Positions 1 through 64,000 of a DNA stretch of 64,000 bases are shown here, in pieces. Positions within the stretch are counted from its first letter, which is position 1, and each line of letters begins with the position of its first letter. The DNA comes from Sporopachydermia quercuum (taxonomy: Eukaryota > Ascomycota > Sporopachydermiomycetes > Sporopachydermiales > Sporopachydermiaceae). The notes under the pieces were generated by a model. It made no database searches, was not told where the DNA came from, and saw nothing but the letters and a program-made list of their open reading frames with translations. A program made the translations under genes and the position numbers. The DNA lies in assembly GCA_001599295.1 (NCBI GenBank), contig BCGN01000002.1:1302001-1366000 (forward strand), given 5' to 3'.

Positions 1-3000
1 ACAACGGAAGCTAAATACCGGACGATTCCGGTTTTGCCCGAATTGCTCGGTCCGACTAAAATCACGGGCCAATTAGCATTTATGCATGTGATTGTAGTTT
101 CTAGCACGTGATTATTACACTGAAGATACCGAAACTTTCCAGAAAACCAGCTATCAGAAAATCTACTAGATCGGGTGATTATTTCTCTCCCTATTTGCAC
201 TTGGGTTTGGGTAATTGAATAATAATAACTATCGGCTGGAATTTCCACATTAGGTATCACTTCCTGGAAGATCCGCTTAGCGTAAAGTCTATCCTGGTTA
301 CTTCGGAACCTTAATTTGATAACCAGGCCGAAAAATTCCCCTAATAATCCTGATCTATTTCGACTGCGCCTCAAAGTGGCTCCGCTATATAGCTTCAGCC
401 ATCTTAAAATATCTCTTAAATTAACTTCCCAGGGTCCACCTAACGATCCGAATTTACCCTTACCGAGTTCTTCGGATATTTTGGACACAAACCTAATCAA
501 TCCCGAAATTTCCTCTTCGGGTATTTCTGGGAACACATATTTCCCAATTAGGTCCAAATCTTCCTGTTTAAGTGTCTCTACAAACACAACACTGAACCGA
601 TTAACAAACGATTTTGGTAACCCTTTCCGACTTCCTCCTTGAGCTTGAGGATTCTGGGCGGCAAACACTCGGAACTTCGGATCACATCGGAATGTTCGAT
701 CAAGTTCGGGTATATAAGCTTCCGCTCGATGATCCAAACACGCATTTAAACCTTCCAAAACCGGTTGAGACGCTAAATTCATCTCATCTAGTAAAACCCA
801 TTGCCCAGATTGCATAGCTCGAAGAAACGGAGCGTCTTTCCAGACAAATTCTCCGGCAGATCCGTTTGGAGCGGGAGAGTCGGAACCAAAAAGGTCAATT
901 AGATCGGTTTGTTCCGAAAGGTTAATTCGAATAAGGTTTTGGCCGGCCGCAGACGCTAAAGCCGAGATCAACGTTGTTTTACCCACTCCCGGGCTTCCTT
1001 CTAATAAGATCGGTTTCCGGGATTGCATGGCTCGGATGACTCGGAAGGCGTTCTGGGCAGTTGTCGGGGCATTAAGGTTGAAGTTTTGTTCTAGAGAACC
1101 ATCCGAAGTCAAGCGGGGAATACAGAAATAGCCGGTCCGGACATATTCAGAGGTTATTTCTACAGGGAAAACCTTCTGAATCTCCGATCGGAAATCAGTG
1201 ACGGCTAATTCTCCGAGTTTTCCAACACAAATTCTTTTTTCGGACATCAACCGAGGAGAATTCTCGGCTAAATAACCCGTTTGGTTCGTCCCTAAAGCGT
1301 CAATGAAAACCATAAGTGCTCCATGTAATAAAGATACTTTGGGCTCAATCGTTTCCGTTTCAGCTTCCGTTTCTTCTTCCGACACGGAGTTAATAAAATT
1401 CACCCAAGCTAAAATATCTCGCAACGAAACTACCCCGCTTCCTAAATTACCCCCGCCGTACCGGAAACCAAACCATTCGGAAAATTTAACTATGGGATCT
1501 GTCAAACAAATCACAGGCGGTTTCAACCGAGCGGACACAATCTCTGCAACATCCGAGCTATCCTCCATGCTCGGAACCCAAATCTCGGTAAATCTGTTCC
1601 GTAATGCTGGAGATAGTTCCTTTTTACCGTAATCTCCTCCGGGATTCATAGTAGCTAAGAACTGGAATTTAGGTTCCGAGGTTACAAATGCATCGACCGA
1701 TCCTTTTTCGGCTAATAATAAAGTTCGCTCTGGTTCCAGTACCGAATTCAACCTTTCAAGCACGGAATCCTCGGCTAAGGAGATCTCATCAAATAGGAAA
1801 TAGTCCCCGCTTTTCATGGCTTGTACTAATGGTCCGTCCGTCCATTGGAATAATTGGGTCAACTTCTTTCTGTTTTGGGAAATTCTTTCCGCTATGGGAA
1901 TAATTTCGGGATTAGTAAATAAGTTTCCATGGTCAGCCCGGAGTTGATCGTATTGGGCATTAAGGTTCTCCTGTGTATTATCAATCAGAAACTCTAATTC
2001 AAGTTCCGAAGTGATCATCTTTATCACAAGCTCTAAATCCCGGGCTAATTCTGTTTGTATCACATCTCGGTTCCGCACTGGTCTTTGTGCTCCGATAATG
2101 TCTCCTGTCTCGGTGTTTTGCTGTCCATTCAGTACGACTAAATCACATCCGGCCTCCTCCGCAATTAGTTGACAGATTGTAGTTTTCCCGCACCCAGTTT
2201 CTCCTACAAGTAAAACTGGTTCCGAGTTTTTCAATGCCGAGCGGATCAAAACCGCCAGCCGACGCATGCTTTTAGTCCATACTACGTTTAGCCGGTTATC
2301 GGGGTTAAATAACGCCGAGAAATAGGAGCTCTCCTCCATATGTTTATAAACTTCAGGAACATTAAGCCGAACTCTCATCACATGCTCTAAAACTTCCCGA
2401 ACCTCGGCTTTTTCTCCCGCTTTCCGCACCTTTTCTGCTAATAACATGTATCCATTAAACGCTAATTCCTCGTACCCGACGGCAGGTCGGGCCGCCCATC
2501 GGAATAAGTCTCGAAGAGTAGCAAATCCATGTTTGTGCTCTAAAACTCGGCTTGCTTCCCTTCTAAGTAACAATTCTCGGTACACAGATACAATCTTCTT
2601 AGCATATGACGGGGCAATTTTACATCGGTCTCGGATGATCGTCTCTAGTTCATTTTCGGGTATATCCGAGAAATGCAGCTCTAAAAATCTATTACGGAAA
2701 GCTCGGGAAAGAACTTTCCGACCTCCGTAAACCCCCGGCGGGTTTTGAGTAGCGAAGAGCATGAATTCTGGATGGGGACGGACAATTTCTTGCGTTTCGG
2801 GTATAAATAACTCTCTGTTATCGTCCAATAACCGGTTCAGAGCCTCCAAAACGTCCGTGGGAGCCAAATTAAGTTCATCTAGCACAATCCAGTAACCGTT
2901 CCGAAGCGCTGTTACTAATGCGCCCTCTTGGAAACCGAGCCGACCTTCGGAATCGGATGTATACGTTCCAAGATATTCCTGAAGATCTGTATGTTCATGG

Positions 3001-6000
3001 TTATTTATCCGAACTACTTTATGACCTGTTTTGGCCCCTAAATAACGAATCATAGATGTTTTACCGGCAGATGTAGGACCTTGGATTAAAACCGGAAATT
3101 TCTGGCCCGCTGTTGCCCGGATGAGGTTTCTGAGGTTTGATTCAACCGAAGGTGTTAAGATATAGTTCGGATCATCGGAACAAGGTTCCGGTCCCTTCCG
3201 CAGCCAGAAATCTCTATAAAGGATATAAGACACATTAGCGTCGTCAGTCTTAGGTTTCGGTTCAATTGGCGCGGAACTCAACACTGATTTAGGGTTTTTA
3301 ACCCGATTCTTTCCGAAAATATGCGTATAAATTACCTCATGGAGTAGAACAGCCGACTTCGAATCCAAAACGGTTAATAAATTCATACACAGTGCCTCAT
3401 ATAAAGCTCGGCGTAACCCAAACTGTTCCGAAAGATCCCGAACGTACAATAAACTTCGGGTCAACGTTCGGACAGAAAAATGGGGCGGATCTCCCGCTCC
3501 GTCGGCTATTTGATGCTCTGAAGCTAACTTTTTAGCCGTCATATGCACTTCTGCAACATCGGTCACAGCAAAATCGTCTCCGGCAGTCATGGGACCGAGA
3601 TATCGGGATATAATAGCCGTTAAATCGTCGTAATTCTCATCTGGGGACCGGATATACAGTTCGGTTAACCGAGCCCGGAACCCTACCGGAAGATCCCGCT
3701 TTCCGACATCAGTTGCCGGGTTCATACAAGCGAAAAATCGGAATTCGGGATGAACCGGAATAGCTTCCACGTCACCTTTTTCTGATAATAGAAGTTTCCG
3801 ATCTCGGAAGTTCTCGGATATCAACTCCGAAATGCTCTCTAATGTTTCAGGGGCCGCTAAATTGATTTCATCTATTAGCAGCCAATCTCCGTTCCGAACG
3901 GCTTTAACTAGGTTACCTTCGGTGAACTTAAATGTGAAAGAATTACCAGATTGGGCTAATTGAATGCTGAATTCAGTAACCTTTGTATTAAAACTTTCCC
4001 ACTGTATCTTAAGAAGGGAATTTTCTCCGGTATTCAGCTTCCTTTTCTTCCGTTTCCGATCTGAAGGTTCTGCTGGTTCCGCTGGCTCTGAATCCTCATC
4101 ATTTCCGAAATTATTCTCGGAGAGAACCTCTTGTGCCATTTTAACTGCTTCTTGCCACAGCCGAGCCACATGTTTCCATTGGCCTTTCTGCATACATTTC
4201 GTTAAAACTCGGGCAAATCGTTCATTTTTCTTCCGTGAAAAGGTTGCGTTGAATAGTTCTGAAAACTCCTCTTGTAATGGGACGGCAATAATAGCAGAAT
4301 TGACTGGTTTATAACCTCCAAGAAGATCTCCGGTTTCGGTTTGCTGTGACACGTTGATTACAGTTAGGTTCTTACGCATCATTCCTGCAAGTTGCTGCAC
4401 TACCGTCGTTTTACCGGTACCAGTTTCCCCGACTAGTAATAGCGGTTCGGCTAGATCGACAGAAACGGCAAGTTGTTCCAATAGGGTTTTTGCCTGGTTC
4501 GTAAATGCAAATGAGTTACTTGATTGGGATAAAAGTCTAGCTTGCTTCGCTTGTGTTACCCGTTTAGGATACTTTCTAAGGCTCATGCGTCCGATTGAGA
4601 TGGCTTCTGAGGATTCGGAAAACTTCGGTGCATGATTAGACACAAATAAAGTGATTTTTGACCTGGGAATTTGTAAAACCTCTCCGATTTTCTCCGCTAG
4701 AACATTCCGGGCCCCAATTTGAGATAATGAGCCGGCAAAACAATCCACAGCCTCGGCAAAAATAGCATCAGATGAGGCATCAGAGATTTCTAGAGCTGAT
4801 GCCGAGGAAGGGGCAGACGATCCGCTTCCTGATTCGGTTAAAACTCTGCTACTTCGGCGACACCATTTCATTAAATCTCGGACCGAAATTACCCTATTAG
4901 AGGCTCCGCCGCGGCTTAACATTTTAAACCGAGGATTATTGTACATGCTAATAACAGCATCCAAAGTTTCAACGAACCGATCCGCCAGTTGGTCCAGAAT
5001 GGGAAATTTGTTCTGAATTATCAATTTGAGTTCTGGTTCTGTAATCTCCGGAACTTTAACTATATTCCATAACCGAAGGCCTATCATTTCCGGTATTTCA
5101 TTACTACTTCTAACAGCTGAACCTGTTCGAACCGTTGCTAATAACCGGAAGCCGGATGAAGCTTTAATGATTTCTCCTCGGCTCGGAATTGTCAATTCAC
5201 GCTTTTCTAATAAGGTTAATAGTACGGAAAGGATTTCAACAGGAGCTCGGTCAATATCTTCCACTAGAACCCATTTCCCGAGCTTCACCGCTTGTGTCAA
5301 CACACCAGGTCTCCATTCAAATGATCCCGGTACGGAACCGGAAGCATAAGTACCCAAGAGCAGTTTAACGTCTGTTTGTGTTCCGAGATGAATACTAACT
5401 ATGGTAGAAGCTGCAGGTGGAGCTATTCGAGATGCTAATTCCGAGATCAGGAAGGACTTTCCGGAACCGGCAGGTCCTATGATTAGAACCGGGTTTTCGG
5501 ACTGGATGTTATGGGCAAGATCGGATAAAACACGTTCCGAATTTTCGGTTGGGATATAAATATTTTCCAGAATTGAGCCTGAGTCTGAGCATGAGCCGAC
5601 ATTGTTTCCGTTTTCAATCTGTGAATCATTCACATTGTAAACAAGTGCATTACCAACTATTTGTAACTCTGGAGATATACTAGCTGTGGTGATTTGGGGA
5701 ACAATATTAATTCCGGTTTCTTCGGCAATGAAAAGATCGGTATGTTTATTGTTGTCGATTAAATCTCGGCATTTTTTCAGTCGTTCCGCTTCCGATAATG
5801 CAAAATAACGGAAAGATATCTGCCGGTTAGGAAACCCATCGAATTGACCTAATATTTCCGTTTCGGCACCAATAACGGCATCAATGGTTCCACATATCAT
5901 GTTTTCCGAATAGTTTAAATAACATCCGATAATCCGAACTGATAAATATTTAACCGGAACATCAGTATTAAAGAATAATGTATACATTATGCTTGGATCA

Positions 6001-6506
6001 ACTATCATTTGGAACCGATGTCGATCATATGATATTATCCGATAGATAGCGGTTAACAACTTCACAATAAATGGTTTCTGTTCCGCATTATTTCCGTTAT
6101 TATGTAGATATTGAGAGATTTTATTATGCTGATCATTTAATATCTTATCCGTTATGGCTAATAGTTCCGATGCTAATGGTAATAGTTTGGCTAAAACGGA
6201 TATTATATCAATCCATTGAGTAATCTTCTCCGCTTTAACAACAACATCATTATCCGAGATGAGTTCCGCTTTTCTAATCCTTCGGATCAGCAATTCGGGA
6301 AAAATCGGATTAAAATATCCGTAAATTACTTCCGGTTCCTCTATAGATTTATCGCTAAGTTGTTCAATCAAATTCTCGGCTGTAATTGCTGCTGATTCAT
6401 TGTTTGTGATCGTGATTGGGGCCAATCCAATGGTTTCTGCATATTTGTTGAACTCATTTAATGGTTTTTCCAATTGGAATGCAAATTGGTTGTTATTGTC
6501 TTTCAT
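1..6506 (-). CDS. MDN1: Midasin, 5' part (runs off left edge)
   Basis: Midasin (Rea1/Mdn1) is the giant dynein-like AAA+ ATPase that strips assembly factors from pre-60S ribosomes in nucleolus and nucleoplasm. The start ATG is at 6506-6504 and about 2168 codons lie in the window; the Saccharomyces protein is about 4900 residues, so the linker, D/E-rich and MIDAS parts lie beyond the edge. Six Walker A loops are visible in order: GPAGSGKS near 5455-5480, GETGTGKT near 4405-4436, GPTSAGKT near 3054-3080, GETGCGKT near 2180-2206, GSPGVGKT near 972-1000 and GPSNSGKT near 30-62, i.e. AAA1 to AAA6. Flanking text such as LLEKRELTIPSRGE matches yeast Rea1 closely. I saw no interruption in the parts I translated and no intron. 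Synonymous codon choice is very unlike the neighbours, rich in CCG and CGG (see findings). Confidence 0.97.
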   Translation of the reverse strand, partial: MKDNNNQFAFQLEKPLNEFNKYAETIGLAPITITNNESAAITAENLIEQLSDKSIEEPEVIYGYFNPIFPELLIRRIRKAELISDNDVVVKAEKITQWIDIISVLAKLLPLASELLAITDKILNDQHNKISQYLHNNGNNAEQKPFIVKLLTAIYRIISYDRHRFQMIVDPSIMYTLFFNTDVPVKYLSVRIIGCYLNYSENMICGTIDAVIGAETEILGQFDGFPNRQISFRYFALSEAERLKKCRDLIDNNKHTDLFIAEETGINIVPQITTASISPELQIVGNALVYNVNDSQIENGNNVGSCSDSGSILENIYIPTENSERVLSDLAHNIQSENPVLIIGPAGSGKSFLISELASRIAPPAASTIVSIHLGTQTDVKLLLGTYASGSVPGSFEWRPGVLTQAVKLGKWVLVEDIDRAPVEILSVLLTLLEKRELTIPSRGEIIKASSGFRLLATVRTGSAVRSSNEIPEMIGLRLWNIVKVPEITEPELKLIIQNKFPILDQLADRFVETLDAVISMYNNPRFKMLSRGGASNRVISVRDLMKWCRRSSRVLTESGSGSSAPSSASALEISDASSDAIFAEAVDCFAGSLSQIGARNVLAEKIGEVLQIPRSKITLFVSNHAPKFSESSEAISIGRMSLRKYPKRVTQAKQARLLSQSSNSFAFTNQAKTLLEQLAVSVDLAEPLLLVGETGTGKTTVVQQLAGMMRKNLTVINVSQQTETGDLLGGYKPVNSAIIAVPLQEEFSELFNATFSRKKNERFARVLTKCMQKGQWKHVARLWQEAVKMAQEVLSENNFGNDEDSEPAEPAEPSDRKRKKRKLNTGENSLLKIQWESFNTKVTEFSIQLAQSGNSFTFKFTEGNLVKAVRNGDWLLIDEINLAAPETLESISELISENFRDRKLLLSEKGDVEAIPVHPEFRFFACMNPATDVGKRDLPVGFRARLTELYIRSPDENYDDLTAIISRYLGPMTAGDDFAVTDVAEVHMTAKKLASEHQIADGAGDPPHFSVRTLTRSLLYVRDLSEQFGLRRALYEALCMNLLTVLDSKSAVLLHEVIYTHIFGKNRVKNPKSVLSSAPIEPKPKTDDANVSYILYRDFWLRKGPEPCSDDPNYILTPSVESNLRNLIRATAGQKFPVLIQGPTSAGKTSMIRYLGAKTGHKVVRINNHEHTDLQEYLGTYTSDSEGRLGFQEGALVTALRNGYWIVLDELNLAPTDVLEALNRLLDDNRELFIPETQEIVRPHPEFMLFATQNPPGVYGGRKVLSRAFRNRFLELHFSDIPENELETIIRDRCKIAPSYAKKIVSVYRELLLRREASRVLEHKHGFATLRDLFRWAARPAVGYEELAFNGYMLLAEKVRKAGEKAEVREVLEHVMRVRLNVPEVYKHMEESSYFSALFNPDNRLNVVWTKSMRRLAVLIRSALKNSEPVLLVGETGCGKTTICQLIAEEAGCDLVVLNGQQNTETGDIIGAQRPVRNRDVIQTELARDLELVIKMITSELELEFLIDNTQENLNAQYDQLRADHGNLFTNPEIIPIAERISQNRKKLTQLFQWTDGPLVQAMKSGDYFLFDEISLAEDSVLERLNSVLEPERTLLLAEKGSVDAFVTSEPKFQFLATMNPGGDYGKKELSPALRNRFTEIWVPSMEDSSDVAEIVSARLKPPVICLTDPIVKFSEWFGFRYGGGNLGSGVVSLRDILAWVNFINSVSEEETEAETETIEPKVSLLHGALMVFIDALGTNQTGYLAENSPRLMSEKRICVGKLGELAVTDFRSEIQKVFPVEITSEYVRTGYFCIPRLTSDGSLEQNFNLNAPTTAQNAFRVIRAMQSRKPILLEGSPGVGKTTLISALASAAGQNLIRINLSEQTDLIDLFGSDSPAPNGSAGEFVWKDAPFLRAMQSGQWVLLDEMNLASQPVLEGLNACLDHRAEAYIPELDRTFRCDPKFRVFAAQNPQAQGGSRKGLPKSFVNRFSVVFVETLKQEDLDLIGKYVFPEIPEEEISGLIRFVSKISEELGKGKFGSLGGPWEVNLRDILRWLKLYSGATLRRSRNRSGLLGEFFGLVIKLRFRSNQDRLYAKRIFQEVIPNVEIPADSYYYSITQTQVQIGREIITRSSRFSDSWFSGKFRYLQCNNHVLETTITCINANWPVILVGPSNSGKTGIVRYLASV

Positions 6507-7525
6507 TCTGATGAAACGTTGGTAATTAATTATATTATTAAAAACAGTAATGAGCGAAAAGTCGTAATATTGATAATAGTAATAGTAGTAATACAGTGTA
6601 ACAGCGACACAGTGACCCAACAGCTCGAAAAGACCGATAGCAAACAAAAGGTTGAATTTCCTAACGATAAACAAAATATCACTGAATAGAAAGAGTCCAA
6701 TTATATACTGTTTTATTTCACTGTTTCTTACTGTTTTGCTGTATGCTTTTACTGTTATTTTAATAGATTTTTATCACAGTTGTATGTCATTTGATAGTAG
6801 AAAAGTAAAAGGAATCACATTATTTTTTTTCATGTTAAAGGAAAATTTTTGTTTACTGAGAGAATCAATGGAGGNACCTCATATGGGACTCTAGATTATT
6901 TTTAAGGGAGTGTAGGAGAGATGGTAAGGCACTCTATATGTACAATATATGCATAATTTCAACTTATGACTGATTCTTACATATCCTTTGCATATTATTC
7001 ACATGTCTTAACTAGTCAAAAATTAATTACATGAAAACTAAACAAAAAAAGGCTTTGCGAATACCCAGCCATTTATCAGTCACTTCCAACAAGCTTTTAT
7101 AGGATGTACTAACCTTTCAATTAATATTAGCCTTTTTTCGCTTCTGATAATGGTATATAAATTGCATTGCTAATCATTTCATCCAGTATACCTCACATGA
7201 GACTCTATGTCACGTGAGTTTAAATTCTACCCAAATCTAGAATCCATCACCCAATTCCGGAAACTATTATCTCAGCTTAATAAAAGAGTGTAATCAATGA
7301 GTGAGGTGCCTGACATACTAATTATACCAGAATAGCCCTTATTATCCGTTTCCACTTACTCATTAATTCGAATCATCAATAATTAACATTCTTACTGCCA
7401 ATTCAATGCTGTCAGCAACACCTGATTCTCATAGCTATACCAATTCTTTTACAAGGTATATTGAATGTCTCTGAGCTACTTATCTACACATGTACAATAT
7501 AATACAATAAACAGACTGATCACAA
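6507..7525. other. Intergenic region, divergent promoters of MDN1 and the REX3 relic
   Basis: AT-rich, no credible gene. It holds a CACGTG box at 7211-7216 in the context TCACGTGA (Cbf1-like) and two near-copies of a 17-base element at 6876-6892 and 7190-7206 that differ at two positions. One N at 6875. Confidence 0.7.
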
Positions 7526-8733
7526 TTGGTTTTCAGTTGGTTTCCAGCAAAACTGTTCAAATCTATTGAAAGATCCTTATCTAAAGCCCATATTGAATGT
7601 CCTGCTACTAATTTCAAATTACCGAACTGTCTCCTCTCCCATAATCCTGACTCAGAAGCTAGAGCTTTGGCTCTAGCTAGGTATGCTACTGTTAAGAAAA
7701 GAAGACCTTCTCGTCACAGCAGTAGAGGAGATCAAGATCCTTATACAGAAAACGGAAATCGTAGCGGTTATAGAGAGAATAACAGAAGCAGAAGAACTAG
7801 AGATTCATCGTCAAGGACAAGTTCGCGTTCTCGATCCAGACCTAGATCGAGATCGAGATCAAGGAGAACTTCAACCTCTACCACAGGAAAAACTCCAATA
7901 ACCCCTAGAACTCCTGGCTATCCTTCACCAACGGGGTGGGAAATGTTTAATAGATCTGCTAGTAATCCACAATCAAATACAGTACATAACTCTGAAATGA
8001 AAGAAAAAGCGAAAGAAGAAAAGAACACTCTTTATAACACCAGCGAAAGACATATGAGTGGAAGAACAGTAGATTTAGAAAACGCTCATGAGCAATGGCT
8101 GATAATGGTGATCGTGCTTATGAAACAAGGGGACCTTCAGAGCATGGAAGGAACAGTTTTGAAAGTAGAGAAATAGCTAGTTCTGCCAATGGTGTTGCTT
8201 TGGGTAAACGGAAACGTTGGAGATCGAGAGATGATGAATGGCAAGAGAGTCCTAGAAAAGAACCTAGATTTGGTGCTCATACGCCGGCAGCACAACGATG
8301 GAAGTCAACTGGAGGAGTTTTAAACCATGAGGATAACCCTGGGGATAACAAATATAGGAATGGCGATGATAATGAACAGAATCAGGATCAGAATCAAGAC
8401 AAGAATATGCCGGAAGCATCAGGGTGGATAAATGAGTCTGAAGATGAAGAAAATTTGTTCCCTATTCAAGTTAACTCTGGTACGGCCTTAGGAGCTCAAC
8501 AACGCATGAGTTATTTACAAGTGTTAGTAGATGTTATGAAAGTTGATGGTTTACAAGGATTTGTTCATAAAACAATGGATGAAGAAGCTTATATTGCTAG
8601 AAGGTTTTCTTCTAAGTTTAGGTATCATGATGAGGTGAGAAGGCTCATTCAACTAGTGGAAAATGGCCGTTGGGAAGAATGGTTGATTGATAAGCAAAAC
8701 GTCAAACAATCTGGTTGTTCTCGAACTCAAAAG

Positions 8734-8781
<48 letters not shown>

Positions 8782-9974
8782 TATAATGAAACGACCATCG
8801 AACAAATGTTTGATTTCTTTGGATATTCTTGAAGAGAATGAATATGTTACTACAATACCACAAGTTATAGTGGCAAAACAGCTTGAAGAAGAACGAGAAT
8901 TACAGCTCAAGAAGCAAGAGCGAATAGCAAAAGAACAAGAAGCTGAGTATAAGAAGAGAAAATATGAAGAAGCTCGTGCTGAAGATGTTATATTATTACA
9001 GAAGAAAGATGTAGCTGAAGCAACACTCAAGGCGAAAGAGAATAAGATTGTTGGTTCTCGAACGTATAATGTTTCTGTCAGTTTATTTCTCACTCAGCCT
9101 AAACATCTTGAAGATAAATCAACGGTTACTCAGAATAAAGTGAGCTGCGTTCGCTGTTCAACAAGTTTTAATCATGAACAAGATATTTGGGGAAGCACCT
9201 GTTCATTTCATTCTGGAAAATTAGGTATGTTTGTGAATTTCAATTTCAAGTTCAAGTTCAAGTGGTTGGTTAGAAGAGGTAGATTTGGTGCATACTTATG
9301 TTATTATTTGGATAGGAACTAACATAGTCGACAGAACGTAAGCATCAAATTAGAGTGTTCAGTTGTTGCCAAAGAAGCCAGGAAGCGAAGGCTGTAAAAT
9401 ATTCAAAACGCATGTGTTTGTTATGAAGAATGTTCATAAAAGGCATAACTGTATCCCGTATAGAGAAAGCACTGATTTAGTTACACCATCAACTAGAGAA
9501 GTTGTTGGAATGGACTGTGAAATGGCATATACACCATTGGGCTTAGAACTGATTAGACTCACTGTTGTAGATTTCCTTATTCGAGAGAAGTTGATTGATC
9601 GGTTGGTTCTACCAAAAGGCGAAGTTCTGGATTTGAATACTCGTTATAGCGGAGTCAATAGTTTGAACGAAACAAATCCAGATAAAGGGGGTCCTGCGAT
9701 TGATTTTGAAGAAGCACACCAGACATTAGCCTAATATGTCAATAGGGATACGATAATTATTGGTCATGCCTTAAATAACGATTTAAATGCTTTAAGGCTT
9801 GTGCATACCAAAGTGATTGATACTTCTATTCTTTATCCAATTTTCAATAGTAATAAGATGTCTTTGAAACGATTATCCGAGATGTATTTGAATCGCAAAA
9901 TCCAATCAAATACTCATGATTCGTTGGAACATGCTGTTGCTGCAATGGATATAGTACAGCTACATGTTGGGTAG
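7526..9974 (+). pseudogene. REX3: Decayed REX3-type RNA exonuclease gene
   Basis: Rex3 is a DEDDh 3'-5' exonuclease that trims RNase MRP RNA and other small RNAs; it is dispensable in yeast. Recognisable parts in order: a Cys/His segment (IECP...PNCLLSH) near 7590-7650; an Arg/Ser-rich disordered region; a coiled Lys/Glu segment near 8870-9050; a zinc ribbon (CVRC...CSFHSGK) before an intron at 9225-9334 with intact GTATGT donor and ACTAAC branch; FSCCQ just after it; ExoI (GMDCEMAYTPLG, 9510-9545); ExoII (IIGHALNNDLNAL); and ExoIII near 9915. The frame changes near 8095, across the 43-base C run at 8736-8778, and near 9375-9390, and a TAA at 9732-9734 interrupts ExoI-ExoII. ExoIII reads HDSLEHA where the family has HDSLEDA, so the fourth catalytic Asp is lost. 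No ATG start is seen; 7526 is only where the frame opens. Sequencing error could explain single frame changes, but not easily all of these. Confidence 0.8.
8736..8778 (+). repeat. Homopolymer of 43 C
   Basis: An uninterrupted run of 43 cytosines in otherwise AT-rich coding sequence. The REX3 frame before it and the frame after it do not agree, so its length is not a neutral insert. Either a real unstable tract or an assembly or base-calling artefact (poly-G calls on the other strand). Confidence 0.97.
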
Positions 9975-10148
9975 GAACAATAAGAGAAATAAAATAAGTT
10001 CTTACTTCTAGAATGATAGATGTTTTGCATACAAAAGCTATACTATTGAACAAATTAGTTAGTCAGCTAAGTAGTTATTAGCTTATTTCATCAAAGTTTT
10101 CTGCATACCTAAATATATAAATCAAAAGTTCATGGTCACGTCATAGAA

Positions 10149-11498
10149 TTACTTGTTGTTAATTTCCTGTGTTGTGATTTTATTCTCCCGCTCATCTAGC
10201 AAAGTCTTGATCATTTCTGACTGTTCAACAACAATCTCTGACAATGCTGCTATTTGTTTGGTTAGATTGTCCTGTACGACTCGCGCATAACGAGCTTCTT
10301 TCCTCAAATCTAGTAGTAGCCTAGTAAGATCAGCATTTTTTGAGCCTTTTGCAGTTTTGGATGAATTTTCCGATAGAGTGGTTGATGGCCCAGTTTCTTT
10401 TGGTAATGATGTATCATCCCACTTCACGGCTTTCCTTCTTTTGATTGGAGGTTGGAGGTTCTCGACTTCAGTGCTATCGAATTGTAAACTGGGATTACTG
10501 AAGTTATCAAGTTTAACAACACTTGGTCTTAATTTCAAACAGGATTTGGTAGGTGATAAATCAGTAGTATTGTTTGCCGGTTTACCATTATCATTGAACA
10601 CATCTTCGTTATCGGCAAGTTCATCCTTCACCTCTATGTCTTCTGTTTCCACCGCTTTGAGCTTTGTTAGAAGGTTTGCTTTAGGATTGGAAATGCAATC
10701 TTTTTCTTGTGGGTTAATTGATTCATCTGTGGGCTCTGTATATGTGATCATCATTTGCTTTGCTTGTTCTTCAGACTCAGCAGAGAGATCTTGATTCACA
10801 TCTCCGTCTAACGTTTCTTCATCTATAGGTGGGCTAATTTGCTGTTTCCTATGTTTAGGAATACTTTTGCCTCGTAAGGATGTTAATCTAACCGGCGAAA
10901 GGGATGTAATGGGTCTGCTTTCTCTGGAGAACCTTGGTCGGTCAACAGAAAATAAAGACCTCTCTGATTTCTTAGCGTTGGCAGATAACAGTAGTCTGGC
11001 ATGAAACTTGTCGTCGTGAGAAATGGTAGCAGGTACATTAAATATACTAGGCTTCTGAGGAGTTATTGTCACTGTAAAATACTCGTTTTGCTGTCGTTTA
11101 CCTTTTAATTTTATGGGGCTTAGTTTGGAAGGAGGTTTAAGCAAGCCTTGTAGTTCAGGTCCTGACCGATTCTATTAAAATTAAGAGTTAGTATGTTGTT
11201 TTTTGAGACAGATTGCCTATGTAGATAGAATATCAAACGCCTTCATGCAACAGATGGAAATCAACTGGTCCGACTGAACTCCAACGCTTCTACCAATATT
11301 CTTTCCTCCAAGTTGTAACTATTTACGTACCCTGTTTCTAAATGGTGACACAGCTGCTTTCAAATTGTCATCCGTCTTACTTTCAGGATAAAGGTTATGT
11401 CTGTTGGTTGAAGATAGTACATTTGCTGTTGATTTCTTCTGAGGGCTTTCGCTTCTCTGAAGTCTTCCTCCTGCTATTGATAACCCTGTTGAATGCAT
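10149..11498 (-). CDS. Unrecognised protein with C-terminal coiled coil
   Basis: I do not recognise this gene. Two exons, 11498-11331 and 11171-10149, give 396 residues. The intron (11330-11172, 159 bases) has donor GTACGT and branch site TACTAAC; it joins ...PFRNR to NRSGPELQG in phase 0. The upstream frame stays open to 11534 but the first ATG is at 11498. Most of the protein is polar and Ser/Thr/Pro-rich, with several SP sites (SPQKK, SPVRL, SPTK) typical of CDK targets. Near residue 300 RRKAVKWDD fits the K/R-x-V-x-F/W docking pattern for PP1 phosphatase. The last 80 residues (from about LLLDLRKEARYARVV) look like a coiled coil. A cytoskeletal or spindle scaffold is possible, but that is inference only. 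The tail is convergent with the REX3 relic. Confidence 0.75.
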
Positions 11499-12846
11499 GG
11501 TTGTAGCTATTCTGATGTGCTTAGAATGATCCAATAAACGGATTATCTATAATTTATGTTTTATAAGTTCTTGATAATATGCTAGTGCAATAATAGTCTT
11601 CAACTGCTAGTTGAAGTGTGAAATAGTCTATTGCTATGGGGTACTTTGTTGTTTGGCGCTACTGGTATTTTGTTGTTTAAATTTCAATAATTCTACAATT
11701 TTTTGAATGTAAATCGTTTATTGCATTCATGCCAAACCTTTGCTACTCGCTATATTTATACTTCTTCACTTTCTTGAGTCTTCTCACTGCGTATACTTAT
11801 TGCTTTGTGCTTATTACTGTTGCTATTATAAGCAATCTGAGGATCTGCCTGCAACTCATCGTAGGGTCACAAGCAAAGGCTCCTTTTCATGTGATCGTCA
11901 TTTTATCAAAATGGTATTTATTTGAGCGTTTATAATATTCCTAAAAAGGATGTAATATAATAAAACTCCCATTTTGAAATGGTTGTCACGTCAACGAGAA
12001 CACAAATAAGTATGTAGGGAAACTTGAAGTCTGTTGCAATATTGTCACGTGTTTGTGACTACTTAACTAGTATATCACTGATTTTATGAGGAGACTCGAT
12101 GTATAACTCTTATTTGAATGAAAATTTTTAAATGATAAATTTGTGTGAAGCAGTTACACTTTTCTATTCTTGTTTATGGTAGCGATGAGAATGAATGTAC
12201 TGTGAATTGAAATATTACTGTTGATTTGAAGTTCGTGTAACTTTTTTGGGATTGCACTGGCGGACTTTTGTTTATTTGAGATATTCGAGTCGAGTAGTGT
12301 AGAGTATTAGTTGTTCATGGTTGTTGATTGAAGAACAATGTTGGTGATAGTCTGTCTAAGCTTGGTATTTAATGAACTAGTTCAATTATTTTTGGTGTAA
12401 AATAAGTGTGTAGATGTTGAAATGAGTCTTCTACAGCTCTATATATGAATTAGTCTGAATTGGAAACCAATAATTCATTAGTAAGGTAAGTTCAATGTTT
12501 TTCTTTCAAGATCGTCTTCGCTCAAGATGATAAGGCAAAGCTATTATTGATAATGAAATAAAGACCAATTGCTTGTTTATTATGATGATATTATGATATG
12601 TTGCTTGAAGATTAACGTCTATGTAAGCACAATGATTTCTCAATAGACTACAACGGTATCTGATATAAACAAGTATTGGTCCAAAGTCTTTGTTGTGGTG
12701 GTGATTAATGTATCTATTATTGAAGGCAAAGAGGTAACGCTCTTTGGTTATAAATACGTAATCATGATCAAATTTCTAACAAATAGTCAGAGAAGAGAAA
12801 ACATAATTTATTGACTAGAAACCTCATTATTAAGATATTTTCCATA
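11499..12846. other. Intergenic region between two divergent genes
   Basis: About 1.35 kb, AT-rich, serving as promoter for the coiled-coil gene and for SEN2. A CACGTG box lies at 12046-12051. The overlapping short open frames near 11729-11935 are hydrophobic by composition and have no recognisable family; I did not call them. Confidence 0.7.
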
Positions 12847-14055
12847 ATGAGTGCCTCGGTTCAAGAGTCTCCAATTAGGAGGAACAAAAGGACTCCATTA
12901 CATCAGCAGTATCCTGATCCTTTACCTATTAAAACGTATAACCTTCCTTTAATATCCCTTGATAATCCAATGACATTCTTACCATATATATACAAATTGG
13001 CTAAAATTCTGTATTCTGCATTCAGATCGACTAATGACGACCAAATATCTGTAAACGCAGATCTTAAATCACGTAATATGATTCTTGTTAGTATGGATAA
13101 AGATATGCAATTGTTATGGAAAATGGGTTTTTTCGGTAAAGGTAATCTTTCAAGATCTGAAGCTACTTGGAGAGGTAGAACAGCAAGAAGATTAGGACTT
13201 TTCACTGAAGATAAATTATCACCAGAAGAAATCACTGCTTTGAGACGGAAACAAAGAGCTGATTTCAAAACTCTGAGGGCGAACGTCGAAATTTACACTA
13301 TTCAACTGAGGAAAAAAGTCGATGCTGGTGAAATTACTGCACAAGAAATGGGATCTATGGTTGAGAAAGCGGAAGCTGAATTGTCGAGACCAATGGGAGG
13401 TTATGTTGATGCTCAAGAATTGTTAAATGAGTCTCTGAAGGATCAAGTTGTTGATAGAGCTAAATGGAGAAATGAAGATAAGGTTATTGTTAATGAGGTC
13501 AACGCAGTTACTGATTTGGAGAAGCTAGAATTAATGCCGTGTGAAGCTTTCTTTCTTAGTTATGCAGTGAATATTCTCCAGGTTTCATATAACAATAAAC
13601 AACTGGATCATTCAGAACTGTTCTTGAAGCTTTGTCGGTCTTACTTGCCTGATGATGGTTTCATCATTTACTACATAGCGTATCATTATTATCGATCTCT
13701 AGGCTGGTGTGTCCGTTCTGGTGTGAAATTTGGTTCAGATTTTTTGTTGTACAAGAGAGGGCCACCATTTTCCCATGCTGAGTTTGCAGTGATTATTTTA
13801 CCTCAGAGCAAGAATAAAGAACAAATAAATAAGATCAATGGGAAACCTTGGAACTGGACAACTAATATTTCAAGAGTCATTGGTGGTGCTAAGAAGACGT
13901 TGGTCTTTTGTTATGTTGAATATCCTGATGATATCTCGCAGTATAAGACTCTTGTCGAAGATAAACCAGTGATTGATTTTCCTTCATTTTTGAGGGCCTA
14001 TAAAGTGACGGATATTGTATATAGACGATGGGTTCCCAACCGTAATCGGGACTGA
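12847..14055 (+). CDS. SEN2: tRNA-splicing endonuclease catalytic subunit Sen2
   Basis: Sen2 cuts the 5' exon-intron junction of pre-tRNAs within the Sen2-Sen34-Sen15-Sen54 complex, which in yeasts sits on the mitochondrial surface. The product is 402 residues from the ATG at 12847 (Saccharomyces Sen2 is 377). The frame is open twelve codons further up but without an ATG. The C-terminal endonuclease fold is clear: YHYYRSLGWCVRSGVKFG, then the YKRGPPFSHAEFAV loop with the catalytic Tyr and His, and a later RVIGGAKKTLVF carrying the expected Lys. The upstream helix-rich part (KMGFFGKGNLSRSEATW) is also a fungal Sen2 hallmark. Single exon. Confidence 0.93.
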   Translation: MSASVQESPIRRNKRTPLHQQYPDPLPIKTYNLPLISLDNPMTFLPYIYKLAKILYSAFRSTNDDQISVNADLKSRNMILVSMDKDMQLLWKMGFFGKGNLSRSEATWRGRTARRLGLFTEDKLSPEEITALRRKQRADFKTLRANVEIYTIQLRKKVDAGEITAQEMGSMVEKAEAELSRPMGGYVDAQELLNESLKDQVVDRAKWRNEDKVIVNEVNAVTDLEKLELMPCEAFFLSYAVNILQVSYNNKQLDHSELFLKLCRSYLPDDGFIIYYIAYHYYRSLGWCVRSGVKFGSDFLLYKRGPPFSHAEFAVIILPQSKNKEQINKINGKPWNWTTNISRVIGGAKKTLVFCYVEYPDDISQYKTLVEDKPVIDFPSFLRAYKVTDIVYRRWVPNRNRD

Positions 14056-14251
14056 TTTTTCTCTGAGTGTTTTAGTATGTTTATGGTTCATGATTTTAAC
14101 GAAGTGTATTATAGTATGTTAAATATGGTATGTCATAAGTTATATTATTTGCTCTATCAATTATCCTGTTTTTATTGTAGACACTATGTCTCATTAAATA
14201 GTATCCATGCAACCTATCGTACGTAGTATGCAAAAATGTTTTGCTCATTGA

Positions 14252-14774
14252 TCAAGCAGATATCTTTCCTAGGGAAAGTTGCTCTACATAGCCGCAATCT
14301 CGTTGGCCTTTTACTCGCACTTTGCTAGCCTTCTCGTGGCTCACATCATATGGTGAAACACCTTTCACATCAACGTATGCGGGTTTAGAGATGCATACAT
14401 AGGACTTTCCACCTGGTAGAGTGCATTTTAACTGTGAGGAAGGAAAAGGACAAGGACAGTCTAGTGGTTTGTCAACACAGGCAAATGTGTCGCGGCACAG
14501 ATATTTGTTACATTCAGCTAATGATATATTTAGTTAGTGAGATATGTTATTCATGGCACCTCTATGTAGAATATTATTGATGACATCCTTATTCAATGAC
14601 AAGATAACCCATGATTATGCAATGCAGCTTCAATAACAAAGAGAACTTACAGTTTTCATATATTGACTCAAATCTATCATAGTTTGGTGTATTGTCTTTT
14701 CCATGTGCTTGGCCAAAAATATAACTACCCAGTAGTAACATTGACAGTATTATGGATGATATGCTATACTTCAT
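14252..14774 (-). CDS. LCL2: Lcl2-like secretory-pathway protein
   Basis: LCL2 is a small ER/secretory protein linked in yeast to ER-associated degradation and chronological lifespan; its biochemistry is unknown. Two exons, 14774-14651 and 14517-14252, encode 129 residues. The intron (14650-14518) has donor GTAAGT and branch CACTAAC. Exon 1 gives a signal peptide (hydrophobic SSIILSMLLLGSYIFG, residues 6-21). Exon 2 gives the family's Cys pattern: YLCRDTFACV, then DCPCPFPSSQLKCTLPGGK and YVCISKP. The end is longer than the core motif, with a Lys/Arg-rich stretch and one more Cys. Divergent from the DUF202 gene. Confidence 0.85.
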
Positions 14775-15455
14775 TTTGATTTTCAGAGAAAGATTGCTGA
14801 AGAAAAGCTTTGATACTCTTTAGGATTTCAAATCAAAGCGGTAAACGTCAACTTGTGTAACAAGCAAGGTGGCTATTTATTTACCATAATTCAAACTAAT
14901 TGTACTATGAAGCTATCATGAATATAAATCAATCTTTTCCTTATAAGAATATCTGGCGCAAAGGAAGTGAAAAATTAAGCCTACGTGTAATATGCGATAA
15001 TATGCAATGCAGTGATATGCAAATAGTATGTGTGTTCTGACATGGAATTGATATTCATGTGTGGTGCATAATTATGCATACTATTGGAAACTCTACTGGG
15101 TAAGCCCAGAATGTCAGAAATCTAGGAATATAGATAGTGTTGATAACAAAGTAGATGATCAATTAGATCGTAATTCATGTTCATGCCGCCCATTAAGTAT
15201 TTGTTGCAAGCACCAGACTTCCTGTTGAATATTTCAAGTTGCTGGAAGAAATCTCTCGTTAAGTTGGCAAAGTGATGATTTTTCTTTAAGGCCATCTCTA
15301 TTTGCCAGTAGTAGTAATTTCATTATCGAACCGGCGCGATAAGAGGAATGATATTTATCATGCTCTGAAGACATCAAGTGAACTAAATAATACTCCAAAC
15401 TAGCTGCTGATAGCTGGTATGATTTTGTTGACTCTGATAACGATAATTGTTTGAA
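14775..15455. other. Intergenic region
   Basis: Promoter space between LCL2 and the DUF202 gene. It contains a cluster of ATATGC(A/G) words at about 14989-15030 and 15066-15080. A minus-strand open frame at 15234-15467 has no recognisable family and overlaps the DUF202 start. Confidence 0.6.
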
Positions 15456-15878
15456 ATGGGGTTCCAAAGTCTTCTATCCAAAGTGCTTGTTGATACAAAG
15501 ACAAATGAAAACACTGTTATGAGGAATCATCTGGCATTGGAAAGAACTTACCTTACTTACATTAGGAACAGTTTGGGAGCTCTTGTTACAGGTATATTTA
15601 TTCTACAATTGTTTCTGATTGAAACTCCTTCCAATTCTGAAAATTCATCAAAAGAAAAAGTAGCTTCCAATCAAAAGATAGCTGGTAAAACTTTGGCAAT
15701 TGGTTACATCTTGTGTGCTTCGTTAAGTGTGATTGTAGGATCAACGAGATTTTACAAAGTCGATAGTAAAATGAGTGTTAAGAAGTTCCCTCTGGGATCC
15801 ACTTTGATATTATTGATGTTCATCATCGAGATGTCGATGCTAATTGTATGTTTTATTATTGTTATGCTATTTAGTTGA
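15456..15878 (+). CDS. DUF202-family small membrane protein
   Basis: A 140-residue membrane protein of the DUF202 (YidH-like) family. The family signature RNHLALERTYLTYIRNS lies at about residues 24-40, just before the first of three hydrophobic spans: ALVTGIFILQLFLIE, LAIGYILCASLSVIVGS and STLILLMFIIEMSMLIVCF. The function is unknown; fungal relatives are predicted vacuolar or plasma-membrane proteins. The start at 15456 is the first ATG in frame. The gene converges on PHB1 with about 180 bases between stops. Confidence 0.85.
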   Translation: MGFQSLLSKVLVDTKTNENTVMRNHLALERTYLTYIRNSLGALVTGIFILQLFLIETPSNSENSSKEKVASNQKIAGKTLAIGYILCASLSVIVGSTRFYKVDSKMSVKKFPLGSTLILLMFIIEMSMLIVCFIIVMLFS

Positions 15879-16057
15879 TTCAATATATCTACGGCTTTGG
15901 ATTATCATTCCTAAAAATTCCTTTTGAAGTAAATATAGATTTTATGTACATAAATAAATAAACTTGAAATCATCTACCTAATAACTATTGAATAGTCATT
16001 TCATTATCAATTGAGTTGGTCAGATATTGTTTATATAAATTTTCTTTGGATGATTGT

Positions 16058-17058
16058 TTAACGACCTAAGTTGAGCAATAAAGAAGAAGGTGTGCTACCT
16101 TGGCCACCAGAACTTGAACCTGAAGGCAAGTATGTAACGTTTCCTGATTTAGCAAGAGTACTAGCAATTTCTTTGGAAGCTTCAATACGTCTGATCAACA
16201 ATAAACCATCACCCGCTTTATCAAGAGCTTTAGAAATGTGTTCTGCGGCTTCAGCTTCACCCTCAGCTCTGATAACGGAAGCTTGTCTCTCTTGTTCAGC
16301 TTTCTGCACAATAAACAATGCTCTTTCAGCATCTTGTTGAGCGATTTGCTTTTGCTCAACAGCTTTAGTGAACTCTTTACCAAATGTCATATGAGTTATG
16401 GAAACATCTTCTAAATGAATATGAAACTCTTGTGCTCTTTTATTCAATTCCTCTCTGATTCTGCTGGATACAACTTCTCTTTGAGTGATTAGTTCTGCCG
16501 CGTCAAATTGAGCTACAACACTCTTTAGAATTTCATTTCCAATTGATGGTAGCACTCTTTCATCATAATCTAAACCTAATGACTGATAAATGGTAGGCAA
16601 ATATAAAACATCAGGTCTGTGAAGCACACGTAAGTTGAGAGAAACTGTTTGCAAATCTTTACTACCGGTAGTCGTAGAGATAGATCTTGGTTTGGTTCTA
16701 ACATCAAAGAAAATGGCCTTCTGAAGACCAGGAACTAAGAAATGAGTTCCTTCACCAACAACAACCTGCTTCACACCCGATAGCCTATCAAAAATGACTG
16801 CTCTTTGACCTCCCTTCACATCGTACATGGCGTAAGGCACCACTGAAAAGCCAATTATAGCAGGTGCAGCGATCTCTATCCGTTTGTTAGTTAACTCTTA
16901 GATCATATTAATTGACGACAAATATTCCAATTCTTCAAAGTAACACTTTAGATCATTTAATCGTTTTCTAACAACAAACAATCGTCACCCACCATCAATA
17001 AATTCGCCCTGAGAAATCATTACTTACTTGAAAGAAAACCAAGAATACGTTCAGCCAT
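16058..17058 (-). CDS. PHB1: Prohibitin 1
   Basis: Phb1 forms the ring-shaped prohibitin complex of the mitochondrial inner membrane with Phb2; it holds newly made proteins and restrains the m-AAA protease. Two exons, 17058-17028 and 16875-16058, give 282 residues (Saccharomyces: 287). The intron (17027-16876, 152 bases) has donor GTAAGT and branch TTAACTAAC, and splits codon 11 in phase 1. Exon 1 plus the start of exon 2 encode the hydrophobic membrane anchor ([19 protein letters not shown]). The PHB core follows: [56 protein letters not shown] coiled coil with [13 protein letters not shown] comes next, then the typical C-terminal LLLNLGR. Confidence 0.97.
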
Positions 17059-17513
17059 ATTTACTACTTAAAATCCTTTTATTCTCAACAGTTGATCAAG
17101 ATTGATGGCATCAGCTGATTTATGATAACTATCAATTATGAAAAGATAAAAAGTAACAATTGGATCGGTTCATAAGTAGTATCCAAGGTTTGTCATCTAC
17201 AAGTATGGGTTTCTATATTATTGCCTGGTAAAATTCACCCTAACTTGTGGCAATTCAATCATCGCATAAACCACACCCAAGCACCAAAAAGGTTACATGA
17301 GAAATAGAGTTTTTATATGCGCACGTGATTCGAAAATGATTTGATTTACGATTATGTAATCCTTAAGTGATATTTACAAACTGTAGACTACCTAAAACTG
17401 ATAAGTTAAGTAATGGATGAACTACGTTCTAGTTAAACATTTAAAATTGATATACATACAGAACATATACCAGTTAAATAACAAACAGATTAATTCATAA
17501 CTATAAATATTCG
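17059..17513. other. Intergenic region upstream of PHB1
   Basis: PHB1 promoter and VPS17 3' flank. A CACGTG box is at 17322-17327. I see no gene. Confidence 0.6.
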
Positions 17514-19178
17514 CTAGAAAGTGGAACCGGCCAAAAGGGAAGCAGCATTTCTAGCATCAACAGCATTCTCAGCATTTTCAACATCATTATCAAAACCTGC
17601 ATTAGTTTCATTAATACTGTCCTCAAGAGCTGGTGGAACTTCAGAAAGAGGTCTCTTAGGTACAATTTCGTTACCACTATCAGTCAATGATACAGCTCTA
17701 GTCCTTCTATCTCCACTCCAACTATCTCCACTCCAACTATCTCCTTCTGGTCCTTGACTAGCCAGATTTCCACCGGAAGGAGTATTATACGATCCTTTAG
17801 ATGTGCGTTTAGGATATGATTCTCTTCCCAACCTACTGAGTCCACCATTGGAATCAACAGCTCTAACATCGTGCCGAATTGATTCCCATGTAGAAAGTTT
17901 TTTCCTTTCTGATTCAATCACCTTCAAGGTCATCTCATTAAAGTAACCTCTAATTGATTGCTCAAAGGTTTCCATATACTTCTTCTTTTCTACTAACATA
18001 TTCTCTGTTACTCGCTTCACTTTTGCAGTTAATTCTTCTTCTGCCTGTGTAGCTTCTTCTAAAGAGGCAATAGCTTCATCAACCTTCAGTGGATTAATAT
18101 TTGAGCTTCCTTTCAATTTTGATGCAGTACTGTGTTTGGCTTTAGTATTACTTTGTGCAGCAATCAATTCTCTCATCAGCAGGTGTCTATTTGTCAATGC
18201 TTCTTTGGCTACATATGCATCCTGAGCTAACCATGAAATTCCATCACCTAAAGTGGCCATCTCAGCAGTAGCATCAATAGATTCCAGATCTCCAATCAGA
18301 GTCAACGTCTTTCCTAATTTATTCCACATATTTACCATTCCAGGATGTGTGAATTCAAGATCTGATAAGTTGGTGAATTTTGCTCCTAATTCATTCTCAG
18401 CAACACCTAGACTTCGCTTAGCCTTGGTGACTTTCTCTAGCTTATGAGCAAATTCTTGACCATGGAGATAAATATTCTTCACCAAGGGTCTGAAATCAGC
18501 TAATTCTACTGTTTCATCGTAAGGAGGCTGAAATTGCTTCAATGTTTTACGTCTTAAACCTGTTGCAGGAGGTTTCTTCTTATAAACAGGAGAATAACCA
18601 AAGTCGCTTTCAACGAAGTAGATAAACTCTTCATCTCTCATTAGTACAGGATTCGAGCTTACTCGATCTAACCATATTTGCATGTTTTTGATTACTCTTG
18701 TTTCATCTTCTTCTGTTCCTAATCCTGCTGATGTGCTGGCTGGAGGGACACTTGGAACAAAGCATTCAGGATTGGCACCATTGAGATGTTGAAAAAATTT
18801 CACTATTTCAGGATGAGTTCTACGAACATCTTTGAACACTGTATTGCGAAATCGAGGAAGATTGGTATGCACGTCAAACTTGTAGATAGTTTCCTTCTTA
18901 CTGGTCCGTTCCAAGTCTGTAATTCGTATTATCAGCTTATATTTCTTTCTTGGTTTCTTGGGAGTTGAATCAGCCGCAGGATTCTGTGTGGGTTGACTTT
19001 GTTCATTTTCTTGAGATTCTGCTTGTTGATCCGATACATGATTCCTTTCTTGGTCAGTACTCTCTATGCCTTGTTCTGGTACTTCTGTAGCTGCTTCTGT
19101 TTCTGAAGAAGTGATATTTGGGTCATCTGATGAAAATGGGTTGAATGATTCGGGATCATACGGAACTGCTGACGCCAT
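17514..19178 (-). CDS. VPS17: Retromer sorting nexin Vps17
   Basis: Vps17 pairs with Vps5 to form the membrane-bending SNX-BAR part of retromer, which recycles Vps10 from endosome to Golgi. The product is 554 residues from the ATG at 19178 (Saccharomyces: 551); the frame continues upstream without another ATG. Order: an acidic, Gln/Glu-rich tail (about 1-75); a PX domain (about 76-205) with FRNTVFKDVRRTHPEI, the Pro-rich loop and FIYFVESDFGYSP; then a BAR-type helical region (about 230-435) with ENMLVEKKKYMETFEQS; then a disordered tail. The PX lacks the usual Arg-Arg-Tyr lipid motif, as in Vps17 and unlike Vps5, which supports the assignment. The tail carries a short tandem repeat (SWSGD) from a 15-base repeat near 17709-17745. 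Single exon. Confidence 0.88.
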   Translation of the reverse strand: MASAVPYDPESFNPFSSDDPNITSSETEAATEVPEQGIESTDQERNHVSDQQAESQENEQSQPTQNPAADSTPKKPRKKYKLIIRITDLERTSKKETIYKFDVHTNLPRFRNTVFKDVRRTHPEIVKFFQHLNGANPECFVPSVPPASTSAGLGTEEDETRVIKNMQIWLDRVSSNPVLMRDEEFIYFVESDFGYSPVYKKKPPATGLRRKTLKQFQPPYDETVELADFRPLVKNIYLHGQEFAHKLEKVTKAKRSLGVAENELGAKFTNLSDLEFTHPGMVNMWNKLGKTLTLIGDLESIDATAEMATLGDGISWLAQDAYVAKEALTNRHLLMRELIAAQSNTKAKHSTASKLKGSSNINPLKVDEAIASLEEATQAEEELTAKVKRVTENMLVEKKKYMETFEQSIRGYFNEMTLKVIESERKKLSTWESIRHDVRAVDSNGGLSRLGRESYPKRTSKGSYNTPSGGNLASQGPEGDSWSGDSWSGDRRTRAVSLTDSGNEIVPKRPLSEVPPALEDSINETNAGFDNDVENAENAVDARNAASLLAGSTF

Positions 19179-19937
19179 TTTGATGGATTTTTGAACGAAA
19201 AAGTTGGAAATGAATACTTCCAGCAAATGATTTTATAACTCTAGCTTTTGAAGGGTGATTTTTTCCAAATACTTAGTATTTCTCCCAATCTATCATGTTC
19301 TGATATATGGGGTTAACTGGGGTATCTGTTCTGCTTATCAGTGCTTGTAGAGTGGTAGGATATCGATCAATCCTGAAACCTGTAAACCAAGCTTAAAACT
19401 ATAATAGACTGCCAGAATATACTATTGACTTCCAATTGCCTCCTACCAATTCCTTGTATCAAATAGCCTGGCAATTGACGCATTATTCACGTTAATGTCT
19501 ACTGATTCACATCTACCTTTCATACAATGAATAGGGAGAGATCGGATATTGTGGTGGCTCCGATTCTTGAAGAATGGGTGTTTGTTGCCTAAAGGGTCTT
19601 CTTGATTGAATTATAATAAATGATTATGTGATATTAAAAGAGTTCACGATCTCTAGCATAGCGTCTCATTTCATCTCATGTTTTCACTTACTGTGCTTTG
19701 TGCTACCTATTTTGAGACAAGTCTTATTGTTCTTCTATTAGTCGATTAGTTAGTCATAGGTACCATAACATTGAGAAGAGAATGTATTGAATAGACAAAA
19801 AGATTTCTACATGATAAAAATTGATATAATAGTGCATTAATAGGTTCTTTTGTCTACTATGGACTTTTTTTTGAGAGAATTGATCGTTTAGGAGGTTTCT
19901 TTTTGAAGGTTATAGGTACCAGGTAAGAAACAGATCA
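19179..19937. other. Intergenic region between VPS17 and the HAD phosphatase gene
   Basis: Divergent promoter region, AT-rich. I see no gene and no strong motif. Confidence 0.6.
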
Positions 19938-21018
19938 ATGATGGCTAGATACGTTTTGAGTGCTGTTAAAGCAAATGAAGTTCCGATCAAAGGAGTGATC
20001 TTTGATATGGATGGAACTTTATGTAAAGCTCAGGTATGGAGGAGTTGCTAGAAATCTGATAAAACAGTAGCCTACTGGTTTTGGGATACGATAGAGCTAA
20101 TTGGTATACATATATTTGTGTACATGCACTAACATACTCTCTAGACATGGATGTTTAGTAAGTGGAATGAGGAGACAAACAGTTAGTTGATGGATAACTT
20201 ATAATTCATTCCTAACAAGTAGTATCATGGAGTTTTTGTGAATAATATTTTTAATATTCTAACGGTTAGCGGTTTACAGGAGCCATGAGAGATGCTTTGA
20301 ACATATCAGATACGATTGATATTATTGATTACATCCACAGCCTACCTTGTGAGTATGACCAAGAAGCAGCACATGATAAGATTATTGCAATTGAAAGAAA
20401 AGCAATGAATGAGATGCAACCACGGGAAGGTCTCATTGAATTGATGCAAGTATGTTGATATTTGTTCTCGGCTTTAGATCATTTCTGCTGCTATGTTTGA
20501 TTCTGTTATGAATCTCTTTTCAATGTTCTTTTTTATTAACAAGACAAGTACCTTGAATCAAAGAACATTCCTAAATCTATTTGTACAAGAAATATGCCTA
20601 CTCCTGTGAATTATTTGTTAAAAAATTTCTTGAAAGATTTCCATTTTGATCCAATAATCACAAGAGAGTTTTACCCACCAAAGCCAAAACCAGACCCTAT
20701 TTTGAAAATTTCTGAGGATTGGGGTGTCGATCCGAAATCTGTTATAATGGTTGGTGATTCTTTAGATGATATGAGAGCAGGATATTCTGCTGGCTCGGCG
20801 ACAATACTTATAGAAACAGATGCAAATGAATCTGTTAAAACAAGGCCAGAGACTGGCGTAGTAGTTAAGAGGTATGCTGACGAGAGACAACTCATTGATG
20901 AGCTGATTCGGTACAATTGCTGCAGTTACANTTATACTTGATGCTAACATGTTTCTGTAGATTAGATGATTTGATTGGTTTACTAGAGAAAGGGTTTGAA
21001 CCAAAAAACATAGAGTGA
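19938..21018 (+). CDS. HAD-family phosphatase (YOR131C-like), five exons
   Basis: A haloacid-dehalogenase phosphatase resembling Saccharomyces YOR131C (218 residues), whose substrate is not known to me. Exons: 19938-20033, 20145-20157, 20280-20449, 20549-20871 and 20961-21018, giving 219 residues. Motif I is VIFDMDGTL (exon 1), motif II lies in CTRNMPTP, motif III Lys in PKPKPDP and motif IV in IMVGDSLDDMRAG. Exon 2 is only 13 bases and supplies TWMF, matching WMF in the yeast protein. Intron 3 appears to skip an AG at 20542-20543 that is too close to the TATTAAC branch, using CAAG at 20545-20548; this gives LIELMQYLESKN, collinear with yeast. The last intron could start at 20872 (GTATGC) or 39 bases later (GTACAA); both keep frame, and I prefer the first. 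One N at 20931. Confidence 0.88.
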
Positions 21019-21296
21019 TGAAGCGATGGATAGTTAGCATTGCTTATCATGACATGATTTGGAAGGAAATAGAAAGCATCAAAAGAATACACAGTTGTTT
21101 GTTTAGATCATGAATAAATAACAGATAGAAACCTGAAACCTGATATTTGGAAGTTGAAAATTACTAGTAGTTATAAGAATATGGTATATTGGTTGTAATT
21201 ATATGAACAGATAGTATACTCTCTATTAACTTTGCATTGTGGATCTTCGTATTTCATTAAGCTTTCCGCATAATACTTTCACAACTATTTCCTTGC

Positions 21297-23060
21297 CTAT
21301 CTAACAACATAATTGCCAACTTGACAAACGTATTTAACTCCTTTGTATGGTTTCACACCTTCACTCATTCCACGAGAATTGACGAGCTTTAAACTATCAA
21401 CTCTTATACCACTGAAAAGAGTACCACGACAGCTATAGCTTATATTAACAAAAGTGGGAAACAATGGCTTCTTCTTTGGAGTATCGATATTTTCTTTTCC
21501 TTTCTGTTTGCTAGATCCTGTAGGAGTATCATTGTCATTTTTATTATGTTTATTACTGGTATTGCCGTTATCATTCATATTGTTCTCGTCTTCATTTTCA
21601 CCAGTATCGTCGTCAGAATCTGTTTCAATAGCGCCTCTGAAAACAGCGCTCCAGCCTAAACTAGTTTTCCCATCAAAGATCCATTCGCAAATGCCATTTC
21701 CAATATACCTATTATCGCCACCTGTTAATCTCAATGCTTTCACTCCTGTGCATTTATTGACGTCGCTCTGAATTTCAAGCCTAAGATTCTCTATCTCTTT
21801 AGTGACTCTTGACATTGATGTGGAAACATGAACTTCAAACTCGTCTTTGTTAATGCCTAAACCAGTCTTTAAGTCTGCGTTCACCAAACCTGGGATTTGA
21901 GATGAACCAGGTGTAGATTCTATAGAGTATGACGCTAGAAGTGATCTACCATCAGGGGGAACAAATGATAACGTTCCAGGGGATGCAGTCCAGCGAGTAG
22001 TATTCACGCACTGATGGAAAGAAGGGTGTTGGAATAAAATTGATCTAGGATCGTTGCTTGATGGATTGATTAATTTTGAATCAGGAATCGCCAAATTCAG
22101 TAGTACCTCTGGAGTACCTGACAAATGACTAGTGAAATAAATGCTGCCTTCAATTCTGTTGGAAACGGTTCTAACACCAGCAACAGTAGTAGAATAAAAA
22201 GCTGAAGAAGCTGATTTTGCTCTTCTATTTGATTTCTTGCTGGAGTTTACTGTAAGATATAGTGTTTCTACCATATCAACAAATAGCTCATTGTTAGTAT
22301 GGCGGACGTTTGATCTTCTCCAAGGGTAAGAAGAAGGTTCTAAGAAATTCTTCAGCTTTCCTGAGTTTGCTTTTGATGATTGGTTACCAAAGCCTGTTTC
22401 CAGCCCATTTGAAGTAACAGATTTAGTAGAGGATAATGCACTAGCTACCGCTGCCCCATGAGAGGTTGATGATAGGATCTTGGTGATTATATTACCTTTG
22501 GAAACAACATCACGTAAAGGATTTGGGTCCGTTATATATGGATAGCCACCGTCAATCATTTCTAGTAGTACAAGATTGATTATATCATAGTTGTGGTCAA
22601 TTTTTGACACCGTAATAGGAGGTAGGAAATAGTCCTCCAACACGTCTATGAAGCAATTGATGAAATCCAATGGTAAAGTAGATTGAACTGCTGAATTTGT
22701 TTTCAGGTAGAATTGCAGTTGATTGTTATAACTATACTGAAATATCAAATAACCAGAGCTGGTGCATATAACAGGGATAGATGCATTGATACTTTCAATA
22801 ATCTTCTCATGATCTGATGTACCATACATCAATGGCTCTTGTTGAATCAACTTATCATCTTCGTTATTTTCGTCAACCAAACTTGTGTATCCATGCGATA
22901 TATGGTTCAACAGGTTTATTTCTTTCTCTTGAGCGTTTCTCGCTTCTGCCAGTACAGTTTGAAATGAAATATGGTCTGAAGAAGGTCCCGTTGGATAAGA
23001 GAATACTAGAGCTGTTGTCTTAGCATCTGCTATGTACAAAGCATCAATTCTGCCATCCAT
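21297..23060 (-). CDS. APM3: AP-3 adaptor complex mu subunit
   Basis: Apm3 is the cargo-binding medium chain of AP-3, which carries proteins such as alkaline phosphatase directly from Golgi to vacuole. The product is 587 residues in one exon; Saccharomyces Apm3 is 483, and the extra length is mostly a Asp/Asn/Lys-rich low-complexity insert near residues 500-545. The N-terminal longin-like part starts MDGRIDALYIADAKTTALVF. The linker has PWRRSNVRHTNNELFVDMV, collinear with PWRTS...NNELYVDLLE of yeast. The mu homology domain shows TLSFVPPDGRSLLASYS, WIFDGKTSLGWSAVFRG and the C-terminal YKGVKYVCQVGNYVVR. Confidence 0.93.
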   Translation of the reverse strand: MDGRIDALYIADAKTTALVFSYPTGPSSDHISFQTVLAEARNAQEKEINLLNHISHGYTSLVDENNEDDKLIQQEPLMYGTSDHEKIIESINASIPVICTSSGYLIFQYSYNNQLQFYLKTNSAVQSTLPLDFINCFIDVLEDYFLPPITVSKIDHNYDIINLVLLEMIDGGYPYITDPNPLRDVVSKGNIITKILSSTSHGAAVASALSSTKSVTSNGLETGFGNQSSKANSGKLKNFLEPSSYPWRRSNVRHTNNELFVDMVETLYLTVNSSKKSNRRAKSASSAFYSTTVAGVRTVSNRIEGSIYFTSHLSGTPEVLLNLAIPDSKLINPSSNDPRSILFQHPSFHQCVNTTRWTASPGTLSFVPPDGRSLLASYSIESTPGSSQIPGLVNADLKTGLGINKDEFEVHVSTSMSRVTKEIENLRLEIQSDVNKCTGVKALRLTGGDNRYIGNGICEWIFDGKTSLGWSAVFRGAIETDSDDDTGENEDENNMNDNGNTSNKHNKNDNDTPTGSSKQKGKENIDTPKKKPLFPTFVNISYSCRGTLFSGIRVDSLKLVNSRGMSEGVKPYKGVKYVCQVGNYVVR

Positions 23061-23548
23061 TATGCAACCTCAATGTACGAGAGACTCCGACTGGGTCAAA
23101 TTGCCGACTTTGAGTTGTTTCTTCTAAATAGGTATTTCGGAGAGGAATTTGAGATTTGGATTAATAGCGTATGCTTGTTCATGCAACTCAGTTATTTGAT
23201 AGTTATTTTGTGAAAGACAATTTGGAATTGGCAGTTGATGGAATATGTAAGTGTCCCAAGCTGGGTGGTAGAGACAATAACAGATCTGATTCTGCAAACT
23301 GAAGGTTTCCGTTATATTCAGTAATTAAACGATTCCAGGTGAATAGAAGAAAACCTGTTGGGATGTCTGAAGGGAAAAATATGAAGAGAGTTGATTTAAT
23401 ATTGGATAAAATAAATAGTTATTAGTAGCTTGAGAAAGTAAACGAATGTACAAAATAGCTCAAGAAGAGTTTTACAGAAAGGAGATGTATCAAATTGTAT
23501 TGTATTGTACCGTATAGTGAAACCAACCCATGCAGACGCAAGGAGTAC
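23061..23548. other. Intergenic region
   Basis: APM3 promoter and VPS55 3' flank. No gene seen. Confidence 0.6.
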
Positions 23549-24015
23549 TCAAAACTCATCCTCCTCTTCGCCAAAATACCATATAAACGTAAGAATACTA
23601 ACATAAATAAGAAACCCTCCAGTGACGCACATAAATGTTTCTAATGCAGCAAGAAGACCAACATGGAACATCATCATTGGAAATAGTATACCTGTAATAA
23701 CTAAGAATCCGGTCAGCCATTTACTAAAACCTCCATTGTTCGAGCTGACATCAAAATCATCGAACGATGAGTGAGCAGCAGCAATTGCATTTGGTAAAGG
23801 CGCTATAAGAAATATGAATACTATAAGGTAAATTTGTTAGAATTCAGGTGGTGAAGAAGATAAAATCTCAGCTTCAAATAGAAGTACGTACCATCAATAA
23901 GTGGTAGATAGTTTGAGGGATTGGGCAGAGCGCAGGATAGGATTATCAGAACAAACCCTGCTGCTAGCACAGTTGATAGTGAGACAATCTTGGACAATGG
24001 TTTTATCTCCGACAT
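23549..24015 (-). CDS. VPS55: Endosomal membrane protein Vps55
   Basis: Vps55 works with Vps68 in late-endosome to vacuole traffic and is related to mammalian OB-RGRP/LEPROT. Exons 24015-23892 and 23820-23549 encode 131 residues (Saccharomyces: 140). The intron (23891-23821, 71 bases) has donor GTACGT and branch TTCTAAC, and joins ...LPLID to VFIFLIAPLPNAI, the conserved junction. Four hydrophobic spans are visible: VLAAGFVLIILSCAL, VFIFLIAPLPNAIA, WLTGFLVITGILFPMMMF and TFMCVTGGFLIYVSILTFIW. An upstream in-frame ATG at 24087 would add 24 residues; I chose 24015 because MSEIKPLSKIVSLS aligns with the yeast start. Confidence 0.92.
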
Positions 24016-24529
24016 TTTTGATTGACCGTTATAAAGTATTTGTTTGGCATTGCTTGTAAAATAAATAATATGGTACATATTCTCCATATATTATCTTTGT
24101 ATTCCAGAAGATACAGATAATAGAAATGCGTATGGAAATTTATAATGGGATTTTTGCTGCCAGAAAAAACATATCGGAAAAGATATGAATCTGTGATTAT
24201 GTCAGCGAATAATGGTTTAGACGTCAGATATGAGAAGGAATTTCGTATCAAAAATCAACAAAACGATGAGTATGGCAGAAAGTGAAAAGCGTAATAAAAG
24301 CTACAAAAGGAGTAGGACGTCAATAATTAGATAAATTTAAAGATGTCTTATTGTAAGCACTATATACAGAGAAAAAAGACACTTGCCATGAGTGCTGGAT
24401 ATGTAAAGTCCAGCTGAAAGAATACAAGATCACTGCGTTTGAACTAGAACAGGGATGAAAGTCATTAGTAATTAAAAAAGAAAGAGAATAATAAAAGATT
24501 GAAAGGAATTAACATCTACCAGAAAACGT
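24016..24529. other. Intergenic region
   Basis: VPS55 promoter and SSC1 3' flank. No gene seen. Confidence 0.6.
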
Positions 24530-26880
24530 TTATTTTTCTTCGGTGGTGTTGTTACTATCCTTGTTAGCTTCAGCATCTCTCTTCTTGTAAACCTCTTCAA
24601 AAACCTTGAGGGAAGATTCTTGGATTTCAGTAGACTTGGACTTGATTTCTTCAGGGTCAACTTCTTCACCAGCTTGAGCTCTAGCAATGATTTCTCTTAA
24701 CTTGGCAATGTCATCCTTTAACTTATCAGCAGAGGTCTTGTCGACTTGAGCTTCAAATTCTTTCAAGGAGTTTTCAGTGTCGTTACAAATGGAGTCAGCT
24801 CTGTTGGCGCTTTCGATAGCTTCCTTTCTAGCCTTATCTTGTTCCTTGTATTTTTCAGCGTCGTTGACCATCTTTTCGATTTCACTGTCAGACAAACCAG
24901 AAGAGCCTGCAACAGTGATGGAAGCATCCTTATTGGTGGTCTTATCTCTGGCAGAAACATTGATAATTCCGTCAGCGTCAATGTCGAAGGTAACTTCGAT
25001 TTGAGGAACACCCTTAGGAGCAGGAGGAAGACCAGAAAGTGTGAAGTTACCGATCAATTTGTTGTCTCTAACCAATTCTCTTTCACCTTGGAAGACTCTG
25101 ATTTCAACAGATGTTTGACCAGAAGCAGCAGTAGAGAAGATTTGAGATTTCTTTGTAGGGATGGTAGTGTTTCTATTGATCAATCTAGTGAACACACCAC
25201 CTAAGGTTTCAATACCTAAAGAAAGAGGAGTGACATCAAGTAATAAGACATCCATGACTTCACCGGCCAAAACGGCACCTTGAATGGCAGCACCGATAGC
25301 AACGGCTTCATCGGGATTGACAGCCTTCGAAGGTTCTCTACCGAACAAAGACTTGACGGTTTCAATAACCTTTGGCATACGAGACATACCTCCAACTAAG
25401 ATGACCTCGCTGATGTCAGAAGTGGACAAAGAAGCGTCCTTCAAGGCCTTCTTGACAGGGTCAACAGTTCTCTTGATCAAGCTCTCGGTTAAAGATTCAA
25501 ACTGAGCTCTAGAGATCTTGGTGTTGATGTGCTTAGGTCCAGAAGCATCAGCAGTGATGAAAGGTAAGTTGATTTCAGTGTTAACAGTAGATGAAAGTTC
25601 AATCTTGGCCTTTTCAGAAGCTTCTCTGATTCTTTGAATGGCCATACGGTCATTTTGTAAATCAATTCCAGTCTCCTTTTTGAATTCTTCAACCAAGTGT
25701 CTGACTAAAACGATATCGAAATCTTCACCACCCAAGTGGGTATCACCATTGGTAGCCTTGACTTCGAAAACACCGTTATCGATATCAAGAATGGAGATAT
25801 CAAAAGTACCACCACCAAGATCGAAAACAGCAACAACTTTTCCATCGTTCTTATCTAAACCATAAGCCAAAGCAGCGGCAGTAGGTTCGTTGACAACTCT
25901 GAGAACGTTCAAACCAACGATTTGACCAGCGTCCTTGGTAGCTTGACGTTGAGAATCGTTGAAGTAGGCAGGAACGGTAACAACAGCGTTCTTGACGGTC
26001 TTACCGAGGTAAGCTTCAGCAGTTTCCTTCATCTTGTTCAAGACAAAACCACCGATTTGAGCAGGTGAGTAAGTTTGTCCTCTTGCTTCTAACCAAGCAT
26101 CACCATTAGAGTGCTTGACGATCTTGTAAGGAACCTGCTTGATATCTCTTTGCACTTCAGCATCTTCCCATCTTCTACCAATAAGACGCTTGGTGGCGAA
26201 CAAGGTATTTTCAGGGTTGATGACGGCTTGTCTCTTAGCAGGAATACCAACTAATCTTTCACCTTCCTTTGTGAAAGCAACGACAGATGGAGTAGTTCTA
26301 GCACCTTCAGCGTTTTCAATGATCTTGGGAACCTTTCCTTCCATAATTGCAACAGCGGAGTTGGTGGTACCCAAGTCGATACCGATCACAGCACCTTGGA
26401 CCTTAGCATCAGCGTAAAATCTTGGTGCAAATACAGGAGTAATAGGCTTCCTTAAAATTGGCTATAATTTTGTTAGTTCAAAGTCCAAAATACATTAAGA
26501 TAGCAAATTAGTTCTGTGGGGGTTTCATTGATAGTGGTCATATGAATATATGGATTTTTCAGTAAATGACGCCTCACTTTCCTCTAAAATTGATTGAAGA
26601 TTATAAATCATTTGGTTCCTCCTTCTCAATACTGTTTCTGGTTCATACATTCCTTTTGCCCTGACCTTACGAGTTTTCTCTTCCCATCAATCCAATTAAT
26701 ACTAATCTGTCAAACATTTCAGTCTTCCACTGGAATACCTCGATCAATATAACCATAATATTCGTTTAGGCATATGACAATTCAATGATACCTCTCACTT
26801 CCTACTATCAATCTACTATTAAGAAAAGAAAAAATCCTTACACTTCTGAAGGCCGATCTGGCGAATCTTTGAGCTAGCAT
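24530..26880 (-). CDS. SSC1: Mitochondrial Hsp70
   Basis: Ssc1 is the matrix Hsp70, the motor of presequence import (with Tim44, Mge1 and Pam16/18) and a folding chaperone. Exons 26880-26842 and 26461-24530 encode 656 residues (Saccharomyces: 654). The intron (26841-26462, 380 bases) has donor GTAAGG and branch GAACTAAC and falls inside the presequence, [13 protein letters not shown] joined to [15 protein letters not shown]. The nucleotide-binding domain opens with [19 protein letters not shown] and contains [19 protein letters not shown]. The peptide-binding domain has [19 protein letters not shown]. The C-terminus ends in an Asn/Thr/Glu-rich tail as in mitochondrial Hsp70s. Synonymous codon use is strongly biased (TTC, AAG, GGT), in keeping with high expression. 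Confidence 0.97.
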
Positions 26881-28587
26881 TGTGAGTAATGACTTGTGAG
26901 AAAAAACGATTTGAATTGAATGGTTAGCCCAACAAATCAGTATATGTACAAGAAGTGATTCTGGTTGAAGAAAGAAAAAAAGAGTTCTAAGTGATGTATA
27001 TTTCAATATCCTCAATAAGGTGAAAGAGGAAACAAAGAGAAAAGAAGGAAAGTATATATTTAAATGCTGAAGAAGGACAGAAGGCAAAATGGAAAAAATG
27101 GAAGTACGAAAGTGAAATTTGCGTCTGTGGAAAAGTTTGAAAATTTTCCAAATTAAGATTCACTGTCAATTCTGTAATGAGTGATGATGATGAGCAGTTT
27201 TTGGCGATGATGTAAGAACGGTACTAGTGCAATTAATTGAAATGTTTTTTTCTTGGGGAATTGATATAGTATACATTTGCGGTTTATTGTTGACTATTTT
27301 CCTTGATATTTCAATAAAATTGAATGTTTTATATGAGTTTGAGATATCCAGATTGTGGTTAGAAGTATAGAGGGTTGTGGTTGATGTACAATTTATTTCG
27401 GTATACTTCTTCAGTACACGAGTTCCTGAGGGTCTTATGCGAGTTAACAAAACAAAATCAAAAGATGGTTAAAGAATATGCTAGAAGGATAGTTTGGAAA
27501 AAGCCGTTAAAGGGTCTGATGTAGTCTGTGAGAAGATGCGAGGAAGTGAAATTAGCAGATGGGAGTGAGTTCCGATCATGACTGGATTCAGCAAAAATTG
27601 CAATTGATGATTAATTATATTTGTTTGAACGCTATTCATCATTTTTTATTTTAAGTTCCGGGGTTTTTTTAAGCACTTTCAGTTCTTGAAGTTATCACAT
27701 ACTAGCTCTCCACATTTCTGGAAGTAACCAAGCCAAAAAATTCGCGAGGGTCTGATATGGAACTGCCGTTTCTCATCCGTTAACTACTAAGCACTCGAGC
27801 TGAACCAAAATCACACATTTCGTGAAATAAAACATCCAGAAGTGCAAAATATTTCAAAGAAACCAATTTATTTCAATTTTTAAAGAATAGGGCACCAAAT
27901 GTGTTTCTCACTACTTCTTACTTCTCTTCTTCATAAAAAGGTCAGTCCAATAGTTACAGCATAATTAATTTTTGTATTGAAGTTTTGATACTGGTTAGTG
28001 CCAAGTTAGTCTCACTAAGACGATCTTAAGCTATCAGACTCTTTGAAATGACTATGAATAATTAACACCCTGTACCCTGAATATGGCTCACCAGGGTCTC
28101 GGCTCGGTGGGCCAATTGCTCGGGTAGGAACTGGAGTAAATATCTCAGTAATATATGAAGAAAAACTCACTGATCTGAATGAAAGCAACCCTTGTTCCTT
28201 TAAATGACTGAGATTAGTAGGAAGTACTTGGTGTGTTTATCAAATACGAAGAATCAACACAGGATTCACTATTTTCTATTGACAATCACTTCTTAGCTTG
28301 TTGGTCGTCATGTAATTTTGATTACTGCTTGGTTTCCAATAAAACTTCAATCCTACATCCTATACTTGAATTCCTTCTAAATTACCTATAACTAGCTCAT
28401 CATCGCTCCTCTGTATATTATAAGTATATTTTATTCATTTGTATTCGCTTTCCTTTCCATCTTCAAATGCCGATCGCCGATCTTTTTCTTTTCCATTATC
28501 ATCTCCGAACCGGAATTCTGTCATGCATTAAATATGCAAAATTTTGTACCTGCGTCAAAATTGTAACTTTATAAATTTCCATCCTGA
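26881..28587. other. Long intergenic region between SSC1 and CDT1
   Basis: About 1.9 kb up to the CDT1 start. It serves divergent promoters. No convincing protein gene: minus-strand open frames near 27166-27450 are Thr/Asn-rich with no ATG. A GC-rich patch with a hairpin sits at 28085-28113 (see findings), which could mark an unannotated structured RNA. Confidence 0.6.
27683..27723. promoter_or_regulatory. Pair of heat-shock-element-like palindromes
   Basis: TTCTTGAA at 27683-27690 and TTCTGGAA at 27716-27723 both fit TTCnnGAA, the inverted unit bound by Hsf1. They lie about 800 bases upstream of SSC1, a known Hsf1 target in yeast. The distance is large for a yeast promoter, so this is a weak call. 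Confidence 0.25.
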
Positions 28588-28598
28588 ACGCGACGCGC
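28588..28598. promoter_or_regulatory. MCB-like boxes upstream of CDT1
   Basis: ACGCGACGCGC contains two overlapping ACGCG cores, the MBF (Mbp1-Swi6) core, 212 bases before the CDT1 start. Such motifs are rare in this AT-rich intergenic DNA, and CDT1 is a classic G1/S gene in fission yeast. Confidence 0.5.
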
Positions 28599-28809
28599 AT
28601 TATTGATTCTGCAATGAACAAATGTTTCTTGTCATATGTTTATCATCTTCTGGTATTCTCTGCCTTTAATTATATTTTCACTAGTATAACATTGAACTCC
28701 TTGTTTTTTGATAGGAATCAACCAGTTTACCTGATTTTTCAACAAACAATACAATTAATAAGCCAAATATTCCATCGTATTTCTTTCGTTATATCACCAG
28801 GTATTAATA

Positions 28810-29915
28810 ATGTCTAGCGAAGAACTGATTACGCAGGTTGAATTCCTTATTGAATGTTTTCAAAAGATTGATCATCTACTTTCATTGCATTTTTTTCGTT
28901 CTACGTCACCTTATCCTTTCTCAAAGCTCCGTGAAAACGTGAATAAATCGTTATTCAGTGGGATATTCACTCAACACCATTTCTCAATCATACTTGCCAT
29001 ATACCCAGCATGCTACACTGTTCAAGATGCTTACTGCTTGACAAACAACCAAGATACGTATCAATTACATGAAGACAAATATTCATTTTCAGTTTTACCA
29101 CCAAAAAATGTTGCCCCATGGGAAATGACAAAGTTAGGTAATGAAAGACGAATACAATTCACATCTAAAGCAGTCAAGATAATGAAANNTGGTGGTCCTT
29201 TACCGGTATTTGATTTCAGCTGTTTGCTACCTAGAATCTCTATGACGAAAAGGAAATCAGATCGTGATATTTCAGAATCGATGGTGAAAGTTAAGAAAAC
29301 TTTTGTTATTCAAGACGAGAGCGTATTATTAGAAAAAGTATGTTCAAGTGCTTCTATCCCTAAATAAAGTAATAGCAATTGTAGGTACCTACAGCCGCTA
29401 TTAACAATCAAATACGATTAGATACTAACAGGAATCAGATACGAGCAAAAGAACAGTTGAAAAATCAGTCACCGCTATCAAAAGAAGATAAATATAAAAG
29501 TTTCATCAAAGCTAAAGCACCACAAGTTTTAACTATCTTGTCTTTGTAAGTATCAATCACTGGAATGGAGTTCTAATACTTCCCCTTGAATTACTAACAA
29601 ACAANCATTCATATTTATAGACTTGAACCATCTCAGTCAAAGGCAAAAGCGTACTCATATCAAGAATTAACGAAGAGAGTTTCTGATTCATTGGCACTGG
29701 CCAAACAACGAAACGAGACGCATTTAAGTAAAGATGAGATACACGATATATTTGAAGTACTAGAACAAACAGTTCCTGAGTTTTTGCAGGTGATTCAAAT
29801 GACTGGCGATAGTAAAGATATAACAGAGAATAAGGAAAGATGTTGTGCTATCAAGCTGGACTTTCCGCGAGGTATTCAGGCATTGGAGTTGTTTCGGAAA
29901 AGAGTGAAAGGTTAA
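28810..29915 (+). CDS. CDT1: Replication licensing factor Cdt1
   Basis: Cdt1 loads the Mcm2-7 helicase at origins together with ORC and Cdc6. Exons 28810-29337, 29385-29545 and 29621-29915 encode 327 residues, shorter than Saccharomyces Tah11/Cdt1 (604) or S. pombe Cdt1 (444). The first winged-helix region is seen in LFSGIFTQHHFSIILAIYPA, which fits the Cdt1 pattern of an F-T-x-x-H segment before IYP. The last exon has the C-terminal Mcm-binding winged helix (YSYQELTKRVSDS ... SKDEIHDIFEVLEQTVPEFL). Intron 1 is only 47 bases with donor GTATGT and no clear CTAAC (CCCTAAAT is the best candidate). Intron 2 has GTAAGT and TTACTAAC. NN at 29188-29189 falls in exon 1. Overall similarity is modest, so the name rests on domain order and motifs. 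Confidence 0.75.
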
Positions 29916-29969
29916 CTGTATAATAGTAGGTTTGAATGATATAATGATACAAGGATCACGGATAGTGGT

Positions 29970-29973
29970 AGCG

Positions 29974-30009
<36 letters not shown>
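29970..30009. repeat. Trinucleotide microsatellite (GTA)n
   Basis: About a dozen GTA/TAG units between the convergent CDT1 and SPF1 stops. Non-coding. Confidence 0.9.
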
Positions 30010-30057
30010 TAATCAATCTCTAACATTTAATTACATACATCTATCGTATATACAACT

Positions 30058-33000
30058 TCATTGATCCTTTTTACTTTCTTTCTCACTCTCATTCGCAACG
30101 CTTTGAACAGTTCTAACAGCAATATCTGATGGTTTGAAATCAGCGAAGAAAAACTTCAATCCAATCTCAATCAAATAACTAATAACAAAATCTAATATCA
30201 TAGTAACTGTGAGCTTGAATTTGAACAAATCTGTCATTGGAACAAATTGCATAGCTTCATTCAACTCAGGAATAAATTCTGTTGATCCTGCTAATGATAA
30301 TGCTGCAACTCCTAATAATCCGTAATACATTCCTTTGTTTTCACTCAATCCTTGTCGGAATGGTCGGCCTTGATAATTGCAGACAAATGTTGAAACATTC
30401 AACGATAATTGCAATAAGAAAATCGCCGTACATAGCAATGACGGTTCAAACTCTCCATCTAAATCAACGGCTTCTTTCCTTGGCTCAATTTTATAAACTT
30501 CATTAGCAACATAAATAAATGAGGCAATATGAACAACGAATTGTCCAATAATTGATCCCATAATGTAAATATTGAAGATACCTGGTTGAGGTCTTTGAGC
30601 TGATAGTTTTTCAATAGATTTTGATCTTGAGATACTCAAGAAACACACAGATAATAAGATTCCTGAAGCTGTTTGTTGGGTGTCACCATATTTAATTCCT
30701 GCAAGGTATAAAACTGATAATGAGTAAGCAGAAATCAGACAATTCAGTGCTAAAATCTTATACATTTGAATCGTTGAAACAAGGGCACATCTACCTTGGC
30801 GAATGATATGAGCAACAGCAGAAACGTTCGCTAGTTTTGAAGTGAAAGGTGCAGCAACTGAAGCATCACCAAGTTTCAATTGGGGAGGTTCTCCATCTTC
30901 ATCCAACATGTCAGTTAACTTATCAGCAAAAGCAGCTGATTTCTGTTCTGCAGTTTCAACATTTGAGGAATTTTCAAGCTCTTTTCTAATCTCTGCAAGA
31001 GTATTTTCATCTAAAACAATACCTTTCTCTTGCATAACCGTCAAATAATGAGGATTATCAACTCCCGGTGGATATAAATGAGCAATAGCTTTTGGCACAG
31101 GAGGAACTTTCCCATTGGGATTCCATTTTTTCATTAATTCTTTCTGCTTCTCATACGTCTTTTGAAGTCGGTCAGATTTGGCATTTTCAATCATCTTTTG
31201 CATACCCTCAGAAGTACCATTAAGTAAAGCAACTCCTACATCAGCTTGTTTAAGAGCTCCAACATCATTGGTACCATCACCACACATTAAAGTCATATAT
31301 CCTAACTCTTTTAATTGGGTCAGAATGAATTCCTTTTGAGAAGGCGAAACTCTGGCGTAGATCCAAGTATGACGAATGAGCTTCTTTAACTGTTTGTGAG
31401 ATTCTAATTTGGCTAGTGCATGTCCGCTCACGCAGATATCGTATTTATCAAATAAAGATTCGTCAATATCATCATTAGCATTAAGAGGAATAATGATTGA
31501 TTCATCAACGGTTCTCCATACTAAATCATGATCAGTTTTCACCAGTAAAGTTTCATCAGGCTGATCAATGATCAGTACTTCTCTTTCGGTAATGGCAACT
31601 TCCTTCGCAACATGACAGGCAGTTAAAGGATTATCACCAGTGATCATCACACATCTATGAGAAGATTCATTAAGCATTTGAATAGTTTCAATTGCATCTT
31701 CTTTTAAAGGACAGTGGAAAACGAGAAATCCTCCAAACTCAAGCTTGGATTCAATTTCCTTCCTATCAAAATTATTCACCTTCTTAGCTGTGATGTTATC
31801 GTTGAGATATTTATATCCTAATGCTAAAACACGAGATCCGCTTCTGGTGAATGATTTGAAGGTTTCATCGTAGTTTTCTGGAACAGACACCAACATTTGT
31901 TTGATAGTTTCTGGTGCACCTTTAACACCAACAATTGTCTTCGCTCCATAGGAAGCAATACTGGAAGATCTCTTCAAAGCAGAGGAAAATTGAAATCTAC
32001 GTAAGATTTTAACATGTTCAGCGTTAGGAATAGAACCAGGTTTTTGATTCGATTGTTTCTTCCTTTTAGAAGCATCTACCTTATAGCAAACATCGTTTTC
32101 ACCGACTGTCCACGAAATGGCATTCAAAGTAGCCTTTTCTAAAGGATCACCGACGATATCACCATCGTCCAGAAGAACTAGAGCATGGGCAGAAGCTAAG
32201 GTCAAAATTGTATGTTTAGGAACGTCATCAACGCCTGAGAGCTGGGTGAGATTTTCATTGAAACCAGCAATACCTTCAAAGACCAAATCTTCACCAGTAA
32301 GAGTACCAGTTTTATCAAAACAGCAAACATCGACTCTTCCAGCATATGGAATTCTAAATGGCTCAGTACAGTATATGTAGAATTTACCTAAAGCGGCCAA
32401 TGAATTGTTAACAGCAATTGTAAGTTCCATAGGCAATTCTGGAGGTACGACCGAAGTAATAATAATGACACAGTCTAAAAGCAATTTGGATCTCTCACGG
32501 TCGATTTTAACACCTTCTTTCCAAACATACCAACTAGCGGCAATAGCGAATTGTAATAAGAAAAGAATGAAAAACATAGCTTCTTTGTTACCAACGCCAA
32601 CTCTTTCGGTTGAAAAAATCATTACTCTAACTAAAGATCCTTGAGACGTTTCAAACCCAGTTTTGGTGACAACAGCTAAAGCGCCATCATCAGGGGGAGC
32701 AGAAATCTTTGGTGCAACAGGTTTTGTTATTTGCAGTACTTTGGTACCACCATGAAGTATGGAATTTTTGTCAAGGCCTTCGGGATCAAAACTGTCTTTC
32801 GGATCTCTTAGAAGGAGAGATTCTTTCAATAAAGGAGTCGATTCACCAGAAAGCATTGCTTCGTTAACAATAGCAGTTCCGTCTAATAGGATCAAATCGC
32901 AAGGCAAAACTGATTCTTCTGTTGAACGTAAGACGGAAACAACATCACCAGGGAGCAGATCATCAGTCTGACGCTCTTGCCATTCACCATTACGATACAC

Positions 33001-33926
33001 ATTTATTGCATAGGGTTTAACGCCCATACCTCGGAACTCCATGAGAGTAGCTCTTCTTTGGAAGACGACAGTTCCTTCAAACATAACAAGCATAAACAGT
33101 GTAAACAAGGAATAATACCAATACTCATCAAGTAGCCATAAGCCGACACAGAAGATTTGGAAGACAAAGAAAGGAGCAACAGCATGTTCTTTGAACAGTT
33201 CAGAAAATGATGGCACTGGGATATCAAATCTGTTTTTACCATACATTCTCATCATTTTCTCGGGATTTCCAGTCAATCCAACAGAATCCTGGAAATCTTT
33301 GATAGTAGGCTTTGAATCAACAAAGAATTCGGGCGGTGAGAAAGAATCAGTAGTTGCATCATATAGAAATCTCCTCTTTTGATAGAGAAAAGAGATTTGA
33401 GCTTCGTCATCTTCGAATTCATCACGGAAAATAGTACAAATATCACCAACTCCACAATTGGGTGCTGGCAGAATTTTGATCATATCAGCCTCATCAACAG
33501 AGTTTACTTTGATACCTTGGAAAGCAGCTTTGATGTTAATATTCCAGAATGGCATCAACCAAAGTAGCAATTGTAAAGAAACAATTGTTCCTAAGTAGAC
33601 AGTGGTCCATTCTCTTCCGTTTATATACTCTTCATAATGATTGACAAAAATGTGAAAGAAAAAACCGTATAAGAAGACGAATGGCCAAACATGAGGTCTT
33701 TGAATAAGAGGTCTAGGCTTTAGAAGCGTTGCTTCTACGATGGTTGGGTTTGGCACGAGCCTTGGAAGCTCAGCAGCAGGTTTGACCGCCCTAGAAAAAG
33801 AAATGTTAGCCGCTCAGCCAATTCAAATGTAGGAGGAAAGCCCCAGCGGTTCCATATAGCAGTATAATCAACAGAGAATAATAGTAATGATAAGCAGGCA
33901 GATCCAAGGGTAAATAACACATACAT
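30058..33926 (-). CDS. SPF1: ER P5A-type ATPase Spf1, start codon split by an intron
   Basis: Spf1 is the ER P5A ATPase (ATP13A1) that removes misinserted tail-anchored and signal-anchored helices. Exon 2 (33790-30058) carries nearly all of the 1244 residues (Saccharomyces: 1215). It has no usable ATG in its first 100 bases: ATLLKPRPLIQRPHVWPF is preceded only by an open frame back to a TTTTTCTAG acceptor. The donor GTATGT at 33924-33919 directly follows AT at 33926-33925, and splicing yields ATG GCG GTC AAA, so the start codon is AT|G. The intron is 134 bases with branch GGCTAAC. Domains: N-terminal hairpin of two membrane spans; actuator loop MLSGEST; phosphorylation motif CFDKTGTLTGEDL; MITGDNPLTA; hinge MCGDGTNDVGALKQADVG; six C-terminal spans. 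The region IIITSVVPPELPMELT is the P5A signature in span 4. Confidence 0.95.
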
Positions 33927-35435
33927 CTTAAAGTAGGTTCCAGGGTTCAATCTCTACTGGTTATTTGAAAACAATAGTCAAAAATTCAATAGGAATATCA
34001 GCTGGTGGAGTTTCAGCTTCTAGGTAAAGTGAAGAGATAAATGGAATGGCTGTTGATGGAGCTTGAAACAATTATTTGAAAGGTGTTCAGAATGACAGAA
34101 AGGCGACCGAACTGATGGAAAATTTGATTGAACGCTGCATGCAGTAACGATGCGGGAATATGCATGAATATGCATGAATATGCAATTAAAGACACAAAGA
34201 ATTTTGGGGGTGTACACGAGACAAAATAATTATTAATAGAGTTAGACTTTAGAGCATGCTATTGCATGATGGTACATTCACAGTGGTGTATGACATCTAG
34301 TTGTAATTAGCAATTTTGGGTTAGAGATAGATTAATGGTGGAATGGACTATTGCTCAGTAAGAATGAAACTTTATTGGATTGTGATAGGGAAGGCAGAAA
34401 ATATTGTGAATGAATGAAAGAATTAATGTGAAAGATTGGTTAGTCTATCGTAATTGACTAGGTAAATGGCTCCATTGAGACTGTCATCTTGAAGTAGTAT
34501 ATTATTTTCGTCGAATCACATACTGAGTGACATGATCTAGTTTAGCATTTAATCCATATGTAAAAAGTTTCAGTTTCTACAGACGCATAGTGATCACGAC
34601 AGAAAGGCTGACCAAAAATTTGAGACTAACACATTTGGGGAACGCATTTGGGGCTTGAGACTCGTTCAATGAAACTGACTAGAACCTTTACATAATTCCT
34701 GAACAGCTAGAGGGGAATTGATACTTTAGTACTAAACCATGTCTTTTGTTGATTCTAATTAACAAATAATGGATTCTAATTGATCATGAATTCATGCAAA
34801 AGTTACTATTTTCACAGCATTCCTGATGACTAACCTAAACTACCACTACCACAGCACACATACAAAAAAATGTGATTCTTTTCTTTGCTTTTCTTTTTCT
34901 CATTACTCTACGGCGTAACTACCATCATTATGTATCAGGTTCAACCAGTTCCCACCTTCTCTCTTTCGACAACAGTCTTTTGCAGGCACTTTCTCAAGCC
35001 ACGCTAAGAACATCCTACTGAAATAAACCTTATTTTGTTAGTTCCAAAATATGCAGGTACAGAATTTAAAGTTGTTCTGTTACTGATTCTTAAATAACCT
35101 TTTTCGCTGAAATTGTTATGAAACTGATTCGAAATCAACATTCAATATGATTGTCTTCCTACAAGAAGGATTTACAATTACGATAATTTAAACATAGAAG
35201 ACATATATTAATTGCAACAGTAACGATTAAAATGACACCCAAATGAAAACAAAGAAATGAAGACAAAATAAAAAAGAGAAGAAATCAAGTATTAGATATT
35301 AATCAGTAAATCGATCAGTTACTCCCCGAGAACGCCTACCCAAGCAACATATTTATCCCATTTATTATACAACCAAAACCTAAGATTTACCATTTAAACC
35401 TTTATAACCAGCCAGTTTTCTCGAAAATTCTGGCA
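33927..35435. other. Intergenic region
   Basis: About 1.5 kb: SPF1 promoter and 3' flank of the zinc-binding regulator gene. It contains three tandem GAATATGCAT/A words at about 34154-34185. No gene seen. Confidence 0.6.
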
Positions 35436-36956
35436 TTATAATCTGCAAACACCTGGCTTATTTGCATGCTCTTTATAATGTCTGAAGTATGGCGTATAAA
35501 TCTGCTTAGCAGTTCCAAACTTGGCTTTCATTTCTTTTCCACATGAACAAGTGATCATGATCTTTTCTTTGTTAACGACAACAACCTTATCAGGTTGTGG
35601 AATAAGATTTCCAGTTGCTAAAATACCGTGATTTAATCTCAAATGATGGTTATAGTTATTCATGTTTCTTTTGAAGTATTGTAATCTTCCGTTGATCCTT
35701 GGGCAATATCGACAAGAATCTGCATTCTCATTGCCGATAGTTTTGGAGAATTGAGGAAGAAACGGATGAGCTTTGAAAAACTCTTCTGGTCCCATTTTTT
35801 CTAAATCGTCATAATGTCTTGGTTTAACTCCATCATCCAATAATTCTAAATCAAAATGACTCTCATTAATTATCCTGCAAGCAGAAATTGGAGGAACTCC
35901 TTCGGGTAGTGAATAATGATGGTTATGATTACGCTTAGGACCATTATTATTACTATCAATGCTGATATCAACATCGATATCAATATCAGACTCTTCAGTT
36001 CCATTAGAGCCATACTCATCACTAGAAATACTAGTGGAAGGGTTTATATTCAAGTTTCCATCTGTGTTGTTACTATCATAACCTTTCAAAGTCTGAATTT
36101 GCTCATTGACAATATCAACCGAAGTAGGGAATGAGGTGTTGGAACCTTCAGCACTATTTCCAGAGTTCNGAGTTAAATTGCAAACACGACCGCAGCCTGC
36201 TAGAAATTCATTGAAATCGTCAGAATGGCTTATTTCAAGAAGTTGATTGTTAGTTAAAGTTCCCTCTGAAGTGTTATGACCATTGGGAGACTCTGTTAGC
36301 TCTTGGGCATCAAATAAATCAGATTCTGGTGATGATTGCGATAAGTTTCCAGGGCTCATGAGAAAATCTGCTTCATCTGTATTATTAGAAGCTTGTAGTT
36401 GTTCTAGAGTTTGACTTTGAACATGAAGCTTTCTTGGATCAACTGTCGATGAGTAGTAGTCATTGGTATTCATGAGCACATCTTTACCAAGAGTGTTGAA
36501 TGCAAAGAAAACATTCTTTTCAATGATCTCAGTGTTGATGGTAGTATTATTAGTAGTAAAGTTATTGTTACTAGCTGGATTATCAAAAAACATGGAAACA
36601 TCTTTAGCAGAACTCTCAGTAACTGAAAGATCAAGGAAATCAAATAACGATCTATTTTCAGTAATTGGTTCTTGGTATGAAGAAACTGCATTAGAAGTTT
36701 CAAAGCTTGGAAGTGAAAGTTCAGAAGAAGATCCGTTTGAAACCTGTTCTTGAATTTGAGGACTTTCAACTGTTGTGGAGGCTTGATTGGCAAATGGACG
36801 CGATCCAGTCAAGTCTTCTGATAAGAGATCATCAGCATCAAATACGAAAACCTTCAAAAAGTCGAAATCGGTTTTACTTTCATAAAAGCCGACTTCTGGT
36901 GGGATCAAAGGATCTCTTTGCTTGAAAGCAGCAGAGGGAACTTGAACTTGAGACAT
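35436..36956 (-). CDS. Putative regulator with C-terminal zinc-binding domain (DUF4451/Rua1-like)
   Basis: A 506-residue protein from the ATG at 36956 (the frame stays open 23 codons upstream without ATG). The first 370 residues are low-complexity, rich in Ser, Asn, Asp and Thr, with acidic patches typical of activation domains. The last 130 form the only conserved part: PEEFFKAHPFLPQFSK, then CRYCPRINGRLQYFK, NYNHHLRLNHGI, then ITCSCGKEMKAKFGTAKQIY and FRHYKEHANKPGVC. The spaced Cys and His pairs suggest zinc binding. This resembles the fungal DUF4451 domain known from Rua1-type regulators; I am only moderately sure of that name. One N at 36170. A decayed copy lies just upstream at 38092-38500. 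Confidence 0.65.
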   Translation of the reverse strand: MSQVQVPSAAFKQRDPLIPPEVGFYESKTDFDFLKVFVFDADDLLSEDLTGSRPFANQASTTVESPQIQEQVSNGSSSELSLPSFETSNAVSSYQEPITENRSLFDFLDLSVTESSAKDVSMFFDNPASNNNFTTNNTTINTEIIEKNVFFAFNTLGKDVLMNTNDYYSSTVDPRKLHVQSQTLEQLQASNNTDEADFLMSPGNLSQSSPESDLFDAQELTESPNGHNTSEGTLTNNQLLEISHSDDFNEFLAGCGRVCNLTXNSGNSAEGSNTSFPTSVDIVNEQIQTLKGYDSNNTDGNLNINPSTSISSDEYGSNGTEESDIDIDVDISIDSNNNGPKRNHNHHYSLPEGVPPISACRIINESHFDLELLDDGVKPRHYDDLEKMGPEEFFKAHPFLPQFSKTIGNENADSCRYCPRINGRLQYFKRNMNNYNHHLRLNHGILATGNLIPQPDKVVVVNKEKIMITCSCGKEMKAKFGTAKQIYTPYFRHYKEHANKPGVCRL

Positions 36957-38091
36957 TCGTATCAGAGTGTTTCTTAAGCTTAGAGAAGACTTGAGAGTAG
37001 ATTGTTTAACTTTGATGAGGTTCAACTATTTGATAGTAAGTACCTAAAGTTTTATCTTGATTAGAACTAATTGGCTTCCAATAAAGATTTGCTTGTAAAT
37101 AAGAAACAAGAGAAAGCTTTCTGAAAATAAGAAGAACACCATTGCAAACTAGCTACTTTCGAAAAGCAGGGTAAAGGGTGATTCTAGTTGTTTAAATAGT
37201 TTTCTATTTGTAAGGGTGAAGGATGAAGAGAACAATCAAAGATCAAAGCACTATCAAATGAAAATTTTTCACCTCAAGAGAGCCTGACAATGAGAAAGAA
37301 GTATTTGGAATGAGTGAAGAACACGCTAAAACCCGTCAAATTGTATCAAATGTGTCAACTGTGTCAATTGGAAAGAAGTTTATTCTAAAGTTGACTACCT
37401 CTGTTCTTGCTGATTTCATTTGAATCATTTCAGTTCTTAAACTGGAAGCAAGACCGTTAATGATAAGAAATTCTAGTGTATTTGATGGAAAGAAAGTTCA
37501 AATGGCAGACCAAATATTCATTTGAAGTTTGATTTATTTGGCTGTAGTGAAATAGAAAGAAGAACTTAAATTGATATTTGTATGGGCAGGCCACTATTTA
37601 AATTTTAGCAATTACACTGTACTAAAATTAGTTTCAGTGTAGAAACCTTATTGAGGCTTGCAAACTTGGGGAGACACCAGAAGAGATAAAGTGTAGGGTT
37701 TTGCTATTGGAAGATATAACTACCATGCTTAGTTACAGTGAAATTATCACCAATTAAAAGTAGAGATTTTATTATTTATTTTTTTACGTGCTGTCAAATG
37801 GTTCTAGTTAAGCAAGCACAAAAGAACATTCAAGAAAAGAGCGTACTGAAATAAAAATATTCAAATGAGGAAAAACTCTGTCAAACTTAAATCCTTTAAA
37901 CTTCATTTTAGCCCAAACGTTAATTTGCCTGTCATCATAAAGTATTCCAACTGCCTATTCGTAATTGATCCTCCTCTTACAGCAATAACAGCACTATAAC
38001 AAGTTTTTTAGTATTTACACTTGCNAGTACTTTCAAAAATCAAAGTGGATTGAAGGGTGTTGTTGATTCAGCGACTTACTCATTAGCATGA
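36957..38091. other. Intergenic region, promoter of the zinc-binding regulator
   Basis: AT-rich, about 1.1 kb, between the intact regulator and its decayed copy. I see no gene. One N at 38035. Confidence 0.6.
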
Positions 38092-38500
38092 ATGGAAACA
38101 AACGCACATCTTTCTCAAAACTCTGTTCTTTCTTTATTGTGTCCGATGCAGGCAGAATATGCTTTTGACGGTGTTGAAATTTTGCCAAAATATTTTTCAT
38201 TACAATTAGAAATCATGATAAACCTCTGTTTTCACTTGCTTAGTCTTAATCTGCGGTGGAATAAATGTCTCACTTACTAATATATCATGCTGCAATCTCA
38301 GATGGTGATTATAGTTATTATGACTTTCTTTATAAAACACCCAAGTCTTCGTTTCGGGAACAATAACTGCAATCAAACTTCAGTAATTCCTTCTTCATTA
38401 ACTCTTGTATATTTCGATACAAAGGGTTTCTTTNAAAGAACTCTTTCCTTGTAACTTGAAATTCACGGCAAAACCTCAGATAGATTCCACAAATTGTCAG
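38092..38500 (-). pseudogene. Decayed tandem copy of the zinc-binding regulator gene
   Basis: On the minus strand the C-terminal domain of the gene at 35436-36956 can be followed in pieces: KEFF..NPLYRNIQ (intact copy: EEFFKAHPFLPQF), then FDCSYCSRN (SCRYCPRIN), then after a frame change NNYNHHLRLQHDIL (NNYNHHLRLNHGIL), then after a stop a segment YFGKISTPSKAY...GHNKERT (AKFGTAKQIY...RHYKEHA). Order, strand and spacing agree with the intact gene. There are at least one frame change and several stops. No clear match to the long N-terminal part is visible further upstream (38500-40000). One N at 38434. Confidence 0.8.
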
Positions 38501-40681
38501 TTGAATAGACACTTTTTTATTCATTTATGCATTTACTTAAATAACAAGGCTCTAGATGATCGCAAGTGAGCAAATTCTTTGGTTCAACTAATGTTGAAAA
38601 GAGTGTGATAAGGTGTTGGTGATACATCTGAATTACTGCTGTTACCAACAGTCATTTTCATTTGCTGATCCAACGAATCGCCCTTAGATTATTTTGAATT
38701 GAGATGGTTTTCGCACTATACTGGTTTTACTTATCCTTTGAGTTGTATTTAGGAGCTTTCTTCTTCTTTTCTATGAAATTTCGTTTGAATCATCAGAACT
38801 ATTTTCAGAACGAGAAGAAACATTCTTAGTACTATCAGCATTCTTTCTATTCCAAACATTTAAGATACCATTCGAACTATATGATAATCAAATGTAACTT
38901 GAAATCTCCATGGTGGCGATCAGTCTTTCGGGGGTTCTTTTCTAATTGCATTGCCATTAATCGCAATCATAAGAATCAATATCGAGAATCTTAGAATGAT
39001 CAATACATTCGAATAAACTTGAAGTCAGTCTTTCTTTGGAACTTTTAGCATCAGTTTCTAAACTTTTGTCTGAAGTTGAATGATTAGACGAATACTAAGA
39101 AAGCTCTTTTCAGTTGAAGTGGAATAGTTCCTGAATACTGATTGAGTAATGGTTTGAAATAAAATCTGTACCCGAAGCCTAAATTAGAGTTACATCAAAA
39201 TTAGAATGGTGACCCGATATGGAAATAAAATTAGAGTGGAGCTTCAATAGTAAACTTATTTTCTCCCCCTCTTTATAATGCAGATCCGCAGTACCAGTAT
39301 CAATCAATGTCTGGTAACCGTTTAGCTAATGATTTGCTGATACTATTTTCAACTGTTCATTCAGTGATTAGATTTTATTCTCATTCAAGAGAAAACTCTT
39401 CCTACTCTCTGAATGCGTTAATACTAATAGTCGGGGAATCACTGCCAATACCATTAATATTTCCCTAACAAAGATTCTTTGGTTCTAAATTCATTGTTGA
39501 TAATGACAATTCCAGTGCTTTCTCTAATATTTATCTTTATTTATTTCTTGGGCAATCTTCTTCTGTTTATATTTATTATACTTCATAGAAGTCTGTTAAA
39601 AGCTACCATTATCATGTATCCCAGTATTACCTTGTACTATTTTCTCCTCTTTTTGTTCCAGGAAAGTATTTGCACAATCTTCAATATTGGAAAAAACCAT
39701 AATTATTGCCATCAATTTTCTGCTTGCCTTGCAACTTCAAAGAAAATTTTTTTGGTTGTTCTTTTGGTGGTGACCTTGATAAATATGTAGGGATTTCTTC
39801 TGGCACATCTATGGCTCTTCTTTTGATACTGATCTTGATACTATTCTGAACTAATTGATACGTCCACTTTCTAAGGAGTACTCACATTTACCTCTATTTT
39901 GCTGGCTTTTATTGACTTCTTTCTTTTTTCGATTTTCCCTTCTCGTTTTCTTTTGAGTCTTTTGCAGATAAGGTTAAGTATTTGTACTTTGATAGAAAGA
40001 ATTAAAAGGAAGGAGTGATGGAAAGTGAATGATGGGAGGTTGTTGTCGAAAGTAAGGAAACTCTTGTTAAAAAAGATCTAGGAAGAGTGTCCAGTCTCAT
40101 ATTTGTTATGCCAAATTCGTGTTAAATCAAGAGCATCAGATCAAAAAGTATAGATCTTGATGAGATATTTGCGGACATTAATAATTTGTACTGTAATTGC
40201 CTAAACTCAACTTTTTTTCTTTTACTGTAACTAGCTTAACCTTATTGTTTTTTAAGGTTTAGCTTCTGAAAAAGAATATTCTTTCAAATTTTATTTTCCT
40301 GTCATTCCATCAAACACTCATTTTCATTGTTCACTCATAAAGATTCTTCTATAATTTCCACTCAAAACTTTTCATTGTTTTTAGTATCTCCAACATCAAC
40401 ATAGAAACTACAATTCTTTTTGAATACGATATATATATATATATGTAAATCTATTTTTATTCTTTGTGGAACTTCTAAGAATAGGAAACAGGAACACCAT
40501 TCACAGTTACACTACATTGGNATTACCGATTGTTCTATTATTCTATTACCAACTGAAAGAAAACACTTATTAAATATCTATTACATTTTTAACTATAAAC
40601 CTCAGCCAGAACAATAAATTAACAAACGAATACACTTTACTTTACTTCAACAGAAAATCATTAATCCAAGCAACCTAAATA
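38501..40681. other. Long gene-free region upstream of the decayed copy
   Basis: About 2.2 kb, AT-rich, only short frames rich in Phe, Leu and Ile. It may include the eroded N-terminal part of the decayed regulator copy, but I could not align it. An (AT)n tract lies at about 40430-40444. Ns at 40521. Confidence 0.55.
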
Positions 40682-43376
<2,695 letters not shown>

Positions 43377-44383
43377 TTTGATTCAAAGTCTCAGGTTGAA
43401 TAACGATGAAAGATTCCTTTCCTATTCGCTCTTGTTGATACTTTTGCTGTACGCGAATGGAAATGAAGAATTGCGAGAAAATAGTGGGAAAACTGAATAG
43501 AAAATGAATAGAAGTTATGTTATGTCCAACTCTTGATTGACGCTTTATACAAGACAAAAGTGTAAATGTGACCAGTCAACTTTGTTTAACTTGCTTAACT
43601 TGCTTGGAAAGAACAGATGAGCGTTAGGAATAAAAGATAAGAAGGTATCAAAGGCAATCAACAACAGATGATAGAGATACTTTGAGACTGTTGACAGAAC
43701 TTGAAAAGAAATAAGAGAGAAGAAGACGAACAGAAACACTAACAGAAACAGTTGAGAGCGAAGAACCAGAAGACTCGAAGGAGGTGAACGTGCAGTATGT
43801 AGCGTTTCTCTTCCTATTTACTAATTTGTGTGTGGGATATAAAGTTTTAGCTAAAGTTTCGCGCGTAGATGGAGAAGATAGTAAAGGTAGAGAAAAAGAT
43901 ACTTTGAAAGTTGCTGAGTTAATAGGTCTTATACATTTTATTACTTCGTTGATTGAAAATTTACAGGAGAACGCGTATTTACGCGTTTGAGTTTGAAAAG
44001 TTAAAGCGCGACGCGTTGTANAATCTCCATTTTGGTTACTTATATAAGGTTAAGCTTTTAGTTAAAGTTTTATATTATATTTCCCTTTTGAGAGCTTAAA
44101 ATTGTACATGTAAATATACANCAAAATATGCAATATTATGCATACATTGCAGTGATACTAATTAATGTCATGACATTAAACCGTTATTCTTAAGCTTAGA
44201 GAACACATGTAATTTACATAGTATCCATATAGTATTGTCTTACATGTAGGGGTATTCTCTGTCTATATTAAATCCTTCTCATTCTCCCATCCTCTCTGTA
44301 CCAAGCATGGATCATTCGTCAATCAATACAATTAACTGCCAGCCATTTAACTCTTCAAAGAGTCTACAGCATCTCAGCCCATT
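43377..44383. other. Intergenic region between BCK1 3' end and MCM3 start
   Basis: MCM3 promoter. It carries the MCB/SCB cluster at 43857-44016 and, at 44128-44152, the words ATATGCAA and TTATGCAT. A plus-strand frame at 43784-43990 has no ATG and was not called. Confidence 0.65.
43857..44016. promoter_or_regulatory. Cluster of MCB/SCB boxes upstream of MCM3
   Basis: Three perfect ACGCGT boxes at 43971-43976, 43981-43986 and 44011-44016, plus an SCB-type TTTCGCG at 43857-43863. ACGCGT is the MBF (Mbp1-Swi6) site of G1/S genes. They lie 480-640 bases upstream of the MCM3 ATG. The gene on the other side, BCK1, ends here, so MCM3 is the only candidate target. Confidence 0.6.
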
Positions 44384-47300
44384 TCAGTACTTCAGCCTTC
44401 TTTCCATTTTATTCCCATTGTCTTGAATAAGCTTAGCAAGCTTTGTTTTCTGAAAGTTGAATGATGGATCAACTACACACATTGGGTCATTTAGTAGTTC
44501 TTTTGCTGTTGGCCGTTTCTCNGGATCACTGGAATTTCAATGTTAGTAATCAGACTAAATAGCACTACATAGTAATCAAACAGTAATCAAATATTTACAA
44601 CAATAAATGATCAGCCAATCCTTCTTTCCCCTAGCAAATATACTTACATATTACAACACTCCTGAAGAATGAAGTTCTGAGCATCTTTCGAAACATACGG
44701 AAGAATATCAGAAGGAATTGGTGGTCCCCGCTTTTCACTAGCAACCATAAACATGGCACTGAGAGCTTCTCTCTCCGACCAAGGTCTTCTACCAGCAAAC
44801 ATTTCTAGAACGACACATCCTAAAGACCAGATATCAACTTTAGCGCTGTAGCCTTGTTTTTGGTCGTTTCTTACGCTATCCATGACTTCAGGGGCCATCC
44901 AGAAGATGGATCCTTGCATGAATGAGTTTTCTTCATCGGCATAGGCGTCTCCTATAACGGGAAAGTTAGTGGATGAATTCAGATTCCGGAGGCGGAAAGC
45001 ATAATTGATAGGCTTTAAATGAGGTTTCAAAGATAATTAATACGTACTGCTTCTTTTGGAGATACCGAAATCGGTAATTTTGCACACCCCGTTCAAATCG
45101 AGTAATAGATTATCCGCTTTTAGATCCTATTGTGGTTTTTGTTAGTACACTAATTGTGGTTCAAAATGACTGTTAGCCACAGATAAACTGGAAATGATCT
45201 CAGTAGAATAGAAACCAATAAACCTGAAATCATAGCATAAAAATAGTCTCCAATTCGCTCCGGTATCATTCCCATTTCCCTGTTCCCATTCCCATTCCCA
45301 TCCCCATTTCTGTTCCTTCTGTATACTTACTCTATGCAGAATACCATTAGCATGCAAATATGCCAAACCTTTCAACACCTGCGCTAATAAAAACCTAATC
45401 AAGCTCTCATCAAACCTTCCATAAGCCTTTATGCACGTTCCAATTGACCCTCCAGGAACGTATTCTAGAAACAAACTATAAAAGTTGTCCTTTTGTTCGA
45501 AACCTAAATACTGGACCACGTTCACGTGATTCAAATCCTTTAAAGTTTCAACCTCGGACGTTAACGCATCAACTAAATCGGCTACTCGGCTTCTCGCCAA
45601 CGGATGTTTGGGAACCTCCACCTGTTTTACTGCCATCATTTCACCAGTAGTAATGTTCATGGCAATGAACACTTTAGCAAATGTCCCTTTCCCTATTAGT
45701 TCACCTTTCACCCAAGCCATTGGCCTGTCCTTGGTATCTGTTGTTGTGAGCAAAGCTGTGACTGCGCTTTTATTCTTTGTATCGTTTGGTTTCACTTCAA
45801 TTACCTTTTGGCCCCATAGTTTTGTACTGGTGCGTCTAAGGATAGCACCCGAAGAACCCGGCAAAGGAGTGCTTGCCATAGTGATTTTCCGTCTTGCTTC
45901 ACTTGCTTCTCTTGCAACCACGCGTATACTTTTCATTCTCCGATGTAAGCCGGTATTATTTCCGGTATTGGCGGGTTTGTCTTTATTCCGAAGTTTATTG
46001 TTGATTAGGTGATCACTACTATTATCTTCTCCAGGATTTCCCAGACCGGAATCCATGGAAGTATTGCCCGAGTTATTATTTGCGCTTTTAAGGTTCAGCT
46101 TCCGTTTATTCAAACCGTCCATTTTAGGGGAAATGGGCGAAGGAAGCAGTCCTTCTGCCACAATTGGTTGATCCAGATCCGTATCAGGAAAGAACTTTTC
46201 CAAATTCTTATATAAAACGTCTTCTGAAGGTCTCATTGCCCAATTACTACTTTCAAGTGGAGTCACTTCATCTCCTCCGGTTTTATGATTTCCGCTATTG
46301 TCAGAACTAGCGGTGCTGCTATTACCATTGTTGCAGCTATTGCTATTACTATTCCTATTACTATTGCCATCTTCTCCGTCTNTTACCCTCGCAGGGCTTG
46401 TCACTACAGGCCGTTTAGCCCATAGGCCATCATCGGATTCATCAGTGGAAACGCCTTCCGAACCGTCGGATTCCTCATTGGGAACGTTATCAAAGTTAAT
46501 TTCGTTTTCCCTAAACTGTTCGTCTGTTGGCCGTTCTAGGGTACTAACGAATCGTTTTGAACTTTTGCGGCGAACGAAGTTATCGCTATAGTTTCCGCTT
46601 CCATATTCGCTCCCCCTTTCGGGTTCTGAGTTACTACTTCCGGCAGTAGACACAACTGTGGCTGAGCTAGTGGTGCTATTACTGTTCATAGAATGAGTAG
46701 CTTTCAGATTCTGGTTTCCAGGNAGCCTTGGAGGTGGAGGGGGTGCAGCCCGCTTGGCTATAATACTCTTATCCTCATAAGGCGATAATCTTCGTTGGTC
46801 AAAGTCGATTTCCTTCTTTCTGAGTACTCGGAAGGATTCATTTCCGGTAGGAGAATGTGTTTTGGTTACCTGCTTGATGAGAGAAGCGCCTTGCTCTTTC
46901 AGCTGTTTCGTGGTCATTCCNGAGCTTGAGGAGGGGAAGGGAGTTAATTCGGCCGAGTTATGGTGTTTTCTGGCTGCTGTGGCAGAGTTGGATGCTTGGC
47001 TGTCAAAAGCGGAATGGCCAGATATGGCTTGACTACCTGGTTTAGAGGCTCCATGAATTTTGTTGTTGATAGCGTTAACCAGCGTTGCCGAATTAGGAGC
47101 TTGCGGCGGTTGTGGTGGCTGTGGCGGTTGTGGCGATGGCGTATCTTCGCTACTTCCAGTAATAGCACCACTATTTTCGCCAGCATTACCGCCTGCACCG
47201 CTTCCTGAGCCCCAAGCACCCTTCGGAGGCTTCTTCTGTAACCCGGCTTTATCCCGCTCACTCCTATCCGAATTTCCTTTATTTCCATANGTCTTATAGT

Positions 47301-50300
47301 TCATATAATCAACTTCCACCTTCCCATCACCGTTTCCATTTCCGCTATCACCACTTCCGTTCCCGTCATACAGATACTGCGGCGTAGAAGGGTACTTTCG
47401 ACCGTCAACGCCTGCTTCAAAAGAATAACTGTCGCTGCCTGAACGGTTGGCCCGCATCGCATAAGGGTAACCATTATGAGCACTGCCATGCGCATTTGTA
47501 TGCGTGTTTTCCACTGTTTGCTGCTTGACGAACAGTTTGACTGAATAGTTGAAAAACTGCGTGTCCCGCAGAACTTCCAGGTGCTTGCTGTCCAGCGCTT
47601 CGCCTTCCGAACAGTTGAAATCTGTTAAATGCAACGTGGCACCAGAACTATTGGAAATACTCAACAGCTGGCACAACGCGGTCGCGATGTCAACATCCTT
47701 CTTGTATACCAAATCGCTCACATCCAGAGCTTCAAACCAGGTGTTATCTTTGGTGATTAAGATGGATTTGATGTTTTTCATCACGGGGATGGGCAGGAAT
47801 TCGATGGGAAATGTGGATTCTGGCGTTGGGGCATTTGCAAAAGAATTTGAAGGTGAATTCTGTTTCTTTCGTTGCATTAGAGGGTTTGGTAGCGAAATGT
47901 TGCTTGAATTGTTGAAAGATAAGCTTATAGGCGTAGAAGAAGTGGCGATTGTTGGGGGCATNGATGGCACTTTGGTTAAAGGATTTTGAACCATTTGTCC
48001 TTGTTGGAAGCCTGTGCTAGCTTCATTGGCNCAACTATCGCTGTTTTTCTCTCTTTCAGGCTCATCTTTCTCCCCTTTGGATTCCCTAACATTACTACTA
48101 CTATTATCGGTATTATTGGTGGTCGCATCAATGTTCACACTGCCGATGCATCTTCTGTTTCTATCGTTTGACCGTGAGGGCAAATCAAACGCTGCGTTAG
48201 CGTTGCTGCTACCACGAGAAGGGCTTACAGGTGATACCAGCGAGAAACGGGATTTATCTTTCCGTTTGAGCTTCTGGAGGATATTGGTTCTCCCCGTGCC
48301 CGAGCTGTTAGAGGCGACGGCCGCCACGGAGGAAGCAGCTGAGGTCCTCGGGCCAGAAATGGTTCCTGGAGTAATTCCTGTTCCAGTGCCCCCGCCAGCG
48401 CCTGGGCCCCCTTCATCGTTTGTTAACGATAAGCTGGAGGCGCTGGAAGACTGGAAAAACGTGTTGATCGACGACTCAGACGAATTTGACTTCTTGTGCC
48501 TTCGAAACAGGCCAAATGTTAACGACGGCGACGACGGCGATAGGGAAACACCTCCCCAGAGTTTTGATGGACCTGAAGTGCTGGTGGCAGATGACGGGCC
48601 GGATGTGCTGGTGACGCCGCCGGCTGTTTCGTGAACAGAAAAAGGTCGCATGGTTGATCTTTTCCCTGTGCGAGCTTTGACTGCTGTAGGATAGATGCTT
48701 NCGGTATTATTTTCTGCAACAGCGNTGGCAGTAACAGCAGTAGCTCTGCTACCATTGCTAGTGCTAGTCCTAATGGCATTGCCACCGGTACTGCCAACGT
48801 CACAAGCGCTGACACTAGAAGAGAAAGAGCTGGTGCTTTCGAGCGATTTTCTTCCTCGTGGTATACTTGCTAAAGGAGCTGAATACACTGGTATTATATC
48901 GTCAGCTTCATTGCTGGAGTTTAGTTGAGCTGATCTTGATCGCACATGGCCAAAGAAGGATGACTTGGTGGCTGAGTTGACAGGAGAGCTGGGATTAGTC
49001 GCAGGGCTGATTGAACTAGTTTCAATACTGGTTTTTCTCGCTTCTTCCCTGGGAGATTCCCCGGAGGGCTCTTTGAAGGGCACTCCGGAAAGTTCTTCAA
49101 CGATAGGTACAATTCCCCTTCGGTGTAACGGTGGAGGGTTACCGTCATTACTGGTAATGTTGTTGCTAGTGTTTGATGCTCTTCCAATAGGGTTAGAATC
49201 AATCACTGACGTCTCATTTGTATAAGAAAGGTCATTCGTAATTGAATTAGCTGTGCTGTTTCCATTGCTAAGGTTGATATTAGGTGATAGCTGATTATCT
49301 GATAGCCCCATCTCAGTATCGGATGGTTTCCGTTGCTTTGAATCAAATCGCCACTCCGATCCTTGGAANTTTTTCTGGTGGGTACTATCACCGACTTCAA
49401 ATTCTGCGTCTGCCTCTGCTTTACCAACCGGGCTCTCATTATTATGAGACACTCCAGTTACATTTAAAGCCTTTTTCAGTAAATTTAGAAACCTGTCGAC
49501 ACCTTCAAATTCACTATTGGACCCAATAATCCTTTTCGCGGCGTCGCACCTAACGACGTCCTTCAGCACATGGTAATTGCTCAGCATGGTGAACCTTCCC
49601 TGCTGGATATCAAGCAAATAAAACAGCGACTTCCAGTAATGGTCAAAGTTGTATTCATCAAGCCACCGCTGGACTTTTTCCATTGGCCAGTCAGTTTGGA
49701 GCATTTGATGATCTGCTTCAGTTGCATTTATGCTTACGTCGATGGTTCTTGCTGGTGAAANCGAAGGAACGTGCACTTCTGAATAGTCAACGTCCTGCAG
49801 GGAATCCCGCATAGAATCGTCTAAAATAGAAGAGGTGCCCGAAAGTGGTGATACCATTAAATCGGTGATAGCTGGGGGCAGAACTGGTGTTCTGTGGTAT
49901 GCCGAGATTGAGCCAGNAGAGCTGCTAACAAGGGAGTATCTGTCTTCGCTCATAAGAAAATTGGTATTAGCATCACTGCTGGCACTGGCACTAGCAGATC
50001 TGGGAGAAGATTGGGAGACAAAAGAGAACTCCGAATCCCCAGGGTTACTACCGCTGAGAATTCTTCTGGATCTCCTGCTGTCAGCTGAGTTTCTAGGCAG
50101 AGAAACGGGACTATTGGAGTAATGTTGGCTTTGAGGAGTGGAAGCAGCAGCAGCGTGGATTTCCGAGTTGTTGCTGAAAGGAGACGATGTTGCAGTTGAA
50201 GTGAACGAGTTGACATTGTCTTGTAGATGGCTGTTATTGGGGTCTGACACAGCAGAGACGTAAGAGCTGAACGAGCTGGAAGTGCGTGACATGGAATTGT

Positions 50301-51231
50301 CATGGGTGTTCAATCCTTCATTGTTGTTGATGTTGGGAGTATTTATGTGTAGATTTCCTTTTCCTTCTGTTTCGTATATGGTTTTATCGTCAGCATGCTG
50401 ATATTCTATTGGCTGCCGCAGTTGGTGATGTGGTTGCTGGTATTGATGGTTCGTTTGATCAATAGGAGATGAATTGGCAGCAAAAGGCCTCGAGGTTGCT
50501 CCTGACGGACTTTCGTAGAAGTAACTGCCATCATTTACATTACCACCGCTGCTACTACTACCATTATAAGGTTTCCCACTGCTGGATTTCCCATAATGCT
50601 GGACCTCGGGAAGCTGAGGCGGCCATGGAGGAAAACTCGGGACAGAATTATCGCCGTTGCTTTTGTCATAAAGTGCTCCCATTGGTCCCGTTCCTTGTCC
50701 TGTGCCCAGTTTTGGATGCCCGCTGATCATTTTATCATATTCATTATCGCCATGATTTAAATCAGAATAGTTCATAATCGACTGCTGAAAACTAAACTCA
50801 GAAACATTAGATGTAGAACTGTTATCAACGGTAAAAGGCGTAGAAGGCATACGATGTTTCAATCCCGATGGATCAAACGATGTTCCTGCTGTGCTTGGTA
50901 TTCCTGTGCCTGCTGATAGCTTATTCAAGGCGCTCGAAGTTAGATGCTGCTTGCTTGCTTTCTTCTTTGACGATTTCCCATTTTTAAGGGGTTTGTTCGG
51001 CTTCTCCTTACCAACGCCCGGTTTTCTGCTCCTGACTCCCGGCATAGCCATAGAAGGATATGGCGAGGAAGAACTTGTTACATTTGCTCCATTTCTAGTA
51101 GACAGTTGCTCCTGGGTGATATCTGAAAAGTCCGGTACATCAACAAAGAACTCGGGTAACTCACTTTCCTTGTAGTTGCCATCCGATCTTCTGGGTTTGC
51201 CCTTTTTGGATTCGTATCGGCTATGGCTCAT
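44384..51231 (-). CDS. BCK1: Cell-wall-integrity MAPKKK Bck1
   Basis: Bck1 is the MAPKKK of the cell-wall-integrity pathway, activated by Pkc1 and acting on Mkk1/2. Exons 51231-45331, 45126-45048, 44951-44648 and 44528-44384 give 2142 residues, much longer than Saccharomyces Bck1 (1478) owing to Ser/Asn/Gly-rich low complexity. A SAM-like segment (WPMEKVQRWLDEYNFDHYW) lies near residue 510, and a Ras-association-like segment (KNIKSILITKDNTWFEALDV) near 1150. The kinase occupies the last 270 residues: WVKGELIGKGTFAKVFIAMN, AVKQVEV, ILHR|DLKADNLLL, ITDFGISK, GSIFWMAPEV, YSAKVDIWSLGCVVLEM and PEKRPTAKELL. Three introns of 204, 96 and 119 bases fall within the kinase (donors GTAAGT, GTACGT, GTAAGT; branches TACTAAC, CACTAAC, TACTAAC); the first separates the Arg and Asp codons of HRD. 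Several Ns make unknown residues. Confidence 0.94.
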
Positions 51232-53136
51232 TTTTCATTAAAGCAAACAATGTTGCTTTTAGTGACTTCTGAGAAGAACAGAGAACCGGAAAAGCAAGGA
51301 TGCAAAGAAAAAGGCAATGCCTAGACGGACTTGGCCATAGTCTTTTAGAAAAAAACTGTGTGGACGGTTTCAAGTTGTTGATGTGTGTTTTGGTGATGAT
51401 TTTAGGGCTTTAATAAGAATTCAAACCAGGATGCCTCATACAAGTGTGAAGAAAGGCTNTTGGAAGGGGTTGATTTTCATACAAAAAGTAGAAAGAATTA
51501 GGATATGTGAGAGAGTTAAGGTTTTGGGGTTGATGTAAGTATATGCCGGAGAAGAGCAAGCTTAAATTCCAATGATAAGTGGCAGCGCTTCAAGATTTGT
51601 GTACTGTAGGTGCACAATACTTGCAGGGAGAAATAAAGATGGAAGATATTGTTAATAAGTATAATGAGATAATAGAAAATAAACAGTAGTTTGGTAACAA
51701 ATCAATTTTGTAGATATATATGAAGTGATGAGCCATATTTACCAACGATATTACAAGTATTCGTATGAATGTTTATTTAAATGTCACGAAACTCATGCGA
51801 GGATGATGAACTGTAGCAAGACAAATTAAAGAGATAAATTGGTGAGCGTGACATTTCACGACAATGACAGTTTGTACGGAAGGAGGTATATGAACAACGG
51901 AAACGATGTGGGAATGATAACAGAAGAGTAATTGATGTTGGTCTATCATAGGGAAATCAACTATCATTGAAATCTTATACTAAAGGAACTGTTAGATAGT
52001 TGCTGAGTAGTATGCTTATAGGTTGATATTCAGAATATAGTTGGAAAAAAAATGGAGGGGAAGATGGTTGTGATCCAGAAATCAATTGCTTGATTGATTG
52101 GATCATCTCGAGGTATTGACAGATCAAATAGATAAGACAGGTAGAAGCTCTGGTGCTGATAGCAATATATACAAAAGGTAAACTGGCTACCGACCAGCTG
52201 TGATCGTTCTGTTGGCTTTCCTGGGCACTGTATGTACCTAGGAAAGGTCCGAGCTCTGTAATTTGTATGCTACGAATATCATGAAGAAACTGCTTTCAAG
52301 TTAGAGAAAGCGCGTGTATTATAGGTATTAGATTCGATTGCATTTTTNTTGATTGCCTGTGATAGTGTGATGATTTGCATGAAGTCATGCATATAAAGGG
52401 TGAACCGTTTTGAAGCACTTAGAAATGATGAATGATGATAGAACATATATTTAACTGATAGTTCAACCACTGTTCTAAAAAGCATATAGTAAAGATTGCA
52501 TTTAGAGCTTTCATATGGCAATAANAATCAGGAATATTAAACTTTCAGTTCCTGCGTGTCAGTGCATAAGATTGCAGTAACTGGCTACCCTCTACCCATG
52601 GACGTACATTCTCATCTTTCACTCAGAGATCTATCAAAAGTTTTCATAGTCTGATAAATTACCAATTACAAAGAAGCTGGAATAGAACCAATTTTCATTT
52701 CCATCTTTAAATCCAACTTTCACAGCAGATTATTCAAATCTCTTTGATTCGCTCACAGAATTATGCGAAGTTCTATCCTTTTATTCCGGACGAAAAACTC
52801 AGTAATTATTTTACCTCCATTATCCACTCGCACGTGCATCTCCAATTTTATCGGACACAATACAACCACACCAACGCGACTACAAGTTTCGGACAGCCAT
52901 TTTTAATTTTCCCACCTTTCCAACACAATTGAACCATGAAAAATCTTTTCAGATGTGTTATGGCGGGAGCCACGTATTCACCTTTTCTTTTCCTACTTAA
53001 CCAAAAGAGTCTGTCAATTGTTTCTTTTCCTTCTAAAAACTAATATATACTATAAGATCAAAGATCATATTTGCGAATCATAAAGAGATCTTAAAATCAT
53101 CCTTGTTTAGTCTAATATACATTAAAGATATACACA
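51232..53136. other. Long intergenic region between BCK1 and SAH1
   Basis: About 1.9 kb divergent promoter region. No protein gene seen. It contains inverted repeats near 52185-52250 (see findings) and a palindromic GCACGTGC at 52830-52837, about 300 bases before SAH1. Confidence 0.6.
52831..52836. promoter_or_regulatory. CACGTG box upstream of SAH1
   Basis: A palindromic GCACGTGC centred here, about 300 bases before the SAH1 ATG. CACGTG is the Cbf1 site used in yeast sulfur and methyl-cycle genes, which suits SAH1, but single boxes occur elsewhere in the window as well. Confidence 0.3.
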
Positions 53137-54486
53137 ATGTCAGCTCCAGCTTCTAACTACAAGGTTGCCGATATCAGTCTTGCTGCCTTTGGCCGTAAGG
53201 AAATTGAATTGGCAGAAAATGAAATGCCTGGTTTGATGCAAATCAGAGCCAAGTATGCTCCTTCCCAACCTTTGAAGGGTGCCAGAATTGCTGGATGTCT
53301 CCACATGACTATTCAAACCGCTGTTTTAATTGAAACTTTGGTTGCTCTTGGTGCTGAAGTTACCTGGTCTTCTTGTAACATTTTCTCCACTCAAGATCAC
53401 GCTGCTGCTGCTATTGCTGCAGCTGGTGTTCCAGTTTTCGCCTGGAAGGGAGAAACCGAAGAAGAATATCTTTGGTGTATTGAACAACAATTGTTCTCTT
53501 TCAAGGACGGTAAGAAGCTCAACTTGATTTTGGACGATGGTGGTGATTTAACCTCTTTGGTTCACGAAAAGCACCCTGAAATGTTGGAAGGATGTTACGG
53601 TCTTTCTGAAGAAACCACCACTGGTGTTCACCATCTTTACAAGGCTCTTAGAGATGGTAAGCTGAAGGTTCCTGCTATCAACGTTAACGACTCTGTCACC
53701 AAGTCTAAGTTCGATAACTTGTACGGATGCAGAGAATCTTTAATCGATGGTATTAAGAGGGCCACTGATGTTATGTTGGCTGGTAAGGTTGCTGTTGTTG
53801 CCGGTTTCGGTGATGTTGGTAAGGGTTGTGCTATGGCCTTGAGAGGTATGGGTGCCAGAGTCATTGTTACCGAAGTCGATCCTATCAATGCTTTACAAGC
53901 CGCCGTTTCTGGTTACCAAGTTGCTCCTTTAGAAGAAGTTGCTTCCATTGGTCAAGTTTTCGTTACCACTACTGGTTGTAGAGATATCATCACTGGTGTA
54001 CACTTCTCCAAGATGCCTAATGACGCTATTGTGTGTAACATTGGTCATTTTGATATTGAAATTGATGTTGCTTGGTTGAAGGCCAATGCCAAATCTGTTG
54101 TCAACATCAAGCCTCAAGTTGACAGATTCTTGTTGGAAAACGGTAACCATATCATCCTTTTGGCTGAAGGTAGATTAGTCAACTTAGGTTGCGCTACTGG
54201 ACACTCTTCTTTCGTTATGTCCTGCTCTTTCTCTAACCAAGTCTTGGCTCAAATTGCTTTATTCAAGTCCAATGATGAAGCTTTCAGAAAGGAATTCGTC
54301 GAATTCTCCAAGTCTGGTCCTTTCGAAGTTGGCGTCCATGTCTTGCCTAAGATTTTGGATGAAACCGTCGCCAGATTACACTTGGATCACTTAGGTGTTA
54401 AATTGACCACCTTGACCGATGTTCAATCTGAATACTTAGGTATCCCAGCTGAAGGTCCATACAAGAGTGAACTCTACAGATACTAG
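53137..54486 (+). CDS. SAH1: S-adenosyl-L-homocysteine hydrolase
   Basis: Sah1 splits S-adenosylhomocysteine into adenosine and homocysteine using bound NAD+, relieving product inhibition of cytosolic methyltransferases. The 449 residues in one exon equal the Saccharomyces length. Visible signatures: [32 protein letters not shown], the substrate-site [19 protein letters not shown], the NAD-binding loop [17 protein letters not shown], and the C-terminal KSELYRY with its NAD-contacting Lys and Tyr. Codon use is highly biased (GGT, GCT, AAG, TTG), a sign of high expression. Confidence 0.98.
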
Positions 54487-55759
54487 ATGTATCACGTTTT
54501 GATTCACCCTTAGAGTCCCGATAGCATTAAAAGAACAGGACAATCAAACGAGTCCTGTTTTTCTATTTTACAAGATTCATGTTAATTTTTCTTTCTCAAA
54601 ATCAACTTGTACATATGCATCAACTGCATTTCCTTTCATTCCTTTCCTGGAAAAGGGTCATCAATTATGTTGTTTTAAATCATTACAAACGACATTTTGT
54701 ATTTTATTTGGCTTTCTATTTCTTTTTTTTTTTTGACAATCTTATTATGGGTGGGAATTTTATAAACTTGTGCTAATTATCTGGGCTTAAAGGGATATTT
54801 TATATAATGATCTATGATCTTTTATTTTGCTTGCAAACATATATCTGATATGTACAAAACTAATGAATTCCTCAACGGATATCTATAGAAACCTTTTTCT
54901 TCTCTCATGTAATGTAGATTGTATCGTAAAGTGCTATGATAATGCCGTCAATGTTAAGGGAAACTCGATCCACAGATATTCTGACCATCAACATGATCCT
55001 GTTGTCCTTCTACCAGGAATATCCGCTATACACTACTCCACTAACTGCCAGTATCAGCCATTCATTATATATTTACTCATAATCCTACTCATAGATAAAC
55101 CTTCAACAATGTCTTACCATATCAAGTATCTCATTGTTAGTCCCATTACCCCAATGTCCCAAGCTGAATGCATCACTTTGACCCGATTTCGACTACCGTA
55201 CGACTTGGCTCTCCTTCGTACGCAGTTAGCATAGAATTTGTACCAAAGGATGGGTAACTTGTCCTTTCCAAGTACAGTATCTGTANTGTATCTATCTCAT
55301 AAGACAAGTGAGGCGAACGAACTGTTTGAAGTACAGGAACAGTAAGCAAACGATGATTGATTGGCTNATAGATAGAGTAAGAATTGGAAATGAAGACTAG
55401 GCGAATATAGCATTGATAGAATTGATCTTAGTCATAGTTTGATAGGCTGATAATTTGTTTTATGATTAGCCAGGTGTGTTTGTTTGCTATTGTAGAAGTG
55501 ACTATCGTCTTTGAAATTGTATGATTTATCGATCTACAAATTGAATGTTATACCAATACAATCAGGTTAGAAGACTTCTTTGAAGATATAATCAATTGAA
55601 ACAATCAAGCGGTTAATTTCAAGGTAGCAGCTTTTTCATCAAACAAGCGTCTTGTTAAAAGGGAACCATTGATCATAATAGTACACAATCGTTGGTCAAA
55701 TTCCGTGATAACCAAACTGATAAGCTAAAGGAATCAAGTAAACGTAGACAGAGGTAGCC
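54487..55759. other. Intergenic region
   Basis: SAH1 3' flank and VID30 promoter, about 1.3 kb. One open frame (54863-55234) is listed separately. Ns at 55287 and 55367. Confidence 0.55.
54863..55234 (+). CDS. Doubtful open reading frame, 123 codons
   Basis: The longest open frame in the gap, from the ATG at 54863. The predicted protein starts MNSSTDIYRNLFLLS and has one hydrophobic stretch (FIIYLLIILLI). I recognise no family, base composition is like the non-coding flanks, and no splice sites or promoter signs support it. More likely chance than a gene. Confidence 0.15.
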   Translation: MNSSTDIYRNLFLLSCNVDCIVKCYDNAVNVKGNSIHRYSDHQHDPVVLLPGISAIHYSTNCQYQPFIIYLLIILLIDKPSTMSYHIKYLIVSPITPMSQAECITLTRFRLPYDLALLRTQLA

Positions 55760-57780
55760 ATGTCGCCTAAGAATCAAATGTGAGTATAAGAAAATCAAGA
55801 GATAGTTAATTCCTATAATTCTTTATATGTACTAACAAATATTCTAGTATTGTTCCATCATATCTGAGGAGCATCGCCTTTGGCATGGTCCTGGAGAATC
55901 CTGAGTCATCTACACCAGTCAAACCCTTGATTAATTATGCTTCGGAAAGCAANCAAGGCCAAGCATACAATAAGCAAGAATCTGATACAGGAATCGAGCA
56001 AATAGCTGCTTATGGATTATTAGGATACAACCCTGAAGCTGTTTTATCTGATTCTGCTTTTGGTGCCAACTTATTATCACTTTTAGTTCAACGAATACAA
56101 CAGAATTCAGTATATAGAAACAATGGGGATGATCCATCAAAGACTGATGATAACAGCTTAGTAAACGAGGATGATGCCAAACCAAAGACAAATACAACAA
56201 GAATTGGAAACTCAGATTTAAACAATAGGTCAATTTTGAACTCAGAAGATGACGATAATTATGATCGAGATGTATTAATGTCAAGTAGCTTCAATCTGGG
56301 TACATCACAACTGCTTGGACAATCCTTAGTTGATCCGTTGAATGCGAACGATAAAGAATTGACGTGCAGCTTGAGCCAGTATCCTTTACCTACAAAATGG
56401 GATATATCACCATCGTCTTCTATTAACTTATCTAATAATGGCACCGAATTGAAACTTCCCACAGACCCATCATCAAATAATAAGAACTCACACATAGGCG
56501 TGAAGTCAAACAATTCAATTCCAGTGAACTGCGGATTGTTTTATTTTGAAATTGAGATAATCTCAGAAGAAAGAGAATGTAAAGTGAGTATAGGTTTAGC
56601 AGCTCTTTCAGCTAAAGTAACATCTGCTCCTGGATTGGACCAAAATACTTGGGGATATCATGGAGCTGATGGAGAAATATGCTGCAATCACGAACCTTCT
56701 GTTCCTTGGGGTCCTAAATTTCGAGCTGGTGATATCATTGGCTGCGGAATCAACTACAGCTCACAATCAGTTTTCTTTACTAGAAATGGCATTATGTTGG
56801 GTACTGCTTTCTCCGGTATTGATGAAGAAGTAACGCCTTGTATTGGCTTAACATCTGGATGTGGAGTTAAAACAAATTTTGGCACTGAAGGTCAATCTTT
56901 TTTATTTGATATAAACCAATATATTGAGAACGAGAAGAGTTTATGTTATGAGAAAATCAATGAAAAAATTAACTCTAATAATGCAAGATCAGATGCTACA
57001 AATGGTTCATTAGATATCTCTTCTATGGACTCTCCGTTGCTATTTCAAAATATCCCCGACAAAGCACCTTTATCTGAAAGTTTGAATGAAAAAACCATAC
57101 CAGTTTTCATACAACAATTAATGGCATCTTATTTCACTCATTTAGGTTATGTTGATACCGCTAAGGCATTTAAACAAGAAATAAATCAGGAAAATGAGCT
57201 TTTACATACTTTACCTGATAAATCAAAAAGTGGGAAGACTACTTCGTCTGAGATTGTTCATTTTGAAGAAAATGATAGTGTTGTGAACAGACAAAGAATG
57301 CGACAAGCTATTATGGCTGGAGATGTAGACGAAGCGATCGAACTACTGAAGGCGAATTATCCTGAGTTATATGCCAAACAGAACATTGCTTTTCGTCTGC
57401 ACTGTCGTAAATTCATTGAACTGATTAATTCTGCAAGCTTGGGCAAAATAGAAACATCAATTGCCATTACCTATGGTCAAGAGCTAGGTACTATTTATCA
57501 AGGAGAAGATTTCAGTACGAAATTGACAGAAATCTTTTCATTATTAGCTTATTTAGACCCACACCAATCAACATCTGGCTATTTACTATCGGACGATGAA
57601 AGAGCGAAATGCGCAGAGGAAATAAACGCAGCAATACTTGTATCTCAAGGCAAAACAGCTCAAACAGGACTTGATTTGTTACTCATACAGACTGAAGGAG
57701 TAGTCAGAAGTCTGTTCGAAAGCGATGATCCTACTTCTTTATTTGTAAATGTGAAGAAAGATATCTTGACTATGCAATAG
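55760..57780 (+). CDS. VID30: GID ubiquitin ligase subunit Vid30/Gid1 (RanBPM-like)
   Basis: Gid1/Vid30 is the SPRY scaffold of the GID/CTLH E3 ligase that, in yeast, degrades gluconeogenic enzymes when glucose returns. Exons 55760-55779 and 55848-57780 give 650 residues; Saccharomyces Vid30 is 958. The 68-base intron has donor GTGAGT and branch TACTAAC; exon 1 contributes only MSPKNQ and part of an Ile codon. Domains: an N-terminal IVPSYLRSIAFG motif like RanBPM; SPRY at about 215-350 with CGLFYFEIEI, WGYHGADGEICC, GDIIGCGINY and FFTRNG; LisH at about 400-432 (MASYFTHLGYVDTAKAFKQE); CTLH/CRA from about 460, with MRQAIMAGDVDEAIELLKAN. One N at 55953. Confidence 0.88.
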
Positions 57781-57996
57781 AAATGTAACACGAATGTCAG
57801 ATGAACGCCACACGATTTAATGAAATATACTGGGCAAATGGTTGGTTGATGAGATATGCCATACTTTGTAATGTAATGTAGAGTCAATGATAATAAAAAT
57901 TTTATTTACAAGACGTATTTTCATTCTTTTGTTTAGAATTAAACCAGTCTATTATAATGTTATACAAAAAGCGCCATTAAGGCAAGGNCTTGTTTA

Positions 57997-58637
57997 TCAC
58001 TTCCAAATGGTTTTGATTTTGTCGTATACTACATCTGGAAGTACTAAAAATCCGTCTGATGATACCAAACGATACATTTCATTCCATTGGAATGAACCAG
58101 GAACCATTTCTCCTTCAGGATCAACGTATACTAACCCTAAAGTATCATCAACTTCTGGTATCCTTCCATATGGTGGAGGATTACGGAAGTCACTTATAGC
58201 TAGAAACCCATTAGGATTCATTAGAGCAAAAGATCGATAATGTGGATCGTGATGAATGTTTGTNGAGATGGTTTTAGTTAGTAATTCTATAAATTCGCGA
58301 TTCTCATGGTTAGGTAAAGGTATGAAAGATTCTGGATTGATGTCTTTGGATTTCGTGAATCCAACTGGTTTTCCACCGTCTGTCGAGTATGTTATAGAGT
58401 AAACGTTAGGCGCTGATAATTCATGAAGATACTACAATTGCGCGTTAGTTAGTATTCATAAGCTAGCTATATTATCAAATAATATGGAATAATGAAGCGC
58501 GCAAATCTGATCTGATCTTTTCATAATAAACTCATTGACCGAATCAGAATATTACATACAATCTGAGGGTTCTTAGGAACTGTGAAATAGCCTCGAATGA
58601 AGTCTCTTGAAACCAAAGGTCGAATTCTTGCAAGCAT
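57997..58637 (-). CDS. Conserved fungal protein, probably mitochondrial
   Basis: I do not recognise a named gene. Exons 58637-58560 and 58431-57997 give 170 residues. The intron (58559-58432, 128 bases) has donor GTATGT and branch TACTAAC and joins VPKNPQI to YLHELSAP in phase 0. The N-terminus (MLARIRPLVSRDFIRG) is basic, free of acidic residues until residue 12 and Ser/Arg-rich, as in mitochondrial presequences. The rest is compact and soluble, without Cys pairs or membrane spans; FALMNPNGFLAISDFRNPPP and DTLGLVYVDPEGEMVPG look like well conserved core strands. One N at 58264 makes an unknown residue. It converges on VID30 with about 215 bases between stops. Confidence 0.75.
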
Positions 58638-59383
58638 TTTATCTGGTTCTATATATATAAGTAATAGATCATAATAGCTCTGATTCAATAAAACTGAATT
58701 TATTCCTTATGATGACTTTAAACAAAGAGAAAGAGGGTCCAGTAGAACTATTCGCTAGCTTAGTTTTTCTTATATGCTTATGCTTATCTAATGCGTAGTA
58801 GCAAGCAATTCACAATCTAATAGAGTAAAACCAGTAGCAGGAACCCGGTAAACTCTAGATCAACTGAATATATAAATATGAAGTAACTGATTTATCTCAT
58901 GAATTTATATCGATTTTATTGTACCTTCAAATCAATAAGAAACATCGTTGATGTAGTATTGCCATTTGAAAAATGTCTTCTGGCATTCTACATCGATCAG
59001 GAAAGCATGCATTCGCTCCTCAGGAAGAGATAGATGGATGGNTAGATGGGATTGAGGAGGATGGGAAGAGAGCATAGCAATACAAATATAAGAATTATGA
59101 AATAATAAAAATCAGATTGAGTGCAGCAGATCACTCGTTATTTTTACTTTTATTAAAATGACTAATTTAATGGCTTTTTATCANCAGAGCAAGTGCTCAA
59201 TGGACATGTTCAGGTTTCGAACAATGGAGTAGAAGAAGTTCAATTGAATACTGGATAGGATCATTATGATTGGTAGAATTTAATTATCTTATAGTATCAC
59301 AACGGGAACAACTAAAAGTAATGACAAAAAGAAAGAGGAAGCTCGTAAACATAAGCATTATAATTGTATTCATTCATATATTT
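58638..59383. other. Intergenic region
   Basis: About 0.75 kb, AT-rich, between the mitochondrial-type gene and OST5, both on the minus strand. No gene seen. Ns at 59042 and 59185. Confidence 0.6.
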
Positions 59384-60079
59384 CTAAGGATAAACACCAA
59401 CAGCTGATATAAAGAACAAAGCACCAAATCTATTGAAACGTTTGATTAGTATGCAAATTACCATTGTCATCAGAATGCATAATCACTAGCAAAGAGTTAC
59501 TAATTCAACAGTTCATCTATTAAAAAAGAAAGAAAACTTACCCGAATGCTAAAGATGCTACAACACTTATTAATAGATATGTAAATGTTCCTGAAGCACC
59601 ATTTTTATCTGTAGAAAGCGATTGTTAGTAAATGGATCAATTGTGAACATACCAAAATACAATCATTAGAATGCAAACAAAATTAATTTGAGTTGACTTC
59701 TCACTTACCAGAAATCAATCCAGCGGCACTTAGTATAATTGCTAGTTAATTGTTAGAAAACTACTCTCTAAATAAACAAGACATATCAATAAACGACGTA
59801 TTCGAACGTATTGGAACTCTTCTATTATAACTTACCAACAGATAGTAATAATGCTGCTAAAGAGTTCTGGGCCTGAAGCGGGATAGCAGGATTATACACC
59901 TCACCCTTGTTCCAAGCAGTCTATTGAAATACGACTCATATGTTAGATCAAACTATACAACATAACTATTTTCTCTTTTCATATTGATTCCTCAAATCAA
60001 TCAATCACGATCCCTTCCAACAATCAACTCAACTCACCAATAGCTCCACATAGCGTAGTACCGATTCTCTTAATTCCAT
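59384..60079 (-). CDS. OST5: Oligosaccharyltransferase subunit Ost5 (TMEM258-like), five exons
   Basis: Ost5 is a small two-span subunit of the ER oligosaccharyltransferase that transfers N-glycans. Exons 60079-60038, 59920-59836, 59741-59709, 59608-59542 and 59429-59384 give 90 residues (Saccharomyces: 86; human TMEM258: 79). Exons of 33 to 85 bases are separated by four introns of 117, 94, 100 and 112 bases with donors GTGAGT or GTAAGT and branches ATCTAAC, TTCTAAC, TACTAAC and TACTAAT. Exon 1 (MELRESVLRYVELL) was chosen because its TTG|GTGAGT donor is in phase with exon 2. Span 1 is SLAALLLSVGAIILSAAGLI; span 2 is LLISVVASLAFGFGALFFIS, followed by the C-terminal VGVYP that matches VGIYV/FGVYV of the family. 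Confidence 0.9.
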
Positions 60080-60676
60080 CTTGAACGTGATCTATCTCCA
60101 CTTGCACTCCTATTTGGAAACATATAGCTGCAATACAAATCGACAACTTCTCAGTATCTATCCAGTTGATCCACATAACTACATCCTATTCATCTTGCAT
60201 TAAATAGAAAGTGTTTGCTATGTTGATTTTCAATTCCGTAACGTATCAATCGAATTAACTAATGGATGAAAAGCTCGTCCTAATACAGGTGATAGATCTT
60301 CTTCTCACATTTANGATTAAAAGTACTCACCAAAAAATGTATCACAAAAACTGTTCGACATGTTCTGTGGGAAAGCCCAAAATATATTGTTATACTGCTT
60401 GATTGAATTATGTTATAGTTATTGAAATACTANTTAAATATTTTGGAACTTTTTGCGAAGTTTTTCAGTAGTTTTATCTGCAAACAGAGACAGAAGAAGA
60501 AATAAAGGGGAAAGGCAAAAGGTAGTGCTGCTAGNAGAACTGCAGAGCGTCGATTCTGACAGAGCAAACTGCATACAATTCAAGAGATAGTAACAGAAGT
60601 TCATAAATTATTTACTCAACAATCACCGAAGAAGACTTATTTTTCTAATTATAAGAATATACGATATTGCGGCAAA
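60080..60676. other. Divergent promoter region of OST5 and COX5
   Basis: About 0.6 kb. A minus-strand frame with an ATG at 60362 can be read but was not called: no family, and a poor branch site. Ns at 60314, 60433 and 60535. Confidence 0.6.
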
Positions 60677-61114
60677 ATGCTACGATTAATTGCTAGGAAT
60701 CCCATACAAAAAATAGGCCACAATGGTCTACGACACTTGTCTACAAGTGCTACAAGAAGCAATGACGAGCATCATCATTTAAAGGACAGTCCACATTATT
60801 CGCAAGCTTTCGATCATTCATTAAACGGAATAGAGAGAAGATGGGATAAGATGGACCCATTAGATCAACAAGACGTTGTTTATTACCTAGAGGATCGAAT
60901 GAAAGGTGACTGGAACCAATTGACAGACAATGAACGAAAAGCCGCTCATTTTGTTTCTTATGGTCATTGGGGACCAAGACATGGGAAACCAAAAAGAAGT
61001 TGGATGCCTTTGATATTTGATTCCGGGGTTGCTTTATCGCTGATAATTGTCACATTACTCAATATTGACAGCGATGAAGAGCTGATCAAGAAAATCAAAA
61101 CATCCCAACGGTAA
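60677..61114 (+). CDS. COX5: Cytochrome c oxidase subunit 5 (COX IV family)
   Basis: Cox5 is the yeast counterpart of mammalian COX4, an early-assembling subunit of mitochondrial complex IV that influences its turnover. The product is 145 residues in one exon (Saccharomyces Cox5a: 153). The N-terminal presequence is MLRLIARNPIQKIGHNGLRH. The family core follows: IERRWDKMDPLDQQDVVYYL, GDWNQLTDNERKAAHFVSYG and HWGPRHGKPK. A single membrane span (FDSGVALSLIIVTLLNI) comes next. The tail after the span is short and Lys-rich, without the usual WQxxxNEYxK segment, so the C-terminus is somewhat divergent. Confidence 0.9.
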   Translation: MLRLIARNPIQKIGHNGLRHLSTSATRSNDEHHHLKDSPHYSQAFDHSLNGIERRWDKMDPLDQQDVVYYLEDRMKGDWNQLTDNERKAAHFVSYGHWGPRHGKPKRSWMPLIFDSGVALSLIIVTLLNIDSDEELIKKIKTSQR

Positions 61115-62079
61115 ACATTCAACTTATATCCTCTTACCTCAGGATGACCTATGGTGGAACTAACTTTTTACTCTATCAACATCAATATAGTCAATCTTCT
61201 AGAATATCCTGTACATAATNGAAACGAAACAAATAGAAGACTGATGCACTCCTTCTGTATCAGAGAACACAGAGGAACAGCCTCTGGCTACTGTACTATA
61301 CTCTCAATCTCTTTTAGATTTACCTCACATCATCTGACCTTTTTCAACCTCCATCCATAACTATATCTTCCGTCTTTGAACACTTTTCTTTTCAGTAAAA
61401 CTTCCTCTTTATCAGTTCATAACATCGCCGAGACTCACTGTACTCTTATCTACTTGATTCATCAAACTCATAACGTTAATGCCTGACGGCCTTCTCCTCT
61501 ATCACAATTCTCTTCTTCGGCGAACGTTTGGAGCTACTGTTACCACAAATCACACGTGACATCGAAATAAAGTTTGACTCATCCCATGTGGTATTAAAGT
61601 TTAAAACACTCTAACTTAAAATTAAACCTTATTCATATGGCTCGATCTAAACATTGCTGAGTGGAATGAAGAGAAAGATGGCTCTCCAAACCTGAACAAA
61701 GAAGCAATAACACCCTTTGCCATGGAGATCAGTAAATCATAATTAGGCAGAGTCTCTCGTGAGCTTTAGCGACTCACCTCTTGTAGATAGGTCTGAGATT
61801 ATCACAGAATCTGGGAGAGTTACACAGTTGGCACAGTCAGGTATTTCTTGTATTGACAAGTCTGAGAGTAGTGATTGAAGTTATATTGTGGGATAAGAGT
61901 TGGATAAGCATCACATAGCAGCCAGAAGAGAAGGACTACTTTCTGAATCTTACCAAAAAGTTTACAGTTTGTTTAAAGTTCTATTTTTGATGAGTTTGGA
62001 AAAGCATTGTTATCGCTACTAAGTGAACGTACAAACCATTCATGCTATTTCTTCTTTGCTACCTAGACTCGCAGCAATT
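61115..62079. other. Intergenic region
   Basis: COX5 3' flank and PPN1 promoter, about 1 kb. A CACGTG box at 61553-61558. A short frame at 61151-61360 has no recognisable family and contains an N. No gene called. Confidence 0.6.
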
Positions 62080-63894
62080 ATGACACATTCAATTCTACTA
62101 CAAACAATCCTGATATGCTGCCTGTTAAGGCTGGGTCTTTCATTTCCTGTCGATTTGAGGTCTATTTTGTCGGAAACGTTTTCTGCTTTGGACCATCCTT
62201 TTCTCTCATACTCCAACGATAAAGAGCCTATTGAGACAGATCTCACGGGACGAAAGATAGCATCATTCTCATCTCCACGCAAACTGAAAGGAAGGTTTCT
62301 GCATATAACTGGTAAGTCAATTCGAATTTTGCATTTATAAATATCTTAATATTTCTGAGAAGACTGGTACTAACNGAATGTGAAAACAGATATTCACCCT
62401 GACCCTTACTACTTGGCAAACACTAATACTAACGACGAAGAGTTATGTCATTTTGGCAAAGGAGATGCAGGCGAATTCGGAACACCCCTTTCAGGATGTG
62501 ATGCGCCGTATTCATTAGTCAATGGCACCTTTGATTGGATCAAGGAAAACTTGGCTGATGAGATTGACTTTATTGTGTGGACAGGCGACAATGCTCGTCA
62601 TGATAACGATAGACGTCTTCCGCGTAACTCTGCACAAATCATCCAACTGAACAAGTTTATTGCCAGCAAATTTGAATCAGTTTTCGCAAATCCTGTTACA
62701 GGCTTATTGGATATACCTATAGTCCCTAATATTGGAAATAATGACGTTTTCCCTCATAATGTGATGTCTGAGGGACCATCTAAATTAACAAGACAACTTT
62801 ACTCTGTATGGAATAGATTTCTACCACAAGAACAGTTTCATATCTTTGAGATCGGTGGGTATTTTGTTTCGGAAGTTGTTCCAAACCAGTTAGCTATCAT
62901 TTCGCTAAATACTCTTTACTTTTATAAGCAGAACCCTTTTGTCGACAATTGTGATGAAAAATCACAACCGGGCAGAAAGCAATTTGAATGGTTAGGATTG
63001 ACATTAGAAGCACTACGGAAAAGAGGAATGAAAGCTTGGGTAATTGGCCATGTTCCGCCCGTACCAAAGAATTATGACCAGTCATGTCTGAGAAAGTACA
63101 CATTATGGATGACAGAGTTTTCTGATGTTGTAGTTGGTTCAATTTTTGGTCATATGAATGTTGATCATTTCGTACCATTAGATGGTATCCAAGCCTATGA
63201 CTTAAGAGTCAATCCTATTCATCGAGGCAAAGGGGAGAATGGAACTCACGATGGCGATGATGATGATGACGATGATAGTGACGACGCTGAAAATAAAATG
63301 TCTATTGAAGATAAAGACTTGCTCACGTTAAAGCCCCTTCAAGCTGGAATGGATTATTTTGACGATTTGTTAAAGTCATTCAAGAGGATAGACATAAATG
63401 AACTTTTGGCACCTAGAAGCTCGCAGTTTGCTGTAACTATAGTCTCACCATCTGTTGTTCCTAACTTCTATCCTTCTCTGAGAGTTTACGAATATAACAT
63501 TACAGATGTTAAAGAGCAAACAGAACAATTCGAACCTTGGGCGAGGGTTTATGACAAGTTCGAAGAAACTGCCAAAAAGAAAGATATATCTGAACCACCA
63601 TTACGGAGGTTAAACGAAACATTTGGTGCTAATGGGTTTGGTCCAGGGTACGAAGAACAGACTTGGACTGCAACAAGGTATATACAATACTACGCCAATC
63701 TAACTGACAATACCGATTACCAAGTTGAGTACTCATCAGATGTCTCACCTTACAATATGAAGTCTCTGATAGTGGAAGAATGGATAAAACTTGCTGAACG
63801 GATAGTAAAAGATGAGGATTTATGGGATGCATTCGTGCAACGAGCTTTCGTTAATACTGGATTTCACGAATCAAATGAGTTTTTAGATGTATGA
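62080..63894 (+). CDS. PPN1: Vacuolar endopolyphosphatase Ppn1
   Basis: Ppn1 cuts long polyphosphate chains in the vacuole lumen; it is a type II membrane precursor cleaved on maturation. Exons 62080-62311 and 62390-63894 encode 578 residues (Saccharomyces: 674). The 78-base intron has donor GTAAGT and branch TACTAAC; splicing completes the Asp of the metal-binding FLHITDIHPDPYY motif. Residues 4-20 (SILLQTILICCLLRLGL) form the N-terminal anchor. The calcineurin-like core has VWTGDNARHDND, PNIGNNDVFPHN, WVIGHVPP and SIFGHMNVDHF. An acidic Asp-rich insert (about residues 365-380) follows, then the conserved C-terminal region with WTATRYIQYYANLT. The start at 62080 is the first ATG in frame. 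One N at 62375 lies in the intron. Confidence 0.94.
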
Positions 63895-64000
63895 TACATA
63901 GTTTGGTCATTCTATGTCCGTTTTGAAATGAAACAATTTACGAATGACAACTCAAGTACTTAACGTAGGTTCTGAAGTGAAAATAGAAGATGGGTACATA

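Follow-up and report, generated by a model that had tools for sequence, protein, structure and literature searches.

Where does a conserved protein begin when the reading frame that encodes its N-terminus has no ATG ahead of it? This question is posed by a minus-strand gene in a 64-kb window (the whole stretch of DNA analysed, 64,000 nucleotides), the spliced product of which is a 1,244-residue P5A ATPase of the ER (SPF1). The top PDB matches of the protein read from its second exon were fungal Spf1 proteins, with nearly full-length alignments to S. cerevisiae Spf1 (1,597 bits) and to 8op3, another fungal P5A ATPase (1,527 bits). Homology to S. cerevisiae Spf1 (PDB 6xmp, 9s5t) extends over essentially the whole length, starting from residue 12-13 of the spliced protein opposite S. 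cerevisiae residue 6-7, and the N-terminus here is about six residues longer ahead of the aligned part. The Pfam family PF23143, the P5A-specific N-terminal two-transmembrane hairpin, was found at residues 27-96 and the P-type ATPase core is also present, which places the product among the P5A ATPases. The CTG codons of the gene stand opposite leucine at 7 of 8 ungapped positions in the alignment to S. cerevisiae Spf1; the standard code therefore fits this yeast, and an alternative genetic code was dropped. An (ACT)n-type trinucleotide microsatellite lies directly downstream of the SPF1 stop codon (29975-30015). To our knowledge, SPF1 of S. cerevisiae has no intron.

The initial annotation had observed that no ATG precedes the conserved N-terminus in exon 2, and this was borne out: without splicing, the frame of exon 2 is closed upstream by a TGA, with no ATG between this stop and the exon. 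The first in-frame ATG within exon 2 is codon 80, and a start at Met80 would cut the PF23143 hairpin, so the true start must lie farther upstream. We went through every GT between exon 2 and the neighbouring gene, a distance of 1,645 nt. Just one GTATGT or GTAAGT donor there brings an ATG into the frame of exon 2, and this donor follows directly upon the dinucleotide AT. On the minus strand the layout reads ...CTACTTTAAGAT|GTATGTGTTA...GAGCGGCTAACATTTCTTTTTCTAG|GGCGGTCAAACCT, with the donor GTATGT at 33924-33919, a CTAAC branch core 14 nt from the end of the acceptor TAG (33793-33791), and the G at 33790, directly after the acceptor CTAACATTTCTTTTTCTAG, opening exon 2 (Table 1). Joining the two exons gives MAVKPAAELPRLVPNPTIVEATLLKPRP..., that is ATG GCG GTC AAA CCT, and a protein that begins MAVKPAAEL. 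The same junction, AT before GTATGT and G after the acceptor, had been put forward in the initial annotation, and re-reading confirmed every base of it. Thus the conserved N-terminus has a single plausible in-frame ATG, which straddles a splice junction, and the SPF1 start codon is most likely assembled by splicing as AT|G, the intron interrupting it in phase 2; splicing itself is predicted here from the intron signals and the reading frame.

Table 1 Features of the SPF1 locus (positions in the window)
Feature	Position	Strand	Basis or remark
Probable 5' leader, 213 nt, no ATG, ends at split start codon	33927..34139	-	
Exon 1 end: AT, sole coding bases of exon 1	33925..33926	-	read from sequence
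Spliceosomal intron, 134 nt	33924..33791	-	signals seen; splicing predicted
Exon 2: third base of start codon and remaining SPF1 codons with stop	30058..33790	-	
63-codon ORF of unspliced RNA (MYVLFTLGSACLSLLL...)	33735..33926	-	TAG stop at 33737-33735

To judge how readily such an arrangement arises by chance, we used Markov-shuffled upstream DNA. An in-frame ATG combined with a GTATGT or GTAAGT donor at 50-400 nt occurred in 7.4% of shuffles, and AT immediately before such a donor in 3.0%, both rates being computed without demanding the CTAAC core or its 14-nt spacing. By itself, the donor match is therefore only suggestive. The case for AT|G becomes strong because the donor coincides with the CTAAC core at 14 nt, with the frame that is needed and with 213 nt of ATG-free sequence ending exactly at this start. 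ATG-free stretches of this length arose in 1.2% of shuffles, and none of the 1,295 sliding windows of 213 nt in the remaining intergenic region was free of ATG; these 213 nt probably represent the SPF1 5' leader. Judged from these combined features, the split ATG is almost certainly the true start of SPF1.

In an alternative reading, SPF1 begins in some other upstream exon, or at a near-cognate codon of the unspliced RNA, and the AT|G is coincidental. The intergenic region of 1.5 kb does leave room for a further exon, and a GTATGT at 34523 could also join the SPF1 acceptor; however, the ATG closest upstream of that donor does not share the frame of exon 2, and within 1.6 kb there is no other GTATGT or GTAAGT donor with an in-frame ATG, so that a search for an upstream coding exon over this distance returned no candidate. 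One candidate near-cognate codon is an ATT in the frame left open past the TGA, from 33813, but ribosomes on unspliced RNA would have to bypass the AUGs at 33926 and 33922 to use it, and a near-cognate start was dropped as less simple. Overall, we consider a start elsewhere quite unlikely.

The intron resembles its neighbours in the window. Nine further introns, of 71-380 nt, are supported by reading frame and homology, in PHB1, SSC1, VPS55, PPN1, a BCK1-like kinase gene (three) and a CDT1-like gene (two). PHB1, VPS55 and SSC1 were named by family search (Band_7, Vps55 and Hsp70, respectively), and the names PPN1, BCK1-like and CDT1-like come from inspection of the translations alone. Their donors are GTAAGT, GTATGT, GTACGT or GTAAGG and their acceptors TAG or CAG, and each has its CTAAC core 9-22 nt before the intron ends. 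The SPF1 intron conforms to this local type in its consensus donor, CTAAC core and YAG acceptor, and its removal restores a conserved frame; one point against a typical intron is its branch site, GGCTAAC, where most others in the window have (T/A/C)ACTAAC. We found no other credible split ATG in the window. One weak candidate of 90 aa, with an ATG ahead of a donor and lying antisense to another gene, was rejected.

The loci that carry these introns lie at 16058-17058 (PHB1), 23549-24015 (VPS55), 24530-26880 (SSC1), 62312-62389 (PPN1), 44529-45330 (BCK1-like) and 29338-29620 (CDT1-like), and with many genes in the window having 5' or multiple introns, this yeast, in which CTG is read as leucine, is fairly intron-rich. 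A C/D-box snoRNA, snR79 (Rfam RF01184, 89.3 bits), is located at 12578-12665 on the plus strand, just upstream of a tRNA-splicing endonuclease gene (12847-14055), and may sit within the leader of the latter or in a 5' intron; candidate GTATGT...CTAAC...TAG introns around it span 12010-12786 and 12486-12786. Elsewhere, a run of about 14 proline codons falls within 8690-8832, and two ORFs overlap there (8095-8832 and 8786-9322). This points to an intron, a frameshift or an assembly error in repeat length, affecting one or more genes that either include a REX-type exonuclease or lie upstream of it. The window also contains 40 scattered N characters, several of them in coding exons (for example in the BCK1-like and MCM genes).

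What would the unspliced RNA encode? The initial annotation had given a 63-residue peptide from the ATG frame of unspliced RNA, and our translation returned exactly that peptide. From the same observation it had drawn a regulatory switch, in which splicing decides between the ATPase and the peptide; the splicing-built start in this proposal stands, while the switch itself loses its footing, with the peptide statistics at chance and the ATG automatic. Any intron that begins with G will yield an ATG when it follows AT, and this accounts for the ATG at the same spot in unspliced RNA. A GTAAGT donor would read ATG TAA when unspliced, a stop that GTATGT avoids. We compared the peptide with simulated introns, either of the composition pooled over introns or of the SPF1 intron's own composition, which is 42% T. 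The frame stayed open through the intron in 6% (pooled) and 23% (own composition) of simulations, and among these open cases an overall hydropathy of at least the observed 0.52 was reached by 25% and 83%, and the best 19-residue hydropathy of 2.0 by 9% and 33%, respectively. The final third of the peptide is simply exon 2 read out of frame. No Pfam family matched the peptide, and no structured RNA was detected around the split-start site (folding against shuffled sequence, z = 0.79).

It could still be imagined that intron retention under some condition, such as ER stress, yields a functional 63-residue membrane peptide in place of the ATPase. Consistent with this, the frame is open over all 134 nt and on into exon 2, the N-terminal part of the peptide is strongly hydrophobic, and in PHB1, SSC1 and VPS55 translation of the unspliced form would end within the intron. 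The SPF1 intron is stop-free in the translated frame, a minority state given how scarce such introns are in Y. lipolytica (PMC2911113), and this formally leaves room for a coding role. Yet an open frame is expected in 6-23% of such introns, the hydropathy is what a 42% T intron gives by chance, and the peptide matches no Pfam family. Furthermore, the passages on start-codon introns in a 2026 survey of Yarrowia lipolytica describe this class as efficiently spliced and as varying little in expression (PMC13309789), which argues against a switch. We therefore regard a functional peptide as very improbable, and least credible of all is the fuller scheme in which regulated retention at AT|G diverts one AUG from Spf1 to a small hydrophobic peptide of the ER, with feedback on ER function. 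Another possibility is that splicing efficiency sets the level of Spf1, with the unspliced RNA serving merely as a substrate of nonsense-mediated decay and the peptide having no function. Any retention would abolish Spf1 through the frameshift, decay of transcripts that retain a 5' intron is described in passages of an earlier Y. lipolytica report (PMC2911113), and splicing efficiency in that yeast shifts with carbon source and growth phase according to passages of the 2026 survey (PMC13309789). Nevertheless, both the donor and the branch core of the SPF1 intron match the consensus, and no sign of condition-dependent splicing was seen here; we consider this possibility rather unlikely. Only the unsupported switch would carry wider interest.

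In our view, this is very probably an ordinary spliceosomal intron in an uncommon position, where it splits the SPF1 initiator codon as AT|G and leaves the retained RNA a dead end. The spliced mRNA, beginning AUG GCG, would produce the 1,244-residue transmembrane-helix translocase. If the intron were retained, the AU together with the G of the intron would give an AUG whose frame ends after 63 codons, and ribosomes would then meet out-of-frame AUGs (ATGs at 33692, 33635 and 33610) before Met80, so little or no working ATPase would be expected. With about 3.7 kb past its stop, such an RNA would probably be removed by nonsense-mediated decay, a prediction that also draws on general knowledge and on passages of the Y. 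lipolytica work (PMC2911113). Because the start codon is split by the intron, Spf1 could be produced from spliced RNA alone, and its expression would be strictly splicing-dependent, as with other 5' coding introns. Retention thus most likely yields a dead-end RNA with a shifted frame rather than a peptide switch, and the 63-codon ORF is probably a by-product, its peptide presumably without function.

Introns at the far 5' end of coding sequences are a familiar bias of hemiascomycete genes, and SPF1 shares this position as well as the GTATGT/CTAAC/TAG signals; PHB1 and SSC1 are placed similarly in the window, with 31 and 39 nt of coding sequence before the intron. In contrast to these introns in general, the one in SPF1 splits the start codon itself. 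Our phrase searches for literature on split start codons returned two relevant reports, both on Yarrowia (PMC2911113 and PMC13309789), and no relatives were found in the genome-contig and viral-contig collections searched. In their passages on the subject, the earlier report gives 47 Y. lipolytica genes in which the first coding exon is the lone A of the ATG (A|TG) and notes that stop-free introns are scarce (PMC2911113), and the 2026 survey assigns 42 introns to a start-codon class, lying after the A, T or G (PMC13309789). SPF1 is not named in these start-codon passages of either report. The likeness lies in an intron within or right at the initiator codon (PMC2911113; PMC13309789). As far as these passages go, it is the A|TG form that is singled out in Y. 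lipolytica, whereas SPF1 has AT|G, and the mostly GTGAGT donors of that yeast, with a branch point about 1 nt from the acceptor, differ from the GTATGT donor and 14-nt spacing seen here. For annotation, the consequence is that a gene finder that accepts only unbroken ATGs would place the SPF1 start at Met80 and lose the P5A-specific hairpin. The SPF1 gene is a further example of an already known gene layout, in a yeast with non-Yarrowia intron signals, and contributes an AT|G case to the known class of start-codon introns.
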